Of a stretch of DNA of 64,000 bases, positions 1 to 64,000 are shown in pieces. The notes under the pieces were generated by a model. That model was not told the DNA's origin. It saw nothing but the letters and a program-made list of their open reading frames with translations, and searched no databases. The DNA comes from Vulgatibacter incomptus (GTDB lineage: Bacteria > Myxococcota > Myxococcia > Myxococcales > Vulgatibacteraceae): positions 862,001 to 926,000 of the forward strand of contig NZ_CP012332.1 of assembly GCF_001263175.1 (NCBI RefSeq), given 5' to 3'. A program made the translations under genes and the position numbers. Every line of letters starts with the position of its first letter. The stretch's first letter is position 1.

Positions 1-855
1 CTGGCGCGGGTGGAGTCGCTGATCCGGAGCCTGGACACGCAGACGCCGCAGGTTCTGATCTCGGCCCGGATCGTCGAGGCTTCATCGAACTTCAAGCGTG
101 ACATCGGCATCCAGTGGGGCGGCCATCTCACGGCGAACGCCGCTGCGGGCAACTCGACGGGCCTGGCGTTCCCCAACAACGCGGCTGGCGCGGGCTCGAT
201 CCCGGGCGCGGTTGGCGCAGGCGGCGCGATCCCCGGTGCCCCGAACTGGGCGGTGAGCTTCCCCGCCGCAGTGGCCGACACTGCCGGCGGCGCGGTTGGC
301 TTCAGCTTCGGCTCGGCGGGTGGCGCGGCGCTCCTGAACCTCCGCCTCACGGCGCTGGAGACCCAGGGCGTGCTCAAGACCGTCTCCGCTCCGAAGGTGA
401 CCACTCTAGACAACAAAGAGGCGGTCATCGGGCAGGGCGTATCGATCCCATTCTCGCAGGTGTCGGCCGCAGGCGTGAATACCGTCTTCGTCGAGGCGAA
501 GCTCGAGCTGAAGGTCACGCCCCACGTGACCTCGGACGGCTCGATCCTGATGAAGATCCGGGCCTCGAACAACCAGCCCAGCGAAAACCTCACGGGCGCC
601 AACGGCCAGCCCTCGATCACCAAGCGCGAGGCCGAGACCGAGGTGCTGGTGAAGGACGGCGATACTACCGTCATCGGCGGTATCTTCACCCGGCGCACGG
701 CGGAGCAGGTTGCGCAGGTGCCGCTCTTCGGGGACATCCCCATCTTGGGCTGGCTCTTCAAGAGCCGAACCAATTCCGACGATCGTACGGAGCTGCTCAT
801 CTTCGTGAGCCCCACGATCGTGAACCGCGACGCCTCGGTGGTCGCCGGGGGCTAG
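1..855 (+). CDS. pilQ: Type IV pilus secretin PilQ, C-terminal part
   Basis: The reading frame is open from the first base, so the 5' end lies outside the window; about 284 C-terminal residues are present. PilQ-type secretins form the outer-membrane channel through which the type IV pilus passes. The fragment opens with the secretin stretch TPQVLISARIVEAS, has a Gly/Ala-rich insertion (bases 130-330) where pilus secretins vary, then the conserved beta-strand core and the C-terminal signature VPLFGDIPILGWLF followed by TELLIFVSPTIV. A lipoprotein gene follows after 22 bases and may be cotranscribed. A type II secretion GspD is the main alternative. PilQ is preferred because the Roadblock protein and efp-accBC downstream resemble the myxobacterial pil neighbourhood, which is recalled gene order rather than a search result. 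Confidence 0.85.
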   Translation: MARVESLIRSLDTQTPQVLISARIVEASSNFKRDIGIQWGGHLTANAAAGNSTGLAFPNNAAGAGSIPGAVGAGGAIPGAPNWAVSFPAAVADTAGGAVGFSFGSAGGAALLNLRLTALETQGVLKTVSAPKVTTLDNKEAVIGQGVSIPFSQVSAAGVNTVFVEAKLELKVTPHVTSDGSILMKIRASNNQPSENLTGANGQPSITKREAETEVLVKDGDTTVIGGIFTRRTAEQVAQVPLFGDIPILGWLFKSRTNSDDRTELLIFVSPTIVNRDASVVAGG

Positions 856-877
856 TCCCCCGAGTTTGGAGAAGCGA

Positions 878-1660
878 ATGAACCGGAAACTTCGCTGGAG
901 CGTGTTGGCCGCCGTGATCGGCGCCGCCTCCCTGGCATCGTTCGCGGCGTGCACCAGCCACGTCGTGTCGCCGATGCTGCTCACGGGCTTCTTCCCCGTC
1001 CTCCCCACCAAGGATGGCTGCGTGGCCGGGAAGCTGGCGGTCACTAGCGGATTCTTTGACGTGGCGGTCGCGGTTCGGGAGCGTGCGCCCTTCAACATGT
1101 TCCTGGATCTCGTCAACGTCCTGGAATCGAACGAGGCGATCGAAGAGGGGCGCCTCAACTCGAACCGGATCCGCGGGACGCGGGTCTTGGTCACCTTCGA
1201 TCGAACCACCCCCTTCGAGTTCCTTCCCGAGACCTTCGAGATCGGCACGGGCTTTTTGATCGATACGGGCGAGGCGGTGCGCATTCCGGTGGCCGTGATC
1301 GCTCCCGAGGTGGCCCAGGTGATCGCGGACCGACCGGAGCTCTTCGTCGACGGCATCCGGACGCTCCGGTTTGCGGTCCGTGTGAAGGGCACGCTCCTCG
1401 ACGGCACCGAGATCGAGTCCAACGACCTGGATTTCTCGTTGGCGCTCAGCCACGACCGCTTCATTCCCTGCGAGGGACGGGCGATCGACCTCTCGTGCGC
1501 CTTCGCCACCGCGCAGCCGGACGGGTTCGTCTGCGTCGACGCCCCGGCTGATCCTGGCGCTGGCGGCTCCGCTGGTGCGGGAGGCTCCGCTGGCTCGGGT
1601 GGCTCCGCTGGCTCGGGTGGCTCCGCTGGTGCGGGTGGCTCCGCTGGCGCGGGCGCCTGA
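878..1660 (+). CDS. Putative lipoprotein with Gly-Ser-Ala repeat tail
   Basis: 260-residue protein of unknown function. The ATG at 878 is chosen over a TTG at 866 because GGAGAAG lies just upstream of it. The N-terminus MNRKLRW is followed by a hydrophobic stretch ending in SFAAC, an imperfect lipobox with Cys about 21 residues in, so outer-membrane or periplasmic anchoring is likely. The central region (residues 45-190) looks like a beta-rich globular domain with several Cys. The last 35 residues are about six GGSAG/GGSGG units encoded by near-identical 15-base repeats (bases 1555-1655). Such tails are common in myxobacterial surface lipoproteins and probably act as flexible linkers. Its position right behind the secretin gene suggests a link to the cell surface, but no specific role can be read from the sequence. 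Confidence 0.6.
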   Translation: MNRKLRWSVLAAVIGAASLASFAACTSHVVSPMLLTGFFPVLPTKDGCVAGKLAVTSGFFDVAVAVRERAPFNMFLDLVNVLESNEAIEEGRLNSNRIRGTRVLVTFDRTTPFEFLPETFEIGTGFLIDTGEAVRIPVAVIAPEVAQVIADRPELFVDGIRTLRFAVRVKGTLLDGTEIESNDLDFSLALSHDRFIPCEGRAIDLSCAFATAQPDGFVCVDAPADPGAGGSAGAGGSAGSGGSAGSGGSAGAGGSAGAGA

Positions 1661-1747
1661 TCGCGGACGGGTGTTCATGGCAGGGAGGGGGCCGGGCTTC
1701 CGTCCTCCTTCCATGTCGACTGATCGAAGGGCTGGCCCGGCTGCAGC

Positions 1748-1777
1748 TTGACGCGGCGCCGGGCGGTTCAGTACGTT
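1748..1777 (+). promoter_or_regulatory. Predicted housekeeping promoter for the Roadblock gene
   Basis: TTGACG at 1748-1753 is followed after 18 bases by TACGTT at 1772-1777. This resembles a sigma-70 promoter and lies 37 bases before the ATG at 1814. It is a match by eye only. Confidence 0.4.
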
Positions 1778-1813
1778 GCGCGCCCCGCGTAAGTGGGCGG
1801 TAAAGGGGAGGCC

Positions 1814-2170
1814 ATGGGCTTTCGGGAGCACCTCGAAGAGATCTGCCAGGTGGACGGCGCCGTCGCGGCGAGCGTCATGGGCTTCGACGGGATCGCGATC
1901 GACACCGTGACCGCACCGAACCAGGCCGTCGACGCCGAAACGCTGATGATCGAGTACTCCGGCATCCTGGGCCAGGTGCGCAAGGCCGCCGAGCTGCTCA
2001 AGGCCGGCGATCTCACCGAGCTCACGATCGGCACGGAGCGGATGACGACCCACCTGCGCCCGATCGACTCCGAGTTCTTCCTGGTGCTGGCGATGTCGCC
2101 GGCCGGGAACTACGGGAAGGGCCGCTACCTCTTGCGCGTGAAGGCGCCGAAGCTGAAGGACGAGCTCTAG
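1814..2170 (+). CDS. Roadblock/LC7 domain protein (MglB-like)
   Basis: 118-residue single-domain protein. The ATG at 1814 follows a GGGGAG ribosome site at 1805-1810. The sequence fits the Roadblock/LC7 fold: an N-terminal helix, then the strand VDGAVAASVMGFDGIAID, a long helix around QVRKAAELLKAGDL, and the strands ELTIGTERM and FFLVLAMSP. In bacteria such proteins act as GTPase-activating or scaffold partners of small Ras-like GTPases; MglB with MglA, which sets polarity for pili and gliding, is the best-known case. No MglA-like GTPase is encoded nearby, so this may be a stand-alone regulator. Closeness to the pilus secretin makes a role in motility or polarity plausible but unproven. Confidence 0.7.
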   Translation: MGFREHLEEICQVDGAVAASVMGFDGIAIDTVTAPNQAVDAETLMIEYSGILGQVRKAAELLKAGDLTELTIGTERMTTHLRPIDSEFFLVLAMSPAGNYGKGRYLLRVKAPKLKDEL

Positions 2171-2255
2171 GAGCTCGCATCACGGTCGCGCTCTCCAGCA
2201 GCGGCCCGGTTCGCCGCGAACGAGATCGCGGCAACGAACGAAGGACTGAAGCGAG

Positions 2256-2828
2256 ATGGCAGACATCATCGATACGAGCGCGTTCCGGAACGGTCTCAAG
2301 TTCGAGATCGACGATCACCCCTACGAGATCGTCGAGTTCCAGCACGTGAAGCCGGGCAAGGGTGCCGCCTTCGTCCGCACGAAGTACCGGTCCATGATCA
2401 CCGGGCAGGTCCTCGAGAAGAACTTCCGCTCCGGCGACAAGTTCCTCCGCCCCGACATCGAGGAGCGCACGATGCAGTTCCTCTACAAGGAGGGCACGGA
2501 CTACCACTTCATGGATCAGAAGTCGTACGAGCAGACCTTCGTCCCGGAGGAGGGGCTGGGCGACGCGAAGAACTTCATGAAGGAGAACATCGACGTCCAG
2601 ATCCTCTTCTATCGTGGCAAGGCCATCGGCGTGACGGTGCCGAACACGATGGAGCTGAAGATCACCAAGTGCGATCCGGGCGTGCGCGGCGACACGGTGT
2701 CCGGCGCCCTGAAGCCCGCCGAGCTGGAGACGGGCTACGTGGTGAACGTGCCCCTCTTCATCAACGAGGGCGACGTCATCAAGGTCGATACCCGCTCTGG
2801 CGAGTACCTGACGCGCGTCGTCGCCTGA
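2256..2828 (+). CDS. efp: Translation elongation factor P
   Basis: 190 residues, the usual EF-P length. EF-P binds the ribosome between the P and E sites and relieves stalling at polyproline stretches. The KOW-like N-terminal domain is clear ([19 protein letters not shown]), with the exposed loop [10 protein letters not shown] placing Lys35 at the position that carries the modification in E. coli-type EF-P. The Lys suggests an EpmA-like beta-lysylation or another Lys modification rather than Arg rhamnosylation; no modifying enzyme gene lies in the window. The middle and C-terminal OB domains end with the family signature [17 protein letters not shown]. The gene lies upstream of accB-accC, a common pairing in Proteobacteria and Myxococcota. 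The Pro-rich TPR and repeat proteins encoded nearby are the kind of product that needs EF-P. Confidence 0.96.
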
Positions 2829-2869
2829 GAGTTTCGAGCTCCGTCGAGCCCGGGCGACCAGGTGGCTGA

Positions 2870-2891
2870 TGTCAAACGGATGCGTTTGGCA
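2870..2891. promoter_or_regulatory. Inverted repeat downstream of efp
   Basis: A nine-base inverted repeat (TGTCAAACG / CGTTTGGCA, one G-T wobble) surrounds a four-base loop 42 bases after the efp stop. There is no T-tract, so it is a weak terminator at best. It could equally be an operator in the 286-base gap before accB. Confidence 0.25.
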
Positions 2892-3114
2892 CCAGTCACC
2901 TTTCACCGGGGAAGCGCGCGCAACGAGCCGGGCGCAAGCGCTGCCGAGGTTTTCGACGCATTGCGTCTTTTGGAAATCTACCTCGGACGTCGACAAATGG
3001 CTGGCTTCGGTCGGGCCGCTCCGTAGAATGCGCGGCCTACGGCCCCTCTTTCTCTACGAGGGTCAGGTTCACGACCTGCGACGGAAGGGGCCCTTCCCGA
3101 ACCGGGAGGATCAA

Positions 3115-3597
3115 TTGGACGTCGAAAAGATCAAGGCGATCATCGAGGCACTCGAGGGAACGGAAGTCACGAAGTTCGACTACCGAAACGGCGAGGAGCG
3201 ACTCAAGATTCGCCGCGGCCACGAGCCCGTCTACACCTCCGTGGCTCCCATGGTCCACGCGCAGCCGACGCCTCCCCCGGCTGCGCCGATGGCCCTCGCC
3301 ACCGTTCCGATGGGCGCGCAGGGCGCCGAGGCCGCGAAGGCCGCCGCCGCTGCCCCCGGTGTGGTGGTGACCTCGCCCTTCGTCGGCACGTTCTACCGTG
3401 CGCCTTCGCCCGACGCGCCGGACTTCGCCGAGGCAGGACAGATGGTGCGCAAGGGCCAGACCCTCTGCATCGTCGAAGCGATGAAGCTCATGAACGAGAT
3501 CGAGGCCGAGGTCGCCGGAAAGGTGGCCGAGATCTTCGTGCAGAACGGCCAGCCGGTGGAGTTCGGCGAGCCGCTGTTCCGCATCGAGCCGGCCTGA
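3115..3597 (+). CDS. accB: Biotin carboxyl carrier protein of acetyl-CoA carboxylase
   Basis: 160 residues, as usual for AccB. The TTG at 3115 is taken as the start because GGGAGGA lies at 3104-3110 and the protein then begins [18 protein letters not shown], as family members do; the frame is open further upstream but does not look like AccB there. The N-terminal part mediates dimerisation, residues 40-80 are an Ala/Pro-rich linker, and the biotinyl domain spans 82-160. The biotinylation motif VEAMKLMNE puts the acceptor at Lys124. The product carries CO2 between AccC and the carboxyltransferase during malonyl-CoA formation for fatty acids. accC follows after 14 bases. The carboxyltransferase genes accA and accD are not in the window. 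Confidence 0.95.
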
Positions 3598-3611
3598 CAA
3601 GAGAGCGCCCC

Positions 3612-4982
3612 GTGTTCAAGAAGATCCTGATCGCGAACCGCGGCGAGATCGCCCTGCGGGTGATTCGCGCGTGCAAGGAAATGGGCATCGAGACGGTGGC
3701 GGTGCATTCGACCGCCGACGCCGAGGCGCTCCACGTCCGCTTCGCCGACGAGGCGATCTGCATCGGGCCGCCCTCCTCGAAGGAGAGCTACCTGAACGTT
3801 CCGTCCGTGCTCTCGGCCGCCGAGATCACGGGTGCGGACGCCATTCACCCAGGGTACGGCTTCCTCTCGGAGAACGCGGAGTTCGCCGAGGTGACGCAGT
3901 CGTGCGGCATCACCTGGATCGGTCCTCGGCCGGAGGTCATCCGGCTGATGGGCAACAAGGTCCGAGCCCGTGAGGCGGCCGCGGCGGCGGGGCTCCCGCT
4001 GCTCCCCGGCAGCAAGACGGCGCTGCGCGACGGCCAGGAAGCCGAAGCGATGGCCCGCAAGATCGGCTTCCCGGTGATCCTCAAGGCCGCTGCCGGTGGC
4101 GGCGGCCGCGGGATGAAGATCGTCCGGACGCCGGAAGCGGTGGCGCAGGCCTTCAACACCGCGAGCGCGGAGGCCGTGGCGGCCTTCGGCGACGGCTCGA
4201 TGTACATCGAGCGGTACATCGAGAAGCCGCGCCACATCGAGATGCAGATCGTCGCGGACGAGCACGGCAACGTCGTGCACTTCGGCGAGCGCGAGTGCTC
4301 GGTGCAGCGTCGCCACCAGAAGCTGATCGAGGAGGCCACCTCGCCGGCGCTCACGCCCAAGCTTCGCGAGAAGATGGGCAAGGTCGCCCTCGGGGCGATG
4401 AAGAAGATCGGCTACAACAACGTCGGCACCATCGAGTTCCTGCTGGACGAGAACGGTGACTTCTTCTTCATGGAGATGAACACCCGCATCCAGGTGGAGC
4501 ACCCGGTGACGGAGCAGGTGACCGGGATCGATCTGCTCAAGGAGCAGATCCGCCTGGCCGCCGGCGAGAAGCTGGGCCGCAAGCAGGAGGACATCCAGCT
4601 CAGCGGCCACGCGATCGAGTTCCGCATCAACGCGGAGGATCCGATCTCCTTCGCTCCGTCGCCCGGACGGATCACCGGCTTCCACGCGCCGGGCGGGTTC
4701 GGGGTCCGCTTCGACTCCCTCGCCTACGAGCAGTACAAGGTCCAGCCCTACTACGACTCCCTGATCGCGAAGCTGATCTGCTTCGGCAAGGATCGGCAGG
4801 AGGCGATCGCCCGGGGCCGCCGCGCGCTGGACGAGCTGGTGGTCGAAGGCATCAAGACGAACGCCGCCTTCCACAAGCAGGTGCTCGCCTGGCCGGACTT
4901 CCTCGAGGGCAACTACGACACGCGGATCGTGGAGAAGATCCAGACGGCCGCGACCCAGCGCGCCATCGAGCGGATGCCGTAG
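3612..4982 (+). CDS. accC: Biotin carboxylase subunit of acetyl-CoA carboxylase
   Basis: 456 residues from a GTG start, matching AccC (about 450). The enzyme carboxylates the biotin of AccB with bicarbonate and ATP. The N-terminal biotin carboxylase fold ([20 protein letters not shown]), the ATP-grasp glycine loop ([14 protein letters not shown]), the catalytic stretch [15 protein letters not shown] and the C-terminal domain with [14 protein letters not shown] are all present without breaks. The gene forms an operon with accB. Propionyl-CoA carboxylase alpha subunits are longer and carry their own biotinyl domain, which is absent here. Confidence 0.97.
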
Positions 4983-5105
4983 GGATTCCGTCGTCTCGGG
5001 CTCCCGAGGCGACGCCCGACGGGCTCGGCGGTAACGAGGGAATCTCGGGCGGTGGTGAAGTGGGGGTCGGGCGGTTTTCGGGGCGTTCGGCCCTCAACGC
5101 GTTTC

Positions 5106-5134
5106 TTGACCCTGCCAGAGCCATCGCCTAGGCT
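5106..5134 (+). promoter_or_regulatory. Predicted housekeeping promoter for the TPR gene
   Basis: TTGACC at 5106-5111, a 17-base spacer and TAGGCT at 5129-5134 form a good sigma-70-like promoter about 137 bases before the ATG at 5271. The rest of the 288-base gap after accC holds only a short CTCGGG/CCCGAG hairpin at 4995-5008 without a T-tract. Confidence 0.45.
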
Positions 5135-5270
5135 CGGTTCCTCGCCGTCCCCGAGGGGATGCCCAACTCGTTGAAACGGCAGGCGATTTTGGCCCCGGGA
5201 CGCCCTGGCCCCGGCGCCGCCGGAGACGGGGTGCGCAAGAGGGAGCTGGCAGGACGGACCGAGCCCGCGC

Positions 5271-5942
5271 ATGGACAAGAACAAGGTCATCCAGGCAGCG
5301 ACGAAGCTCGTCCAGAAGGGGCAGCTCGACAAGGCCATCGCGGAGTACGAGAAGGTCCGGAAGGCGGACCCGAAGGACGTCCGCATCCTGCTGAAGATCG
5401 GGGAGCTGCAGCAGAAGAAGGGTGAGAACGTCGAGGCCGCGCGGACGCTGCTGGATGCGGCGAAGAGCTACGCCTCCGACGGCTTCTTCCTGAAGGCCGT
5501 CGCCGTCTACAAGCAGATCGTGAAGCTGGATCCGTCGCGGATCGACGTGAACCTGCAGCTCGCGGAGCTCTACCAGCAGCTCGGGCTGATGACCGACGCG
5601 ATGACCCAGCTCCAGCAGGTGGCGAACCACCAGGAGCGGGGCGGGCAGCCGGAGGTGGCGCTCGAGACCCTTCGCCGGATGGTGGACCTCGATCCGGAGA
5701 ACGTCGGCTCGCGGATCAAGCTGGGGGAGCTCTTCGCGCAGCAGGGGAAGACGGAGGACGGGCTGCGTGAGCTTCGGCTCGCGGCGGAGCACCTCAAGTC
5801 CCACAACCGGCTGGACGACTATCTTCGGGTGGCGGAGCGGGTGGCGACGCTCGCTCCCGAGGATCTCGCGCTCTCCCGCGAGCTCGCGGGATGTTCCTCG
5901 CGCGGCGGGATCCCAACCGGGCGCTCGCCCGCCTGCAGGTGA
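5271..5942 (+). CDS. TPR protein, N-terminal segment ending in a frameshift
   Basis: From ATG 5271 this frame encodes about 206 residues of clear tetratricopeptide repeats (for example LDKAIAEYEKVRKADPKD, LKAVAVYKQIVKLDPSR and VALETLRRMVDLDPEN). At GAGCTCGCGGG (5880-5890) it runs out of register into a short low-complexity tail that stops at 5942. The same TPR array continues one frame over from the ATG at 5891. Adding a single G to the GGG at 5888-5890 would join the two into one protein of roughly 1,038 residues reading ELAG-MFLARRDPNRALARL. The 223-residue product as encoded is therefore probably the front of a larger scaffold protein, interrupted by a real mutation or a base-calling error. 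Confidence 0.65.
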   Translation: MDKNKVIQAATKLVQKGQLDKAIAEYEKVRKADPKDVRILLKIGELQQKKGENVEAARTLLDAAKSYASDGFFLKAVAVYKQIVKLDPSRIDVNLQLAELYQQLGLMTDAMTQLQQVANHQERGGQPEVALETLRRMVDLDPENVGSRIKLGELFAQQGKTEDGLRELRLAAEHLKSHNRLDDYLRVAERVATLAPEDLALSRELAGCSSRGGIPTGRSPACR

Positions 5943-8386
5943 ACTTCCGCGCGGACCCGAAGGATCCGACGACGCTAGGACTGCTGGCGCGTGCGTTCGT
6001 CGATCTCGGACAGAAGACGAAGGGCGTCTCCGCCTACAAGGAGCTCGCTCGGGTTCTTCAGGAGACCGGGCGGGTCGGCGAGGCGGGCGCCACCTGGTTG
6101 AAGATCCTCGAGCTCGCGCCGGCGGATCCGGACGCCCTCGCTGCGGTGGCACACGGCGGAGCGAGAGCGGCCCCCGGAGCCCCGGCTCCTGCGCAGGCGC
6201 CTTTCGGCGCGCCGAGCGCGGCGCTGTCGTCTGGGCCGTTCCGCACGCCGGGCGCGCCCTCGCCGCCCTCCCTTTCTCGGGGGCCGAGCGCGGCGGTGTC
6301 GTCCGGGCCACTCCGCACGCCGGGCGTGCCGCCGCCTACGCTCTCTCGCGGGCCGAGCGCCGGGGTGTCGTCCGGGCCACTCCGCACGCCGGGCGTGCCG
6401 TCGCCCCCCACGCTTTCTCGCGGGCCGAGCGCGCCCTCGCCGCAGCCTACGCCGACGGTCGTCCTGCCGCCGGCAGCCGCCCGGCCGCGGACCCCCGGGC
6501 CTTCCGCGGTGAGCGCTCTCAGCGCCGGCCCGCAGTCCAAGCTGCTCGCCGAGCTCGACGTCTACCTGAAGTACGGGCTCCGCGACAAAGCCGTCGCCCA
6601 TCTTCGGACGCTCCTGGCGTCGGATCCAACCTCGATCGACGTCCACGAGCGCGCGATCCAGGTCCATGCCCTCACGGGCGACGCAGGAGCGCGTCGCGAT
6701 TCGATGGTCGCGGTGGTGCGGCTCTGCGCCGAGCGGGGCGAGCTCGAGCGCGGTCGGAACTGCCTCCATCGGCTGATCGACGCCCTGCCGGACGACCCGG
6801 AGCTGGACGAGCTGGTATCGCTCTATTCCTCCGGTGCACCCGCGGCCTCGGCGCCGGCGGAGGCCTCGGTGGTCCTCGAGCTCGGCGACTTCGGCGCCAC
6901 GCCCGGGGTCGCGTCGCCGATCGCCGCCGTTCCCGTGGAGGAGGCGGAGGACTTCGTCGAGGCCGAGGGAGACGACGAGCTCCTGCTCTTGCCGGACGGC
7001 GTCGAGGACGAGGACCTCTTCGTCGCGCCGGACGCTCTCGACGACGAGGCGCTGCTGGTCCCGGAAGGGGACGAGGAGATCTTCGGGCTGGCGTCGAGCG
7101 ACGGCGCCGCCGATGACGAAGAGCTCTTGCTGATCGCCGGCGACGAATCGGAGGACGAGGTCGTCGAGGAGAGCTGGGGTGGGGCCGACGAGGCTCTGGC
7201 TGCAGCCGAGCCGCTCGCGGCGAACGACGACGAGCTCCTGTCGATGGTCGCCGACGGCGTCGAGGAGGAGCGACGGCTCTCTCTCGGTCTCGATGTCGAT
7301 CCGCCGACCGAGGACGCGGAGGACGACGACGCCCTCCTGGCGGTCGACGTCGACGTTCCGGAGACGGTCGATCCCCTCGAGACGGCAGGCGGCTTCGACG
7401 CCCCCTTCGCCGCGACGCGGGTCGAGATCCCGGCCGGGGGCTTCGACTATGCTGCGACGCGGGTCGAGGGTCGCGCTCGGGACTTCTCGCACGCCTACGC
7501 AGCGACGCGAGTCGAGGCTCCCTCTGCGGTCTTCGAGCCTCCTTTCGCCGCGACGCGGGTCGAGATGCCGGCCGGGGACTTCGAGGCCGAGTCGGAAGGC
7601 GGGCTCCCGCCGGATCCCTTCGAGTCGACGGCGGTGGAGGAGGACTTCCCGTCGAGCGAGCTCGCGCCCGCTACGGCTCCCGCCGGGGCCCTCGCGCCCA
7701 GCGAGCCCTCGGTCACCGAGGTCGCGCCCCCGCCAGCGCTCGCCTCCGTGCGCGAGCCCGAGGCACCGCCGCCGGCCGCTGCCGGAGCCTCGAGCCACGA
7801 CGACGGCTTCGGTCTCTCCGATCACTTCGACTTCGCCGGCGATCTCACGGCCGAGCTCGCCGACGAGTGGAAGGACGAGGCCAAGGCCCCGGACTCGTCC
7901 AAGGACTTCCAGTACTCGGTGGACGACGTCCTCGCCGAGTTCAAGAAGGGCGTCTCACGTACGGTCAAGGCCGAGGATACCGACACCCACTACAACCTCG
8001 GCATCGCCTACAAGGAGATGGAGCTGCTGCAGGACGCGATCTCGGAGTTCGACATCGCTCGGCAGGGCTGCGTCGGCCAGAAGCGCGAGATCGAGTGCCT
8101 GACCATGCGGGGCATCTGCGAGGCCCTGCTCGGCAACCACGAAGCGGCGATCGCCGCGTTCCTCGAGGGTCTTGGGGCGGCGGCCGCGACCGCCGACACC
8201 GCGATGGCCCTCCACTACGAGATCGCCCTGTCGAACGAAGCGCTTGGGAACCTCGACGAGGCCCGGGCGAACTTCCAGCGGGTGGCTCGGATCGATCCCG
8301 GCTACCGCGACGTGGCGGAAGCGATCGAGAGAGTCGGAGGGGCCATTCCGTCCCGGCGTGGACACTACCAGGAGGGGCTGGGCTAG
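5891..8386 (+). CDS. Large TPR protein with Pro-rich and acidic linkers, main part
   Basis: 831 residues of unknown specific function. From ATG 5891 it continues the TPR array of the preceding segment (residues 1-95). A Pro/Ala/Ser linker follows with three near-copies of a block built around RGPSAxVSSGPLRTPGVP (bases 6230-6430), then another TPR-like unit at about residues 215-315 (LLAELDVYLKYGLRDKAVAHL). Next comes a long acidic region rich in DDEELLL (about 350-490) and four copies of the motif AATRVE (bases 7408-7566). Two or three C-terminal TPRs close the protein, beginning NLGIAYKEMELLQDAISEF. No signal peptide or membrane segment is seen, so it is probably a cytoplasmic scaffold. It lies directly upstream of the tamB/tamA pair. 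Confidence 0.75.
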   Translation: MFLARRDPNRALARLQVNFRADPKDPTTLGLLARAFVDLGQKTKGVSAYKELARVLQETGRVGEAGATWLKILELAPADPDALAAVAHGGARAAPGAPAPAQAPFGAPSAALSSGPFRTPGAPSPPSLSRGPSAAVSSGPLRTPGVPPPTLSRGPSAGVSSGPLRTPGVPSPPTLSRGPSAPSPQPTPTVVLPPAAARPRTPGPSAVSALSAGPQSKLLAELDVYLKYGLRDKAVAHLRTLLASDPTSIDVHERAIQVHALTGDAGARRDSMVAVVRLCAERGELERGRNCLHRLIDALPDDPELDELVSLYSSGAPAASAPAEASVVLELGDFGATPGVASPIAAVPVEEAEDFVEAEGDDELLLLPDGVEDEDLFVAPDALDDEALLVPEGDEEIFGLASSDGAADDEELLLIAGDESEDEVVEESWGGADEALAAAEPLAANDDELLSMVADGVEEERRLSLGLDVDPPTEDAEDDDALLAVDVDVPETVDPLETAGGFDAPFAATRVEIPAGGFDYAATRVEGRARDFSHAYAATRVEAPSAVFEPPFAATRVEMPAGDFEAESEGGLPPDPFESTAVEEDFPSSELAPATAPAGALAPSEPSVTEVAPPPALASVREPEAPPPAAAGASSHDDGFGLSDHFDFAGDLTAELADEWKDEAKAPDSSKDFQYSVDDVLAEFKKGVSRTVKAEDTDTHYNLGIAYKEMELLQDAISEFDIARQGCVGQKREIECLTMRGICEALLGNHEAAIAAFLEGLGAAAATADTAMALHYEIALSNEALGNLDEARANFQRVARIDPGYRDVAEAIERVGGAIPSRRGHYQEGLG

Positions 8387-8416
8387 GCGCGTGCGCCTGC
8401 TGCCCGTCCAATCTCG

Positions 8417-11400
8417 TTGAAGCGACGCTGGGCCCTCCGCTTCGTGTTGTTCGTATGCGGGATCGCCACCGCGGTCGTGCTGGTCCTGCGCACGAAGTGG
8501 GCTGCGAACGAGCTCTGCTCCAGGGGTGAGACGGTGATCTCCCGCCTGCTGGGCGAGCCGCTCTCCATCGAGCGCTGCGAGATCGATCCGGTGGGCATGC
8601 GCTTCGAGGCCCGGAATGTCCGCTTCGGCGGGAAGGAGAGACCGGAGGTCTCGGTGCGGCGACTGGCGGTGGAGCTCTCGCCGCTGGGATCCTCGGGCGC
8701 GCTCTTCGTACGCTCGCTGGAGATCGACGAGCCGGTGCTGACCTGGACGCTCCCCCCTGGAGACGGAGGCAGCGGTGAAGGCCCTTCCGCCTCCTGCCTC
8801 TCGTTCTTCGATCACGTGAAGGTCGGCTCGCTCTCGGTGCGCGACGCCCGTGCTCGCCTCTTGCTGGACGGCGGGTCGAAGGCCGTGGAGGTCGAAGGCC
8901 TCACCCTCGCCGTGAAGAGGCGCGGGCCCGGGATCCTCCCCAACGTCGACTTGGAGAGGCGGCCGGAGAGCTACCACGCGACACTCGCGGTATCGAAGGC
9001 GCGCTACCGGGAGGATGGAGGCCTCTCGATCCCCCTCGACGCCTTCTCGGCTGCCGTCTCCCTGGAGCCGCGCAGGGGCAGGCTCGCGGTCGACGAGCTC
9101 CACGCTGCTGCGCCCGGGCTGGAGCTGTCGGCAAGAGGGGAGATCCGCGACCTCTGTACGCCGATCCTGGATCTCACGCTCGGAGTGAAGGCGACCCTCG
9201 AGCAAGCCGCACCGCTGGTCTCGATGAGCGACCTGTCGGGCCGGCTGGAGGCGACCGCGACCCTCACCGGCCCCGCGGCGGAGCCGGAGACGACGGCGAA
9301 GGTCTCGCTGCGCAGCTTCGATTTCCACGGCTACGCCTTCGGCGATCTGGACGTGGACCTCGGCGTGAAGGGAAAGCTGCTCCGGGTGGACGAGCTCGTC
9401 TGGCCGGTCGGCGACGGGCGCGCGCGGATCACGGCCGAGCTGCAGCTCGAGGGTGACCTGCCGGTGCAGGTGGAGGTTCGCACCGAATCCCTCGAGTTCC
9501 AGCGGCTGCTGACCCACCTCCACGTCCAGAACACGCCGGTGCTGATGACCGTGGACTCGACCCACCGGCTGGGCGGCCACCTCGCCGGCGGCTTCGTGCT
9601 CGAGGGCCAGAGCTACCTGGAGCTGCGTGGGTTCCACGTGCGCAACGTGCCCTGGCACGCCGAGGGCGGCACGCGGGTCGTGGAGATCCCGGGGAAGGCG
9701 ACGCTTCAGACCCGGACGCGCGTCACCGCGACCGACATCTTCCTCGATCCGGCGCGGCTGTCCTTCGGCCCGGGGACCGAGCTCGAGATGTCTGCGCGCC
9801 TGGGTTTCAACGAGGAACGCGGCCTCACGATCCGTGCCCGCGCCCCGCACTTCGACCTCGCCCACGTGGCCTCCCACGTCGCCGGACTCCCAGTCGCGGG
9901 GGTCGGCTCGCTCTCGGCGGTCGTCGACGGCCCCTACGCGGATCCCCGGATCGAGGGGGATCTCGACCTGGCCGCCGCGCGCTTCTTCGCCGCGGAGCTC
10001 GGCGCCGTCCGCTCCCGCGTGGTCTCGTACCCCGGCAGGCACACGCTGGACTTCGAATCGCTCAACGGGGTCGCCGGGGGGACCGCCTACGAGGCGGGGG
10101 TGAAGCTCGTCCTCGGCGCCGAGCCGACGATCGACGCGAGGATCGCGCTCCGCGAGGGAGGCAGCCTCGGCGACGTCTTCGCCGCTACGGCGGGGATGAC
10201 CACGCCGATGGCGTGGCTTCGCGACAACCTCGACGGCAAGGTGAGGTCGGTGACGGCCCGCGTGAGCGGCCCGATCACGAGCGCCTCCGGCCGCGCCCGG
10301 ATCGAGGCGAGGGACGCTCGCTTCCTGGACCGGCCCTTCGACGAGCTTCGCGCCACGGTGGTGCTCCAGAACCTCTCGTCGCTGGGTTTCGAGGAGGTTC
10401 GTCTCACCCGCGGTGAAGGGATCGCCGAGGGCGGCGGCGAGATCCGCTTCGCGAACGGCAAGGCGCCCCAGGTCGAGGCGGAGCTCGACGCGAAGGATCT
10501 TCCGATCCGCGACCTCCTCGGAGACTTCGGGGTTTGGGCGGATCTCGCGGGAAAGGTGGGCGGCAGCGTCCGGTTCGGTGGCACCACCGACGCGCTCACC
10601 GTATCGGGCGAGATCTCCGGCCGGCAGCTCTCGTCACATGGAGTGAAACTATCGTCCACCAAGCTCTCCCTGGAGACGCAGGGGAACGAGGTGATCGTCC
10701 GGGGCGCGCTGGCGAAGGCGGGCTTCCTCTCCGCCGCGGTCCGCATGTCGGAGGGGCTCCCCTTCGACGCCAACTTCGACCTCGACGTCGCGGACCTCTC
10801 GCGCTTCCTCCCCAAGGACATGGGCCTCGGAGGAGCGGTGCGCGGCACGGTCACCTCGGTGGGAACCCTCTCCGCGATCGGCGCGGCGTCCGGCGGCGCC
10901 CGCTTGAGCGAGGTCTCCCTCGTCTCCGGCGACTTCAAGGCCGCGAGCACCGGGCCGGTGAACCTCACCTATGCCGGGACCTCGTTCTCGCTCGAAGGGA
11001 TCGAGCTGCGCGGCCCCAACACCCGGCTCTCGCTCCACGGCGTCCGCTCCCGGACGGGCGCCCTCGACTTCCAGGCCCAGGGCTCGTTCGACGCCCGCCT
11101 GGTGGAGAAGCTGCTCCCGCAGATCGAGCACGCCGCCGGCGTGATCGACCTCAAGGCCTCGATCCTCGGCGACGGCGAGCGGCCGATCCTCGTGGGATCG
11201 GCGCAGGTCCGAGACGGCGCCTTCCGCGTGAAGGCGCTCCCGATCGTGGTCGAGCGGCTCCAGAGCAAGATCGCCTTCTCGCAGAACCAGGTGGTCGTGG
11301 AGGACGGACGCCTGGTCCTCAATGGCGGCTCCGGCGAGCTCCGCGGAACGATGTCGCTGCGGAACTGGGCGCCGGATCGATTCGATCTCGTGCTCGACGG

Positions 11401-12415
11401 CAGCCAGATGAGCTGGCGCAAGCCCGACGATTGGCCCGCCACCGTCTCGGGCAGGGTCGCGATCGGCGGCACCTGGCCCGACAAGCTCCTGCTCTCGGGC
11501 GAGGTCACGGTCGATCGCCTCCGCTACGCGAAGGAGCTCGACCTCGAGAAGGCGATCCTCGACTTCCGGAAGAAGTTCCACGCCGCCGCGACCTCGGAGG
11601 AGCCGGAGCGGATCCGCTTCGACCTCGACCTCGTGGGCGGGCGGGACATGCGGGTCGACAACAGCCTCGTAAAGGCGCGGCTGCAGTTCGTGGCCTCGCC
11701 CGGCGGTCGGGCGGGTCGGCTGAAGCTGGTGGGCAGCAACGTCCGGATCGGGCTCCTGGGCTCGGTGGAGGTCGTCGACGCCACCGCCTTCTTCCGCGGC
11801 AACACGTATCGGATCACCCACGGGATGGTCGACTTCGCGGAGCGGGATCGGATCGACCCGACCTTCGACCTCACGGCGGAGACCCAGGTGCGCGACTACC
11901 GGGTGGCTGCGCACGCCTACGGGCGCCTCGACGACGGGGCCGGCGGCATGGGCTACCAGCTCGACCTGCGATCGGAGCCGATGCTCGCCCAGTCCGACAT
12001 CGTCACGCTCCTCACCTTCGGGATCACCTCCTGGGATCTCGACAAGGGAGGAAACGCCGGCCTAGGAGGCTTGGCCGCTGAGGCGCTGATGGTGGTATCG
12101 GGTCTCGACGAGCACGTGAAGAAGCTCCTCCCCCAGACCCCGCTCCTGATGGATCCCGACCTCTCCGTGACCAGCCAGTACTCCGAGCTCACCGGACAGA
12201 TGGAGCCCTTCGCCGTCTTCGAGGCCAAGGTCCTGTCCGAGCGCCTCAAGCTCAAGGCCGCGGCGCCGTTCTCCACGAGCCGGGGGCGTCGCGCGTCCGC
12301 CGAGGTCACGGTCAGCGACAAGCTCTCGACCCAGCTCGTCTGGCAGAACGAGGTGATCGGCTACTCGTCCGGTGACCTCGGCCTCGACCTGAAGCTCCGG
12401 TGGGAGTGGGAGTGA
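8417..12415 (+). CDS. tamB: TamB-like translocation and assembly module protein (DUF490)
   Basis: 1,332 residues. An N-terminal signal anchor (residues 3-23, KRRWALRFVLFVCGIATAVV) is followed by more than 1,000 residues of repeating beta-strand pattern, as in AsmA/TamB proteins that form a hydrophobic groove across the periplasm. The C-terminal DUF490 region (about residues 1000-1332) has the family's typical ending, with GSVEVVDATAFFRGNTYRITHG, a segment on definitions of beta-taco strands, and LQLVWQNE-like strands close to the stop. TamB proteins help insert outer-membrane proteins and/or move phospholipids to the outer membrane. The Omp85 partner gene starts within its stop codon, so the two are cotranslated. 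A TTG start at 8417 is used; no strong ribosome site is visible, so the start is tentative. Confidence 0.88.
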   Translation: MKRRWALRFVLFVCGIATAVVLVLRTKWAANELCSRGETVISRLLGEPLSIERCEIDPVGMRFEARNVRFGGKERPEVSVRRLAVELSPLGSSGALFVRSLEIDEPVLTWTLPPGDGGSGEGPSASCLSFFDHVKVGSLSVRDARARLLLDGGSKAVEVEGLTLAVKRRGPGILPNVDLERRPESYHATLAVSKARYREDGGLSIPLDAFSAAVSLEPRRGRLAVDELHAAAPGLELSARGEIRDLCTPILDLTLGVKATLEQAAPLVSMSDLSGRLEATATLTGPAAEPETTAKVSLRSFDFHGYAFGDLDVDLGVKGKLLRVDELVWPVGDGRARITAELQLEGDLPVQVEVRTESLEFQRLLTHLHVQNTPVLMTVDSTHRLGGHLAGGFVLEGQSYLELRGFHVRNVPWHAEGGTRVVEIPGKATLQTRTRVTATDIFLDPARLSFGPGTELEMSARLGFNEERGLTIRARAPHFDLAHVASHVAGLPVAGVGSLSAVVDGPYADPRIEGDLDLAAARFFAAELGAVRSRVVSYPGRHTLDFESLNGVAGGTAYEAGVKLVLGAEPTIDARIALREGGSLGDVFAATAGMTTPMAWLRDNLDGKVRSVTARVSGPITSASGRARIEARDARFLDRPFDELRATVVLQNLSSLGFEEVRLTRGEGIAEGGGEIRFANGKAPQVEAELDAKDLPIRDLLGDFGVWADLAGKVGGSVRFGGTTDALTVSGEISGRQLSSHGVKLSSTKLSLETQGNEVIVRGALAKAGFLSAAVRMSEGLPFDANFDLDVADLSRFLPKDMGLGGAVRGTVTSVGTLSAIGAASGGARLSEVSLVSGDFKAASTGPVNLTYAGTSFSLEGIELRGPNTRLSLHGVRSRTGALDFQAQGSFDARLVEKLLPQIEHAAGVIDLKASILGDGERPILVGSAQVRDGAFRVKALPIVVERLQSKIAFSQNQVVVEDGRLVLNGGSGELRGTMSLRNWAPDRFDLVLDGSQMSWRKPDDWPATVSGRVAIGGTWPDKLLLSGEVTVDRLRYAKELDLEKAILDFRKKFHAAATSEEPERIRFDLDLVGGRDMRVDNSLVKARLQFVASPGGRAGRLKLVGSNVRIGLLGSVEVVDATAFFRGNTYRITHGMVDFAERDRIDPTFDLTAETQVRDYRVAAHAYGRLDDGAGGMGYQLDLRSEPMLAQSDIVTLLTFGITSWDLDKGGNAGLGGLAAEALMVVSGLDEHVKKLLPQTPLLMDPDLSVTSQYSELTGQMEPFAVFEAKVLSERLKLKAAAPFSTSRGRRASAEVTVSDKLSTQLVWQNEVIGYSSGDLGLDLKLRWEWE

Positions 12416-15400
12416 GAGCGTCGTTTGCTCTCATGGCGGTGCTCGCCGCGTGGTCACCTCTCGCGGCCCTCGCATCGGAGCTGGCGGGCGCGCCCGACGA
12501 GCCTGGTGCCGTCGCCGCCGTCGCCGCCGTCGCGGTGCCGCTCGGAGAGGAGCCTCCGTCCGACGCCCCGATCGTCCGCGAGGTGGAGATCCGCGGCGTC
12601 GAGGATCCCTCGGATCTCGAGCCCTTGCTCACGGTGGAGGCGGGCGATCCTCTCTCGAGGCGCGCCCTCCGCCGCAGCCTCCAGCGACTCTTCGAGACCG
12701 GCCGCTTCGGCAACGTGACCGCCTTCACCACCGAGGTCTCCGCTTCGGAGGTGCGGCTGGTGATCATCCTCGAGCCGAAGCGCTCGATCTCCTCGATCCT
12801 GCTCCTCGGCGTGACCCGCGCGGATCCCGACGCCCTTCGCCGCGCGTCGACCCTGACCGTCGGCATCGAGCACTCCGAGGACCGGCTGGAGACCGCCGCC
12901 GCCGGGATCCGCGCCGCCCTCGCCAAGGCGGGCTTCGAGCGGGCCCAGGTCCGGGCCCGGGCGATCCCCTCGGGGGAAGGCGTAGAGGTCAGGCTCAACG
13001 TCGACGAGGGCAACCCGACGAAGCTCGTGCGGCTGAAGCTCGTCGGCGAACCGGGAGACGCCGCCCTCTGGCAGAGCGCGATCACGCTCGAGGCCGGGCA
13101 GATCCTCGACCGCGCGCGGCTCGACGCCGAGCTCGACGCCTTGCGCGCCCGCTACAGGCAGGCGGGTTACTACCGGGCCCGGGTGGGGCAGCCCCGGATC
13201 GTCCCCCAGGGCGACGAGCTGGCCGAGGTGGAGGTCGAGGTCGCGGCGGGACCGAAGATCGAGCTCCTGATCCGCGGCAACCACGCGTGGGACTCGAACC
13301 GCCTGCGCGGCTACCTCGCCTACGACGGCGACACCTTCCTCGACGACGCGATGGTCTCGGAGCTCGCGGGCCGCCTGGAGCGGGTGTATCGCCGCGCCGG
13401 CTATTTCGATGTGAGAGTCACGCCCACCGAGCGTGCATCCGCGGATCGCAGGACCGCCAGGCTCACCTTCCACGTGAGGGAGGGGCGCCCGCTCCTCGTC
13501 TCCGATCTCGTGTTTAAGGGGAACAAGGCCTATCCGGACGAGGCGCTACGCTCGCTGGTGGAGGAGACGCTCGCGGCGTCGCTGGAGTCGAAGGGCCTGC
13601 TCACGCCCCTCGAGCGCGGGGAGCTCGATCGCGCAACCGGGACGGTGCGGCACGGCACGGGGAGCGGCGTCGAGCCGCTCCTGGTCTACGACGACGAGCT
13701 GTACGCGCAGGTGATCGACGAGCTCCTCGCGAAATACCGCGACGACGGCTTCCTGGACGTCCAGATCGACAAACCGGCGGTCTCGATCGAGGAGGCGCGC
13801 CGGCTCGCCCGGGTGGAGGTCCGCATCCGCGAGGGAAAGCGCACGCGGATCCGCGAGGTTGACTATCCGGGAGCCGCCGCCGTCGACGCCGCGGCCCTCG
13901 TTCCCTCGAACGCGGTCGCCATCGGCCACCCGGTCTCCGAGCGCGAGCTGCAGGCGCATCGGGTCGCCGTCCGCGCCGCCTACGGCAAGCTCGGCTACCT
14001 CTACGCGTCGGTGGAGACCGAGCTCGTGCGGCCGCCCGAGGATCCCACCGCGGCTCGGGTGCTCTTCTACGTGAGGGAGGGGCCCCAGGTCCGGGTCGGC
14101 CGGATCCTCGTGCAGGGGAACGCGCGCACCAGCCGGGTGGTCTTCGACGACGCGCTGGAGCTGCGCGAGGGCGAGGTGCTGGGCAGCGATCAGATCGTGC
14201 GCAGCCAGCAGCAGCTCATGCGCCTCGGCCTCTTCCGCACCGTGACGGTGAGGCCCCTCGATCCCGAGGTGGCCGAGACGGTGAAGGACATGGTCGTGGA
14301 GGTCCGGGAGCGGCCTTCGAAGGCCCTCGAGGTCGGCGGCGGGCTCTCGATCGCCGACGGGCCTCGCGCCTTCGCCGAGTACACCCAGCGCAACGTCTTC
14401 GGGCGCAACCTCCTGCTCTCGCTGCGGGGCCGCGTGAACTACCAGGTGTTCCGCGACGAGGTGCTGGAGATGCCCGCGGACCAGGGGATCGAGCGCTTCG
14501 TGGACCTCGGCCTCGGCTATCCGCGGATCTACGGCCTCCCGTTCGAGCTGGGCGCCCGGCTCGACCTGATCCACGAGAGGGACATCCGCCCCGCCTACGG
14601 CGTGACCCGCTACGCGGTGGTGTCCGGCCTCGACTGGCCGTTCTCGCGGCGCGCCAAGGCCTCGCTCCTCTACGAGGTGGAGTCGAACTGGATCGAGCGA
14701 TCGCCGCAGATCGACGACCTCTACACCAGCCTCTCCCGCGCCGACCTGCAGCGCCTCCGCTTCCCGAACGGCAACACGCTCCTGGGGTCTGTGCGCCCGG
14801 GCCTGGTGTTCAACCTCCAGGACGATCCGGTCTCGCCGCGCTCCGGCGTCTTCGCGAAGGTCGAGGCCGACTTCGCCCGGAACCTGGGCGGCGACACCAC
14901 CGTGGACTTCGCGAAGGTCTGGGGCACCTTCACCGGCTACATCCCGATCGCGGGACGGACGAGCCTCGCGCTCTCCGCCAGTGGCGGCCGGGTCTTCCCG
15001 CTCCAGTCCTCCTCGACGACCATCGCGCCCAAGCGCTTCTACCTTGGCGGCGCCAGCACGATTCGGGGCTTCGCGGAGGACGCCGTGGTGCCCGAGGACC
15101 TGCGGGCGGCGCTGCGCAAGGAGATTGCCGACTGCCAGGCGCTCGCATTCAGCGCCGGCTGCTCTCAGGCCGCCCGCTTCCTGCAGGAGGGCCGCGACGT
15201 GCCGTCCACCGGCGGCGAGCTCTTCGTCCTCGGGCGCGCCGAGCTGCGCTTCCCGATCCAGGGCAACCTGATGGGCGGCCTCTTCGTCGACGCGGGCAAC
15301 CTCTGGTCCGATCCCGCCCTGGCCGACCTCGCGCGGCTCCGCTCCGCCGTGGGCGCGGGTCTTCGCTACGCCACCCCGGTCGGCCCCGTCGCCCTCGACC

Positions 15401-15477
15401 TCGGCATCAACCTCGATCCGGATCCCGTGCTCTCCGAGGCGCCGTTCGCGCTCCACTTCAGCATCGGGCTGTTCTGA
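12412..15477 (+). CDS. Omp85-family outer-membrane assembly protein (TamA/BamA-like)
   Basis: About 1,021 residues. Three in-frame GTGs (12400, 12406, 12412) precede the signal peptide; GTG 12412 overlaps the tamB stop as GTGA and is preferred. A signal peptide ends near LAALASE. Several POTRA repeats fill the N-terminal 600 residues (for example VREVEIRGVEDPSDLEPLL, LVSDLVFKGNKAYPDEALRS and RVGRILVQGNARTSRVVFD). A 16-strand barrel follows, with the Omp85 lid motif GGASTIRGF at about residue 880 and a final aromatic residue (HFSIGLF). This is longer than E. coli TamA (about 577) and BamA (about 810), with extra POTRA-like units. Pairing with tamB suggests a TamA role, although in many bacteria lacking a true TamA it is BamA that works with TamB. 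Confidence 0.88.
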   Translation: MRASFALMAVLAAWSPLAALASELAGAPDEPGAVAAVAAVAVPLGEEPPSDAPIVREVEIRGVEDPSDLEPLLTVEAGDPLSRRALRRSLQRLFETGRFGNVTAFTTEVSASEVRLVIILEPKRSISSILLLGVTRADPDALRRASTLTVGIEHSEDRLETAAAGIRAALAKAGFERAQVRARAIPSGEGVEVRLNVDEGNPTKLVRLKLVGEPGDAALWQSAITLEAGQILDRARLDAELDALRARYRQAGYYRARVGQPRIVPQGDELAEVEVEVAAGPKIELLIRGNHAWDSNRLRGYLAYDGDTFLDDAMVSELAGRLERVYRRAGYFDVRVTPTERASADRRTARLTFHVREGRPLLVSDLVFKGNKAYPDEALRSLVEETLAASLESKGLLTPLERGELDRATGTVRHGTGSGVEPLLVYDDELYAQVIDELLAKYRDDGFLDVQIDKPAVSIEEARRLARVEVRIREGKRTRIREVDYPGAAAVDAAALVPSNAVAIGHPVSERELQAHRVAVRAAYGKLGYLYASVETELVRPPEDPTAARVLFYVREGPQVRVGRILVQGNARTSRVVFDDALELREGEVLGSDQIVRSQQQLMRLGLFRTVTVRPLDPEVAETVKDMVVEVRERPSKALEVGGGLSIADGPRAFAEYTQRNVFGRNLLLSLRGRVNYQVFRDEVLEMPADQGIERFVDLGLGYPRIYGLPFELGARLDLIHERDIRPAYGVTRYAVVSGLDWPFSRRAKASLLYEVESNWIERSPQIDDLYTSLSRADLQRLRFPNGNTLLGSVRPGLVFNLQDDPVSPRSGVFAKVEADFARNLGGDTTVDFAKVWGTFTGYIPIAGRTSLALSASGGRVFPLQSSSTTIAPKRFYLGGASTIRGFAEDAVVPEDLRAALRKEIADCQALAFSAGCSQAARFLQEGRDVPSTGGELFVLGRAELRFPIQGNLMGGLFVDAGNLWSDPALADLARLRSAVGAGLRYATPVGPVALDLGINLDPDPVLSEAPFALHFSIGLF

Positions 15478-15513
15478 GCCGAAGGCCTCGGGACGTCACT
15501 CTGGACCCTGCGT

Positions 15514-16788
15514 CTAAGGCGCCGGCACCGTGGGTGCGCCGTCCATCTGGCGTCGGAGGACCGGAGCGCCTGCGACGAGGATTACGCCCGCGACCGCGAT
15601 CATCGCGCAGTTGAGCCGTACGGCGCTGCCGAGGCTCGATGCGTCGCTCACCTGGCCGATGAGCCAGGGCGAGATCGCGTCCCCGAGCATGTGGATCACG
15701 AGCACGTTGATCGCGACGGCGGAGGCGCGCATCGACGCGGGGACCACGTTGACCAGCACGGCGTTGAGGGGGCCGGTGTTGAAGAAGAGGAAGAAGAGCG
15801 CCGCGAAGGTGGCCGCCCAGTAGATCGCGGGGTCGGGCGAGATGGCCCCGAGCAGCGAGAAGGGCACGGCGAGGAGGAGGCCCCAGCCCGCGGCGAGGAA
15901 GTAGCCGCCCCGGTGGCGGAGGTTGAGCCGGTCGCCGAGCCAGCCGCCGGCGAGGGTGCCCAGGAAGCCTGCGACCACCAGGAGCGCGCCGAAGACGAAG
16001 CCGGCGCGGTCGAGGGGCACGCCGCGCTCGCGGAAGAGGAAGGTGGGCCACCACGCGGCGAGGCCGCCCATGGCGAAGGTGGCGGCGGTGTAACCGGCGG
16101 TGTTCACGACGTAGCTTCGCGTCGTCGCGAGGGTCCGGAGGATCGTGCGGACGGTGGGCGCGACGATCGCTCTGGCGTCGGGCGGATCCATCGCGCCCCG
16201 GACCGGCTCGCGCATGAGCAGCGCCGCCACGCCCAGGAGCGCGCCTGGGGCGCCCGCCACGAAGAATGCGGAACGCCAGCCGTAGGCGCTGCCCACCATG
16301 CCGCCGAGGGTGAAGCCGAGGGCGGATCCCACCGGGAGGGCGGCGTAGAAGAGGGAGAGCATCCGGCCGCGGCGCTTCTCCTCGAAGAGGTCGGAGATCA
16401 GGCTCGGCGCCACAGCGGCGTAGCCGGCTTCGCCGATGCCGATGAAGCTCCTGGCGACGAGCAGCTCCTCGAAGCTGCGCGCCATGCCGCTCCACACCGT
16501 CGCGGCCGACCAGAGCACCACGCCGCCGCCGACCAGCCACTTGCGCGGGATCCGGTCGCCCAGCACGCCGGTGAACGGCGAGACCAGCGCGTAGACGACG
16601 AGGAAGCTCGAGCTCACGATCCCCATCTCGGCGTCACCCTTGCCGAAGTGGTCCTGAACGAGCGGCAGCATCCCCGCCAGCACGTAGCGGTCGAGGTAGT
16701 TGACCAGGTTGATCAGCGAGAGGACGAGGAGCGCGGCGTACGCGCCACGCGCCATCGGGGCGCCTGCGGGAGGAGAAGTCGGATTCAA
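15514..16788 (-). CDS. MFS transporter, Spinster-like
   Basis: 424 residues with about 12 predicted membrane segments. It belongs to the major facilitator superfamily: the loop motif GVLGDRIPRKWLVGGG after helix 2 matches the MFS motif A, and helix 4 carries ARSFIGIGEAGYAAVAPSL, typical of the Spinster (Spns)-like branch. The N-terminal helix sequence NLVNYLDRYVLAGMLP also fits that group. Members export sphingolipid-like or organic anion substrates; the substrate here cannot be told. It is the last gene of the minus-strand run that starts with tolQ, 44 bases after the GppA-like gene, and its 3' end faces the Omp85 gene with a 36-base gap. Confidence 0.85.
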   Translation of the reverse strand: MNPTSPPAGAPMARGAYAALLVLSLINLVNYLDRYVLAGMLPLVQDHFGKGDAEMGIVSSSFLVVYALVSPFTGVLGDRIPRKWLVGGGVVLWSAATVWSGMARSFEELLVARSFIGIGEAGYAAVAPSLISDLFEEKRRGRMLSLFYAALPVGSALGFTLGGMVGSAYGWRSAFFVAGAPGALLGVAALLMREPVRGAMDPPDARAIVAPTVRTILRTLATTRSYVVNTAGYTAATFAMGGLAAWWPTFLFRERGVPLDRAGFVFGALLVVAGFLGTLAGGWLGDRLNLRHRGGYFLAAGWGLLLAVPFSLLGAISPDPAIYWAATFAALFFLFFNTGPLNAVLVNVVPASMRASAVAINVLVIHMLGDAISPWLIGQVSDASSLGSAVRLNCAMIAVAGVILVAGAPVLRRQMDGAPTVPAP

Positions 16789-16832
16789 GGTCCCGTAACC
16801 CTAACGCGCCCCCGAGCCACCGCCCAGATCGA

Positions 16833-17752
16833 TCACGCGGCGCCGAAGCGGTCGTAGAGGAGGCCCCAGCGCACGCCGCGGTCGCTGACGATCAGCTCCG
16901 CGAAGCCGAGGTGCTCCATGAGGCCGGCGAGGATCTCGGCGCCGGCGACGATCACGTCGGCGCGCTTGGGGGGAGGCCGGGGAGGGCCTTGCGCTCGGCG
17001 AGGGGGAGGCGGCCGAGGCGATCGGCGAGGGCGCGGACGTCGACGGCGCGCAGGCGCTGACCGTGGACGAGGCGGCCGTCGTAGGCCGAGAGGCCGAGGT
17101 GGAGCGCGCAGAGGGTGGTGACGGTGCCGGCGATGCCGACCAGGGCCGAGTCCGCCGGCGGGGGCGGAGCGGCGGCGAGGGTACGGGTCAGATCCTCGCG
17201 CAGGGCGGCGAGCTCGGAGGGGGAGGGCGGATCGGCCCGGAGCCAGCGCTCGGTGAGGCGCACGGCGCCCACGTCGAAGGAGCGGCGGAAGGAGACCTCG
17301 CTGCCGCTGCCGTAGACGAGCTCGGTTGAGCCGCCGCCGATGTCCACGACGGCGAGGGAACCTGCGGCAGAGCCGAAGTCGTGACGCGCCGACGCGTAGG
17401 AGAGCGCCGCCTCGAGGTCGCCGGAGAGCACCTCGGGGCGGACGCCGCACGCGGCCTCGGCCTTCTCGAAGAAGGCCTCGCCGTTGGTGGCGTCGCGGGC
17501 CGCGCTGGTGGCGGTCACGACGAGCTTCGCCGCGCCCGCGGCGCGTGCGGCCTCGGCGAAGGTGCGGATGGCTTCCACCGTCGCGTCGACGGAGGCCGGG
17601 TCGAGGACGCGAGTCCTGTCGACGCCCTTGCCGAGGCGCGTGATCTCCATCCGCTCGTCGACCGCTCGGAAGGAGCCGTCGGGCGCGCGCTCCGCCACGA
17701 GGAGGAGCACCGAGTTCGTGCCGACGTCGATGGTGGCGAAGCGCGGTCCCAC
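16833..17752 (-). CDS. Ppx/GppA-family phosphatase, interrupted by a one-base frameshift
   Basis: Exopolyphosphatase / guanosine pentaphosphate phosphohydrolase family. From GTG 17752 the protein starts with the actin-like ATP-binding motif FATIDVGTNSVLLLVAE, followed by VVTATSAARDATNG and VVDIGGGSTELVYG, all diagnostic. The frame breaks at a run of six G on the plus strand (16968-16973): as written it stops at 16952 (266 residues). One extra base in that run restores the C-terminal family sequence RADVIVAGAEILAGLM...IVSDRGVRWGLLYD, to a stop at 16833, giving about 306 residues. The conserved tail shows the gene was intact very recently, or that the run is miscounted. The short form lacks the end of the second lobe. 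It begins 18 bases after tolB, so it belongs to the same operon. Confidence 0.82.
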
Positions 17753-17770
17753 GGGGTGCTCCTCGCCCGC

Positions 17771-19126
17771 CTACTTCGTGAACGGGCCCCAGGCCGGGTC
17801 GGTGTACTCGCCGTCGTCGGCGAGGCCCAGCTTGCGCTGGACGTTGCCGTCGGCCGACGAGACCCAGAGCGACTTCTTGCCGCCGCGGTCGGACGAGAAC
17901 ATCAGCATCCGGCCGTTGGGCGCCCACGCGGGGTGCTCGTTCTGGCCCTGATCCTGGGTGATCCGCTTGACCTCCTTCGTGGCGACGTCGACCACGAAGA
18001 TGTCGAAGACGATCCGCTCGTCACGCGCGGTGAAGGCGATGAGGTCGCCGCGCGGGGACCACGCCGGGGTCTGGTTGTAGTTGCCCTGCCTCGTGAGCCG
18101 CTCGACGTTCCCGCCGTCGGCGTCCATCACGAAGATCTGCGGCGTGCCGTGGCGATCGGAGACGAAGGCGATGCGCTTTCCGTCCGGGGACCACGAAGGC
18201 GAGGCGTTGATCCCCTCGGAGTGGGTGATCCGCTTGAGGCCCGAGCCGTCGGCGTTGACCACGTAGATCTCGGGGTTGCCGTCGGTGGAGAGGGTGAAGG
18301 CGACCTTCGAGCCGTCGGGCGAATAGGAGGCGCCCGAGTTGAGGTCGCCGCGGCCCACGAAGGCGGAGCTGCGCCCGTTGCCGAGGTTGGCCTTCCAGAG
18401 CTGGGGATGCCCGTTGGGATACTCCATGCTCTTCTTGAAGAACGTGAAGGCGAGCTCCGCGCCGTTCGGCGACCAGGCTGGGAGGAGCGAGATCCCGCCG
18501 CGATCGGTCACGGGAGCGGCGTTCCGGCCGTCGAAGTCGGCGACCCAGATCTCCTTCGAGTTCTTGGCGCGCTTCACGAAGGCGACTCGCGTGGAGAAGG
18601 CGCCGGGCTCCTTGGTGAAGTGCTTCACCAGCTCGTCGGCGAAGCGGTGGCCGATCCGGCGGGCGTCGGCGCGGCGGCCCTCGAGGGTGCTGCCCAGGTC
18701 GAGGCGCTGGGAGGCGATCCCGTAGAGCTTGAACGAGGCCTTCGGCCCCTGTGCACCCTTGGTGACTTCGAACTTCACCAGGCTCTCGGCGCCGACGTCG
18801 GACCACCGGGTCCAGGCGATCCCCTCGGGGCCCACGGGCTCACGGGGATCGGCGAGGAAGGCCTTGCGCGGCACCACTTCGAAGAGGCCGCTGACCTGGA
18901 GGTCGAAGGTGAGGGCCTCGTAGATCTCGTCGGCCGCGGCCGCCTCGTCGCCGACGGCGATGGGAGGCGCGATCGCGATCGGCAGCGGCCGGAAGGACGC
19001 GCCGGAGATCTCGAGGACCGGCTGGCTCGACTGCGCCGGGGCGAGGGAGGGGGCCGCGACGAGAAGGGCGGTGACGGCAGAGGCGAGGATGCGCAGCAAC
19101 TCGGTGACTCCTTGGCGGTAGGCCAT
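17771..19126 (-). CDS. tolB: Tol-Pal system protein TolB
   Basis: 451 residues from ATG 19126, chosen because a signal peptide follows (RILASAVTALLVAAPSLAPAQ); the open frame extends further 5' but without TolB character. Periplasmic TolB has an N-terminal alpha/beta domain (residues 25-165) and a six-bladed beta-propeller; propeller repeats are plain as ATHTR-like blades with the recurring core SPDGxxIAFxSDRxGxxQIFVMDADGGN, and NASPSWSPDGKRIAFVSDR near the middle. It links inner-membrane TolQRA to Pal during outer-membrane constriction. In Myxococcus the TolB homologue AglU was tied to gliding, so a motility role is an alternative. No pal gene follows in the window. Confidence 0.93.
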   Translation of the reverse strand: MAYRQGVTELLRILASAVTALLVAAPSLAPAQSSQPVLEISGASFRPLPIAIAPPIAVGDEAAAADEIYEALTFDLQVSGLFEVVPRKAFLADPREPVGPEGIAWTRWSDVGAESLVKFEVTKGAQGPKASFKLYGIASQRLDLGSTLEGRRADARRIGHRFADELVKHFTKEPGAFSTRVAFVKRAKNSKEIWVADFDGRNAAPVTDRGGISLLPAWSPNGAELAFTFFKKSMEYPNGHPQLWKANLGNGRSSAFVGRGDLNSGASYSPDGSKVAFTLSTDGNPEIYVVNADGSGLKRITHSEGINASPSWSPDGKRIAFVSDRHGTPQIFVMDADGGNVERLTRQGNYNQTPAWSPRGDLIAFTARDERIVFDIFVVDVATKEVKRITQDQGQNEHPAWAPNGRMLMFSSDRGGKKSLWVSSADGNVQRKLGLADDGEYTDPAWGPFTK

Positions 19127-19222
19127 TCGGACGGCGTTCCTATCACAAACGCCGCGGCGAGCGCCTTTACGGGCGGAGAACCAGGCGGGGAGGCGTGCAT
19201 TCCCGGCGGGGTTCTGGGAAAC

Positions 19223-19248
19223 CGGGCCCCGATCGGAGTCGGGGCCCG
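19223..19248 (-). promoter_or_regulatory. Strong hairpin between tolA and tolB
   Basis: A perfect ten-base inverted repeat (CGGGCCCCGA / TCGGGGCCCG) with a six-base loop lies 31 bases past the tolA-like stop and about 97 bases before the tolB start. There is no T-tract. It could act as an RNA-processing, mRNA-stability or attenuation element that sets tolB level separately from tolQRA. Confidence 0.4.
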
Positions 19249-19278
19249 AGCCCGTTCCTCCAGGGACCCGAACCGGGC

Positions 19279-20106
19279 TCACATCCGGAAGCGGACGGCC
19301 AGGCCCTTCAGCATCGAGAGGAGGTGGTCCGGGGGCGGCGGGAGAGGCGAGGCCTTCTTCACGGCGGACTCCAGCGCCGCGTCGAAGCTGCCGTTCCCGG
19401 ACGGCTCGCTGATCTTGAAGCTCGAGATCGTCCCGTTCCGCTCCACCCGGATGGTGACCACCGCGACCAGTCGGACCCGCTCCGCGTCGGGGATGGTGGA
19501 CGGAACGATGTAGTGCGACTTGATCCGCTGCTCCACCAGGGCCAGGTAGCGCTCGCCTTCCTCGGCCCGTTCGGCGTCACCCATCGGGTCGCCGTCGGCC
19601 TGGCCGGGGAGCTCCTCGGGCTTCCCGGCCCGGGTCCCGGAGGCGAAGCGCTTCATGATGTCGTCCATTTTCTGCTTCGAATCCGGGACCTTCGGCGCCT
19701 CGGCCTGCTGGGCCGCGGGAGCCTTCGGGGGCGCGGCCTCGGCGACGGCGACGGGCTTGGCCGTCTCCGTGGGAGCAGGTGGCGCCGGCGTCGGATCGGG
19801 CTTCACGGGTGCGGTCTGGCCGGGCGTGACCACCGCCGCATCCTTCGGCGCCTGCTGCGCGGGCGGGGCGGTGGGGAGCCTGGGGAGGAGCCTCTCCTCC
19901 CTGGGCGTGCCGAGGCGCACGAGCTTGGCGACGATCGGCTTCTGGTTCGAGTCGATGCCGTCGCCGCACGAGCCGAGGCTCGCGCCGACGATGAAGCCGA
20001 CGAGGATGACGCCGTGGAGGACGGCGGAGACGATCCACGCCCAACCGTAGCGGTCCTTGCGCGGGATCAGGCTGCTCCGCGAGAGCGCCTGGGGCTCGGG
20101 GCGCAC
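19279..20106 (-). CDS. tolA: TolA/TonB-like energy-transducing protein
   Basis: 275 residues. A short cytoplasmic start precedes one membrane helix (about residues 23-45, WAWIVSAVLHGVILVGFIVGASL with the conserved SxxxH-type face). A Pro/Ala/Lys-rich periplasmic stretch (residues 75-150) follows, then a small C-terminal domain (190-275) of the TonB/TolA_C kind, with RLVAVVTIRVERNGTISSF and SFDAALESAVKKASPLPPPP. It carries proton-motive energy from TolQR to the outer-membrane side. The long helical domain II of E. coli TolA is replaced by the shorter Pro-rich linker. The TolR gene ends 4 bases upstream. Confidence 0.85.
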   Translation of the reverse strand: MRPEPQALSRSSLIPRKDRYGWAWIVSAVLHGVILVGFIVGASLGSCGDGIDSNQKPIVAKLVRLGTPREERLLPRLPTAPPAQQAPKDAAVVTPGQTAPVKPDPTPAPPAPTETAKPVAVAEAAPPKAPAAQQAEAPKVPDSKQKMDDIMKRFASGTRAGKPEELPGQADGDPMGDAERAEEGERYLALVEQRIKSHYIVPSTIPDAERVRLVAVVTIRVERNGTISSFKISEPSGNGSFDAALESAVKKASPLPPPPDHLLSMLKGLAVRFRM

Positions 20107-20110
20107 GCGC

Positions 20111-20557
20111 CTACTTCCTCGCGCCAGGCTTCGGCGGCTGCTCGGGCCGCTGGAGCGGATCGGTGATCATCCCCATCGAGGGGATCCCCGCGCGCTGGAT
20201 CGCGGCCATCAGCTCCACCACGAAGCCGTAGGGGAGCGAGCGATCGGCGTGGAGGTAGATCTCCTTGTCCGCCTGGGCCTTGGGGTTGTTCCGGAGCTTC
20301 TCCTCGAGGTCCGCGAGCGTCACCTGCGCCTCGCCGATGTAGATGCTCTGATCGGACTTGGCCGAGAGGACGAGCTTCTTCTCCTCCTTCGCCTCGATCG
20401 GCTGCGCGCGGGCGTCGGGGAGGTCGACCTTCACGCCCTGCTGCATCAGCGGGGCGGTGACCATGAAGATGATGAGAAGTACCAGCATCACGTCCACGAG
20501 GGGCGTGACGTTGATCTCGCTGAGGCCGGAACGGCCGCCGCCGCTGGAGAAGCCCAT
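20111..20557 (-). CDS. tolR: Biopolymer transport protein TolR/ExbD
   Basis: 148 residues. After a Gly/Ser-rich start comes the family hallmark LSEINVTPLVDVMLVLLIIFMVTAPLM (a single membrane helix with Asp at the proton-channel position of VDVMLVLL), then a periplasmic domain of about 100 residues ending GIPSMGMITDP. TolR forms the proton channel with TolQ and regulates TolA. It starts 9 bases after the tolQ stop. The 11-residue C-terminal tail (PEQPPKPGARK) is basic. ExbD is the same family; the tolB downstream makes TolR the better name. Confidence 0.92.
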   Translation of the reverse strand: MGFSSGGGRSGLSEINVTPLVDVMLVLLIIFMVTAPLMQQGVKVDLPDARAQPIEAKEEKKLVLSAKSDQSIYIGEAQVTLADLEEKLRNNPKAQADKEIYLHADRSLPYGFVVELMAAIQRAGIPSMGMITDPLQRPEQPPKPGARK

Positions 20558-20566
20558 GGAGGTCTC

Positions 20567-21253
20567 CTACTTGGCGAAGTGCCGCTTGACGATGTTGAGG
20601 AAGTCCGACGCGAAGTTGGCCATCTCGCTGTCGAGGATCTTGATGCGCGAGACGAAGTGGTTGTAGGCCACCACCGCCGGGATCGCGGCGAAGAGGCCCA
20701 CCGCCGTGGCGATCAGCGCCTCGGAGATCGGCTTGGCCACCGTCGCGAGGTTCGCGTTGCCGGCGGCATAGATCTCGCTGAAGGCGCGCATGATGCCCCA
20801 CACCGTGCCGAAGAGGCCGACGAAGGGCGACGCGGACGCGGTGGTGCCGAGGAAGGCGATGTGGCGCTCGAGGTGGGTGAGCTCGGCGGTGGCCGCCCGG
20901 CGCAGCGCGCGCTCGATGTTCTCGAGGCCGTCGCCGTCGACCTTGCCCGTTGTCCCGTCGCCGGTGAGCTTCACTAGCTCCACGTAGCCCGCGCGGAAGA
21001 CCTGGGAGACCGGCGAGTCCTTGAGGGAGTCGGCCTTGGCGTAGATCTCGTCGAGGCGGCGGCTCTGCCAGAAGGCCTCGAGGAAGGCCACGGACTGCCC
21101 CTGCGCCTGGCGCATCTGGAGGACCTTGCGGACGATGATCGCCCAGCTCCAGCCCGACGCGAGGAGGAGGACGATGAGGACCATCCATCCCACCGGGCCG
21201 CCGGCCCGGATCGCTTCGGCGTAGTCGATTCCTGCTGCGAGAACGATTGGCAT
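20567..21253 (-). CDS. tolQ: Proton-channel protein TolQ/ExbB (MotA family)
   Basis: 228 residues from ATG 21253, chosen because GAGGA lies upstream and the protein then begins at the periplasmic end before helix 1 (GPVGWMVLIVLLLASGWSWAIIVRK). The frame is open further upstream, but without TolQ-like sequence. Three membrane helices are predicted; helices 2 and 3 contain LGTTASASPFVGLFGTVWGIMRAF and the conserved EALIATAVGLFAAIPAVVAYN. TolQ and TolR use the proton gradient to drive TolA. This is the first gene of the operon tolQ-tolR-tolA-tolB-gppA-MFS; its promoter should lie in the 233-base gap shared with the divergent lipoprotein gene. Confidence 0.92.
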   Translation of the reverse strand: MPIVLAAGIDYAEAIRAGGPVGWMVLIVLLLASGWSWAIIVRKVLQMRQAQGQSVAFLEAFWQSRRLDEIYAKADSLKDSPVSQVFRAGYVELVKLTGDGTTGKVDGDGLENIERALRRAATAELTHLERHIAFLGTTASASPFVGLFGTVWGIMRAFSEIYAAGNANLATVAKPISEALIATAVGLFAAIPAVVAYNHFVSRIKILDSEMANFASDFLNIVKRHFAK

Positions 21254-21486
21254 CTGACGAATCCTCGAAAACCCGCTCGTAACACGGGCCCCGCGCGAGG
21301 GCAACGAAGCGGCGGCCGCTCGCCTCCCGGGTGCTCCCGTGTTCTTCAGCGATCCCGGGAGGTTCCGCGGACGCGCCCGGCGCTCCGCGATTCGGGGCAT
21401 GGTCGCACGGCTCATGCGTTTGAATCGAATCGGACCTCGTCCCGTCGAAGACGCAACTCCGGCAGCTCGCCGGGCCCGAGGACGCC

Positions 21487-21903
21487 ATGTCACGCACCAA
21501 CTCTTCGACCTTCGCCTCGTCGCTCCTCTCGCGCCTTCGCCTCGGCCTTCTTCCCGTCGTCGCGGCCCTCGCGATGGGGCTCTCCGGCTGCATCCACTAC
21601 GACGACGGCGCCGACTCGCGCATGTACTGGACCTTCGCCGGCCGAGACTGCGGCAGGGCTGGTGTCGACACGGTCCAGATCTTCATCGAGTCGCGCGACG
21701 GCTACGTCTACGACTCCGCGATCGTCGCTTGCGAGCGCGGCTACGTGGACTTCTACGACCTCCCGTCCGGCGACGTCTGGGTGACGGCCCTCGGCTTCGA
21801 CCGCCGCGGCGCGTATGCGACCTGGGACTTCTACCGGAACATCCGCATGCATCACGGCTACAACGAGCTCACGCTCGAGCTGATCCCCTCCGGTGCCCGC
21901 TAG
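21487..21903 (+). CDS. Putative lipoprotein of unknown function
   Basis: 138 residues. A basic start (SRTNSSTFASSLLSRLR) leads into a hydrophobic helix ending at the lipobox LSGC (Cys at about residue 35). The mature part is about 100 residues, rich in aromatic residues and with two further Cys pairs (RDCGRAG, VACERG), and looks like a small beta-sandwich (DTVQIFIESRDGYVYDSAIVAC). The last strands ELTLELIP complete it. It is transcribed away from tolQ and lies 72 bases before murI. No family is recognised. A periplasmic or outer-membrane anchored role is inferred from the lipobox alone. Confidence 0.6.
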   Translation: MSRTNSSTFASSLLSRLRLGLLPVVAALAMGLSGCIHYDDGADSRMYWTFAGRDCGRAGVDTVQIFIESRDGYVYDSAIVACERGYVDFYDLPSGDVWVTALGFDRRGAYATWDFYRNIRMHHGYNELTLELIPSGAR

Positions 21904-21975
21904 TCTCTCGACGTTCGATCCCGTCGCGTTGTAGAAGCGCGTGGACGGGCATCCGCCCGCCGGTGGAGTCAGGTG

Positions 21976-22764
21976 ATGGGACGAGCGATCGGCGTCTTCG
22001 ACTCGGGGGTGGGCGGCCTCACGGTCCTTCGGGCGATCCGCGAGAAGCTGCCCCACGAGGCCACCGTCTACCTCGGCGACACGGCCCGGGTGCCCTACGG
22101 ATCCAAGAGCCCCGAGGTCGTCGCACGCTACTCGCTGAACAACGCGCGCTTCCTGCTCCAGCACGACCTGAAACTCCTGGTGGTGGCCTGTAACACGGCC
22201 ACCGCCCACGCGCTCCCGGCGCTCCAGGCCGCGCTCACGGTCCCGGTGATCGGCGTGGTGGAGCCCGGCGCACAGGTCGCTGCAGCGCTCACCCGGAACG
22301 GCCGAATCGGCGTGATCGGCACGGCGGGCACCATCGCCTCCGGCGCCTACCAGCGCGCCCTCGAAGCCGCGGCGCCGGGCGCTACCGTCTTCGCCTCCGC
22401 GTGCCCGCTCTTCGTGCCGCTTGCGGAGGAAGGCTGGACCAGCGGCGACCTCCCCCGCGCCGTGGCCGAGCGGTATCTGGGCGCGCTTCGGGGCTCGGTC
22501 GATACCCTCGTGCTCGGCTGCACCCACTATCCGCTCCTGCGCGGCGCGATCGCCGAGGTGATGGGGCCGGGGGTGACGCTGGTGGACTCGGCGCAGGCGA
22601 CGGCCGCCGCCGTGGCCGAGCGGCTCGCGGCCTCGGGCGACCGCGAGACCGGCGGCGATCCCTCGCACCTCTTGTACGTGACCGACATCCCCGCGCAGTT
22701 CCCGTCGATCGCGGAGGCCTTCCTGGGCAGCAGGCCCGAGCACGTCGAGCAGGTGGACGTCTAG
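21976..22764 (+). CDS. murI: Glutamate racemase
   Basis: 262 residues. MurI makes D-glutamate for peptidoglycan. The two catalytic cysteines sit in the expected motifs: Cys72 in VVACNTATAH and Cys182 in LGCTHYPLL, and the N-terminal substrate loop is FDSGVGGLTVL. The ATG at 21976 is used; a GTG one codon upstream (21973) would add one Met. The sequence is unbroken and of normal length. A weak TAGAAG -10-like element lies about 40 bases upstream. The unknown repeat protein follows after 105 bases. Confidence 0.96.
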   Translation: MGRAIGVFDSGVGGLTVLRAIREKLPHEATVYLGDTARVPYGSKSPEVVARYSLNNARFLLQHDLKLLVVACNTATAHALPALQAALTVPVIGVVEPGAQVAAALTRNGRIGVIGTAGTIASGAYQRALEAAAPGATVFASACPLFVPLAEEGWTSGDLPRAVAERYLGALRGSVDTLVLGCTHYPLLRGAIAEVMGPGVTLVDSAQATAAAVAERLAASGDRETGGDPSHLLYVTDIPAQFPSIAEAFLGSRPEHVEQVDV

Positions 22765-22869
22765 GTCGAAAACCGGCAGCGGGGCAGGGGGATACGACTT
22801 CCTTGACGGGGCGGTGGAATCGGCTGACCATCGGACGCGGTCGCGATCCGTCCGCGTCCTCGGAAGACC

Positions 22870-23709
22870 ATGGCCGCCCCCAAGAACTTCGTCACCGGCT
22901 TCAACCACAACGTCCGGCACAACGGGCAGGGGTACCACGTCCAGACCGAGGACTCGGGCGACGAGATCGCCCACGTGATCACCCACCTCTTCCAGGGTGG
23001 GAACATCCTCGCTACCAAGAAGTCGTCGTATGCGGAGCTGCGCGGCGAGCCGGACCTGAAGGCGAGGGTGCGCGCGCTGATGGAGGAGCAGCACAAGAAG
23101 ATGCTCCGCGAGCTGATCGCGGGGGCCTTCGACTCCCTCGTCGCTCCGTCTAGCCCCGCGCCCGCCGCCCCGCCTGTCTCCGCGCAGTCCCCGGGACCTC
23201 GGTCTTCGCCGCCGGCTTTCGCGCAATCGCCGGGACCGCGTTCCGCGCCGCCGTCCTTCTCGAAGACACCTGGGCCTCTCGGCGCTCAGCCGGTCTTCGC
23301 GCAGTCGCCCGGGCCGCCGTTGGCCCACAGCGGCGCGAATTCGCGGCCGTCGAGCCCGTGGGGGCGAGTCCCTCTCTGGCCCACGGCCCTCGAGGCCGCC
23401 GCCATGGAGCGTGGATCGCCGACTGCGGGGTCCTCCCCGAAGCCGACTCCGACCTTCCCGGCTCCTCCCGCTCGTGCCTCGACTCCGCCCGTGGCTCCTC
23501 CGGTGCTGACCCCGGCGGCGAAGGCCGCGCCCGCCACGCCGTTTCCGATCCGGGGCTTTCCCGGCGGGAAGCTCCCGGAGCCGACCCCGGGCCCCGGCGT
23601 GTGGCGGAACGAGCTGCCTGCCGAGACGATCCACGTCGACGATCTCGCCTCGGAGAAGAGCCTGGATCAGGCGATCCTGCGCTACCTCGCGGGCGAGCGG
23701 GACGAGTAG
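22870..23709 (+). CDS. Unknown protein with conserved N-terminal domain and SPGP repeats
   Basis: 279 residues. The first 85 residues are a compact domain beginning NFVTGFNHNVRHNGQGYHVQ and continuing through DEIAHVITHLFQGGNILATK, with several His that might bind metal. I recall this domain as a conserved hypothetical in Myxococcota but cannot name a function. Residues 95-260 are low complexity: repeated (A/S)QSPGPxSxPP units (at least five, bases 23180-23320) and Pro/Ala-rich filler. The C-terminal 25 residues become ordered again (ETIHVDDLASEKSLDQAILRYL). No signal peptide is seen, so it is probably cytoplasmic. It lies between murI and the transketolase genes; an upstream TTGACG at 22803 could be a -35 element. 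Confidence 0.65.
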   Translation: MAAPKNFVTGFNHNVRHNGQGYHVQTEDSGDEIAHVITHLFQGGNILATKKSSYAELRGEPDLKARVRALMEEQHKKMLRELIAGAFDSLVAPSSPAPAAPPVSAQSPGPRSSPPAFAQSPGPRSAPPSFSKTPGPLGAQPVFAQSPGPPLAHSGANSRPSSPWGRVPLWPTALEAAAMERGSPTAGSSPKPTPTFPAPPARASTPPVAPPVLTPAAKAAPATPFPIRGFPGGKLPEPTPGPGVWRNELPAETIHVDDLASEKSLDQAILRYLAGERDE

Positions 23710-23742
23710 GGACGTCTGCCACCCTACCGCCGGCCGCGGTGG

Positions 23743-23771
23743 TTGAAACCGAACGGAGGCGCTGCTAGGTT
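23743..23771 (+). promoter_or_regulatory. Predicted promoter of the transketolase operon
   Basis: TTGAAA at 23743-23748, a 17-base spacer and TAGGTT at 23766-23771 give a sigma-70-like promoter 52 bases before the ATG at 23823. Confidence 0.45.
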
Positions 23772-23822
23772 GCGCCGCCTTCGGCCCTCCCTCGCCGAAG
23801 CCCGCGAAAGGCAAAGACGCCG

Positions 23823-24698
23823 ATGTTCCCAGCGAATCCCGAGCGACCGCTCGCGCAGACCGCCTCCGATCCCGCGGCAATCGCCCGCCTCGTCGAGATC
23901 GCCCGCCGGATGCGGATCGACATCATCGAGATGCTCGGCAAGGCCGGCTCCGGCCATCCGGGTGGCAGCCTCTCCGCCATCGACATGGTGACGGCCCTCT
24001 ACTTCGAGGTGCTGCGCCACGACCCGAAGAACCCGGCCTGGGACAATCGGGACCGCTTCGTGCTCTCCAAGGGCCACGCCGTCCCCGCGGTCTACGCGAC
24101 CATGGCGGAGGCGGGCTACATCCCCCACGACGAGCTCGCCACGCTTCGCGAGCTCGGCAGCCGGCTGCAGGGGCATCCGGTGACCTCCTTCGTGCTCGCT
24201 CCGGGTGTCGAGGCCTGCACCGGCTCGCTCGGCCAGGGGCTATCGGTCGCCCAGGGGATGGCGCTGGCCTCCAAGTTGGCCGGCAACCCCTTCCGCGTGT
24301 ACGCGATGATGGGCGACGGCGAGATGCAGGAAGGCCAGGTCTGGGAGGCGCTGATGAGCGCGCCCAAGTTCGGCCTCGACAACCTCGTGGGCATCCTCGA
24401 CTACAACAAGGGCCAGATCGACGGTCCCACGGACGAGGTGATGAGCCTCGAGCCGCTGATGGACAAGCTGAAGGCGTTCAACTGGCACGTGCTCCGGGTG
24501 AACGGCCACGACATCGGCGCCTTCCTGGGCGCGATCGCCGAGGCCCACGCCACCAAGGGCAAGCCGACCTTCATCGTGGCCGACACGGTGAAGGGCAAGG
24601 GCGTCTCCTTCATGGAGCACAAGATCAGCTGGCACGGCTCGGCCCCCAACGCCGAGCAGGTGAAGCAGGCCGTGGCGGAGCTGAACGCCGCTCGCTAG
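23823..24698 (+). CDS. Transketolase, N-terminal (thiamine diphosphate-binding) subunit
   Basis: 291 residues, the length of split transketolase N-terminal subunits. Transketolase moves two-carbon units between sugar phosphates in the pentose phosphate pathway. Visible are the N-terminal active-site stretch GKAGSGHPGGSLSAIDMVT, the SKGHAVPAVYA segment, the HP loop, and the ThDP/Mg motif GDGEMQEGQVWEAL...LDYNKGQIDG. The C-terminal half-enzyme is encoded 38 bases downstream, so the active site forms between two polypeptides, as in many archaea and some bacteria. A one-chain transketolase is not present in the window. DXP synthase is excluded by the motif set. Confidence 0.92.
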   Translation: MFPANPERPLAQTASDPAAIARLVEIARRMRIDIIEMLGKAGSGHPGGSLSAIDMVTALYFEVLRHDPKNPAWDNRDRFVLSKGHAVPAVYATMAEAGYIPHDELATLRELGSRLQGHPVTSFVLAPGVEACTGSLGQGLSVAQGMALASKLAGNPFRVYAMMGDGEMQEGQVWEALMSAPKFGLDNLVGILDYNKGQIDGPTDEVMSLEPLMDKLKAFNWHVLRVNGHDIGAFLGAIAEAHATKGKPTFIVADTVKGKGVSFMEHKISWHGSAPNAEQVKQAVAELNAAR

Positions 24699-24736
24699 AG
24701 CGAACACTTTTTCGCCGCTCTTCGAGAGCGGCGCCA

Positions 24737-25690
24737 ATGGACGGTTTCACCATGAGCACCAAGAAGGCCACGAGACAGGCGTTCGGCGAGGCCCTCGCGA
24801 AGCTGGGCGAGACTCGCACCGACGTGGTCGTCCTCGACGCCGACCTCTCCGTCTCGACCAAGTCCGAGCTCTTCGCCAAGAAGTTCCCGGACCGCTTCTT
24901 CGAGATGGGGATCCAGGAAGCCAACATGCTCGGCACGGCCGCCGGCCTCGCGCTCGCGGGCAAGGTGCCGTTCTGCTGCTCCTTCGCCTGCTTCGTGACG
25001 GGGCGCTACGATCAGATCCGCGTGTCGGTGGCGTACTCCGGCGCGAACGTGAAGATCGTCGGCACCCACGCCGGCGTGGCCATCGGCGACGACGGCTACT
25101 CGCAGCAGGGCCTCGAGGACGTCGCCCTGATGCGGGCGATCCCCACCATGGCGGTGGTGCAGCCCGCGGACGACCTGGAGACGGCGGCGGCGGTGGAGTA
25201 CCTCGCCTCGCACGTGGGCCCGGCGTTCCTCCGGCTCACCCGCCAGAACGTCGAGCGCGTCCACCCCGAGGGGTACCGCTTCCAGTTCGGCAAGGTCGAC
25301 ACCCTGCGTGAAGGCACCGACGCCGTGATCTTCGCGTCCGGCGGCCCGGTTGCCCCGGCGCTCCACGCCGCGGAGGCCCTCGCGGAGGACGGCTTCTCGG
25401 TGCGGGTGGTCAACGTGCACACCATCAAGCCCCTCGACGTCGAGGGCGTGGTCGCGGCGGCGAAGGCCTCCGGCGGCAAGGTGATCACGGTCGAGGACCA
25501 CACGGTGATCGGCGGCCTCGGCGGCGCCATCGCCGAGTGCCTGGGCGAGCACTTCCCGTCGAAGCTCAAGCGCATCGGCGTGCAGGACGTCTTCGGCGAG
25601 TCGGGTGCGCCCGACGCCGTCGTCGCGAAGCACGGCCTCGACGAGGCCGGGATCACGCGGCAGGTGCGCGAGTTCCTCAAGGGCGCGTAA
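24737..25690 (+). CDS. Transketolase, C-terminal (pyrimidine-binding) subunit
   Basis: 317 residues; partner of the preceding gene. The central domain has TRQAFGEALAKLGETR, the catalytic-Glu segment RFFEMGIQEANMLGTAAGLA (the Glu that activates ThDP), and the CSFACFVTGRYDQIR loop; the C-terminal domain carries VVNVHTIKPLDVEGV and TVEDHTVIGGLGGAIAE. Start is ATG 24737 (MDGFTMSTKK) or ATG 24752; neither has a strong ribosome site. The two subunits together match a normal 600-residue transketolase. Confidence 0.92.
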   Translation: MDGFTMSTKKATRQAFGEALAKLGETRTDVVVLDADLSVSTKSELFAKKFPDRFFEMGIQEANMLGTAAGLALAGKVPFCCSFACFVTGRYDQIRVSVAYSGANVKIVGTHAGVAIGDDGYSQQGLEDVALMRAIPTMAVVQPADDLETAAAVEYLASHVGPAFLRLTRQNVERVHPEGYRFQFGKVDTLREGTDAVIFASGGPVAPALHAAEALAEDGFSVRVVNVHTIKPLDVEGVVAAAKASGGKVITVEDHTVIGGLGGAIAECLGEHFPSKLKRIGVQDVFGESGAPDAVVAKHGLDEAGITRQVREFLKGA

Positions 25691-25812
25691 GTGCCCGAAC
25701 GGCGCGCCAGGGCTCTCGAGAGCTCGGCGCGCCGGGCTCGAGGGCCCGTCCAAGGGCCCGAGCGGGCCGCGCAGACGCACGAGCGCCAGTTGACGAGGTC
25801 CGGAGGCTGTAC

Positions 25813-26475
25813 GTGATCCAGCTCTTCCACGTCTCGAAGACCTACGCGGGCGACGCTCCGGCGCTGAAGGGCGTCAACCTCGAGATCGAGAAGGGGGAGC
25901 TCGTCTTCCTCACCGGTCCGTCCGGCGCCGGCAAGAGCACGCTGCTGCGGCTGCTCATGGGCGCCGAGGCGCCCACCGAAGGCCAGATCGTCATCGCCGG
26001 TCGCAACGTGGCGCGGATCCGCAGGGCCGCGGTCCCGTACCTGCGCCGCAACATCGGCGTCGTCTTCCAGGACTTCAAGCTCATCCCCAACCGCACCGCG
26101 GTCGATAACGTGGGCGTGTCTCTCGAGGTGCTCGGGACGTCGCGCCGCGAGGTGCGCCGCCGTGCCTCCGAGGCCCTCGAGCGCGTCGGCCTCGGCCACA
26201 AGCTCGACGTCCTGCCCGAGCGGCTTTCCGGCGGCGAGCAGCAGCGCGTGGCGATCGCCCGCGCGGTGGTGAGCGAGCCCTCCGTGCTCCTCGCAGACGA
26301 GCCGACCGGAAACCTCGACCCCGAGCTGACGCTGGAGGTGATGGAGCTCCTCACCGACATGAGCAAGAAGGGGACCACCGTCGTCGTGGCGACCCACGAT
26401 CACGCCCTCCTCGAGCGCTTCGGGGATCGCGTGGTGAGGCTCGCCGGAGGCGTGGTGCAGGAGGAGCGGGTTTGA
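25813..26475 (+). CDS. ftsE: Cell division ATP-binding protein FtsE
   Basis: 220 residues from GTG 25813, supported by CCGGAGG just upstream; the open frame further 5' is not FtsE-like. ABC ATPase with Walker A GPSGAGKSTLLRLLMG, Q-loop VVFQDFKLIPNRTA, signature LSGGEQQRVAIARA and Walker B VLLADEPTGNLD. FtsE with FtsX controls septal peptidoglycan hydrolysis through a periplasmic activator; here the following genes supply FtsX and an EnvC-like activator. ftsX begins within the stop codon (TTGA overlap). Confidence 0.94.
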   Translation: MIQLFHVSKTYAGDAPALKGVNLEIEKGELVFLTGPSGAGKSTLLRLLMGAEAPTEGQIVIAGRNVARIRRAAVPYLRRNIGVVFQDFKLIPNRTAVDNVGVSLEVLGTSRREVRRRASEALERVGLGHKLDVLPERLSGGEQQRVAIARAVVSEPSVLLADEPTGNLDPELTLEVMELLTDMSKKGTTVVVATHDHALLERFGDRVVRLAGGVVQEERV

Positions 26476-27353
26476 TCTCGATCGCCTATCCCTTCCGGCG
26501 CGCCGTCGGCGCGATGCGGACTGCTCCCTTCACCCACTTGGTGGCGGCGGCCAGCATCGCGGTGGCCCTGATCCTGGCGACCGTCGGAGGCTTCGCGGCG
26601 TTCCAGGCCCGGGCGCTCCTCGACGCGTGGGGACTTCGCGGCGAGGTCACGGTCTACCTCTCGCCCGATGTCGGCGTAGCGCAGGGGGAGAAGCTCACCG
26701 GGCAGATCGCCGAGCTCTCCGGCGGTAGCGCGCGCTTCGTCTCCGCCGAGGAGGCCCTCGGGAAGCTCGCAGGCACCCTCGGCGAGAAGGGCCAGGCGCT
26801 CCTCTCGCTTCCGGTGAATCCGCTGCCCCCTTCGGTCGAGGTCGTTCCCGCCGCCCGCGACGCGGCCTCCCTCGCGGCGCTGGCCCGGCAGCTCGAGCCG
26901 CTGGATGGCGTGCAGGAGGTGGACGTCGGCGCCGAGTGGACCGAGCGGATCGCGGCCTTCGCCAGCGCGGTCGAGATCGCGGGCCTGTTGCTGCTCCCCA
27001 TCCTCCTCGTGGGCGCCGGCGTGCTTGCGGGCAGCGTGGTTCGACTGGCCGTGCACGAGCGCCGACGGGAGATCGAGATCCTCCGGCTGGTGGGCGCCAC
27101 CGACGGCTTCGTCCGCGCTCCCTTCCTCGCGGAGGGGCTCCTCGCGGGGCTCTTCGGCGGCCTCCTGGCGGCGCTGGGCCTCTGGATCCTCGCGGGCCAG
27201 GCGGGCGCGCGACTCGCGGAGGTCATCACGCTCCCGATCGAGCTCGATCCGCTGGCCCTCGCGAGCCCGGTGCGCCTCGCGGCCGTGATCGGCGCCGGCG
27301 CGCTGCTGGGCTTCGTCTCCACCCTGCTCTCGGTCGAGAGACACCTCCGGTGA
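26472..27353 (+). CDS. ftsX: Cell division protein FtsX
   Basis: 293 residues from TTG 26472, which overlaps the ftsE stop. Four membrane helices are predicted: one near the N-terminus (about residues 25-45), then three after residue 165 (for example IAGLLLLPILLVGAGVLAGSVV and LLAALGLWILAG). The periplasmic loop between helices 1 and 2 (residues 50-160) is the part that binds the murein hydrolase activator. The cytoplasmic loop HERRREIEILRLVGATDGFVRAPFLAEG is the FtsX/MacB-type signature. An ABC permease partner of FtsE. The envC-like gene overlaps its stop codon. Confidence 0.92.
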   Translation: MISIAYPFRRAVGAMRTAPFTHLVAAASIAVALILATVGGFAAFQARALLDAWGLRGEVTVYLSPDVGVAQGEKLTGQIAELSGGSARFVSAEEALGKLAGTLGEKGQALLSLPVNPLPPSVEVVPAARDAASLAALARQLEPLDGVQEVDVGAEWTERIAAFASAVEIAGLLLLPILLVGAGVLAGSVVRLAVHERRREIEILRLVGATDGFVRAPFLAEGLLAGLFGGLLAALGLWILAGQAGARLAEVITLPIELDPLALASPVRLAAVIGAGALLGFVSTLLSVERHLR

Positions 27354-28513
27354 ACGCTCCGCGTACCGACGAGGCGCGGCTCTCCGGCAGGGTGCTCGGA
27401 TGGGCCCTCGTTGCGGGGGCGCTCGGGCTCCTGGCCGTCGAGGCGCTCCCAGCGCGGGCGGCGGACAAGGACGTCGAGGCGCAGCTCGCCGAGACCCGGG
27501 CCGCGATCCAGCGGATCCTCCGGGACGAGAGCGACGTCGCCGCCGAGACGGAGAAGGCGGACGAGGCGCTGCGACAGGCCCGGGCGGCCGCGAGCGCGGC
27601 GGCTGTGGAGGCCAAGGCGGCGAACGACGCCGTGAAGGCCGCGGAGGCGATCGAGCTCCACGCCCAGGAGGACCTGGCGACGCGGCAGGCCGCCCTCGGG
27701 CCGAGGCTGCTGGCTCGCTACAAGTTGCTCCGCAGCGGTGGCGGCGCGGCCTTGCTCCTCGCGGACTCGCCGGCGGATCTCCTCCGCCGGGCACGCGCCT
27801 TCGATCGGATCCTGGAGGCGGACCTCGAAGGGATCGAGGGGGCGAGGGTGGCCGCGCAGGTCCTCGCCGGCGCCCGATCCTCCCGAGAGATGGCCAAGGC
27901 CAGGGCCGCCGAGCGCCTTGCCCAGGCCGAGGCGAGCCTCCAGGCCGCCCAGGGCGTCGCCGACTCACGCGAGGAGCTGCTCGCTTCCCTCCGCGGCGAG
28001 AGACGCCTCCACGAGCGGACCCTCGCGGCGCTCCATCAGGCCCAGGAGCGCCTCGCGGAGAAGGTGGAGAAGCTCGCCCGGGAGCGGGCCGCTGCGTCCA
28101 CCGGCTTCGGCGCCCTGCGTGGCTCGCTGCACATGCCGGTGGAGGGCGCCGTCATCGAGGTGCTCTTCGGCCGGACGGTGAACGCGAAGTTCAACACCGT
28201 GACCCTTCAGAACGGACTCGACCTCCGGGCGCCCCAAGGCGCCGACGTGACCGCCGTCGCGCCCGGCAAGGTCGTCTTCGCCGACTGGTTCCGCGGCTAC
28301 GGCAACCTCGTCATCCTCGACCACGGCGACGGCTTCCACTCCCTGTACGGCCACCTCGACCGCTTCGACGTCTCGGTGGGCGAGCAGGTCGAGGCCGGCC
28401 GTCGCCTCGGCTTCGTTGGCGACAGCGGCTCCCTCAAGGGCGCCTACCTCTACTTCGAGCTCCGCGAGTCCGGCCGGCCCGTCGACCCCCTGCCCTGGGT
28501 CCGCAAGCGGTAG
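27350..28513 (+). CDS. envC: EnvC-like murein hydrolase activator (coiled coil + LytM/M23 domain)
   Basis: 387 residues from GTG 27350, overlapping the ftsX stop (GTGA). A signal peptide ends near LPARAAD. Residues 35-245 form a long coiled coil (DVEAQLAETRAAIQRILRDE...), the FtsX-binding part in E. coli EnvC. Residues about 260-387 are an M23/LytM domain (GYGNLVILDHGDGFHSLYGHL). Two zinc-site residues of active M23 peptidases are missing: the first His is replaced in NGLDLRAPQG and the HxH pair reads YLYFE. The domain is therefore probably not a peptidase but an activator of amidases, as in EnvC and NlpD. The ftsE-ftsX-envC chain is translationally coupled. Confidence 0.87.
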   Translation: MNAPRTDEARLSGRVLGWALVAGALGLLAVEALPARAADKDVEAQLAETRAAIQRILRDESDVAAETEKADEALRQARAAASAAAVEAKAANDAVKAAEAIELHAQEDLATRQAALGPRLLARYKLLRSGGGAALLLADSPADLLRRARAFDRILEADLEGIEGARVAAQVLAGARSSREMAKARAAERLAQAEASLQAAQGVADSREELLASLRGERRLHERTLAALHQAQERLAEKVEKLARERAAASTGFGALRGSLHMPVEGAVIEVLFGRTVNAKFNTVTLQNGLDLRAPQGADVTAVAPGKVVFADWFRGYGNLVILDHGDGFHSLYGHLDRFDVSVGEQVEAGRRLGFVGDSGSLKGAYLYFELRESGRPVDPLPWVRKR

Positions 28514-28553
28514 GTTCCACGCGTCAAAGCCGAGGGGATGTCCGGTTTCTCTG

Positions 28554-28577
28554 AGGCCTGCGCGTTACTGCAGGCCT
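28554..28577. promoter_or_regulatory. Inverted repeat after the ftsEX-envC genes
   Basis: AGGCCTGC / GCAGGCCT, eight-base perfect arms with an eight-base loop, 40 bases past the envC-like stop. No T-tract follows; it marks the left border of the alpha/beta hydrolase segment and might be a weak terminator. Confidence 0.25.
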
Positions 28578-28657
28578 GCAGAGTCCGTGGCACGGCGCTG
28601 CATGCGTCGCCATTTTCCGAACGTCGCTACGCAGTCTGCGAGCGGAAGGAGGACGCG

Positions 28658-29524
28658 ATGACGGTCACTGCCTACCGCACTGTCGATGTCGACGGTCTCG
28701 ACGTCTTCTATCGCGAGGCCGGCAGACCCGATTCGCCGACGCTGCTCCTTCTGCACGGCTTCCCGACCTCGAGTCACATGTTCCGCGAGCTGATCCCGCT
28801 GCTCTCGGATCGCTTCCACATCGTCGCGCCCGACCTTCCGGGCTTTGGCCAGACAGCGCTGCCGTCGCGCGATCACTTTTCCTACGCCTTCGACAATCTC
28901 GCGAAGGTGATCCGCCGCTTCACCGAGGTCGTCGGTCTCGGCCGCTTTGCCATGTACATCTTCGACTACGGCGCGCCGGTCGGTCTGCGTGTCGCACTCG
29001 CGCAACCGGAGCGAATCTCCGCGATCATTTCGCAGAACGGCAACGCCTACGAGGAAGGGCTCAGCGAAGGGTGGGCCCCTTTCCAGCGATACTGGCGTGA
29101 GCCGACACCTGCGCACCGCGAAGCGCTGCGCGATCTGCTGACACCTAAATCAGTCCGCTGGCAATACACACACGGCGTGTCCGATCCCTCGCTCGTATCG
29201 CCGGATGGCAGCGCTCTCGACTCCTATTACCTGGCCCGTCCGGGCGCTGACGAGGCCCAGCTCGATCTGTTCCTCGACTATGCGAGCAACGTCGCGCTCT
29301 ATCCGGAGATCCAGGCCTATTTGCGAAAGGAGCGCCCACCCCTCCTGGCGGTGTGGGGGCGCAACGACCCCTTCTTCCTGCCTGCCGGGGCCGAGGCCTA
29401 CAAGCGCGACCTCCCGAGCGCTGAGGTCCGCTTCTTCGATACCGGCCATTTTGCGCTCGAGACCCACGCCGGCCCGATCGCCGACGCGATCGGGCGGTTC
29501 ATGGCCCGGTGTGTCGCGCCCTGA
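28658..29524 (+). CDS. Alpha/beta-fold hydrolase (haloalkane dehalogenase/epoxide hydrolase-like)
   Basis: 288 residues from ATG 28658 with GGAAGGAGG upstream. Alpha/beta-hydrolase landmarks: oxyanion loop LLHGFPTSSHMF (residues 31-42), DLPGFGQTALP, a nucleophile elbow FDYGAPVG with Asp103 rather than Ser at the nucleophile position, an acidic residue in WGRNDPFFLP and the catalytic His in DTGHFALE. An Asp nucleophile is seen in haloalkane dehalogenases and epoxide hydrolases. Substrate cannot be told. Base use is less GC-extreme than in its neighbours (for example TTTGCC, CATTTTGCG, AAATCA), and it interrupts the common envC-ctpA order, which suggests acquisition by transfer. Confidence 0.85.
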   Translation: MTVTAYRTVDVDGLDVFYREAGRPDSPTLLLLHGFPTSSHMFRELIPLLSDRFHIVAPDLPGFGQTALPSRDHFSYAFDNLAKVIRRFTEVVGLGRFAMYIFDYGAPVGLRVALAQPERISAIISQNGNAYEEGLSEGWAPFQRYWREPTPAHREALRDLLTPKSVRWQYTHGVSDPSLVSPDGSALDSYYLARPGADEAQLDLFLDYASNVALYPEIQAYLRKERPPLLAVWGRNDPFFLPAGAEAYKRDLPSAEVRFFDTGHFALETHAGPIADAIGRFMARCVAP

Positions 29525-29643
29525 AGGCCGCGCCGTCGGAACTCGCAGGATGGATGGACTGGCGTGGCACGCTCGGCTGCCTGCTGTGTTGACCCCCCGA
29601 CATGGTGCTAGCCTCGGACGATCCCCTCACGAGGTCATCCAAG

Positions 29644-30942
29644 GTGCGCCATCGTCGAATCCCCCTCCTGGTACTGGTAGCCGTGACCGCGTTCGGCGCG
29701 GGAGGGCTGTTCAGCGCTACCGTTCGGACCGCTTGGGCGGCGGACTACGGCAAGCTCGACGTCTTCGCGAAGGTGCTGGCCTACGTGGAGAACCACTACG
29801 TCGACGAGGTGGATGGGAAGAAGCTGGTGTACGGCGCGGTGAAGGGAATGCTCGCCACCCTCGATCCGCACTCGACGTTCCTGCCGCCGGACGAGCTCCG
29901 GGAGATGCGCAACGACACGGCGGGCGAGTTCGGCGGCCTCGGGGTCGAGATCAGCGCAGGCGAGGACGCGCTCTTGGTTGTCTCGCCCCTGGACGACTCG
30001 CCGGCCTCCCGCGCGGGGATCCTCCCGGGAGACCGAATCCTCGCGATCGACGGAGAGCGCACGAAGGGCATGACGGTGTTGGCCGCCGTGAAGCGGATGC
30101 GCGGGGAGATCGGCACGAAGGTGGCGATCGAGCTCTCGCGCGACGGATTCAAGGAGCCCAGGACGCTGACGTTGCAGCGCGATCTCGTCCGCGTGGAGAG
30201 CGTGGTGTCGAAGCTCTACCCGGGCGGATACGGCTACGTGCGGATCAAGAGCTTCCAGGATCGGACCGACGTCGCGCTGCTCCGCGCGCTCCTCGAACTG
30301 CGAAAGCAGAACGGCGGGGCCGATCTGCAGGGCCTGGTCCTCGACCTTCGCAACAACCCGGGCGGTCTCCTGGACCAGGCGGTCCGTGTGGCGGATCGCT
30401 TCCTCCCGAGCGGCGTGATCGTCTCTACGGAGGGGCGGGGCGGGACGCTCCTGGCCACCGAGCGGGCCCACTCCGCTGGCACCGAGGCGAACTACCCGAT
30501 GATCGTGCTGGTGAACGGCGGCTCCGCGTCGGCGAGCGAGGTGGTCGCGGGCGCGCTCCAGGACCACGCGCGGGCGGTGATCATGGGCTCGACCACGTTC
30601 GGGAAGGGCAGCGTGCAGTCGGTGATCGACCTCGACGACGGCTCCGGCCTGAAGCTCACGATCGCCCGCTACTACACGCCGAACCATCGCTCCATCCAGG
30701 GCAAGGGGATCGTGCCCGACGTGGTCGTGGCCGGGGAGGAGCCGCCGCCCGTGCTGCAGAAGGATCCCAAGGAGAAGGACCTCCCGGGCGCGCTGCCGCC
30801 GCTGGATCACAAGGGCGTTCCGCCGAACGTCGCCCTCGGCGATGCACAGCTCCGCACGGCGCTCGAGACCCTCCACACCTGGGAGATCTTCCAGGCCCGC
30901 GCCGGTCGGTCCGCGGCGACGGCGGCGAACGACCTCGACTGA
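29644..30942 (+). CDS. ctpA: C-terminal processing peptidase (S41 family, CtpA)
   Basis: 432 residues from GTG 29644, which has GAGG eight bases upstream; an ATG at 29602 would add 14 residues but has no ribosome site. A signal sequence (RIPLLVLVAVTAFGAGGLF) places it in the periplasm. Order: N-terminal cap with MLATLDPHSTFLPPDE, PDZ domain (residues 80-165, GGLGVEISAGEDALLV), then the S41 core with LVLDLRNNPGGLLDQAV. The catalytic Ser lies in NGGSASASEVVAGALQ and the Lys in STTFGKGSVQSV. Tail proteases of this group trim or degrade envelope proteins, including peptidoglycan hydrolases. In many proteobacteria ctp directly follows envC, so functional linkage with ftsEX-envC is likely. Confidence 0.93.
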   Translation: MRHRRIPLLVLVAVTAFGAGGLFSATVRTAWAADYGKLDVFAKVLAYVENHYVDEVDGKKLVYGAVKGMLATLDPHSTFLPPDELREMRNDTAGEFGGLGVEISAGEDALLVVSPLDDSPASRAGILPGDRILAIDGERTKGMTVLAAVKRMRGEIGTKVAIELSRDGFKEPRTLTLQRDLVRVESVVSKLYPGGYGYVRIKSFQDRTDVALLRALLELRKQNGGADLQGLVLDLRNNPGGLLDQAVRVADRFLPSGVIVSTEGRGGTLLATERAHSAGTEANYPMIVLVNGGSASASEVVAGALQDHARAVIMGSTTFGKGSVQSVIDLDDGSGLKLTIARYYTPNHRSIQGKGIVPDVVVAGEEPPPVLQKDPKEKDLPGALPPLDHKGVPPNVALGDAQLRTALETLHTWEIFQARAGRSAATAANDLD

Positions 30943-31076
30943 AGCGCCACAGGGCGCGCTCGGGGCGATGGCGCTCGGTTGCTCCTGCGGTGCAGCCGCC
31001 GAACGCCCGGCGTGTCGGCCGTGCTAGCGTGCGGCCTCACGCCCGCCAAACCGGCTCGCGCCGAACGGAGCTCTCC

Positions 31077-32399
31077 TTGCGTCGTCTGAACGCGGCGGAA
31101 TCGCAGACCTGGATGGCCGTCGCCGTTTTCGCGTTCGCGCTCGCGGTGCGGCTCTGGTTCGGGCTCGTGGTGCATCGGCCCGCCGATTTCGTGTCGTCGG
31201 ACATGGGGGTCTACGACCTGCGCGCCTCGCATCTCCTGACCGGAGAGCTGGGACCCTGGGACAGCTTCACGCCGGTGGGCTATCCGGCGCTTCTGGCGTT
31301 GCTCTATGCCGTCTCGGGAAAGAGTCTCTCCTTCGTAGCCGTGGTCCAGGCAGTGCTTGGCGCCGGAATCGCCGCGATCTCTCACCTCCTGGCATACCGG
31401 ATCACCCGGTCCGGACTGCTCGCGCTGGCGGCCTCGGTGCTGGTCGCCGCCCACCTGCCGCTGGTGCTCTACGGCGGGCTGCTCCTCTCCGAGGTGGCCT
31501 TCGGCTTCGGCGTGATCCTCGGCACCTGGCTCCTCCTCCGAGCGGCGGACGAGCCGACGTGGCGGAGGGCGGTCCCCGCCGGCCTCGCGCTCGGGGCGGC
31601 TGCGGTGGTGCGGCCCAACCTGCTGCTCTTCTTCCCGCTCGTGCCGCTGTGGGCGTGGGCCGCGCTGCGTGGCGCGAGGACCGCGTCACCGGGCGAAGGC
31701 GTTTCGCAATCCGGCGGATGGATCCGTGTCTCTGCCTGGATCTTCGCGGGAGCGCTGCCCTTCCTCCTCGCGGCAGGGATCCACAATTCCCGCCTCCTGG
31801 GGAAGCCGGCCGGCCTCGGCTCCAACGGCGGCCTCAACTTCTTCCTCGCCCACGCAAAGGTGAGAGGCGCGGAGTACCGGGAGGGAACCTTCACCCACAG
31901 GATTTTCCCGATCCCGAACGTCGTGCGGCACCACGAGGTCTACCGCTCGCCCGTGCCGCTCTACGACGAGGCCCACTTCTACCGGGAGGGCGTTCGGGTC
32001 CTGGCGTCGGAGCCGTCCCGGCTGCTCGCGGCGATCGACAACGTGGTGGAGGGCCTGGGCCTCGGGAAGCAGGGCTTCTGGCCCGGCTGGCCCGGCCGCG
32101 AGACGCTGCTGCAGGTCTACGCCAAGGTCTTCTTCGCCCTCGGGATCCTGCCCGCCGCGGCTTGGCTCCTCGTCCTTCGCCGGCGGATCTTCGAGGAGGA
32201 GAACGCGCCGATCCTCCTCTTCGCGGCGCTGCTCACCAGCGCGCTCCTGACCCTCTACTTCTTCCTCGGAGACCCGCGGATGCGGGTGCCCTTCGATCCG
32301 CTGCTGATCGTGCTCTCCGTCGCGGCCATCGATCGGGCCGCGGCGGCGCTCGCGAGTCGAAAGACGGCTATCGCCCCGACACCCGAAGCGACGAGGTGA
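31077..32399 (+). CDS. GT39-like membrane glycosyltransferase
   Basis: 440 residues with about ten membrane helices. From TTG 31077 (CGGAG upstream). The first periplasmic loop has SDMGVYDLRASHLLTGEL and GYPALLALLYAVSG, the pattern of ArnT/PMT-type (GT39/GT-C) enzymes, which transfer sugars from polyprenyl-phosphate donors to lipids or proteins outside the inner membrane. The acidic residue of the loop (SDMG) is at the catalytic position. The loops after residue 235 (NSRLLGKPAGLGSNGG) are family-like. Acceptor and sugar are unknown. Its last 32 bases overlap the 3' end of the converging Hsp70 gene. Confidence 0.75.
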   Translation: MRRLNAAESQTWMAVAVFAFALAVRLWFGLVVHRPADFVSSDMGVYDLRASHLLTGELGPWDSFTPVGYPALLALLYAVSGKSLSFVAVVQAVLGAGIAAISHLLAYRITRSGLLALAASVLVAAHLPLVLYGGLLLSEVAFGFGVILGTWLLLRAADEPTWRRAVPAGLALGAAAVVRPNLLLFFPLVPLWAWAALRGARTASPGEGVSQSGGWIRVSAWIFAGALPFLLAAGIHNSRLLGKPAGLGSNGGLNFFLAHAKVRGAEYREGTFTHRIFPIPNVVRHHEVYRSPVPLYDEAHFYREGVRVLASEPSRLLAAIDNVVEGLGLGKQGFWPGWPGRETLLQVYAKVFFALGILPAAAWLLVLRRRIFEEENAPILLFAALLTSALLTLYFFLGDPRMRVPFDPLLIVLSVAAIDRAAAALASRKTAIAPTPEATR

Positions 32400-33891
32400 T
32401 CTCCCGCCCCGTGACGACGTCACGGGCGCTGGCGCGGAGGATGCCCTCGATCCCGACGTCGAAGGTGATCTCCACCCGCGCCGAGCCGGCGGCGCCGGGC
32501 TGGATGCCGCCGAAGGTGAACTCGCCGAGGAGCTCGTTGTCGGCCACCCGCTCGGCGTCTCCCTGGAAGAGGCGGACCATCACCTCGGTCTGCCCGGCGA
32601 AGCTGGTGGTCACGGGGAGGACCTTGGCGTTCGGGATCGCCGCGTTCCGCGGGAAGATCACGTGCATCGCGCCCCCGGCCCTCTCCAGGCCGATGGCCAT
32701 CGGGATCACGTCGAGGAGCTGGAGCTTGAGGTCGGTGTCGTCCTCCAGCGAGTGGGCGTAGAGCGCCGCGCCGATGGCGACGGCCTCGTCGGGATGGACG
32801 CCCTTGGACGGCGCCTTGCCGAAGTAACGGCTGAGGCGGTCGACGATGAGCGGCATCCGGGTCTGGCCGCCCACCAGCAGGATCTCGTCGATGTCGCGCA
32901 CCGAGAGCCCCGCGTCGATCATCACCCGCGCCACGGTCTGGAGCGTCCGGTCGAGGAGGTCCGCGGTCAGCTCCTCGAGGAGCCGCCGATCGAAGGACAT
33001 CTCGATGTTGAGCGGCTTCCCGTGGGGCGTCATCGCGATGAACGGGATGTTGAACGGCGCGTCATTCCTGGTGGACAGATCGATCTTCGTCCGCTCGGCG
33101 AGGTCCTTGATCCGCTGCATTGCCACCGGATCGGTGGAGAGATCGATGCCGTGGCGGTCGTAGAACTCGTTGATGACGTGGGAGATCATCGCCTGGTCGA
33201 AGTCCAGGCCGCCCAGGAAGACGTCGCCGCCGGTGGCCTTCACCTCGTAGACCCGGTCGCGGATCTCGATGATCGAGACGTCGAAGGTGCCCCCGCCGAG
33301 GTCGTAGATGAGCACCCGCTCCTGGAGCTTCTTTCCCACGCCGTAGGCGAGGGCGGCGGCGGTGGGCTCGTTGATGATCCGCACCACCTCCAGGCCGATG
33401 AGCTCGCCGGCCTCCTTCACCGCCTGTCGCTGACTGTCGGTGAAGTAGGCCGGGACGGTGACGACCGCCCGTTCGACCGGCATCTGGACGTAGTCCTGGG
33501 CGACGCCGCGGATCTTGCCCAGGATCTTCGCGGCGATCTCGCTCATCCGGAAGGAGCGGGCCGCCACGTCGATCTCGACCTCGCCGCCGGCCTCGTGGAT
33601 CCCGTAGGCCACCTGGCGGCCCATCTGCGAGACCACGTCGGAGCGGTAGGTCCGACCGATCAGGCGCTTGGACGCATAGATCGTGTTGCGCGGGTTGAGC
33701 TGCCACTGGCGTTTGGCCTCGTGGCCGACGAGCTCGTTGCCCTTGTCGTCGACGGCGAAGATCGAGGGGATGGAGAAGTCTCCTCCCTTGTAGGGGATGA
33801 GCTTCACTTTGCCGTTGGGCTCCACCATCGCTGCGCTGGAGTTCGTGGTGCCCAGGTCGATGCCGATGATCGGCGCGCGGTTCGTTCGCAT
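32368..33891 (-). CDS. Hsp70-family chaperone, short form
   Basis: 507 residues from ATG 33891, against about 640 for DnaK. The ATPase domain is intact: PIIGIDLGTTNSSAAMVE, VVTVPAYFTDSQRQAVKEAG, IINEPTAAALAYG, LIYDLGGGTFDVSIIEI and DIDEILLVGGQTRMPLI. The substrate-binding beta-sandwich follows (residues 385-505, LDVIPMAIGLERAGGAMHVI). The helical lid is missing; the protein ends REITSSLRVSGR. Short Hsp70s of this kind are abundant in Myxococcota and thought to act on specific partners, without being the main DnaK. No dnaJ or grpE lies nearby. It is transcribed away from prkA, with 138 bases between the starts. Confidence 0.9.
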   Translation of the reverse strand: MRTNRAPIIGIDLGTTNSSAAMVEPNGKVKLIPYKGGDFSIPSIFAVDDKGNELVGHEAKRQWQLNPRNTIYASKRLIGRTYRSDVVSQMGRQVAYGIHEAGGEVEIDVAARSFRMSEIAAKILGKIRGVAQDYVQMPVERAVVTVPAYFTDSQRQAVKEAGELIGLEVVRIINEPTAAALAYGVGKKLQERVLIYDLGGGTFDVSIIEIRDRVYEVKATGGDVFLGGLDFDQAMISHVINEFYDRHGIDLSTDPVAMQRIKDLAERTKIDLSTRNDAPFNIPFIAMTPHGKPLNIEMSFDRRLLEELTADLLDRTLQTVARVMIDAGLSVRDIDEILLVGGQTRMPLIVDRLSRYFGKAPSKGVHPDEAVAIGAALYAHSLEDDTDLKLQLLDVIPMAIGLERAGGAMHVIFPRNAAIPNAKVLPVTTSFAGQTEVMVRLFQGDAERVADNELLGEFTFGGIQPGAAGSARVEITFDVGIEGILRASARDVVTGREITSSLRVSGR

Positions 33892-34029
33892 TGAGGCCGC
33901 CGATATTAGCGGACGCCAGCCACACGTAAAGAAAGAGCCGGCAGGCGGCCGTGCCGTCGGGCCTCGACCCGGGAATGGTGGGCGCTGGCGAGCGCGTTGC
34001 CGCGAAGGAGACGAACAACGGGAGACTCC

Positions 34030-36264
34030 TTGGACGCGCGCCGCTACCTGGAAACCGTCGGATCGGAAGTGAAGGGCATCTTCGTGGAGAACCGCTCCAT
34101 CCTCTCCTTCGAGGAGTGGATGGACGCCTTCTTCCGCGATCCGGACCGCCACGCCCGCTCCTCGGCGCAGTATCTCCTCGACGCGATCGATCACTTCGGC
34201 TCCGACCTCGTGGACGGGCCGCAGGGGAAGGTCCGCCGCTTCCGCCTCTTCGACCGCCCCTTCGACGGCGGCCGGGGCAAGGTGTCGGGCCAGGAGGAGG
34301 CGCAGGGCGCCCTCTACCGGATCCTGGGCAACTTCGTGCAGGCGCGGCGGGCGAACAAGCTCGTGCTGCTCCACGGGCCGAACGGCTCCGCGAAGAGCTC
34401 GATCGTCGACGCCCTGGTCCGCGGCCTCGAGATCTACAGCCGCCAGAACGAGGGCGCGCTCTACCGGATCAACTGGGTCTTCCCCGCCGAGAAGCTGGGG
34501 AAGGGCTCCATCGGCTTCGGCGACAAGGCGGGGCCCGACGGAGAGCTCGCGACCTTCGCGCACCTCGAGCCCGAGCTCGTCGACGCGCGGATCCCGTGCG
34601 AGCTCAAGGATCACCCGCTCTTCCTCGTTCCTGGCAAAGAGCGAAGGAAGCTGGTCGAAGCGGGCGTCGTGCGGCGGGGCAGGACCGACTTCGTCCTCTC
34701 CGACTACATCGCGGAGGGCGAGCTCTGCCACAAGTGCCGCCAGATCTACTCGGGGCTCCTCGCCGCGTACAACGGGGACTATCTCCAGGTTCTTCGCCAC
34801 ATCCAGGTGGAGCGCTTCTTCGTGTCGCAGCGATACGTGAGCGGCGCGGTCACGGTAGAGCCCCAGCTCTCGGTGGACGCCTCCTACCTGCAGCTCACCG
34901 CCGACCGCTCGGCAGGGGCCCTGCCTCCCGCGCTTCAGAACCTGGACCTCTTCTCGCCCTTCGGGCCCCTCGTCTCGGCGAACCGCGGTCTGATCGAGTA
35001 CTCCGATCTGCTCAAACGGCAGCCCGAGTCCTACAAGTACCTGCTCGGGACCACGGAGACGGGCGTGCTGCCCCTCGAGCACTTCCTCCTCCACCTCGAC
35101 GAGGTGATGATCGCCACCTCCAACGAGAAGCACCTGGCGGCCTTCAAGCAGGCGCCGGACTTCGCGTCGTTCAAGGCGCGGGTCGAGCTGGTGCGGGTGC
35201 CGTACCTGCGGCAGGCGAGCGTCGAGCAGGCGATCTACGACGATCAGGTGACGCGGGCCTCGGTGGGTGGCAAGCACATCGCCCCCCACGCGACGAGGGT
35301 GGCGGCGCTCTGGGCGGTGCTCACCCGGCTGCGGCGGCCCGAGCCCGAGCGGCATCCGCCGGAGGTGCGGGACCTCGTCGAGGATCTCTCGCCGATGGAG
35401 AAGCTGCGCCTCTTCGACGACGGAAGGGCGCCGGATCGCCTCACCAGCGGCCAGGCGCGCGAGCTGCGCAAGGCGATCCCCGGCCTCTTCGCGGAGACGG
35501 AGGGCTCGCCTCGGTACGAGGGCGTCACCGGCGCCTCGGCCCGCGAGATCAAGACCGTGATCTTCAACGCGGCCCAGAACCCTGCGTACACCTGTCTGAC
35601 ACCGCTGGCGGTCCTCCAGGAGATCCGAGAGCTCTGCAAGGACCGCTCGGTATACGAGTTCCTCCAGATGGAGAGCTCCGACGGCTACCAGGACCCCGAG
35701 GGCTTCGTGGAGCTGGTGGAGGCCGAGTACCTCGATCAGATCGACGAGGAGATCCGGAGCTCGATGGGCCTGATCACCGAGGAGAGGTACCACGAGCTCT
35801 TCGAGCGCTACGTGGTGGCGGTCTCACACTGGGTGAAGGGCGAGAAGCTCCGCAATCGGATCACCGGCGAGTACGAGTGGCCGGACGAGGCCCGGATGGT
35901 GGAGCTAGAGGACATCGTGAAGCCGGATGGAGAGGACCGCGGCCCCTTCCGCCGCGCGCTGATCTCCGCCGTCGGCGCCTGGCGCCTGGATCACCCCGGC
36001 AGCGGGGAGGTCGAGTACGCGAAGATCTTCCCGGACCTCTTCCGGCGGATGCGCGACCACTTCTTCGAGGAGCGCAAGCGCACCCTGAGGCGGAACAAGG
36101 AGAACGTGCTCCGCTACCTGGCCGAGGACGAGCGGGACAGCCTGCTGCCGAAGGATCGCGAGACGGTGGAGGCCTCGCTCCGCCGGCTCCGCGAGAGCTA
36201 CGGCTACTGCGAGCACTGCGCCAAGGACGCGATCGCCCACCTGATGCACGCTCGCTACGCCTAG
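34030..36264 (+). CDS. prkA: PrkA-type AAA+ serine protein kinase
   Basis: 744 residues from TTG 34030 (GGGAG just upstream); the frame is open to 33997 without added support. PrkA/YeaG proteins have an N-terminal AAA+ ATPase core and a C-terminal PrkA kinase-like domain. The Walker A loop reads LLHGPNGSAKSS (residues 113-124), followed by the family stretch EGALYRINWVFPAEKLGKGS, a CxxC pair in GELCHKCRQIYSGLL, and the Walker B/sensor region LEHFLLHLDEVMIATSNEKH. PrkA acts in starvation and spore programmes in other bacteria. It normally sits beside yeaH and spoVR; neither is in the window. Length is about 100 residues above E. coli YeaG. Confidence 0.9.
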   Translation: MDARRYLETVGSEVKGIFVENRSILSFEEWMDAFFRDPDRHARSSAQYLLDAIDHFGSDLVDGPQGKVRRFRLFDRPFDGGRGKVSGQEEAQGALYRILGNFVQARRANKLVLLHGPNGSAKSSIVDALVRGLEIYSRQNEGALYRINWVFPAEKLGKGSIGFGDKAGPDGELATFAHLEPELVDARIPCELKDHPLFLVPGKERRKLVEAGVVRRGRTDFVLSDYIAEGELCHKCRQIYSGLLAAYNGDYLQVLRHIQVERFFVSQRYVSGAVTVEPQLSVDASYLQLTADRSAGALPPALQNLDLFSPFGPLVSANRGLIEYSDLLKRQPESYKYLLGTTETGVLPLEHFLLHLDEVMIATSNEKHLAAFKQAPDFASFKARVELVRVPYLRQASVEQAIYDDQVTRASVGGKHIAPHATRVAALWAVLTRLRRPEPERHPPEVRDLVEDLSPMEKLRLFDDGRAPDRLTSGQARELRKAIPGLFAETEGSPRYEGVTGASAREIKTVIFNAAQNPAYTCLTPLAVLQEIRELCKDRSVYEFLQMESSDGYQDPEGFVELVEAEYLDQIDEEIRSSMGLITEERYHELFERYVVAVSHWVKGEKLRNRITGEYEWPDEARMVELEDIVKPDGEDRGPFRRALISAVGAWRLDHPGSGEVEYAKIFPDLFRRMRDHFFEERKRTLRRNKENVLRYLAEDERDSLLPKDRETVEASLRRLRESYGYCEHCAKDAIAHLMHARYA

Positions 36265-36380
36265 CGACTCGCCTCGGGGCCAGGAAGGCCCGGGGCGGCG
36301 CCGCGGTTGTCGCGAGCACCCTTCATCCGGGGCGCCTCTCGAGGCGTCCTCCCAACGGCTTCGGATTGGAGACCCACCGC

Positions 36381-37244
36381 ATGAAGCGTCGCTTCGCCTT
36401 TCCACCGCTCGCGCTGGCGTTCCTCGTCGGGAGCGGGCTCCTCGCCTTCTGGGGCGCGACCACCGGTGCGGCGCGGGAGTCGGCCGGGTCGGCGGACGAG
36501 AGAGCAGGCCAGCGGGCGATCGCCGATACGCGCGGCCGCTCAGCCGCGATCAAGGACGTCCTGCCCTCGAGCGTCCGTGTCGCAGTCGAGCTGGAAGGCA
36601 AGCCGGCGCGGAGCGCGAGCGGCGTGGTGATCGGCTCGTCCGGGAGCGGGAAGGAGAAGGTCGGCTACGTGATCACCAACGCCCACGTGGCCGCCGCCGC
36701 CAAGGAGCAGGCGCCGAAGTTCGAGATCCTCGTCGACCGCAAGGGCAAGCCGACGGCTCGCCTGGCGGCCAAGGTGATCGCGCTGGGGCAGGTCCCGGAC
36801 GTGGATCTGGCGGTGCTGGAGGTCCCCGGCCTGGACGCCGCCCCCGCGCGATTCGCGGCGGACGACAGCCTCGAGCTCGGCGACGACGTGATCGCGATCG
36901 GCGCGCCCTTCGGCAAGGGGCTCTCCGTCTCCAGCGGGATCGTCAGCCAGCTCGACCTCGACGACGCGGGGATCGCCACGGGCTTCAAGACCGACGCTCC
37001 CATCGGTTACGGCGCGTCGGGCGGCGGAATCTTTCGTGTGTCCGACGGCGCCCTGCTCGCCGTGGTCGAAGGCTACCGGACGGTGAAGGTCTCCTTCCCC
37101 GTTGCGGAGCACGAATACTCCTTCGACATGCCGATGCCGGGCGAGACCTTCGCCGCGCCCGTCGCGAAGGTCCGGGCCTTCCTCCGAGACCATGGCCTGG
37201 GCCATCTGGCTGGGCCTCGGCCGGCCCACGCGACGGCTCCCTAA
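36381..37244 (+). CDS. Trypsin-like serine protease, exported
   Basis: 287 residues from ATG 36381. Signal peptide or N-terminal anchor at residues 8-32 (PPLALAFLVGSGLLAFWGAT). The DegP-like protease fold has a complete catalytic triad: His102 in VITNAHVA, Asp142 in VPDVDLAVLEV and Ser213 in GYGASGGGIF. No PDZ domain follows; the protein ends with a short basic tail. It therefore resembles single-domain S1C proteases. Its stop codon overlaps by four bases the 3' end of the convergent lipoprotein gene. The target is unknown. Confidence 0.85.
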   Translation: MKRRFAFPPLALAFLVGSGLLAFWGATTGAARESAGSADERAGQRAIADTRGRSAAIKDVLPSSVRVAVELEGKPARSASGVVIGSSGSGKEKVGYVITNAHVAAAAKEQAPKFEILVDRKGKPTARLAAKVIALGQVPDVDLAVLEVPGLDAAPARFAADDSLELGDDVIAIGAPFGKGLSVSSGIVSQLDLDDAGIATGFKTDAPIGYGASGGGIFRVSDGALLAVVEGYRTVKVSFPVAEHEYSFDMPMPGETFAAPVAKVRAFLRDHGLGHLAGPRPAHATAP

Positions 37245-37723
37245 CGACTCTCGCGCCAGCCGACCTTTCCCGGCGTGGCGTCGATCCGGACCGCGACCGG
37301 ATAGTCGGGGCGCGCCAGGTAGGTGGCCCTCACGTCGGTGCCCGGCTGGATCTCCCGCAGGCCCACCCGGGTGTCGCCGATGTAGAGCTCGGTGCCCGGG
37401 ACGATCTGCAGCGTGAGGAGCCCGCCGTCTGTGGCGATCACCACGCTCGACACCGCGTTTCCCACGAGCTTGCCGGCGATCGGTCTCGCGCCGTCCGCCG
37501 GTGAGGTCAGGCCGGCCTCGTTCGGCGTGCGCCCGGGGTTCTCCAGGGAGCCCGGGGAAGGCCCGATCGACTCGTAGGTGCGGCCGGCGGACTGCTGCTC
37601 GCGCCCGGGCGCCGGAAAGGACTGGCGGTGTCCGACGTCGGGCTTGCTGCTGCTGGGGACGTCGGGAAAGCTGCACGACGCGAGGAGGAGGGTGAGGACG
37701 CCCACGATCCGGCGATGCTTCAT
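37241..37723 (-). CDS. Lipoprotein with a DUF5666-like domain (first paralogue)
   Basis: 160 residues. Signal with lipobox LLASC (Cys at about 17), then a low-complexity linker rich in Ser, Pro and Gly (residues 20-80). The C-terminal 80 residues form a small beta domain: SSVVIATDGGLLTLQIVPGT, then VGLREIQPGTDVRATY and YPVAVRIDA. The upstream gene codes for a protein with the same strand pattern, so the two are probably tandem duplicates. The start overlaps the upstream stop (ATGA), showing cotranslation. The role is unknown; the domain resembles OB-like modules of the DUF5666 kind, which is recognised by pattern only. Confidence 0.6.
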   Translation of the reverse strand: MKHRRIVGVLTLLLASCSFPDVPSSSKPDVGHRQSFPAPGREQQSAGRTYESIGPSPGSLENPGRTPNEAGLTSPADGARPIAGKLVGNAVSSVVIATDGGLLTLQIVPGTELYIGDTRVGLREIQPGTDVRATYLARPDYPVAVRIDATPGKVGWRESR

Positions 37724-38163
37724 GGGGCGGCCCCTCCTTCGGGCACGGGCACAGGCGCGGCTTGCACCGGCTTCTTCTCCGGGGGCGAAGGCGGCGTCGG
37801 CGGCGTCTCGTCCCGCGGGATCTCGATCCAGCTCGCGAGTTTGCGGACTCCATCCAGCGAAAAGGAAGCGCGGACCAGCGCCCCCTCACGGAGATCCTTC
37901 AGTGCCGCCTTCGCGCCCGCGACGAAGAAGCTGGTGTCCGGGCTCGTGTGGAGGCGCACGTCTCCGCTCGACTGCTCGATCACCACGATGCCGGTCGAAG
38001 GGTCCACGTACTTCACCTTGCCCTCGATCTGGCGAAGGCCCAGCCCATCGATGTCGGCGACGGAGACCCGCCCCATCCCGTTGCTCCTGACCGCCCGTTC
38101 GCTGATCGAGAACCCGCAGCCCGACAGGGCCAGCACGGTCACCCACGCCATTGCCACCCGCAT
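37720..38163 (-). CDS. Lipoprotein with a DUF5666-like domain (second paralogue)
   Basis: 147 residues from ATG 38163, chosen because it begins a proper lipoprotein signal (MRVAMAWVTVLALSGC, Cys16). The domain at residues 45-115 follows the same pattern as the downstream gene: IEGKVKYVDPSTGIVVIEQ, DVRLHTSPDTSFFVAG, ALKDLREGALVRASF and KLASWIEI. The tail is Pro-rich (PTPPSPPEKKPVQAAP). The open frame extends to 38280, but that part lacks a ribosome site and would bury the signal. Both genes probably come from a promoter in the 161 bases shared with the divergent deaminase gene. Confidence 0.6.
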   Translation of the reverse strand: MRVAMAWVTVLALSGCGFSISERAVRSNGMGRVSVADIDGLGLRQIEGKVKYVDPSTGIVVIEQSSGDVRLHTSPDTSFFVAGAKAALKDLREGALVRASFSLDGVRKLASWIEIPRDETPPTPPSPPEKKPVQAAPVPVPEGGAAP

Positions 38164-38324
38164 TCCAGGCGCCCTCCCCACGAACAAGCTGGCGACGGTG
38201 GGCCCCGCTCGGCCACCCAGGCGGCCAAGGGTGCGCTCCTTTGCGACGCCAGCCGGGTAGGGCTGGTACCATCGGCCCAAGAAGGATCGCGCGGCGCTGC
38301 CTCGCCGGATCCGAAGGAGGAGAG

Positions 38325-38807
38325 ATGCACGTTCCCGAGAAGGCGCCCCGCGAGCGAGCGAGCTGGGACGAGTACTTCATGAACCTCGCGCGGGTGGTGG
38401 CGAGCCGGGCGACCTGCGACCGCAAGCACGTGGGCGCGGTGCTCGTGCGGGATCGGACCGTCCTCTCCACCGGCTACAACGGATCGATCCGCGGCCTGCC
38501 CCACTGCGACGAGGCGGGCCACATGATGGAGAACGGCCACTGTGTGGCCACGGTCCACGCCGAGGCCAACGCCATCGTGCAGGCCGCGAAGAACGGCGTC
38601 GCCATCGACGGCTCGACCATCTACACCACGGCGTCGCCGTGCTGGCCGTGCTTCAAGCTGATCGCCAACGCCGGCTGCTTGCGCATCGTCTTCGGGGAGT
38701 TCTACCGGGACGAGCGGATCTTCGAGTACGCGACGCGGCTCGGGATCGAGCTGGTCCCCCTCGATCTCCCGCCCGAGGCAGCCAAGCTCGCGACGCCCGT
38801 TCGCTAA
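38325..38807 (+). CDS. dCMP deaminase (cytidine/deoxycytidylate deaminase family)
   Basis: 160 residues from ATG 38325 with a strong AAGGAGGAGAG site. The zinc site is complete: His78-Ala-Glu80 in ATVHAEANAIV and Cys106/Cys109 in TASPCWPCF. The N-terminal SWDEYFMNLARVVASRATCDRK and the GYNGSIRGLPHCDE loop are typical of deoxycytidylate deaminases (ComEB/Dcd-like), which convert dCMP to dUMP for dTMP synthesis. The extra Cys/His around residues 60-73 (PHCDEAGHMMENGHC) fit the second zinc-binding loop of this family. Confidence 0.9.
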   Translation: MHVPEKAPRERASWDEYFMNLARVVASRATCDRKHVGAVLVRDRTVLSTGYNGSIRGLPHCDEAGHMMENGHCVATVHAEANAIVQAAKNGVAIDGSTIYTTASPCWPCFKLIANAGCLRIVFGEFYRDERIFEYATRLGIELVPLDLPPEAAKLATPVR

Positions 38808-38910
38808 TCGCTCGCTTCTTTGCCTGGGCATCCACCCGGCAGGTTGCGGGTTTTGCACATGCGTAGCTTGACCCCGTGTGCCCTGCTCTGGGGAGAGGGG
38901 GTGATCGGGC

Positions 38911-39324
38911 GTGGTCGAGACGGTCGTTGTCAGCAGCCAGAATCGCAAGGAAGGGCTCTGCGCCCTGATGGCGGAGTTCTTCCGGCTCGACGGCTGCAAG
39001 GACGTGCGGGCTGACGCTCCCGGCTACATGGCGCCGGAGAAGATCGTCGGCTCGCTGAAGGATCATGCGCCGGCGCTGACGTGCAGGCGAACGGACACCC
39101 GGGGTACGGCGGTGATCCTGGACACGGTCCTGGTGGAGGGCGGAGCGGTCGATCTCTCCGACGTGGTGAGTCGGCTCCAGCTCTTCTCGTCGGCCGTTCT
39201 GGCCATCGAGGGCGAGCTCCACCTGGTGGTCCCGCAGCGGGTGGGGGGCTGTGACGGGGAGGAGCTCACCCGGGCACTGCTCAAGCGCCTCGGGCTCCGG
39301 GCCAACCGGATCTGGTCGCTCTGA
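38911..39324 (+). CDS. Unknown small protein
   Basis: 137 residues from GTG 38911; no clear ribosome site. It is a soluble alpha/beta-looking protein: VVVSSQNRKEGLCALMAEF, then TAVILDTVLVEGGAVDLSDV, LAIEGELHLVVP and a C-terminal helix LTRALLKRLGLRANRIW. Five Cys residues are spread along the chain. No family is recognised and no signal peptide is seen. It lies alone between the deaminase and the intergenic repeat at 39390, so its neighbours say little. Confidence 0.5.
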   Translation: MVETVVVSSQNRKEGLCALMAEFFRLDGCKDVRADAPGYMAPEKIVGSLKDHAPALTCRRTDTRGTAVILDTVLVEGGAVDLSDVVSRLQLFSSAVLAIEGELHLVVPQRVGGCDGEELTRALLKRLGLRANRIWSL

Positions 39325-39389
39325 ACGGAGCGTCCGCGCCGTCGTGCAGATCTTCGCCGCCCCGATCATTCGGAGCGGCGATCGCGAAT

Positions 39390-39488
39390 GAAGAAATCGG
39401 TCCCGCGGATCCGCAGGACCGATTTCTTCAGCTCGCGCTACGCGCGAGAACGCGCCATTGCGTTTGCTTCGCCTTCGGCTCCGCTCAT
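39390..39488. repeat. Dispersed intergenic repeat, copy 1 (with long inverted repeat)
   Basis: A perfect 14-base inverted repeat (GAAGAAATCGGTCC, 39390-39403, pairing with 39416-39429) is followed by a second hairpin CTCGCGC/GCGCGAG (39432-39448) and a short tail. Most of this stretch, from AATCGGTCCCGCGG onward, recurs at 59064-59150. The gap separates the converging genes ending at 39324 and 39485, so it may also serve as a bidirectional terminator. Confidence 0.55.
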
Positions 39489-39841
39489 ACGTACTCGCGC
39501 ACCGTCGACAGGAGATGGTCGAGGTCGAAGGGCTTCTCCACCGCGGGGAGGCCAAGCTCGGAGGCGACCCGCTTGAGGTCGCGACCCGCGGAGATGAGCA
39601 CCACCGGTACGTCGAGCTTTCGACGGCGAAGCTCCTCGACCACCTGCCGTCCGTCCATCTCCGGCATCATCAGGTCGAGGATGAGGAGGCCGATCGGCTG
39701 CTCGGAGGCGATCCGAACGGCTTCTTCGCCAGAGGCCGCGCCAAATGCAGCGATGTCGTCGCCGAGGAGAATCTCGACGATCGCCTCTCGAATGTCGCGT
39801 TCGTCGTCGACGACGAGGACCGTTTTCTCTGCCAACTTCAT
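39485..39841 (-). CDS. Single-domain response regulator receiver
   Basis: 118 residues from ATG 39841 (a TTG at 39862 would add seven). Complete CheY-like receiver: acidic pair in VLVVDDERDI, phospho-acceptor Asp in LLILDLMMPEMDGR, Thr/Ser position in VVLISAGRD and the Lys in AVEKPFDLDHLL. No output domain, so it works by protein contact or phosphorelay. No kinase gene adjoins it; the propeller lipoprotein gene lies upstream on the same strand with 124 bases between. Its last codons run into the copy-1 repeat. Confidence 0.87.
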   Translation of the reverse strand: MKLAEKTVLVVDDERDIREAIVEILLGDDIAAFGAASGEEAVRIASEQPIGLLILDLMMPEMDGRQVVEELRRRKLDVPVVLISAGRDLKRVASELGLPAVEKPFDLDHLLSTVREYV

Positions 39842-39965
39842 CGTTTTCGCCGCTTTTTCCAAATGCGGCGCTTGAATAGCGGAAGCCGGTTCGCGCGTAA
39901 AGACGCGAAAGCGGCGAGCCCGGTGCCGCAGGGCCGGAGCGCTTCCGGGCCTCGCGGGGGGAGGC

Positions 39966-41036
39966 TCATGGACCTGAGTAGGAGGCGAGCCCGCCGTCGG
40001 TGGCGATCCAGAGGGTTCGCCCCCCGGCGGACGTCGGCTCGACCAGGAGACGGCGGATCCCGTCGCCGGGGAGGCCGGCGGTGGCGCTGTAGTAGGTGAA
40101 CGAACCGTCCGGTGCGCGACGTGCGATGCCGCCCCAGCTCGTGCCGAGCCAGACGCTCCCGTCCAGGTCGCAGGCGACGGCGGGAACGTGATCCTGGGGG
40201 AGAACCTCGTCGCGGGTCAGGTGGTCGGTCACGCTCCCGTCCGGCTCTACTCGGAACACGCCATTCCCCAGGGCCGAGACCCAGAGGTCTCCGTTCGAGC
40301 AGGCGCCGATCGCGACCACGTCGTCGTCGCTCTTGGCGACCAGCCGGGGAGCGGGCTCGAACGAACCGGCCAGGTTCGGGAGCTGGGGCGCGGCCAGATG
40401 CGAGAGGCCGATCCGGCCGCCGGTCCAGAGCTCGCCCCGGGAGTCGACTACGACCTCCCACGCCTCGACGGGATCGGGCAGCGGTCGGGTGGCGAGGATC
40501 GCGCCGCCGGCGTCCAGGGTGACGAGCTGGGCCCTCGAGGCCAGCACGGCGCCGCCGGCCTCGTCGAGCCGCTGGATCCGCGCGATCAGGCCGTCGAGGG
40601 GCAGCGCCTGGACGGTGATTCCGGTGGCTTCCCCCACCCGGACCAGGAACGGAGGGCCCGAGATCCAGCTCACCGCCGCGAGGCCCGGCCCCAGGGCGGC
40701 GACCGCTCGCGGCTGGGTGCGGGGAGCGCCGTCGGAGGCCCGAACCGCCAGGAAGAACTTGGAGCCGGCCGGTCGCACGAAGAGGCCGGAGCGGGCCGTC
40801 ACCCAGAGGTCGCCGCCTCGATCGATGGACACGTCGAGCACGTCCGTCGGGGCCCCGACCTCTGGGCCGAAGACGTCGACGGCCAGGGATTCCGGAGGCG
40901 CGTGGACCAGGGGAGGTGGGATATGGGGATCGGGTGGCTCGATGGGCTTGGGATCGACTCGGACGGGCGTCGATCCGCCGCTGCAGCCGAGCGCCAGACC
41001 GGTGAAGAGGAGAAGAAGCCGCGCGCGCAGGGGCAT
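39966..41036 (-). CDS. Lipoprotein with beta-propeller repeats
   Basis: 356 residues from ATG 41036 (GGGAGGG upstream). Lipobox LALGC (Cys at about 17), a Pro-rich linker (residues 20-60), then a propeller of about seven blades resembling two-component-regulator propellers: DVSIDRGGDLWVTARSGLFV, VVDSRGELWTGGRIGLSHL, ACSNGDLWVSALGNGVFRV, ACDLDGSVWLGTSWGGIARR and RTLWIATDGGLASY. Such propellers sense periplasmic ligands when fused to kinases; here the propeller stands alone on a lipid anchor. The receiver gene downstream on the same strand might be a partner. Confidence 0.75.
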   Translation of the reverse strand: MPLRARLLLLFTGLALGCSGGSTPVRVDPKPIEPPDPHIPPPLVHAPPESLAVDVFGPEVGAPTDVLDVSIDRGGDLWVTARSGLFVRPAGSKFFLAVRASDGAPRTQPRAVAALGPGLAAVSWISGPPFLVRVGEATGITVQALPLDGLIARIQRLDEAGGAVLASRAQLVTLDAGGAILATRPLPDPVEAWEVVVDSRGELWTGGRIGLSHLAAPQLPNLAGSFEPAPRLVAKSDDDVVAIGACSNGDLWVSALGNGVFRVEPDGSVTDHLTRDEVLPQDHVPAVACDLDGSVWLGTSWGGIARRAPDGSFTYYSATAGLPGDGIRRLLVEPTSAGGRTLWIATDGGLASYSGP

Positions 41037-41239
41037 GAACCCTCCCGGCCCCGCCCGCCAACCGGGCGGATGCCCGATTCCCCGCTGATCCACGACCCGT
41101 GCCATGAGCCCCCGCGGAGCCGGATGTGACCCACGCGAAGGGTGGGCGCTCTCCGCGCGCGGAGGCGGATGCGGCGGAGAGGACCGGTGCCGGCCATGCT
41201 CCGGAAAGTGGCTGCCGCGAGGTGGAAGCATCCGGCCCG

Positions 41240-41268
41240 TTGACTCCGACCCGGGGCGTCCCTAAGTC
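41240..41268 (+). promoter_or_regulatory. Predicted promoter of the kinase-NtrC operon
   Basis: TTGACT at 41240-41245, a 17-base spacer and TAAGTC at 41263-41268, 33 bases before the ATG at 41301. It is the main feature of the 264-base gap from 41037. Confidence 0.45.
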
Positions 41269-41300
41269 TGGGGGCAGACGATCAACCAGGAGCCTGGCCG

Positions 41301-41999
41301 ATGGGAGCCGTTGTCGGTCCGATCGCCCCGCGAGACGGGTCGGAGAGGTACGCGGCGGGCGATGTCGCCGACGAGCCCTTCGCTCGCCTCGGGGAAGCCG
41401 AGCGGGCTGCGCTCCTCGCGCGCCTCTCCGCCGGCCTCTCGCACGAGACGCGCAACTCGCTCAACTCCCTGGCCATTCACCTCGAGGTGCTGGCGGACAA
41501 GATCCGCGAGCCCGACGGCCGGATCCCGGCGGCGCTCGAGCGGAACCTGAAGGCCGCCCGGGCGCAGATCCGCCGCATGGACGAGCTGGTGCGCCGCTTC
41601 GCCGAGTTCGCCTCCGGTCGGCGCGAGGACGGCGAGGTCCACCAGCTCGCGCTCGACGCAGCCGAGCTCTGCGCCTTCCAGCTCCGCCGCGCAGGCACGA
41701 CGCTCTCGCTCGAGATTCCAGCCGGTCTCCGGGTCGGCGGGGAATCCGGCTTCGTGTGCCGGATCCTGGTGGAGGTCCTGCTGGCCTGCGCCGCCCCCGG
41801 GAGCCTTCGGCTGGAGGCCGCCCGCGAGGACGGAATCGTCTGGCTTGGCGTGGTCCTGGAAGCGGAGGATGATGTCGGCCCCCCGCTGGAGCTCCTCGCC
41901 TTGGCGGAGCGCCTCGGCGGCGGCCTCGATCGCCTGGAGGGCTCGGTCGAGCGATGGGCCATGCGGATCCCGCTCGGGGCGGGGATCGTCGGACGGTAG
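41301..41999 (+). CDS. Histidine-kinase-like protein with degraded ATPase half
   Basis: 232 residues from ATG 41301 (AGGAG upstream). The dimerisation/phospho-acceptor domain is clear: LSAGLSHETRNSLNSLAIHLEVLADKI puts the conserved His at residue 48, and helix 2 is AARAQIRRMDELVRRFAEF. The HATPase part (residues 110-230) is reduced: no N-box Asn, and no DxGxG or GxGL loop is readable, though LLALAERLGGGLDRLEGS sits where the G2 region and last strands would be. No membrane or sensor domain. It may act as a phosphatase, a phosphotransfer protein or a dead-kinase dimer partner. The NtrC-type gene starts 8 bases later, so the two form a pair. Confidence 0.75.
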   Translation: MGAVVGPIAPRDGSERYAAGDVADEPFARLGEAERAALLARLSAGLSHETRNSLNSLAIHLEVLADKIREPDGRIPAALERNLKAARAQIRRMDELVRRFAEFASGRREDGEVHQLALDAAELCAFQLRRAGTTLSLEIPAGLRVGGESGFVCRILVEVLLACAAPGSLRLEAAREDGIVWLGVVLEAEDDVGPPLELLALAERLGGGLDRLEGSVERWAMRIPLGAGIVGR

Positions 42000-42007
42000 G
42001 GAGCACC

Positions 42008-43438
42008 GTGTTCGAGAATGCTCGCATCCTGATCGTCGACGACGAAGAACCCAGCCGCGAGGCGTTGGGCGAGCTTCTCTCCCGCTGGGGCATGAAGGTG
42101 GAGGAGGCCGGGAACGGCCGGCACGCCCTCCGCCGCGCGATCGAGACCCGGCCCGACGTGATCGTCACGGACCTGGTGATGCCGCAGATGGACGGGCTCT
42201 GGCTCCTTCGCACCCTGCGGGAGGAGCTGCCCGACACGCCGGTGGTCCTGCTGACGGGGCGGGGCACCATCGACCAGGCGGTGGAGGCGATCCGCGAGGG
42301 CGCCTACGACTTCCTCGAGAAGCCCGTCGACGGACAGCGGCTGCGGATCGTGCTCCAGCGCGCCCTCGAGAAGAAGGCGACCCTCCACGAGGTGGCGGCG
42401 CTGCGGCAACGGCTCAAGTCTCGCGGCGACGATCGGGGCTTTCTCGGCACCTCGTCCGCGATGCGCCGGCTCTTCTCGCTGATCGAGAGGGTCGCGCCGT
42501 CCAAGACCTCCGTGGTCGTGACCGGTGAGTCGGGCACCGGCAAGGAGATGGTCGCGAAGTCCGTCCACGACCTCTCGCCCAGGGCGCAAAAGCCCTTCGT
42601 CGCGATCAACTGCTCGGCGATCCCGGCCTCCCTCATGGAGGCGGAGATCTTCGGACACGAGAAGGGCGCGTTCACCGGGGCGGATCAGCGGCGCCTCGGC
42701 TGCTTCGAGCTCGCCGACGGCGGGACCATCTTCCTCGACGAGGTGGGGGAGCTCCCCATCGAGCTCCAGTCGAAGTTCCTGCGCGTGCTCGAGGAGGAGC
42801 GGCTGCGCCGCCTCGGTGGAAAGTCGGAGATCGCCGTGGACGTCCGGGTGATCTGCGCCACCAACCGCGACCTCAAGAGCGAGATCAAGGCGGGGCGGTT
42901 TCGCGAGGATCTCTACTTCCGGCTGAACGTCTTCCATCTCGAGGTCTCGCCCCTCCGGGAGCGCCCGGAGGACATCCCCCTGCTGGCGCAGCACTTCCTG
43001 GAGAAGTTCGCGGCGGAGACCGGGAAGCGGGTGCAGGGCCTCGACGCCGACGCGCTGGAGGTGCTCTCGGCCTACGCTTGGCCCGGAAACGTGCGCGAGC
43101 TCCGCAACACGATCGAGCGCGCCGTGATCCTCTGCGACGGCGACCTGATCGGCTGCGACTGCCTCCCCCCCGAGATGGCCGGCGGGGCCGCACAGGGGAT
43201 CATGCTCAAGCTCTCGCTGGGGATGCAGCTGCGCGAGGTCGAAAAGGAATACATCCTCGGCTCGCTGCGGCAGAACGGGGGGAACAAGGCTCGCACCGCG
43301 GAGCGCCTCGGGATCAGCGAGAAGACGCTCTACAACAAGCTCAACCGATATGCCGCCGATGCCCGGGAGCGCCAGGCGCTTCCGGAAGGAAACGAGACAG
43401 TCGAGCGGCGAGCGCCTCGAGATCGAGCGGTTTGGTGA
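42008..43438 (+). CDS. Sigma-54-dependent response regulator, NtrC family
   Basis: 476 residues from GTG 42008. Three domains: receiver (residues 1-122, Asp55 in VTDLVMPQMDG, Lys105 in FLEKPVD), AAA+ domain (145-380) with Walker A GESGTGKE (173-180), the sigma-54 contact loop GAFTGA (220-225), and Walker B TIFLDEVGELP, then a Fis-type helix-turn-helix (residues 420-455, NKARTAERLGISEKTLYNKL). It activates sigma-54 promoters when phosphorylated. The partner is the kinase-like gene just upstream. Its last 98 bases overlap the end of the convergent FAD-receiver gene. Confidence 0.93.
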   Translation: MFENARILIVDDEEPSREALGELLSRWGMKVEEAGNGRHALRRAIETRPDVIVTDLVMPQMDGLWLLRTLREELPDTPVVLLTGRGTIDQAVEAIREGAYDFLEKPVDGQRLRIVLQRALEKKATLHEVAALRQRLKSRGDDRGFLGTSSAMRRLFSLIERVAPSKTSVVVTGESGTGKEMVAKSVHDLSPRAQKPFVAINCSAIPASLMEAEIFGHEKGAFTGADQRRLGCFELADGGTIFLDEVGELPIELQSKFLRVLEEERLRRLGGKSEIAVDVRVICATNRDLKSEIKAGRFREDLYFRLNVFHLEVSPLRERPEDIPLLAQHFLEKFAAETGKRVQGLDADALEVLSAYAWPGNVRELRNTIERAVILCDGDLIGCDCLPPEMAGGAAQGIMLKLSLGMQLREVEKEYILGSLRQNGGNKARTAERLGISEKTLYNKLNRYAADARERQALPEGNETVERRAPRDRAVW

Positions 43439-44969
43439 GCAGCTCGTCGGCCCGGGCCTCCTCGAGGCTTCCGCCGGCGAGGGCCGGGGGAAGCGCGGTT
43501 GCGAGGAGCACGGGGACGTCGACGCGCCGCTTGATCATCCGGCATACGGCCGCCCCGTCGATCCAGGGTAGGGCGACGTCGAGGACGATCGCCGCCGGGT
43601 TCTCGCGGGCGGCTTCGGCAGCGGCACCCAGGCCGTCGACGAAGGTGCGGCAGGGGATCCCCCGGGTGGCGAGCCAGGACGCGAGGAGCTCCGCCTGCTC
43701 GCGGTCGTCGTCCACCACGTAGACGAGGCGAGTGGGCTGGGCCTTTCGGCTCCGCTCCCGGCGGAAGAGGCTTGCCCAGACGAGGGCCATGCACGCCCAC
43801 AGCAGGGCCAGGAAGGCCCGGAGCCGATCGACGGGCGAGGGCTCGCGGGAGGCCGTCGCAGGGCCGGCGGCGGCGATCAGGCAGCGCCCCAGCGGCCGGA
43901 TGGGCGCTCCTTCGCGGCGCCGCGCCTCGGCCTCGAGGGCGCGCTCGGATGCTCGGGATCCGAAGCGAGAGAAGGAGCGGCGCAGCCTGGCGCGATCCTC
44001 CGCCGCCCTGGCGAGGTCGCGGGCCTCGCGTCGCGAGCGCTCCAGCAGCGAGCCGGAGCCCAGGTCCAGGAAGGCGGCAGCGAGGGTTCGGGCGAACTCG
44101 GCGGCGCGCGCGAGCTCCGTGCGGCCCGGGGCCCCGCCTAGCGCGCTCCCCACCGCAGGCAGGGCGGGACGGGCGCCTCCTGCCGGGACGAAGAGCCTCG
44201 ACACCCGCCGCAGCGAGACGCGCCCGGGGAGCCGGCCGGAGGCGGCGGACGCCAGGAGCGCGAGGGCGACGTCGGAGGCCGCCACGTCGGGGCCGAGGGC
44301 GATCACCCTGGCGGCACGGGCAGCGGGAAGGAGCCAGAGGTCCGGTCTGCCGCCCTCGCCCTCGAGCCAGAGGGCGCGATCCCCCATGCGCTCGGCGAGC
44401 GCCTCGTCGACGTCGAGCTCCGCGACGCAGCTGCGCCAGACTGGCGGCGCGAGGTGACCATGCACCTGCCGGGCGAACGGCGCGCCGGCGCCACAGGCGA
44501 GGACCACGAGATCGGCGCGCTCCGAGGCGCCGCCCGCCCGCACGACCCAGCGTCCGTCGGCCGCACGCGCCAGACCCTCGACCCGCCTGCCGACCGTCCG
44601 GACTCCTCGCGCCATCGCGGCGGCGCGAAGGCCGTTGACCAGGTCGGTGCGCGCGAGCGTGAACAGTCCGGAGGGCTGCTGCAGCGAGGCGCGCCCCGAG
44701 AGGAAGCGGAGCTCCTTGAACCGAGGTCCGTCGACCTTGAGGGAGGGCAGCCCCAGCTCGCCGAGCCGGAGGAGCGCGGGGGTGTCGACCACGAGCTGCC
44801 GATCGTCCCGGGGCAGGGGCGTCGCGCCGTAGAGCGAGACCGAGACCGCGCGGTGCCGTGCCTGCGCTCCGTCGAGGAGGGCCGACGCGAAGATGCAACC
44901 AGCCGGACCGGCGCCGACGATCGCGATGCGTCCCCCATCATCCAGTGGCACGCCGCCCCCTTCCTCCAT
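43341..44969 (-). CDS. FAD-type oxidoreductase fused to a receiver domain
   Basis: 542 residues from ATG 44969. N-terminal half: dinucleotide-binding motif RIAIVGAGPAGCIFASALL (residues 14-32), a second conserved strand at VVLACGAGAPFARQVHG, and GRTELARAAEFARTLAAAFLD near the C-terminal end of the reductase fold, resembling geranylgeranyl reductase/halogenase-type flavoproteins. One hydrophobic segment follows (385-402, AFLALLWACMALVWASLF). The C-terminal third (413-535) is a complete receiver: acidic residues in VYVVDDDREQ, phospho-acceptor Asp464 in IVLDVALPWIDG and Lys513 in LLTKPLD. I know of no described protein with this order. The start overlaps the stop of the diguanylate cyclase gene (TGATG), so the two are coupled. 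Substrate and electron partner are unknown. Confidence 0.8.
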   Translation of the reverse strand: MEEGGGVPLDDGGRIAIVGAGPAGCIFASALLDGAQARHRAVSVSLYGATPLPRDDRQLVVDTPALLRLGELGLPSLKVDGPRFKELRFLSGRASLQQPSGLFTLARTDLVNGLRAAAMARGVRTVGRRVEGLARAADGRWVVRAGGASERADLVVLACGAGAPFARQVHGHLAPPVWRSCVAELDVDEALAERMGDRALWLEGEGGRPDLWLLPAARAARVIALGPDVAASDVALALLASAASGRLPGRVSLRRVSRLFVPAGGARPALPAVGSALGGAPGRTELARAAEFARTLAAAFLDLGSGSLLERSRREARDLARAAEDRARLRRSFSRFGSRASERALEAEARRREGAPIRPLGRCLIAAAGPATASREPSPVDRLRAFLALLWACMALVWASLFRRERSRKAQPTRLVYVVDDDREQAELLASWLATRGIPCRTFVDGLGAAAEAARENPAAIVLDVALPWIDGAAVCRMIKRRVDVPVLLATALPPALAGGSLEEARADELLTKPLDLEALAARLSRFLPEAPGAPGHRRHIG

Positions 44970-46288
44970 CAGCTGACCGGAACCGATGCCCCCCGTTCGT
45001 TCGTCCCGCCCACAGGTGGCTCGACACAGACCCGATTGCGACCTTCGCGCTTGGCCCGATAGAGCGCGGCGTCTGCCGCGCGGAGCAGGGCCTCGGCGCT
45101 CCCCTCGGGCGTACGCTCGAGGCTCGCCACGCCGAAGGACCCCCGGAGCGGCATGTCCTCGGAGATCCGGACGCCCGACATGTCGCGCCTCAGGCGCTCC
45201 GCGAACCGCCACGCCTGCTCGGCGACCGCGTGGGGCAGCAGGAGCACGAACTCGTCGCCGCCATATCTCGCCGCGAAGTCCGTCTCCCGCAGCTCCGCGG
45301 AGATGGTCTGGGCGAGGGCCACGATCGCCCGGTTTCCCGCCGCGTGCCCCAGTCGATCGTTGATCGTCTTGAGGTCGTCGAGGTCGACCATCACGGCGCT
45401 CAAGGGGTGCTGATAGCGATGGGCCCGCTTCACCTCTTCCTCGAGGCGGGCGAGGAGGGCGCGGAAGTTCGGCAGGCCCGTGAGCGCATCCGTCTCGGCG
45501 AGCGCGCGGAGGTGCTCGCCCTGCCGGGCCGCGCGGAGGGCCTTGTCGACCCGGGCCAGGAGCTCCGCGGTCGAGAAGGGCTTCACCACGAAGTCCGCCG
45601 CGCCCTGCTCGAGGCCCCGCACGCGGGCCCTGTCGTCTGTCTCGGCGGAGAGGAAGAGGACCGGGATCGACGCGGTCGCGGGATCCTCCTGCAGCAGGCG
45701 GAGGGCGGCGAAGCCGTCCATGCCCGGGAGGAAGACGTCCAGCAGGATGGCGTCGGGCACCTCGCGCCGGGCCAGCTCGACCCCGGTCTCCGCGCTCTCG
45801 GCTTCGAGGGTGTCGTGTGCGTCGCCGAGGAGATCGCGGAGGAGCCCCCGCACGTCGGCGTCGTCTTCGACCACGAGGATCCGGGCTCGGCTCCCGAGCA
45901 GCGGGCCGGGTGGCAATCGGCCTGCCGGCCGATGGCAGAGCGGATCGACCGGAGCCGGCGCCAGGAGCCGGAGCCGGGCCAGGAGCTCGTCGCCATCGGG
46001 ATCGATCGCGAAGTCGTGGGCGCCTGCGAGGACGGCGGCCTCCAGGGTCGGGAGCTCGGAGCCGATCGCCAGCACCGGGCCCATCGAGCACACGAGGTGC
46101 ACCGCCCGCTTCGCCGAGCCGGGGGATTCTCCCGTCAGATCCAGGAGCACGGCTTCCACGGCCGTTTCGGGTTCGAGGGCCTGGCCGGCTTCGATGCCAA
46201 AGGGTCTCCATCCCGCCTCCCGGAGACGGGCGGCGACGGCGTTCCTCCTGAGCCTTTCGGCGGATACCACCGCGATGCGCTTCTCCAC
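44969..46288 (-). CDS. Diguanylate cyclase with two receiver domains (pseudo-REC, REC, GGDEF)
   Basis: 439 residues from GTG 46288. Residues 1-110 are a receiver-like domain that has lost some catalytic residues (Asp50 in VLLDLTGE is kept; no matching Lys). Residues 133-250 are a full receiver: EDD 141-143, phospho-Asp184 in ILLDVFLPGMDG and Lys236 in VVKPFS. The GGDEF domain (265-425) has TDALTGLPNFRALLARLEEE, an intact active site RYGGDEF (341-347) and the inhibitory I-site RETD (334-337), so product feedback is expected. It should make c-di-GMP under phosphorylation control, as PleD does. The FAD-receiver gene is translationally coupled downstream. Confidence 0.92.
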   Translation of the reverse strand: MEKRIAVVSAERLRRNAVAARLREAGWRPFGIEAGQALEPETAVEAVLLDLTGESPGSAKRAVHLVCSMGPVLAIGSELPTLEAAVLAGAHDFAIDPDGDELLARLRLLAPAPVDPLCHRPAGRLPPGPLLGSRARILVVEDDADVRGLLRDLLGDAHDTLEAESAETGVELARREVPDAILLDVFLPGMDGFAALRLLQEDPATASIPVLFLSAETDDRARVRGLEQGAADFVVKPFSTAELLARVDKALRAARQGEHLRALAETDALTGLPNFRALLARLEEEVKRAHRYQHPLSAVMVDLDDLKTINDRLGHAAGNRAIVALAQTISAELRETDFAARYGGDEFVLLLPHAVAEQAWRFAERLRRDMSGVRISEDMPLRGSFGVASLERTPEGSAEALLRAADAALYRAKREGRNRVCVEPPVGGTNERGASVPVS

Positions 46289-46426
46289 CCCTCGTCCCCT
46301 TGTGTGGCGGGCCTAGGAATAAGGTAGGCATGACGCACCCCGGTTCAGTCCCGCGTTTGCGGGACCCCTTACGGGGCGGCCACCGGACGGATTGACGCCG
46401 CCTGAGCAGGGCCGGCTTCCGACACG

Positions 46427-46459
46427 AAAAAGGGCGGCCGCTCTCTCGAGCGCCGCCCT
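46427..46459 (-). terminator. Rho-independent terminator of the membrane TPR gene
   Basis: On the minus strand AGGGCGGC (46459-46452) pairs with GCCGCCCT (46438-46431) around a 13-base loop and is followed by a run of five T. It lies 23 bases after the stop at 46483. Confidence 0.85.
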
Positions 46460-46482
46460 GATTCTTCGCCTCGTCTCGCGGA

Positions 46483-47223
46483 CTATCGGCGCTGCCAGAC
46501 CACCCGGCGGCCCGCGCCGCCCATCTCGGGCGGGGGCGGCTCGATGTGGAACTGGTAGAACTGCGGCGTGTAGGCCTTCATCTTCATGCGCTTGTTGTTC
46601 TGGAGCGCGAGCTGGTTGGCCTTGATCTTCTCGTCGTTCGGGTTGGCATCGGCGGCGCGCCCGAGGACCTTCATCGCGCCCTCGCGATCCCCGATCTTGG
46701 AGAGGCAGTAGGCGTAGAGGCTCCAGATCAGGCCGTCCTTCTTGCCCTGCTTCACCGCCGTCTCGAAGGTGGCGCGCATCTCGTCGTACTTGCGGTTGCG
46801 GAAGTGGTCGCAGGCGAGCATCGCCCGGAGGACCGCGTAGTTCGCGCCCAGCATCGTGCGGGTGACGGGGCCCCAGCGGTTGCTCTTCTCGAGGTGCGGC
46901 CGGGCTGCCGCGAAGTCGCCCTTGGCGTAGAGGAGGGTGCCGAGGTTCGCGTGCATCAGCGGGCCGACCAGGAGCTGGCGCTTCTCGAGCGCGAAGCCGC
47001 GCTTGAAGGTCTCGATGGCCTTGTCGAAGCGCTGGGCCTGCATCTCCTTCTGGGCCTGTGCGGAGATCGCCCCGACCTGCTTCATGGCGCGGTTCGTCAG
47101 GACGATGTACGCGGCGAGGAAGGCGATGACGAAGGGCACGATCGCGGCGAACGGCGAGAAGATCACCGCGAAGACCGCGAAGGCCACGAGGCCGATCAGG
47201 ATGGAGATTCCCAGGTTGATCAT
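46483..47223 (-). CDS. Membrane-anchored TPR protein
   Basis: 246 residues from ATG 47223. Two hydrophobic segments at the N-terminus (about residues 4-45, LGISILIGLVAFAVFAVIF and AAIVPFVIAFLAAYIVL) anchor it, probably as a hairpin. The rest is helical repeats of TPR type: AQRFDKAIETFKRGFALE, ANLGTLLYAKGDFAAARPHL, RKYDEMRATFETAVKQGK and KIGDREGAMKVLGRAADANP. A short tail ends RRVVWQRR. A scaffold for membrane complexes is likely but no partner is shown. It has its own promoter and terminator, and is transcribed away from tRNA-Leu. Confidence 0.75.
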   Translation of the reverse strand: MINLGISILIGLVAFAVFAVIFSPFAAIVPFVIAFLAAYIVLTNRAMKQVGAISAQAQKEMQAQRFDKAIETFKRGFALEKRQLLVGPLMHANLGTLLYAKGDFAAARPHLEKSNRWGPVTRTMLGANYAVLRAMLACDHFRNRKYDEMRATFETAVKQGKKDGLIWSLYAYCLSKIGDREGAMKVLGRAADANPNDEKIKANQLALQNNKRMKMKAYTPQFYQFHIEPPPPEMGGAGRRVVWQRR

Positions 47224-47271
47224 GTCGTTCCGTGAGTGGCGTCCGGCCGCGCGCCGACCGGACGGCGGCTT

Positions 47272-47301
47272 GCTATACACAGCGTGACCCGCTCCCGGCA
47301 A
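47272..47301 (-). promoter_or_regulatory. Predicted promoter of the membrane TPR gene
   Basis: On the minus strand TTGCCG (47301-47296), an 18-base spacer and TATAGC (47277-47272), 49 bases before the ATG at 47223. Confidence 0.4.
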
Positions 47302-47349
47302 GGGAAGGCCCCAAAGAGCCTCGTCGCGCGGGCGTCATTGCAAATACCG

Positions 47350-47378
47350 TTGACGGGGGACCAACATGCCGCGATTCT
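47350..47378 (+). promoter_or_regulatory. Predicted tRNA-Leu promoter
   Basis: TTGACG at 47350-47355, a 17-base spacer and GATTCT at 47373-47378; the tRNA begins 11 bases later, the distance expected for a short leader. Confidence 0.5.
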
Positions 47379-47388
47379 GCGCGGTGTT

Positions 47389-47476
47389 GGCCTGCTGGCG
47401 AAATCGGTAGACGCACGCGACTCAAAATCGCGCGGGGCGACCCCCCATCCCGGTTCGACTCCGGGGCGGGCCACCA
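47389..47476 (+). tRNA. tRNA-Leu (anticodon CAA)
   Basis: An 88-base gene including an encoded CCA. The acceptor stem GGCCTGC pairs with GCGGGCC (one G-T). The anticodon stem CGCGA/TCGCG holds the loop CTCAAAA, anticodon CAA, reading UUG. A class II long variable arm lies before the T stem CCCGG-TTCGACT-CCGGG. UUG is a rare Leu codon in such GC-rich genomes. Confidence 0.95.
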
Positions 47477-47566
47477 ATCCTCCTCCTCCTCCATTCCAGT
47501 GCAGCCGTCCGCGGCCGTGGTCACGATCAAAGGTGGCCTCGCCGACGCGAGGGAAGGAGGCTGCGC

Positions 47567-48775
47567 TTGACCCCGATGGAGAGCGAGTTCCAGGACCTTG
47601 CCGGGCTCCGTTCCGACGCGGACCCGATCGTCTCCCTCTATCTGGACACCGACGGCTCCGACCAGGTCCAGCGGGAACGGGTCCGACTCTTCGTTCAGGA
47701 TCGCCTGCAGTGGGCCCGGCTCCGGTCGCCTCCGGACCACCTGGCGACCTTCCAGAAGACGCTCGCCCGGATCGAGGAATACGCGGAGGGCCTATTCCGG
47801 CAGGCCTTCGACGAGAGCGCCCGCGGCATCGCCGTCTTTGCCTGCGAGGGGATCGGGCTTTGGAGGGTCTTCCCGTTCAACCAGAAGCTCCGCAACTCGC
47901 TGACGCTCGGCCCCACGCCGCACCTCCTCCAGCTCGCCCGCCTGGCCTACGACTTCCAGCCCGCCGTCGTGACGATCGTCGACACCCGGGGTGCATGGGT
48001 GCTCGAGACGGCCCTCGGTAAAGGGGTGGCGGAGTCGCGGATCTCCCACGAGACCCACCGCCGGCACTCGATGGGCGGCTGGTCCCAGATCCACTATCAG
48101 CGCCACGTGGAGCAGCAGATCGAGCGGAACCACCAGGAGGCGGCCAAGCACGTGGCCTTCCTCCTCGACCGGGATCCGAAGAGCCAGCTCATCCTCGCCG
48201 GGACCGATCGGGCCGTGGGGGCCTTCGAGAAGGTGCTGCCCGAGAGGGCCCGCGCACGGATCCTCACCCGCCTCCCGGCCCCGGGCGAGCGCGGCTATCG
48301 CACGGGCGAGATCCGCGACCAGGTGCTCCGCGGGGCGATCGAGGAGGCCTTCGCCCATGAGCGATCGCTCGAGCAGAGCGACGTCCACAACGTGGTGGGG
48401 GAGGCGCTCGCCGGCGGTCTCGCGGTTCTCGGCCCCGAGGACGTCGCCCTGGCCGCCACCGAGGCGCGGATCCACCGCCTGCTGATCGAGGACGGCTTCG
48501 AGCAGACGGGCTGGCGCTGCACCAACTGCAACGCGGTCGGGATCAAGACCGTGAACGAGTGCAGCTATTGCGGGCAGGAGGTCGAGGGAGTCTCGCTGGG
48601 CGAGGAGCTCGCGAGGAGGGTGATTGCCGAGGGCGGCGACGTGGACGTGATGGAGCCGCAGGCCCTGCTCCACCACTACTTCGGCCTGGCGGCGGTGCTC
48701 CGCAATCGGGGCTCGGTGGCGGCGATCGGAGCGGCGCCCGAGCCCTTGGCCTACGGGGAGCCAGCGGCTTACTGA
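47567..48775 (+). CDS. Bacterial eRF1/Vms1-like (baeRF/VLRF1-type) protein
   Basis: 402 residues. The TTG at 47567 is taken because AAGGAGG lies six bases upstream; an ATG three codons later is too far from it. The N-terminal 140 residues form an eRF1-domain-2-like fold (VVTIVDTRGAWVLETALG), followed by the active loop SMGGWSQIHYQRH (about 168-180). Bacterial release-factor-like families carry such a GGxSQ loop in place of the GGQ of eRF1 and of the Vms1 loop. The region at about 195-310 matches the rest of the eRF1 core, and the C-terminus has a zinc ribbon (CTNCNAV...CSYCG). Relatives cleave peptidyl-tRNA on stalled ribosomes, so ribosome rescue is a likely role. The gene follows tRNA-Leu by 90 bases. 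Confidence 0.72.
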   Translation: MTPMESEFQDLAGLRSDADPIVSLYLDTDGSDQVQRERVRLFVQDRLQWARLRSPPDHLATFQKTLARIEEYAEGLFRQAFDESARGIAVFACEGIGLWRVFPFNQKLRNSLTLGPTPHLLQLARLAYDFQPAVVTIVDTRGAWVLETALGKGVAESRISHETHRRHSMGGWSQIHYQRHVEQQIERNHQEAAKHVAFLLDRDPKSQLILAGTDRAVGAFEKVLPERARARILTRLPAPGERGYRTGEIRDQVLRGAIEEAFAHERSLEQSDVHNVVGEALAGGLAVLGPEDVALAATEARIHRLLIEDGFEQTGWRCTNCNAVGIKTVNECSYCGQEVEGVSLGEELARRVIAEGGDVDVMEPQALLHHYFGLAAVLRNRGSVAAIGAAPEPLAYGEPAAY

Positions 48776-48794
48776 TCGCTGGAGGGGGGGCGGG

Positions 48795-49523
48795 ATGGAC
48801 GTGGTCGAGAGGATCCTCGACCTGAGCCGGCGGGGAACGCCGCTGGCGAAGGTCCTTCGCGGGTTTGCGGTGGCGTCTTCGCAGTGGTCGCTTCGCCCGA
48901 GGGCGCTCCATCGCGTCCTCGAGTCGGAGCGCAGCGTCCGGCGACAGCTCTCCGACGAGCTGTGGCGGGCGCTCTACTACCAGCCGCTCTTCGCCACCCT
49001 CTGCGATCGGGTGGACGGTCCCTTCCGCCTCGAGATCTGCCCGGACTCCAAGGTGCCCGTGGTGGTCAACTGCCGCCTCGAGATCGGCAGAGGCGTGCGG
49101 ATCTCCGCTCGGACCACCTTCTCCGGCGCGAGGAACGCCAAAGAGGTCCCGCGGATCGTCCTGGGCGACGACTCCTACATCGGCCACCGCGTCGTCCTCC
49201 GGGCGGGGACCGGGCTCGTCGTCGGCAAGCGCTGCTACTTCGCCAGCAACGTCTTCGTTTCGGGCGATCCAGGGCACCCGATCGATCCCGTGAAGAGGCG
49301 GACCCAGGCCGCGCCGGTCGAGGATCTCACCCGGATCGAGATCGGCGACGACGTCTGGATCGCCGAGGGTGCGGCGATTCTCGGGAAGGTGCGGATCGGC
49401 GAGGGCGCCATCATCGCGGCACGCTCGGTGGTGCACCGGGACGTCCCCCCGCGGACGCTGGTGGCCGGAGTCCCGGCGCGGGTGGTTCGCCGGATCGATC
49501 CGGTAGCGCTCGCGGGCGGTTGA
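48795..49523 (+). CDS. Hexapeptide-repeat acyltransferase (left-handed beta-helix)
   Basis: 242 residues from ATG 48795. The N-terminal 85 residues are helical. Residues 95-235 show hexapeptide repeats of the LbH fold (VVVNCRLEIGRGVRISART, RIVLGDDSYIGHRVVLRAGTGLVVG, IEIGDDVWIAEGAAILGKVRIGEG) ending with the usual TLVAGVPARVVRRI. The catalytic His is probably in FVSGDPGHPIDPV. Enzymes of this shape O-acetylate sugars or polysaccharides. It follows the eRF1-like gene by 19 bases, so cotranscription is likely, but the acceptor is unknown. Confidence 0.82.
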   Translation: MDVVERILDLSRRGTPLAKVLRGFAVASSQWSLRPRALHRVLESERSVRRQLSDELWRALYYQPLFATLCDRVDGPFRLEICPDSKVPVVVNCRLEIGRGVRISARTTFSGARNAKEVPRIVLGDDSYIGHRVVLRAGTGLVVGKRCYFASNVFVSGDPGHPIDPVKRRTQAAPVEDLTRIEIGDDVWIAEGAAILGKVRIGEGAIIAARSVVHRDVPPRTLVAGVPARVVRRIDPVALAGG

Positions 49524-49567
49524 CACCGTCGAAGGGCCCCGACTACAGACTTCGCCGGAGGTGCCCG

Positions 49568-49861
49568 ATGGATCGGCACGAAGACCGCGGCTCGCTGCTC
49601 TCCCGGGCGGCCGAGGCGCTGGAAGAGGTCCGGAACGCGGTGGTGCGCTCGTCGCAGGCGAGCAAGATCCGCATCGATGCCACCTTCCTACGGCGCGATC
49701 GGGACCACCTCTTCCGCGATCTCGGGCGGAAGGTGTTCGAGCTCGCCGAGGCGGGCGAGCTCGCGCTCACCGAGGATCTCTTCGCCGCCCTCGAGCCCAT
49801 CCGCGAGCTGTCGCGAAAGCTGGACGATCACGACAAGGAGCTCGCCGAAGTGGAGGGCTAG
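49568..49861 (+). CDS. Small helical protein of unknown function
   Basis: 97 residues from ATG 49568 with CGGAGG upstream. It is almost all helix with coiled-coil character: LLSRAAEALEEVRNAVVRSS, RRDRDHLFRDLGRKVFELAEAG and a C-terminal helix ELSRKLDDHDKELAEVEG. The middle stretch resembles short proteins that pack along DNA or membranes. No family is recognised. It sits 44 bases after the acyltransferase and 111 bases before tRNA-Ala. Confidence 0.6.
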   Translation: MDRHEDRGSLLSRAAEALEEVRNAVVRSSQASKIRIDATFLRRDRDHLFRDLGRKVFELAEAGELALTEDLFAALEPIRELSRKLDDHDKELAEVEG

Positions 49862-49972
49862 CCCCTGGGGCGCAAATTCGCGGGATCGCGAAAAAACGCT
49901 TCCACCAGCGCGCGATTATGCTAGATAGGCCTCGCTCGTTGGCACCGACGGCGGGCACCGCAGCAAGAATAT

Positions 49973-50048
49973 GGGGCAGTAGCTCAGCTGGGAGAGCGCC
50001 GCAATGGCATTGCGGAGGTCAGGGGTTCGATCCCCCTCTGCTCCACCA
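49973..50048 (+). tRNA. tRNA-Ala (anticodon GGC)
   Basis: A 76-base gene with encoded CCA. The acceptor stem GGGGCAG pairs with CTGCTCC (one G-T). D-arm GCTCAGCTGGGAGAGC, anticodon stem CCGCA/TGCGG with loop ATGGCAT (anticodon GGC), and T-arm GGGGTTCGATCCCC. A TATGCT at 49917-49922 may be its -10. Its 3' end is repeated at 52026. Confidence 0.96.
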
Positions 50049-50091
50049 AAGTAACCCCGCGAATCCTTTGGGTTCGCGGGGTTTTCCTTTT
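50039..50091 (+). repeat. Direct repeat, copy 1: tRNA-Ala 3' end plus terminator
   Basis: 53 bases starting in the acceptor stem of tRNA-Ala and running through its CCA and terminator. Identical to 52026-52078; the next base on either side differs. A tRNA 3' end is the usual attachment site of integrative elements. Confidence 0.85.
50053..50091 (+). terminator. Rho-independent terminator of tRNA-Ala
   Basis: AACCCCGCGAA (50053-50063) pairs with TTCGCGGGGTT (50073-50083) over a nine-base loop, followed by TTTTCCTTTT. An identical structure is at 52040-52078. Confidence 0.9.
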
Positions 50092-50312
50092 GGAGCCCAG
50101 GAATCGCTACGAGCTGGATAAGGGCCGTTCCCTTGCGGGGCTCGGAGGGGTCAGGCTCCCAGGCCACTACATCCACGATGGACCGAAGAAGGCCCTTGAT
50201 CGCCTCCCTCTCCTCTCGCTCCACAGCGACCGCCAAGGAGCGGGCAAGCTGCCGGTAGGAGTCCGCTTGAAGAGGTACCGCGATGCTGGCCCGCGGTACC
50301 TCATGGTTGGCA
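50092..50312 (-). pseudogene. Possible C-terminal remnant of a recombinase
   Basis: On the minus strand an open frame of about 74 codons reads ASIAVPLQADSYRQLARSLA, then EREEREAIKGLLRSIVDVVA and WEPDPSEPRKGTALIQLV before entering the repeat. It has protein-like composition with a helix and a strand and no start of its own. Tails of this style, ending against a tRNA attachment site, are seen in serine recombinases, but similarity is only by impression. It overlaps no other gene; the rest of this 265-base gap after the tRNA is the terminator. Confidence 0.25.
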
Positions 50313-51794
50313 CTACGGAGCGGTGGTGAAGGAGCGCTCCCCGGTGCGGAACCCCATCAGGTCTTCGATGTCCAGGATGCGAACGAAGCCCATCCCCCTT
50401 CCATCGGCGATGTCGTCTGCACCCAGAAAGCCGTCGGTGATCGCAGCGGTCACCAACCAGGAATAGGTCGTCGATCCGACCAGCTTCATTTCGTCCAGAT
50501 CGGAGTCGGCGAGGGTGAGGCTGCTCACATCGCCTGGCAGATAATACTGCAGAGAATACTGATGAGCCTGATTGGTGTCGTTGAGGACGATCTCGACCCA
50601 ATAGCTCTTGGCGCCATTCACAGGCGTCCAGCTCAGCGTCGGCAGGCGGGACACGTTGGTGGCCCCTTCTGCTGGTTCGAGGAGCTTCAAGGCCTGGGTC
50701 TGAGGGAACTTGATCGTGGTGGCTCCGGCCGAGGTCACCTTTGCCACGCGTATCGCGATGGTTCCGTCCGCGTCGGCGCCGACGAGCGCGAGCCTGCCGC
50801 CCTCCGAAGGCAACTCGACGTCGGCGTCGTTGGGAAGCTCGGTATCGCCCCCGAAGCGTTCCGCGAGGGTGAAGCGAGCCCCATGCAGATCGAAGCTCAA
50901 CACACCCGAGCTCTTCCCGTTGTCGTAGGCGCCGTAAGTGGCGTTGAAGCGGGTCTGGAAGGTGCTGATCGGAGCAGACGACAGCTCGATCTGCAGGCCG
51001 CTGGTGTTGCCTTCATCGTTCATGGCCACGTCTTCTCGTACGCCGGCAGCCCGATAGACAATGGTTCCATCGGCCTTTAGACCCACGTGGGCCGCCACGA
51101 CGTCGACGCTTCGGGAGGGAGGACCGAACCAGCGCACCTCGGCGGAATACGCCCCGGGCCCCTGGAGCTCGAAGCATGCGTGGTCGTTTCCCGTTGTCGA
51201 GATCAGGATCGATTCCCCGGCGGGGAAAGGGGCCTGGGCACCGGTGATCGTTCCGGTCAGGGTTGCGCGCGAGAGCCCATTGGCGTTGTCGAATCGAGCC
51301 ACCCGGGGATCCCGGCGGGTCAGCCTCCTGAGTTCAACGATATCACCCGATGGAAACTTCAAGGTCAAATCGTAGGGCACATCTACCCCGTCAAAACTGA
51401 ATTTCCCCTCTGCGTCCGTCTCCTGACTGAAGCCGAAGGCATGATTCAGGACCGCGAGCGCCCCGGCCATGGGCTTGCCTCGGTCATCGATCACGGTCCC
51501 TAGGACCTGGTTGATAGGCTGCGGATCTCCGCCATGGCCTCCCTCGCCTGCGGTGCCGCCCTGGCCTCCGCCACCCTCACCGGCGGTGCCGCCCTGACCG
51601 CCGCTCCCCTCGCCAGCGCTGCCACCCTGACCGCCGCCACCATGGCCGGCGGTGCCACCGTCTCCACCGGAGCCGGCTTCGCCACCAGCCCCTCCACCGC
51701 CCCCAGTCCCAACCTTCGGGTCGGTCTTGTCTGCACCACAGGCCACCAGGGCCAGCGCTGCAAACAACATCCCTACGGTCCTCAAACTCATCAT
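50313..51794 (-). CDS. Gly-rich-linker lipoprotein with carboxypeptidase-regulatory-like domain
   Basis: 493 residues from ATG 51794 (GGGAGGA upstream). Lipobox ALVAC (Cys at about 19). Residues 28-95 are a Gly-rich linker of GGxGGTAGEGG-type repeats, like the tail of the lipoprotein at 878-1660. A carboxypeptidase-regulatory-like beta-sandwich follows (residues 100-165, VLGTVIDDRGKPMAGALAVL...GKFSFDGVDVPYDLTL). The central 200 residues are beta-rich and unassigned. A fibronectin-III-like segment near 370-460 (NVSRLPTLSWTPVNGAKSYW) precedes the end. It is a surface lipoprotein of unknown function, and the only full gene between the two tRNA-derived repeats. Confidence 0.75.
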   Translation of the reverse strand: MMSLRTVGMLFAALALVACGADKTDPKVGTGGGGGAGGEAGSGGDGGTAGHGGGGQGGSAGEGSGGQGGTAGEGGGGQGGTAGEGGHGGDPQPINQVLGTVIDDRGKPMAGALAVLNHAFGFSQETDAEGKFSFDGVDVPYDLTLKFPSGDIVELRRLTRRDPRVARFDNANGLSRATLTGTITGAQAPFPAGESILISTTGNDHACFELQGPGAYSAEVRWFGPPSRSVDVVAAHVGLKADGTIVYRAAGVREDVAMNDEGNTSGLQIELSSAPISTFQTRFNATYGAYDNGKSSGVLSFDLHGARFTLAERFGGDTELPNDADVELPSEGGRLALVGADADGTIAIRVAKVTSAGATTIKFPQTQALKLLEPAEGATNVSRLPTLSWTPVNGAKSYWVEIVLNDTNQAHQYSLQYYLPGDVSSLTLADSDLDEMKLVGSTTYSWLVTAAITDGFLGADDIADGRGMGFVRILDIEDLMGFRTGERSFTTAP

Positions 51795-52025
51795 CTTGGA
51801 TCCTCCCTGGGGCGCTCCCCGCAAAGGTTTCAAAATACCACAATGAAGGGGTGGCCCGACCTCGCGCTTTGCCCTCGCCTAGAACAGTTGAAGGCCTGGT
51901 GGAATTGGGGCGGCAGAACGGCTTCGAGGATCGAGAGCGAGCCCGTCAGCCCCTCGACAGAGCGGAAGTCGCAAGGAAGTCGGAAGGTTAGAGACGGCCC
52001 ATCGGAGTTCGAAAAGCGTCCGCTA

Positions 52026-52078
52026 TGCTCCACCAAAGTAACCCCGCGAATCCTTTGGGTTCGCGGGGTTTTCCTTTT
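52026..52078 (+). repeat. Direct repeat, copy 2: tRNA-Ala 3' end plus terminator
   Basis: Identical to 50039-50091, but without the rest of a tRNA: upstream bases (51840-52025) do not fold into the missing part. It keeps a working-looking terminator (52040-52078). This is what an attR site, or the scar of a duplicated tRNA, would look like. Confidence 0.85.
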
Positions 52079-52119
52079 TCAGGCGCATGGAGCGCCAAAA
52101 GCTGGATCCGGGCCATCGT

Positions 52120-52317
52120 TCATCGGGGCCGACCGGGGTTTCGTCCCTGCCAGCGCTCCAGCTCCTCCACCAACAGCTCGGCGACTCCGCGCACGAGGGG
52201 TGTATCGAGGGCGCTCTTGGCGCAGACGAGGTGGTGCGCCGGTCGGACAACTTCCTCGTCCAATGGAGGGCGGCCGAGTGCGGACTCGGCGCGTTCATCA
52301 AGCCGAGGATGACCCAC
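52120..52317 (-). pseudogene. Remnant of a LysR-type regulator (C-terminal end)
   Basis: 65 residues on the minus strand. The sequence DEEVVRPAHHLVCAKSALDT followed by PLVRGVAELLVEELERWQ matches the usual last strand and helix of LysR substrate-binding domains (a hydrophobic strand ending in V, then residues like T-P-x-V-R and a long final helix). Everything upstream, including the helix-turn-helix, is absent; the frame begins at an 11-base inverted repeat (52308-52318). The family call rests on pattern only. Confidence 0.4.
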
Positions 52318-52357
52318 CGCTTCGCCGCGCCGTCGTCACTCGTGCCCCTCGACCTAG

Positions 52358-52873
52358 GTGGGTCATCAACACCCCCGCGATGGGCGCCTACATCTCGATC
52401 ACGTCTCCGGCCTCCCGGACGTGCCGAAGGGGACGCCCATCTTCGCGGGCCCGGGCGAAGCGCATCCCAGGCGGTTCATCAACCTCTTCACGCAAGGGTC
52501 CATCGATCGCGCCCTGGCGGGGCACGCGCCGGTACAGGAATGGCCCTTCCAAGGAGGGGACGAGCGCTTCGCCGGGATCGTCGACGTCTTCGGCGACGGC
52601 TCGCTCTGGGCGATCTGGGTGCCGGGGCATACGCCGGGATCCGTCGCCTACCTCGCTCGAACCGTCCGCGGTCCGGTGCTCTTCGTGGGCGACACCTCGC
52701 ATACCTCTTGGGGCTGGCGGCACGACGTCGAGCCGGGGAGCTACACCGTCGATCGGGCGATGAACGCGACGAGCCTCGCGGCCCAGCGCCGGCTGGTGGC
52801 CGAGCATCCGGGCATCGACGTGAGGCTGGGGCACCAGCACCTCGACGAGAGCCGGACCGCCACCCGGCGGTAA
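52358..52873 (+). pseudogene. MBL-fold metallo-hydrolase, N-terminally truncated
   Basis: 171 residues. It starts in the middle of the metal-binding motif: the family's HxHxDH reads RLHLDH here, so the first His is lost, together with about 100 residues that should precede it. The rest is well kept: HVSGLPDVPKGTPIFAGPGE, WAIWVPGHTPGSVAYLART with the His of strand 9, and VLFVGDTSHTSWGW with the metal-bridging Asp. The C-terminal His lies in DVRLGHQHLDE. The truncation point coincides with the inverted repeat at 52357-52367. A functional enzyme is unlikely. Confidence 0.7.
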
Positions 52874-53182
52874 CGGCGCGATCGAGGAGGAGGGGAGGCG
52901 CCAGGGGCGCCGCAGGGCGGAGGTCGTCTTCAGTCCCCAACCCCGGCGAGAAGCCCCGGTCGTTGGTCCGGACCGGAAGCCCGGAGTTCCATTTGGACTC
53001 CGGGTTTTTGCTTTAAGCGCGCGATGACGTGCTCCACAGGTGCGCTCTCGCCCGACATTGTAGAATTGTGGACTCTCCAACGGATTGTCGTTAGGAAGAC
53101 GCTGCCACGGGCCCGTGCCCGCGTCCGGAGATCCGACCATCCGGTCGGCCGACCTTCCGGACTACGTTAGAGGGAGTCCCAT
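52874..53182 (+). other. Gene-free stretch before the outer-membrane protein
   Basis: 309 bases without a gene. It holds the terminator at 52980-53009 and a TAGAAT at 53061-53066 that could be the -10 of the gene at 53183, though no good -35 lies 17 bases upstream. The leader of about 115 bases ends in a GGGAG ribosome site. Nothing else was recognised. Confidence 0.5.
52980..53009 (+). terminator. Rho-independent terminator
   Basis: CCCGGAGT (52980-52987) pairs with ACTCCGGG (52997-53004) over a nine-base loop and is followed by TTTTT. It would have ended transcription of the truncated MBL-fold gene. Confidence 0.8.
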
Positions 53183-53896
53183 ATGAAGCTCCGTCTGCTT
53201 GCTGCACTCGCTGTTGCGACCTCGATCGTCGGTTTCGCCGGCCCCGCTTCCGCCGCGAAGACCCACGGCCTGCGCCTCGAAACGGCCTTCTTCAAGGATT
53301 TCAACATTGCCTCGTTCGGTAGCGGGGCCTCCGCTCCCGGCGAGAATGACATCCGGCTGGGCTCGAACCTCACCAGCACGAGCCCCCAGGGCGATCTCAA
53401 GGTCGGCTACGACCTGCCGGGCGGGTTCACTCCGCTGATCGGCATCGGCTTCCGCTCGGAGTCGTTCAAGTTCTTCGACTCCAAGGACAAGGAGCTCGGG
53501 AAGGCGAGCATCACCTCGATCATCCTGGACGCCGAGCTTCGCTACTACTTCCGGGCGCACAAGAAGGGCATCTCGCCGTTCGTCTTCGGTGAGTTCAACA
53601 TCGGGATCCCGGTGTTCTCGACGGACGGCGCCCTGGCGTCGCCGATGCTCTCCAAGAAGCAGAACGATGCGCGGAACGACTCCATCGCCGATAACTTCGG
53701 GTTCACCGAGATCAACGCGGGCTTCGGCGCCGAGTACCTCTTCAGCAACTCGTTCGGCATCGGCGGCAAGTGGGGCGCCGGCGTTGCCTTCCAGGGGACC
53801 TCCGAGCACACGGCGGAGGGCGAGACCTTTGGCTCGAACACCTCCAACACCACCTTCGGCACCAGCGCTGCCGTCTACGCTACCTGGCGCCTCTAA
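53183..53896 (+). CDS. Outer-membrane beta-barrel protein
   Basis: 237 residues from ATG 53183. Signal peptide MKLRLLAALAVATSIVGFAG cut after ASAA. The mature protein alternates polar and hydrophobic residues in about eight strands (GLRLETAFFKDFNIASF, LIGIGFRSESFKFF, ILDAELRYYFRAHK, PFVFGEFNIGIPVF, INAGFGAEYLFSNSFGIGG, SAAVYATWRL), as in small OmpA/OmpW-like barrels. No periplasmic domain is present. Function is unknown. It has its own leader and terminator. Confidence 0.75.
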   Translation: MKLRLLAALAVATSIVGFAGPASAAKTHGLRLETAFFKDFNIASFGSGASAPGENDIRLGSNLTSTSPQGDLKVGYDLPGGFTPLIGIGFRSESFKFFDSKDKELGKASITSIILDAELRYYFRAHKKGISPFVFGEFNIGIPVFSTDGALASPMLSKKQNDARNDSIADNFGFTEINAGFGAEYLFSNSFGIGGKWGAGVAFQGTSEHTAEGETFGSNTSNTTFGTSAAVYATWRL

Positions 53897-53924
53897 GCGC
53901 TCGGTCGTAGTGGGTTGATTCACG

Positions 53925-53957
53925 ACGCCGCGCAGCCCTCGAGGAAGCGCGGCGTTT
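53925..53957 (+). terminator. Terminator of the outer-membrane protein gene
   Basis: ACGCCGCGC (53925-53933) pairs with GCGCGGCGT (53947-53955), followed by a short T-rich stretch (TTTGTGTGT). A second, imperfect GC-rich hairpin at 53980-54018 may end transcription of ccr from the other strand. Confidence 0.6.
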
Positions 53958-54023
53958 GTGTGTCTGACGCTCGAACGACACGACGCCGCGCACCGCCATG
54001 GGCGCGGCGCCGTCGTTTCCGGC

Positions 54024-55274
54024 TCAGGCCTGGTAGGCGGGGATCGCCGCGGCGGCGACAGGCGGACGATCGAGGAGCTGGTTGGCCCGCTCGTCCTGCT
54101 CCGCGCCGACGGTGATCACCATCTTCCCCATGTGCCGGTTGGCGGCCATCTCCTCGTGGGCCTCCGGCGTCTGCTCGAAGGCGAAGACGCGATCCACGTA
54201 GGGCCGGATCTTCCCCTCGATGATGAGCTGGTTGGCCCGGTCGGCCTCGTAGGCGTTGGCGAAGTGGCTCCCGATGATCTGCTTCTGCCGCATCCAGAGG
54301 TGGCGGACGTCGAAGTCGAGGTGGTAGCCGCTGGTGGCGCCGCAGATCACGATCTTCCCGAAGCGCTTGGCGAGGAAGACGGAGGCAGGGAAGGTCTGCT
54401 GGCCCACGTGCTCGAAGACCACGTCGGGGTCGCTGCCGCCGGTGAGCTCGCGGAGCGCCTTGCCGAAGCGCTTCATCTCCGCGAGACGCCGCTTCTCCTG
54501 CTCGGGGCTCTCGTTCTGCCCCTTGGCGATCTCAAAGTCCCTTCGGTCGATGGTGGCGGCTGCGCCCAGCTTCCTGGCGAGCTCCGCCTTGCGACCGCTG
54601 GAGACCACGGCGATGGCGTTGGCGCCGGTCGCCTTGCAGAGCTGCACTGCGAAGATGCCGAGGCCGCCGGACGCCCCCCAGACGAGCACGTTGTCGCCGG
54701 CGCGGACCTTCGCCTGGTCGAGCAGCATCCGGTAGGCGGTGAAGTACGTGAGGCCGTAGCTTGCGGACTCGATCCATCCGAGCCGCGGCGGCTTGGGCAG
54801 GAGCTGCTGGGACTGGACCTTGGCGAACTGGGCGAAGGAGCCGTAGTTCGTCTCGTAGCCCCAGATTCGCTGCTCGGAGCAGGCGAGGGGATCGAGGCCG
54901 TTGCACTCCGGGCACTGGCCGCACGACTGGTTGCAGTGGACCACCACCTCGTCGCCGATCTTCCAGCGGCGCACGTTCGAGCCCACCTGCCAGACGATCC
55001 CCGAGGCGTCGGAGCCGGCGATGTGGAAATCGTCGCCGGTCCCCCGCATCACCGAGACGGGCTTGCCCCGCGCCGCCCAGATCCCGTTGAAGTTCACCCC
55101 GGCGGCCATCACGTAGACGAGGACGTCGTTCGGCCCGAGCTTGGGAACCGCCACCTCCTCGGGCCGCATCGCCTCCAGGGGATCGCCCTCGCGCCCTTTG
55201 CGGATCACAATCGCGTGCATGCGATCCGGGACGACGCCAACCGGAGGTGTCGTCCCCACTCCTACGATCCTCAT
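54024..55274 (-). CDS. ccr: Crotonyl-CoA carboxylase/reductase
   Basis: 416 residues. Ccr reductively carboxylates crotonyl-CoA to ethylmalonyl-CoA with NADPH and CO2, the key step of the ethylmalonyl-CoA pathway. It is a zinc-type medium-chain dehydrogenase without the zinc catalysis: N-terminal GVNFNGIWAARGKPVSVMRG and HIAGSDASGIVWQVGSNVRR, then the NADP-binding region NVLVWGASGGLGIFAVQLCK, and the Ccr-typical stretches GQQTFPASVFLAKRFGKIVI and LDFDVRHLWMRQKQIIGSHF. The WGYETNYGSFAQF segment and the cysteine-rich CNQSCGQCPECNGLD loop are as in known Ccr. It is the last gene of the cluster that begins at 60870; the B12 subunit gene ends 25 bases upstream. Confidence 0.9.
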   Translation of the reverse strand: MRIVGVGTTPPVGVVPDRMHAIVIRKGREGDPLEAMRPEEVAVPKLGPNDVLVYVMAAGVNFNGIWAARGKPVSVMRGTGDDFHIAGSDASGIVWQVGSNVRRWKIGDEVVVHCNQSCGQCPECNGLDPLACSEQRIWGYETNYGSFAQFAKVQSQQLLPKPPRLGWIESASYGLTYFTAYRMLLDQAKVRAGDNVLVWGASGGLGIFAVQLCKATGANAIAVVSSGRKAELARKLGAAATIDRRDFEIAKGQNESPEQEKRRLAEMKRFGKALRELTGGSDPDVVFEHVGQQTFPASVFLAKRFGKIVICGATSGYHLDFDVRHLWMRQKQIIGSHFANAYEADRANQLIIEGKIRPYVDRVFAFEQTPEAHEEMAANRHMGKMVITVGAEQDERANQLLDRPPVAAAAIPAYQA

Positions 55275-55299
55275 GTTCTTCCCCCCTTTCCCTTTCTCG

Positions 55300-55755
55300 T
55301 TACGGATGGAGCGCCGGCGGATCAGGTGTCGTGATCGCCTTGGGCTCCACCAGCCAGCGCACGAACGAGACCACCTCCTCCAGCGGCGACTCCGGGCCGA
55401 AGACGCGCTTCACGCCCAGGCCCGCCAGGAGCGGCCAGTCCGCCATCGGGATCACGCCGCCCACCACCACCGGGAGATCCTGCGACGAGCGACGCGTGAG
55501 CTCCTCCCGGAGCCGCTCGCAGATGGAGAGGTGCGCGCCGGAGAGGATCGAGAGGCCGATCACGTCGACCGCCTCCTGCACCGCTGCCTGGGCGATGGTC
55601 GGGATCGATGTGCGCAAGCCCGTGTAGATCACCTCCATCCCCGCATCGCGGAGCGCGGAGGCGATCACCTTGGCCCCGCGCTCATGCCCATCCAGGCCGG
55701 GTTTCGCTACGAGCACGCGTGGCACATACCGAGTGTGATTCAGGCCGACTGACAT
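55300..55755 (-). CDS. B12-binding subunit of an ethylmalonyl/methylmalonyl-CoA-type mutase
   Basis: 151 residues. A stand-alone cobalamin domain with the base-off motif LVAKPGLDGHERGAKVIA (His at the DxHxxG position), VIGLSILSGAH and VVVGGVIPMADWPLL. Mutases of this type are often one chain of about 650-720 residues; here catalytic and B12 parts are separate genes, as in isobutyryl-CoA and archaeal methylmalonyl-CoA mutases. A GAAGGAGG site precedes ATG 55755. It lies between the catalytic subunit gene and ccr, so ethylmalonyl-CoA is the likely substrate of the complex. Confidence 0.85.
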   Translation of the reverse strand: MSVGLNHTRYVPRVLVAKPGLDGHERGAKVIASALRDAGMEVIYTGLRTSIPTIAQAAVQEAVDVIGLSILSGAHLSICERLREELTRRSSQDLPVVVGGVIPMADWPLLAGLGVKRVFGPESPLEEVVSFVRWLVEPKAITTPDPPALHP

Positions 55756-55805
55756 CCGCGTCCTCCTTCGAGCTGGTGTTGCCTTCCTCGATCCGCCTCC
55801 TCGAT

Positions 55806-57425
55806 TCAGAACTGGGATGGGGGCCGGTAGGTCCCGAAGACCTTCCGGAGGGCTCCGGCGATCTCACCCGTGGTTGCGTATGCGAGCACAGCCTCGCGGA
55901 TCGCCGGCATCAGGTTGGAGCTCCCGCCGGCCTCGTCCTCCACCCGGGCGAGGGTGCGCTCCACGGCGGCGCCGTCGCGGCCTTCGCGGAGCTTCCGCAG
56001 CTCCGCCTTCTTCTCCTCTTCGGCCTCGCGGGACAGCACCTGCGCCTCGATCGCCTCGGTGGAGCCCTCGGTGGCGTGGACGTTCACGCCGACCACCGGG
56101 ATCGAGCCGTCCTCGACCCCCTTCTGCCACTCGTAGGCCCGCCGTCCGATCCGCGTCTGGAGCCAGCCCGAGCGCAGGGCCTCCACCATGCCGCCGCGGG
56201 CGTCCACCTCGTCCATGATGCGGAGGATCTCCCCCTCGAGGTCGTCGGTGAGCGCCTCGACGAAGTAGGAGCCACCCAGCGGATCGGCCGTCTTCGCCAC
56301 CTCCGTCTCGAGGGCCAGGATCTGCTGGATCCGCAGCGACGTCCGGGACGAGAGCTCGGTAGGGATCGCGAAGGCCTCGTCGTAGGCGGCGGTGAACACC
56401 GACTGCAGCCCGCCGCACGCCACCGCGAAGGCCTCGAGGGTCAGCCTGGCGAGGTTGTTCAGGGGCTCGGCCCGGGTGAGCGAGTGTCCGCCGCAGACAC
56501 AGGCGGCCCGGAGCCGCTGCGCCTGGGGATCCGACGCGCCCCGGGACTTCATGTGGTTCGCCCAGATCCGCCTTCCCGCGCGGTACTTGGCCACCTCCTC
56601 GAAGAAGTTGGCGTAGGTGTAGAAGAAGAAGGAGATCCGCTTGCCGAAGCGATCCGGATCGAGGCCGCGGGCGAGGAGGGCGTCGACGTACGATTTCCCA
56701 GCACTCAGGGTGAATGCCATCTCCTCGGCAGGGGTCGCGCCCGCGTCGCGGTAGTGGCTGGCGATGGAGATCGGGTTGAAGCGGGGGAGCCGCTCCACCG
56801 TGTCTTCCACCAGATCGATCGCAAGGCGCATCGAGGGATCGATGGGGAAGATCCACGCGCCCCTGGCGCCGAACTCCTTGAGCAGATCGTTCTGCACCGT
56901 GCCGGAGATCCGATCCGCCGGCACGCCCGCCTTTCGCGCCACCGCCTCGTACATCGCCAGGAGGATCGGCGCGGTGGCGTTGATCGTCATCGAAGTGGAG
57001 ACGCGGTCGAGGGGCAGGCCCGAGAAGACCCGCTCCATGTCGGCCAGCGAGTCGATCGCCACGCCGACCTTGCCCACCTCGCCCGCCGCCTCCGGATCGT
57101 CGGAATCGAGGCCGAGCTGGGTGGGGAGATCGAGGGCGAGGGAGAGGCCGGTCTGGCCCGCCTCCAGGAGATAGAGGAAGCGGCGGTTGGTCTCCGCCGG
57201 CGTCCCGAAGCCCGCGTACTGGCGCATGGTCCAGGGCTTGCCCAGGTACATGTCCGCGTGGATGCCGCGGGTGAAGGGGAACTCACCCGGAGGCGGCGGG
57301 TGGCGCTTCACGTCCGTTGGGCCATAGACGGGACGGATCGCCGTCCCCGAGCGGGTGCGGTGGACCGGCTGTGCCGGCGCGCGATCGCTCCGGCCGCCGC
57401 CGGCCTTGTCGATGCGCCTCCTCAT
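55806..57425 (-). CDS. Catalytic subunit of an ethylmalonyl-CoA-type B12 mutase
   Basis: 539 residues from ATG 57425, overlapping the lyase stop (ATGA). TIM-barrel of the methylmalonyl-CoA mutase family: RGIHADMYLGKPWTMRQYAG, GQTGLSLALDLPTQLGLDSD, VSTSMTINATAPILLAMYEA, GTVQNDLLKEFGARGAWIFP, NPISIASHYRDAGATPAEE and RISFFFYTYANFFEEVAKYR. The B12 domain is missing and supplied by the next gene. Ecm, Mcm, Icm and Hcm subunits look alike; the position inside a ccr-mcl-mcd cluster favours ethylmalonyl-CoA mutase (to methylsuccinyl-CoA). An alternative is a methylmalonyl-CoA mutase, which the same pathway also needs for propionyl-CoA. Confidence 0.85.
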   Translation of the reverse strand: MRRRIDKAGGGRSDRAPAQPVHRTRSGTAIRPVYGPTDVKRHPPPPGEFPFTRGIHADMYLGKPWTMRQYAGFGTPAETNRRFLYLLEAGQTGLSLALDLPTQLGLDSDDPEAAGEVGKVGVAIDSLADMERVFSGLPLDRVSTSMTINATAPILLAMYEAVARKAGVPADRISGTVQNDLLKEFGARGAWIFPIDPSMRLAIDLVEDTVERLPRFNPISIASHYRDAGATPAEEMAFTLSAGKSYVDALLARGLDPDRFGKRISFFFYTYANFFEEVAKYRAGRRIWANHMKSRGASDPQAQRLRAACVCGGHSLTRAEPLNNLARLTLEAFAVACGGLQSVFTAAYDEAFAIPTELSSRTSLRIQQILALETEVAKTADPLGGSYFVEALTDDLEGEILRIMDEVDARGGMVEALRSGWLQTRIGRRAYEWQKGVEDGSIPVVGVNVHATEGSTEAIEAQVLSREAEEEKKAELRKLREGRDGAAVERTLARVEDEAGGSSNLMPAIREAVLAYATTGEIAGALRKVFGTYRPPSQF

Positions 57426-58459
57426 CGGCCCACTCCGGCTTCGACGCCCGTCGCGCCGTTCGGCTCCTCGACCTCCACGCCCTTCGCGCCGTTCGCCGAC
57501 GTCGCGAGACGATCGTGCTCGTCCACGAGGCCGGCGCGGCGGGCCACCGCGAGCTTCTTCCACTCCACTCGCAGCGTGGCGGCATCCACCATCTCGTCTC
57601 CGTAGACGATCGCGCCCAGGCCCTCCTCGTGATCGGCCTTGCGATAGGCCTCCAGGATCTCGAGGGCCCGCTGGATCTCCGCGGTATCCGGCGTGTAGGC
57701 GCGGTTGATCACCGGGAGGTGCGACGGGTGGATCGCCCACTTGCCGTCGAAGCCCATCCGCGCGCCTTCCTCGGCGTCGCGCTTCACCTGCTCGAGGTCG
57801 CGGAAGTTGAGCGTGACGTTGTCGATCACGTCGATGCCCGCCGCTCGGGCCGCGGCGATCGTATGGGCCTTCGGATAGTGATACACGCGGAACTGGTCGC
57901 GGGTGAGCTCCTTGGCGCCGATGTCTCCGGCGTAGTCGGCGATGCCGAAGATCAGCGACGTCATCCTGGGCGAGCAGGCCGCGATCTCCTCTGCGTGCAA
58001 GAGCGCCTTCGCGCTCTCGATCAGCACCTCGAGCTTGATCCGCCCGATCTCGAAGCCGCAGTTCTCCTCGATCTGGGTGATCAGCCGATCCACGAAGAGG
58101 ACGTCGTCGGCGCCGTAGACCTTGGGGACCACGACCACGTCCACATACTGGCCCGCTGCCTCGAGGACCTGGATGAGATCGCCGTAGAAGTAGCGGGTGC
58201 GGACGTTGTTCGGGCGGATCGCGCGGATCTTCCCCTTGAAGTCCAGGTTCCGGAGCGCCTGGATGAGGGTCGCCCTCGCCGGGACCTTCTGGGACACGGC
58301 ACACGAGTCCTCGAGGTCGAGGATCACCTCGTCCGCCTCGGAGTCCGCCGCCTTTCCCATCATCTTCATCGAATGGGCGGGGCAGGTGAGCTCGGTGCGC
58401 CGGACGTTGAAGCTCCGGGCGATCACGAGCTGGTCGATCGGGCTGCGCGAGTTCTCCAT
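57422..58459 (-). CDS. mcl: L-malyl-CoA/beta-methylmalyl-CoA lyase (CitE-like)
   Basis: 345 residues. HpcH/HpaI-CitE family TIM barrel: VILDLEDSCAVSQK (Mg-binding Asp/Glu), KIRAIRPNNVRTRYFYGD, KLEVLIESAKALLHAEEIAA, MTSLIFGIADYAGDIG and GFDGKWAIHPSHLPVINRAY. In the ethylmalonyl-CoA pathway Mcl splits beta-methylmalyl-CoA into propionyl-CoA and glyoxylate. The protein has about 25 extra C-terminal residues (EVEEPNGATGVEAGVG) of unknown use. Citramalyl-CoA lyase or citrate lyase beta are the other options; the cluster supports Mcl. It starts 24 bases after the MaoC gene. Confidence 0.85.
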   Translation of the reverse strand: MENSRSPIDQLVIARSFNVRRTELTCPAHSMKMMGKAADSEADEVILDLEDSCAVSQKVPARATLIQALRNLDFKGKIRAIRPNNVRTRYFYGDLIQVLEAAGQYVDVVVVPKVYGADDVLFVDRLITQIEENCGFEIGRIKLEVLIESAKALLHAEEIAACSPRMTSLIFGIADYAGDIGAKELTRDQFRVYHYPKAHTIAAARAAGIDVIDNVTLNFRDLEQVKRDAEEGARMGFDGKWAIHPSHLPVINRAYTPDTAEIQRALEILEAYRKADHEEGLGAIVYGDEMVDAATLRVEWKKLAVARRAGLVDEHDRLATSANGAKGVEVEEPNGATGVEAGVGR

Positions 58460-58483
58460 TTTTGTCCCCCTCCTCCAAATCGG

Positions 58484-59026
58484 TTAGGCGTGACCCCTGC
58501 GTCGAACCAGGATCTCTCGCGTGATCTCGAGGACCACCTCGCCGCGCTGGTTCTTGCCCAGCAGCAGCATCTTCACGATCCCCGCTTCGGCGTGGTCGGG
58601 GCTGTCTCTCTTTTCGAGCACCGTCGACTCCGCGAAGAGCGTGTCTCCCGCAAACACCGGCGCCTTGTGCCGGCCCTCGTCGAAGGAGATCTCCTGGATC
58701 GCGTTCTCGCTCGTCTCCTCCGACGCCAGCCCGTAGACGAACGCGAAGACGATCCCGCCGTAGACCACGCGCCGGCCGTCGAAGCAGGCGGCGGGGCTCT
58801 CGTCACACATCGCCTGGTTGAAGTGGAGCTGCGCCGTGTTCAGCACGAGGTTGGTGAGCATCATGTGCTCCGCCTCGGAGACCGTCCTCCCGCGCGGGTG
58901 CACGATCGTCTCGCCCTCCTCGAAGTCCTCGAAGAAGTTGTCGTCTCGGGTGAGCCGCCGCCCCTCGAGGGAGCGCGCGGCGACCTGGCGCAGCAGCGCG
59001 CCTTCCTGCAGCCTCTCCATCGGCAT
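58484..59026 (-). CDS. MaoC-like hydratase (second half of a split mesaconyl-CoA hydratase)
   Basis: 180 residues. One hot-dog domain of the MaoC family: DDNFFEDFEEGETIVHPRGR, VLNTAQLHFNQAMCDESPAA, GRRVVYGGIVFAFVYGLASE and APVFAGDTLFAESTVLEKRD. Known mesaconyl-CoA hydratases of this pathway are about 340 residues with two such domains; here two single-domain genes flank the dehydrogenase. Both keep the DFEVG/DFEEGE opening. They may form a heterodimer or act on different intermediates. The start ATG 59026 has no strong ribosome site. The dispersed repeat copy 2 lies just upstream. Confidence 0.8.
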   Translation of the reverse strand: MPMERLQEGALLRQVAARSLEGRRLTRDDNFFEDFEEGETIVHPRGRTVSEAEHMMLTNLVLNTAQLHFNQAMCDESPAACFDGRRVVYGGIVFAFVYGLASEETSENAIQEISFDEGRHKAPVFAGDTLFAESTVLEKRDSPDHAEAGIVKMLLLGKNQRGEVVLEITREILVRRRGHA

Positions 59027-59063
59027 CCTGGCCTCCCACGCCTCGCGTCAGAGCGTGTGAATT

Positions 59064-59150
59064 AATCGGTCCCGCGGGTGCGGGCCCGCTTTCTTCAGCT
59101 CGCGCTTCGCGCGAGGGCGCTCCTTTTCGTTTGCTCGCCTCCGGCTCGCG
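59064..59150. repeat. Dispersed intergenic repeat, copy 2
   Basis: AATCGGTCCCGCGG, then after a variable part TTTCTTCAGCTCGCGCT, the hairpin CTCGCGC-TTC-GCGCGAG (59099-59115), CGTTTGCT and CGCCTCCGGCTC, matching the order at 39396-39487. It sits inside the ethylmalonyl-CoA cluster, between the dehydrogenase and the second MaoC gene. Confidence 0.55.
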
Positions 59151-59178
59151 AGAGTTCGTGACTTCTTCACGAACTCTC
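59150..59178 (-). terminator. Long hairpin at the end of the acyl-CoA dehydrogenase gene
   Basis: GAGAGTTCGTGA and TCACGAACTCTC pair perfectly over 12 bases with a five-base loop and include most of the stop codon of the gene at 59177. There is no T-tract, so it may stabilise or attenuate the mRNA instead of ending it. Confidence 0.45.
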
Positions 59179-60328
59179 AGGCGAGCAGCCTCTTCGCGAT
59201 GACCTCGTACTGGATCTCCGACGTGCCCTCGAAGATCCGGAACACCCTCGCGTCCCGCCAGTACCGCTGGGCCGGGAACTCGCGGCTGTATCCGTAGCCG
59301 CCGAAGACCTGCAGGCACTCCGAGGTGACCCGCTCCGCCATCTCCGCCGCGAAGACCTTGGCCATGCCCGCCTCCAGATCGCAGCGCTTCCCCGTCTGCT
59401 TCATGAGGCAGGCGAAGCGGGTGAGCTGCCGAGCCGCCTCGATCTCGGTGGCGGCGTGGGCGAGCTTGTGTCGGATCGCCTGGAAATCTCCGATGGGCCT
59501 GCCGAACTGCTCGCGCTCCTTCGCGTAGCGCAGGGCCGCGTCCAGCGCCGCCTGGGCCACGCCCACCGCCCGCGCCGCCGTCTGGATCCGGGCCAGCTCG
59601 TACGTGGACATGAGCTGGTAGAAGCCCTTGCCCTCCTCGCCGCCCAACAGGTTCTCGGCGGGGACCTCGTAGCCGTCGAAGGCCACGTTGTACGAGTTCA
59701 TGCCCTTGTAACCAATGGTGGGGATCGGGCTCCCGGAGAGCTTCGGCGGCACGAAGTCGTCGCCCGGCTCCTTCTCCACCAGCAGCAGCGAGAGGCCCTT
59801 GTGCTTGGGCGCGTCGGGATCGGTCCGCACCAGCGTGCAGAGCACGTGGGCACGGTTGGCGAAGGTGCACCACGCCTTCTCGCCCGTGACGACGTACCGA
59901 TCTCCCTTTCGCACGGCCCGGGTCTTCACCGCGGCCGCGTCGGAGCCCACGTCCGGCTCGGTGAAGGCCGCCGCCGCGAGCACCTCGCCGGAGCAGAGCT
60001 TCGGCAGCCACTTGCGCTTCTGCTCCTCCGTCCCGCAGCTCTCGATCAGGCTCGCGGTGATGATCATCCGGGTCATCACCGATCCGACGGAGAGCCACGC
60101 CCGCGAGAGCTCCTCCGTGACCAGCGCCATCGAGAGCGTGTCGAGGCCGCTCCCTCCGTGCTCCGTGGGGAAGATCAGGCCGAAGTAGCCGAGCTCGGCC
60201 ATCTTGCGCACCAGGGGCATCGGAATCTCCGCCCCGGCGTTGTCGAGCTCCGCGACGATCGGCTCGACCTCCGCGCGGGCGAAGTCCCGCACCGCCTCCT
60301 GGATCATCCGGTGGTCGTCTGTGAGCAT
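59177..60328 (-). CDS. Acyl-CoA dehydrogenase, probably methylsuccinyl-CoA dehydrogenase
   Basis: 383 residues from ATG 60328 (CGGAGGG upstream). Complete ACAD fold: N-terminal helices DDHRMIQEAVRDFARAEVEP, the FAD/substrate region AAAAFTEPDVGSDAAAVKTR, GEKAWCTFANRAHVL, and the C-terminal EREQFGRPIGDFQAIRHKLA with CLQVFGGYGYSREFPAQRYW and RIFEGTSEIQYEVIAKRLL. The catalytic Glu is in the FEGTSEIQ loop. Within this cluster the expected substrate is (2S)-methylsuccinyl-CoA, oxidised to mesaconyl-CoA. It is shorter than the 550-residue Mcd of Rhodobacter, which has an N-terminal extension, so a general short-chain acyl-CoA dehydrogenase is an alternative. It follows the first MaoC gene by five bases. 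Confidence 0.85.
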   Translation of the reverse strand: MLTDDHRMIQEAVRDFARAEVEPIVAELDNAGAEIPMPLVRKMAELGYFGLIFPTEHGGSGLDTLSMALVTEELSRAWLSVGSVMTRMIITASLIESCGTEEQKRKWLPKLCSGEVLAAAAFTEPDVGSDAAAVKTRAVRKGDRYVVTGEKAWCTFANRAHVLCTLVRTDPDAPKHKGLSLLLVEKEPGDDFVPPKLSGSPIPTIGYKGMNSYNVAFDGYEVPAENLLGGEEGKGFYQLMSTYELARIQTAARAVGVAQAALDAALRYAKEREQFGRPIGDFQAIRHKLAHAATEIEAARQLTRFACLMKQTGKRCDLEAGMAKVFAAEMAERVTSECLQVFGGYGYSREFPAQRYWRDARVFRIFEGTSEIQYEVIAKRLLA

Positions 60329-60333
60329 CTCTC

Positions 60334-60870
60334 TTACCCTCCGTGCTTTCCGGATCCGCTGGCCACCGCGGCGCTCCCGGGTGCCTTGTCGAGCACCGGA
60401 TACGCCGCCCGCTTCTTCACCAGGATCTTCCGCTCGTACGAGAGCACCTCGTCGCCGTGCTGGTTGGTGCCGGAGGTGCGCACGTGCACGATCCCGCGGT
60501 CGTCCTTGGAGTCGGAGAGGCGCTTGTCCAGGACCTCCGAGCGGGAGAGGAGGGTGTCGCCCGGGTACACAGGCTTCGGGAACCGCATCCGCCAGTAGCC
60601 CAGGTGGGCGAGGGCCTGCTCCGAGAGGTCCTCCACGCTCAGGCCGAAGACCACGTTCATCACCAGGAGGGGATGGATTGGCGTGGTCGGGTGCCCCTGG
60701 GCCCTCGCGTAGACCTCGTTGAAGTAGAGCGGGCTGGCGTTCATCGTCCAGGTCGCGAAGAGCTGGCCCTCCGCCTGGGTGATCGTCCGGCCCCAGTGAT
60801 GGTCCAGGACGGACCCGACCTCGAAGTCCTCGTAGAACCTGCCGTACGAAACGACGCGCCGCCCGCCCAT
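60334..60870 (-). CDS. MaoC-like hydratase (first half of a split mesaconyl-CoA hydratase)
   Basis: 178 residues from ATG 60870; a GTG at 60930 would add 20 unconserved residues. One hot-dog MaoC domain: RFYEDFEVGSVLDHHWGRTI, ATWTMNASPLYFNEVYARAQ, VMNVVFGLSVEDLSEQALAH and VYPGDTLLSRSEVLDKRLSD. It is a paralogue of the MaoC gene at 58484. It is the first gene of the cluster, so the promoter should lie in the 101 bases shared with the end of the CNNM gene; none was recognised there. Confidence 0.8.
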   Translation of the reverse strand: MGGRRVVSYGRFYEDFEVGSVLDHHWGRTITQAEGQLFATWTMNASPLYFNEVYARAQGHPTTPIHPLLVMNVVFGLSVEDLSEQALAHLGYWRMRFPKPVYPGDTLLSRSEVLDKRLSDSKDDRGIVHVRTSGTNQHGDEVLSYERKILVKKRAAYPVLDKAPGSAAVASGSGKHGG

Positions 60871-60971
60871 CGCCTTCGCCCTCGCGCCGCATGGAGTGCG
60901 CGGCACGGGGAAGATGGGCACGTCCTGCACGGTCGAAAGCGACCACCGGGGGGCCGCCTCCCCCGGTCGGG

Positions 60972-62288
60972 CTAGTCCTCCAGCGCCGGCGCGGGCGCGG
61001 CCCGCTTCGCGAGCACGCGGACGATCTTCGGGCCCCGCATCTCCTCGACCACCAGCTCGATCGGACCGACCTGGATGCGATCGCCCGTGAGGGGGATCCG
61101 ATCGAGGCGCATCATGATCAGGCCGCCGACGGTCGAGACCTCGTGCTCGTCGAGCTCGAGGCCGAAGTGGTCGCCGAAGTCGTCCACCGAGGTGGTGGGA
61201 TCGACCGCGAAGGCGCCGGAGGGCAAGGAGACGATCGACGGGCCCCAGGTGACGAACTCGTCCTGGAGCTCGCCGAGCACGGCCGCCACCAGATCCTCCA
61301 CCGTGACCAGGCCGGCGGTGCCGCCGTATTCGTCGACGACGATCGCCAGGTGCTGGCGCTTGCGCCGGAACTCCCGCAGCAGGATGTCGGCGCGCATCGA
61401 CTCGGGCACGTAGAGCGGCTCGCGCAGCACCTCGCGGAGCTGGGCGGAGCTGGTCGGCTCTTCCCCCCGGAGGAAGAAGTCCTTCAGGTTGAGAATGCCG
61501 GCGATCTGGTCGAGGTCCTCCTCGACGACCGGATAGCGGGTGTGGCGGCTCACGACGGCGATCTGGCGGCGCTCCTCCGGGGTCTGATCCATCCGGAGGA
61601 AGGCGATGTCACCTCGTGCGACCATCAGATCCCTGGCGGTCTTCCCCGGGAGGCGGATGGTCCGCTCGAGCATGTCGAGGCGCTCCCTGGGGACGCCGCT
61701 GGTGGCGCGCATCGCGGAGATGATCAGGCGCAGCTCCTCTTCGCTGTGGCCCAGATCGCCGCCTTTGGGCGTCTCCAGCCCTGCGACCCGAAGCACCGCG
61801 GCAGCGATCGAGTTCAGCGCCCAGATCAGCGGGTAGAAGAGGAAGAGGAAGAGCTTCATCGGCCCGGCGACCGCGAGGGAGACCCCCTCGGGCCGCTGGA
61901 TGGCCAGGCTCTTCGGCGCGAGCTCGCCGAGGACGATGTGGAGGAAGGTGATCAGGATGAACGCCAGGACGATGGCGACGGCGTGAACGCCGGTCTCGGA
62001 GAGGCCGATCGGCGCGAGCAGCGGGCGGATCACCTGGGCGAACGCGGGCTCGCCGAGCCAGCCGAGTCCGAGGGAGGCGAGGGTGATGCCGAGCTGGGTC
62101 GCGGACAGGTATTCGTCCAGCCGATCCACGACGCGCCTCGCGGCGGCGGCGCGACGGTTTCCCGCCTTCGCGAGCTCGTCCAGGCGGGTCCCGCGGATCT
62201 TGACGATGGCGAATTCGGTGGCGACGAAGAAGCCGTTGGCGAAGACCAGGAAGAGCGCGGCTCCCAGCCCGAGCCATGGGGTTTCCAT
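60972..62288 (-). CDS. CNNM/CBS-domain membrane protein (CorC/HlyC family)
   Basis: 438 residues from ATG 62288 (a GTG three codons upstream is too close to the GGAAGG site). CNNM transmembrane domain of three or four helices (residues 1-190, LGLGAALFLVFANGFFVATE... and SLGLGWLGEPAFAQVIRPLL), two CBS domains (about 205-330, with MVARGDIAFLRMDQTPEE and DEYGGTAGLVTVEDLVAAVL) and a C-terminal CorC_HlyC domain (340-430). Relatives move or regulate Mg2+/Co2+ efflux; the older name is haemolysin family. It is convergent with nothing and upstream of the ethylmalonyl-CoA genes on the same strand, without obvious linkage. Confidence 0.9.
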   Translation of the reverse strand: METPWLGLGAALFLVFANGFFVATEFAIVKIRGTRLDELAKAGNRRAAAARRVVDRLDEYLSATQLGITLASLGLGWLGEPAFAQVIRPLLAPIGLSETGVHAVAIVLAFILITFLHIVLGELAPKSLAIQRPEGVSLAVAGPMKLFLFLFYPLIWALNSIAAAVLRVAGLETPKGGDLGHSEEELRLIISAMRATSGVPRERLDMLERTIRLPGKTARDLMVARGDIAFLRMDQTPEERRQIAVVSRHTRYPVVEEDLDQIAGILNLKDFFLRGEEPTSSAQLREVLREPLYVPESMRADILLREFRRKRQHLAIVVDEYGGTAGLVTVEDLVAAVLGELQDEFVTWGPSIVSLPSGAFAVDPTTSVDDFGDHFGLELDEHEVSTVGGLIMMRLDRIPLTGDRIQVGPIELVVEEMRGPKIVRVLAKRAAPAPALED

Positions 62289-62519
62289 CGATTGCACGAT
62301 CCTTCCGGCCGGCCGCCGTCGGAGGCGACCCGGCCAGGCTGCAGGCTACCTCGCCAACGAATCGTCATCCATCGGGACTTTTCCGCCGCTGTGAACGCGG
62401 AGTGACGGATCCGGATCTGGAGTCCGGCGGGGGCGGCGCAGCCGAGCTTGGGTGTGATCCGGGCGAGATCGAGTCGTCCGAGCAGGCCTCGGGGTGTCAA
62501 CTCGGCTCGATGGATACCC

Positions 62520-63371
62520 TTGCGAGTCGTGAGGGCCGTTTCCCTGCTGGCGATCGTGCTGTGCGCAGGCTGTGCGGCCCGCCCGCCGGTCGTGCCGGCG
62601 GGGGTGACCATCGTCGAACCGGAGGAGCCGCCCCTCCCGCGGGGGCTCGTTGCGGAGGCCCAGCGTCGGCTACGCGAGCGCGGGATCTACATCGGACCCG
62701 CCGACGGAACGCTGGGTGCGGCGACGAGGGCTGCCCTGGCACGGCTACAGCGGCAATCGGGGCTGCCGGTGACCGGGCGGCTCGACATGGCGACGCGGTC
62801 GGCGCTCGGGCTTGGGCCGCTGCGGCGCGTCGCGGCTCCGACAGCCCCGGCGGGCCAGGCGCCCGAGGGGCTCCCTCCGCTCCCGGATGCCCGTACGCTC
62901 CTCGAGGAGGCCTCGCCGCAGCCCTTGCCCCAGCCCCCTCCAGAGGCCCTCGCCGACGCGCGTGCATCCGTCGCAAGGCTCATGGCGATCGCCAAGGCTA
63001 GGGCCGAGGGCGAGCTCGCTCGTGCAGGGGCGGGCGTGGAGGAGGCCGAGGCGCTGCGGCCAGTGGAGGCGAGCCTGGGCGACGCCGCGGCAATCCTGGG
63101 GGACGCGAGGGCGGAGGCGTTTGGACTCCTCCTCGAGGCCCGAAGAGTGGGAGGCTGGGCGCTTCTGCCGACCGCGCTCATGGCTCGGCTGGAACAGGAG
63201 CTGGATCGGCGCGCGCTGCTCCTCCGCCCCGTCACCGGACGGCTCGGGCCCGACGACGAGGCGGCGATCCGATGGCTGGAGCGGTCGCTCGGGCTCGCGC
63301 CCACCGGCCAGCCGTCCCTACGCCTCCTCGAGGCGGTCGGGATCGACCCGGGGCCGATGTTCGAGGACTGA
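62520..63371 (+). CDS. Lipoprotein with peptidoglycan-binding domain
   Basis: 283 residues from TTG 62520 (GTG 62529 is also possible); the open frame from 62448 would put 24 residues before the signal. Lipobox LCAGC (Cys at about 18). Residues 45-95 are a peptidoglycan_binding_1 repeat: LVAEAQRRLRERGIYIGPAD and ATRAALARLQRQSGLPVTGR. Residues 100-230 are Ala/Pro-rich and helical (ARASVARLMAIAKARAEGEL). A second, weaker repeat of the same kind ends the protein (VTGRLGPDDEAAIRWLERSL). It would tether the outer membrane to the cell wall. It converges on the marR gene with a 9-base gap. Confidence 0.75.
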   Translation: MRVVRAVSLLAIVLCAGCAARPPVVPAGVTIVEPEEPPLPRGLVAEAQRRLRERGIYIGPADGTLGAATRAALARLQRQSGLPVTGRLDMATRSALGLGPLRRVAAPTAPAGQAPEGLPPLPDARTLLEEASPQPLPQPPPEALADARASVARLMAIAKARAEGELARAGAGVEEAEALRPVEASLGDAAAILGDARAEAFGLLLEARRVGGWALLPTALMARLEQELDRRALLLRPVTGRLGPDDEAAIRWLERSLGLAPTGQPSLRLLEAVGIDPGPMFED

Positions 63372-63380
63372 CTCGACTTC

Positions 63381-63878
63381 TCAGCCCTCGTCGAAGAGGA
63401 GGCGCGACTCGATCTCGTCGAGCTGCATCTGCTCGACCAGGGCGTCGAGGAGAGAGCGGAGCCGGCTGACCTCTTCGGCCGGCATCACCTCCAGCGCCTT
63501 GGCGAGGTGCTTGCCCGGGCTGCGGCCCCGGTGGAGCAGCCGCTTCCCGGCGGTGGTGAGCCGGATCTCGACGGTGCGCCTGTCGTCGGTGCGGCGCTGC
63601 CGATCGATGAGGCCCTTGTCCTCGAGGCGCTGGACCACGCCGGTGATCGTGCTCGGATGGACCAGGAGCCGGTCCGCGAGCTCGCCGGCCGAGCAGGAGC
63701 CGATTTCGTCGATGGTCCGAAGCGCCTGGAGCTGGGGGCCGGTGACGCCGAACTCCCGATCCATGGCCTTCGAGAACTCGTGTGACGACTTCGTGATCCG
63801 ACGGAACGAAAGGAGAACCGCTTCAGAATCAGACGGAAACGACTGAGGGATCGCGGGCAACAGAGAGCTGAGGGCCAC
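63381..63878 (-). CDS. MarR-family transcriptional regulator
   Basis: 165 residues from GTG 63878 (AGGAGG upstream). Winged helix-turn-helix of the MarR family: FGVTGPQLQALRTIDEIGSC, AGELADRLLVHPSTITGVVQRLEDKG (recognition helix), and the wing LIDRQRRTDDRRTVEIRLT with the DxRxxxI/V signature. Flanking helices at both ends make the dimer. The ligand and target are unknown; since the 5' region to the window end is shared with whatever lies beyond 64000, it may regulate a divergent gene there. Confidence 0.92.
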   Translation of the reverse strand: MALSSLLPAIPQSFPSDSEAVLLSFRRITKSSHEFSKAMDREFGVTGPQLQALRTIDEIGSCSAGELADRLLVHPSTITGVVQRLEDKGLIDRQRRTDDRRTVEIRLTTAGKRLLHRGRSPGKHLAKALEVMPAEEVSRLRSLLDALVEQMQLDEIESRLLFDEG

Positions 63879-63908
63879 CGGTAGCCTCCTGGCGATGTTT
63901 GCCAGTCG

Positions 63909-63937
63909 AGTATCACTCTGTTGCGGGCACAGATCAA
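63909..63937 (-). promoter_or_regulatory. Predicted marR promoter
   Basis: On the minus strand TTGATC (63937-63932), a 17-base spacer and GATACT (63914-63909), 31 bases before the GTG at 63878. No convincing MarR palindrome was found in 63879-64000. Confidence 0.4.
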
Positions 63938-64000
63938 CGCCTGCTTGTCTACTCCGGGTAGAGTTTCGAAGTTGTCGGCGGTCGGACGCGGATCGCGCCT

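Follow-up and report, generated by a model that had tools for sequence, protein, structure and literature searches.

A decayed element at the 3' end of tRNA-Ala(GGC) in Vulgatibacter incomptus, probably inserted by a large serine recombinase

Background

Which process placed a second copy of the end of tRNA-Ala(GGC) downstream of the gene in Vulgatibacter incomptus, and does the DNA between both copies still point to the enzyme responsible? We addressed this question in a stretch of 64,000 nucleotides (the window; bases 862001-926000 of a single contig of 4,350,553 bases), for which a first-pass annotation had suggested that an integrated element at this position could be minimal, decayed or mobilised in trans. 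Tyrosine integrases classically insert at tRNA genes, and the cores used by serine integrases are usually short. Serine integrases that target tRNA genes were not known as of 2014 (Islander paper, PMC4383910; later reports are possible), and in mycobacterial prophages tRNA sites have been reported for tyrosine, not serine, integrases (PMC10654092). A survey of large serine recombinases (LSRs) discarded candidates with an identical centre of more than 20 bp (PMC10083194).

The tRNA end is repeated around a foreign segment

The two copies of the repeat (Table 1) are identical over 53 bp and lie 1,987 bp apart from start to start. Their identity ends sharply, with 6 of 20 matching positions in the left flanks and 3 of 20 in the right flanks, which confirms the perfect repeat that had been described earlier. 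No exact direct repeat in the window is longer, and only one other of at least 30 bp is present in the 64 kb, namely a 37-bp repeat elsewhere (6295-6331 and 6364-6400, 69 bp apart). A 28-nt piece of the 53-bp repeat is found at just the two known places when up to 3 mismatches are allowed (chance expectation 0.00). Because ARAGORN places the end of tRNA-Ala(GGC) at 50048, the repeat holds the last 10 nt of the gene (TGCTCCACCA) and the next 43 nt, in which a strong terminator hairpin is predicted (-29 kcal/mol, z -5.5). The repeat thus covers the acceptor end and the terminator, as had been claimed. The genome yields four matches to tRNA-Ala with a single GGC locus among them; the other Ala tRNA is CGC. 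Overall, the layout is that of a tRNA-targeted island, in which the tRNA gene remains complete on one side and its 3' fragment is repeated in direct orientation on the other.

Table 1. Features of the tRNA-Ala(GGC) locus, in window positions
Feature	Position	Strand	Evidence
tRNA-Ala(GGC), probable target gene, still complete	49973..50048	+	ARAGORN; own-genome matches
Proximal copy of the 53-bp putative att core (attL): last 10 nt of tRNA plus terminator	50039..50091	+	Exact repeat
tRNA-Ala terminator within the proximal core	50053..50083	+	Hairpin prediction
C-terminal LSR remnant, 61 codons	50087..50269	-	Profile E 7.8e-16; homologue search
Putative break zone between recombinase remnant and lipoprotein gene	50270..50312		End of recombinase similarity
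Lipoprotein gene, intact, 493 codons	50313..51791	-	Lipobox LVAC; GGAGG upstream; Gly-rich linker
Non-coding right end of the putative element, 60% GC	51834..52025		Composition; circle-joined reading
Distal copy of the 53-bp putative att core (attR), no tRNA body upstream	52026..52078	+	Exact repeat; shuffle test
TCAGGC, also found after the tRNA-Ala(CGC) terminator	52079..52084	+	Comparison with own-genome paralogue

The 1,934 bp between the copies are foreign in base composition. Their GC content is 63.8% against 69.5% for the whole window, and the GC3 of the lipoprotein gene is 0.75 against 0.89-0.94 in neighbouring genes. The first-pass annotation had listed one lipoprotein and no intact integrase as the contents. 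The visible gene is indeed that of a lipoprotein, but the absence of an integrase is incomplete, as a C-terminal remnant of an LSR gene is present on the minus strand. The lipoprotein shows a weak match to a carboxypeptidase-regulatory-like domain (CarboxypepD_reg). Six further matches are found in its own genome (31-37% identity; C1:1478942-1494907 and C1:2205808); outside it there are weak matches in 2 of 59 relatives and none better. The protein therefore belongs to a lineage-specific family and not to the mobility genes. Four of the six paralogues are clustered within 6 kb.

A recombinase remnant adjoins the tRNA-side copy

The frame next to the tRNA-side copy (minus strand, 50269-50087) encodes the peptide QADSYRQLARSLAVAVEREEREAIKGLLRSIVDVVAWEPDPSEPRKGTALIQLVAIPGLQK. 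It has no match in Pfam, NCBIfam or PHROGs, and its kinship to recombinases was exposed only by genome searches with the peptide. When 145 genomes of the order were searched, matches were obtained in G098, G054 and G136 (E 3e-9 to 2e-7; 38-41% identity), and in all three the matching part is the C-terminal end of a long recombinase ORF. A further match in G055 was dropped, its frame being unrelated to recombinases. In the reverse test, a profile of the three C-termini was run against 836 six-frame segments of the window and the remnant was the sole match (E 7.8e-16). Searches of phages with tblastn returned chance matches only, and the LSR relatives seen in viral contigs are distant (26-31%).

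The remnant is thus homologous to the C-terminal region of LSRs. The N-terminal Resolvase catalytic domain with its active serine was not found in the window but is present in G054, G136 and G095. Given that the similarity to relatives stops near 50270, the rest of the recombinase gene is gone, and the 61 codons are all that the segment carries of an integrase gene. The frame of the remnant is open through the 53-bp core and continues into the tRNA antisense. When the segment is read as a joined circle, the same frame meets a TAG (52025-52023) as the first codon past the core, although a single stop position is weak evidence.

Relatives with complete enzymes at tRNA-Asn

The LSRs of G054 and G136 are full-length, with Resolvase, Recombinase and Zn ribbon domains. 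In both genomes the LSR gene is directed toward tRNA-Asn(GTT) and has a frame that stops 41 nt within the tRNA, on the antisense strand. The more distant G095 shows this arrangement too, whereas none of the other LSR relatives checked is placed at a tRNA in this way. In the LSR tree G054, G136 and G098 form one fully supported clade and G095 stands apart. The G098 member (8139-9311 in L041, from G098:C49) misses its N-terminal part and has no adjacent tRNA, and is apparently a relic as well.

Both ends of the element can be seen in only one intact relative, G054, a metagenome bin (Myxococcales bacterium BP8.bin42; G054:C227, JAJYAW010000010.1). Here the element spans 13.4 kb and has at both ends a 21-bp repeat, of which 11 nt belong to the tRNA; the second occurrence of the tRNA end CCGTCCAGTGTGGCTCCCCAG is 13.4 kb from the first. 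Its contents include DUF932 and DUF3987 genes, and once the flanks are joined tRNA-Asn is whole again, with another terminator. Its similarities to the window locus are an LSR gene directed toward the tRNA, a core at the acceptor end (11 nt against 10 nt of tRNA) and an integrase frame that crosses the core into the tRNA. There are also differences, as G054 combines a full-length LSR, 13.4 kb, tRNA-Asn(GTT) and a 21-bp core, whereas the window holds a 61-codon remnant, tRNA-Ala and a 53-bp core. Moreover, the G054 element brings its own terminator unlike that of the host, whereas the identical core of the window includes the terminator.

In the joined circle of G054 the LSR frame crosses the core and enters an ORF that has a YdaS/ParB-like HTH (2839-3237 in L042, from G054:C227). 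This ORF may be a split C-terminal domain of the enzyme or a separate gene with an internal ATG start. We did not keep the split-enzyme idea: in G050 an ORF of the same sequence stands apart from any LSR, so that the HTH could well be a gene of its own.

Proposed origin of the segment

We consider it probable that the 3' end of tRNA-Ala(GGC) received an LSR element with its att core in the 3' end of the integrase gene, and that this element was gutted afterwards. The foreign composition, the lack of a second tRNA and the LSR remnant beside the repeat support the earlier proposal of a decayed integrated element at this site. The circular element would have carried, within the 3' end of its LSR gene, an attP that contained a copy of the terminator and of the final 10 nt of the tRNA; this placement is deduced from the relatives and from the frame, which is open across the core. 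Recombination with the identical stretch at the tRNA would have put the element between two copies and kept the single-copy tRNA whole. Integration would also have swapped the natural end of the LSR (the TAG at 52025-52023) for the antisense tRNA reading, the frame of which is observed. Later losses would have removed the catalytic, recombinase and zinc-ribbon regions of the LSR and any other genes, leaving the 61 C-terminal codons and one lipoprotein gene. The gutted state is the one observed at present, and the order of the losses is our reconstruction.

The main point against an LSR is the core itself. A length of 53 bp is unusual, since the LSR survey dropped centres above 20 bp, and it is not the short identical core of serine-integrase att sites (G054 has 21 bp). 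In addition, the remnant comprises just 61 codons and could be a passenger, and the nearest intact relatives are located at tRNA-Asn, not tRNA-Ala.

If the fragment is a passenger from another element, the segment might be what is left of a tyrosine-integrase island at the tRNA-Ala 3' end whose integrase was lost. An identical repeat of 53 bp is typical of tyrosine integrases, and tRNA-Ala(GGC) is a recurrent island site across the order: its 3' half is repeated 5-10 kb apart in G008, G013 and G031 (L025, L023 and L027; repeats of 50, 45 and 51 bp, respectively), and at least one of these islands, in G008, encodes a tyrosine integrase. We nevertheless regard this origin as unlikely. The repeats of those islands include 45-47 nt of the tRNA against 10 nt in the window and 11 nt in G054, no remnant of a tyrosine integrase was seen in the segment, and the LSR fragment lies directly against the core, which its frame crosses without a stop, as is the case in G054, G136 and G095. 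Both the sub-site within the tRNA and the layout therefore argue for an LSR rather than a lost tyrosine integrase. A partial tRNA-Ala copy near a tyrosine integrase was also observed in G037 (L026).

Mobility today

The segment is probably immobile now, a fossil in which both putative att copies are preserved, because no intact LSR was found in its own genome. The single PF07508 (Pfam Recombinase) match in that genome lacks most of the catalytic Resolvase N-terminus. This LSR, the only other one in the genome (9176-10729 in L045, from G000:C1), ends in a C-terminal HTH.

One could argue that the segment is a minimal element that still moves, with two att copies around a lipoprotein cargo that is excised in trans by the LSR of another element. 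The identity of the att copies would fit, as would the lipoprotein gene, which seems intact (ribosome-binding site and lipobox). However, the truncated PF07508 protein leaves no candidate enzyme in the genome, viral contigs gave no match to the 28-nt core, and matches of the whole segment to phage and plasmid DNA cover the Gly-rich coding stretch only. Mobilization in trans is therefore very unlikely.

Comparison with known systems

An LSR element with its core inside the enzyme gene would share features with three known systems. In the myxophage Mx8 of Myxococcus xanthus the att site lies inside the integrase gene, and integration replaces the C-terminus of the integrase (PMC6070905, PMC4701971). 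The window likewise has the core inside the integrase reading frame, as judged from the open frame and from the TAG in the circle reading. Mx8, however, is an intact phage and its Int is a tyrosine integrase (PMC4701971) that matches Pfam phage-integrase models (Phage_int_M), whereas the remnant is LSR-like. Streptococcal rumA ICEs do encode a serine integrase with the att site inside its gene, so that integrated and excised C-termini differ (PMC4701971), but these are conjugative elements that insert into a protein gene. Finally, the islands of the Islander type share the intact tRNA with a displaced 3' fragment of it as direct repeat. They are defined with tyrosine integrases, though, and the window segment would fail both the integrase and the 2-kb filters.

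Taken together with the relatives, the locus raises the idea that a Myxococcota LSR clade targets tRNA acceptor ends (tRNA-Asn in G054 and G136, tRNA-Ala here and, independently, tRNA-Asn in G095). The core would lie in the 3' end of the LSR gene, and each integration would rewrite the C-terminus of the enzyme, maybe as a switch between integration and excision. In our judgement this generalization could go either way. If true, LSRs at tRNA ends would be an exception to tyrosine-only tRNA targeting, would offer conserved landing sites for a group of enzymes widely used as tools, and would account for tRNA-linked relics that are overlooked by island finders restricted to tyrosine integrases. 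The locus itself is minor, a small fossil; its value is that it points to tRNA-targeting LSRs whose core would lie within the gene of the enzyme.

Host flank and possible duplication

A tandem duplication of tRNA-Ala with decay of the second copy is extremely unlikely. The paralogous tRNA-Ala(CGC) gene (G000:C1:819933-820051), with almost the same terminator as tRNA-Ala(GGC), does indicate that copies of tRNA plus terminator arise in this lineage. Against such a duplication, however, 53 bp are perfect while no tRNA body can be detected before the distal copy (p 0.16 in comparison with shuffles and 0.33 with random positions of the window), and both the integrase remnant and the foreign base composition would be left unexplained. 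Two tandem tRNA-Ala genes, which the first-pass annotation had named, if present in relatives, as the sign of such a duplication, were accordingly not seen here. A candidate T-arm relic before the distal copy was rejected as not significant.

The bases behind the two cores also differ. The distal copy is followed by TCAGGC, the same as in the tRNA-Ala(CGC) paralogue, and the proximal copy by GGAGCC, the pattern that an insert would leave if it had pushed the host flank away from the tRNA. This is modest evidence that the distal side is the original flank, as the comparison covers six bases and the longer alignment is not significant. Before insertion, the single 53-bp copy at tRNA-Ala(GGC) would then have been followed by TCAGGCGCATGGAGCGCC.

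In G001, the sole genome of the same family, contig C24 ends just past the tRNA and C85 begins inside the reductase gene that is located downstream in the window. The assembly break falls exactly at the tRNA-Ala 3' end (L028, L046), possibly a sign that this site, too, holds a repeat or an insertion.

Right of the distal copy, a candidate LysR fragment (52120-52317, minus strand) was dropped as it has no Pfam match. A metallo-beta-lactamase-fold gene follows at 52358-52873; it lacks its N-terminal part, so that the host flank seems to have decayed further or to have been rearranged.
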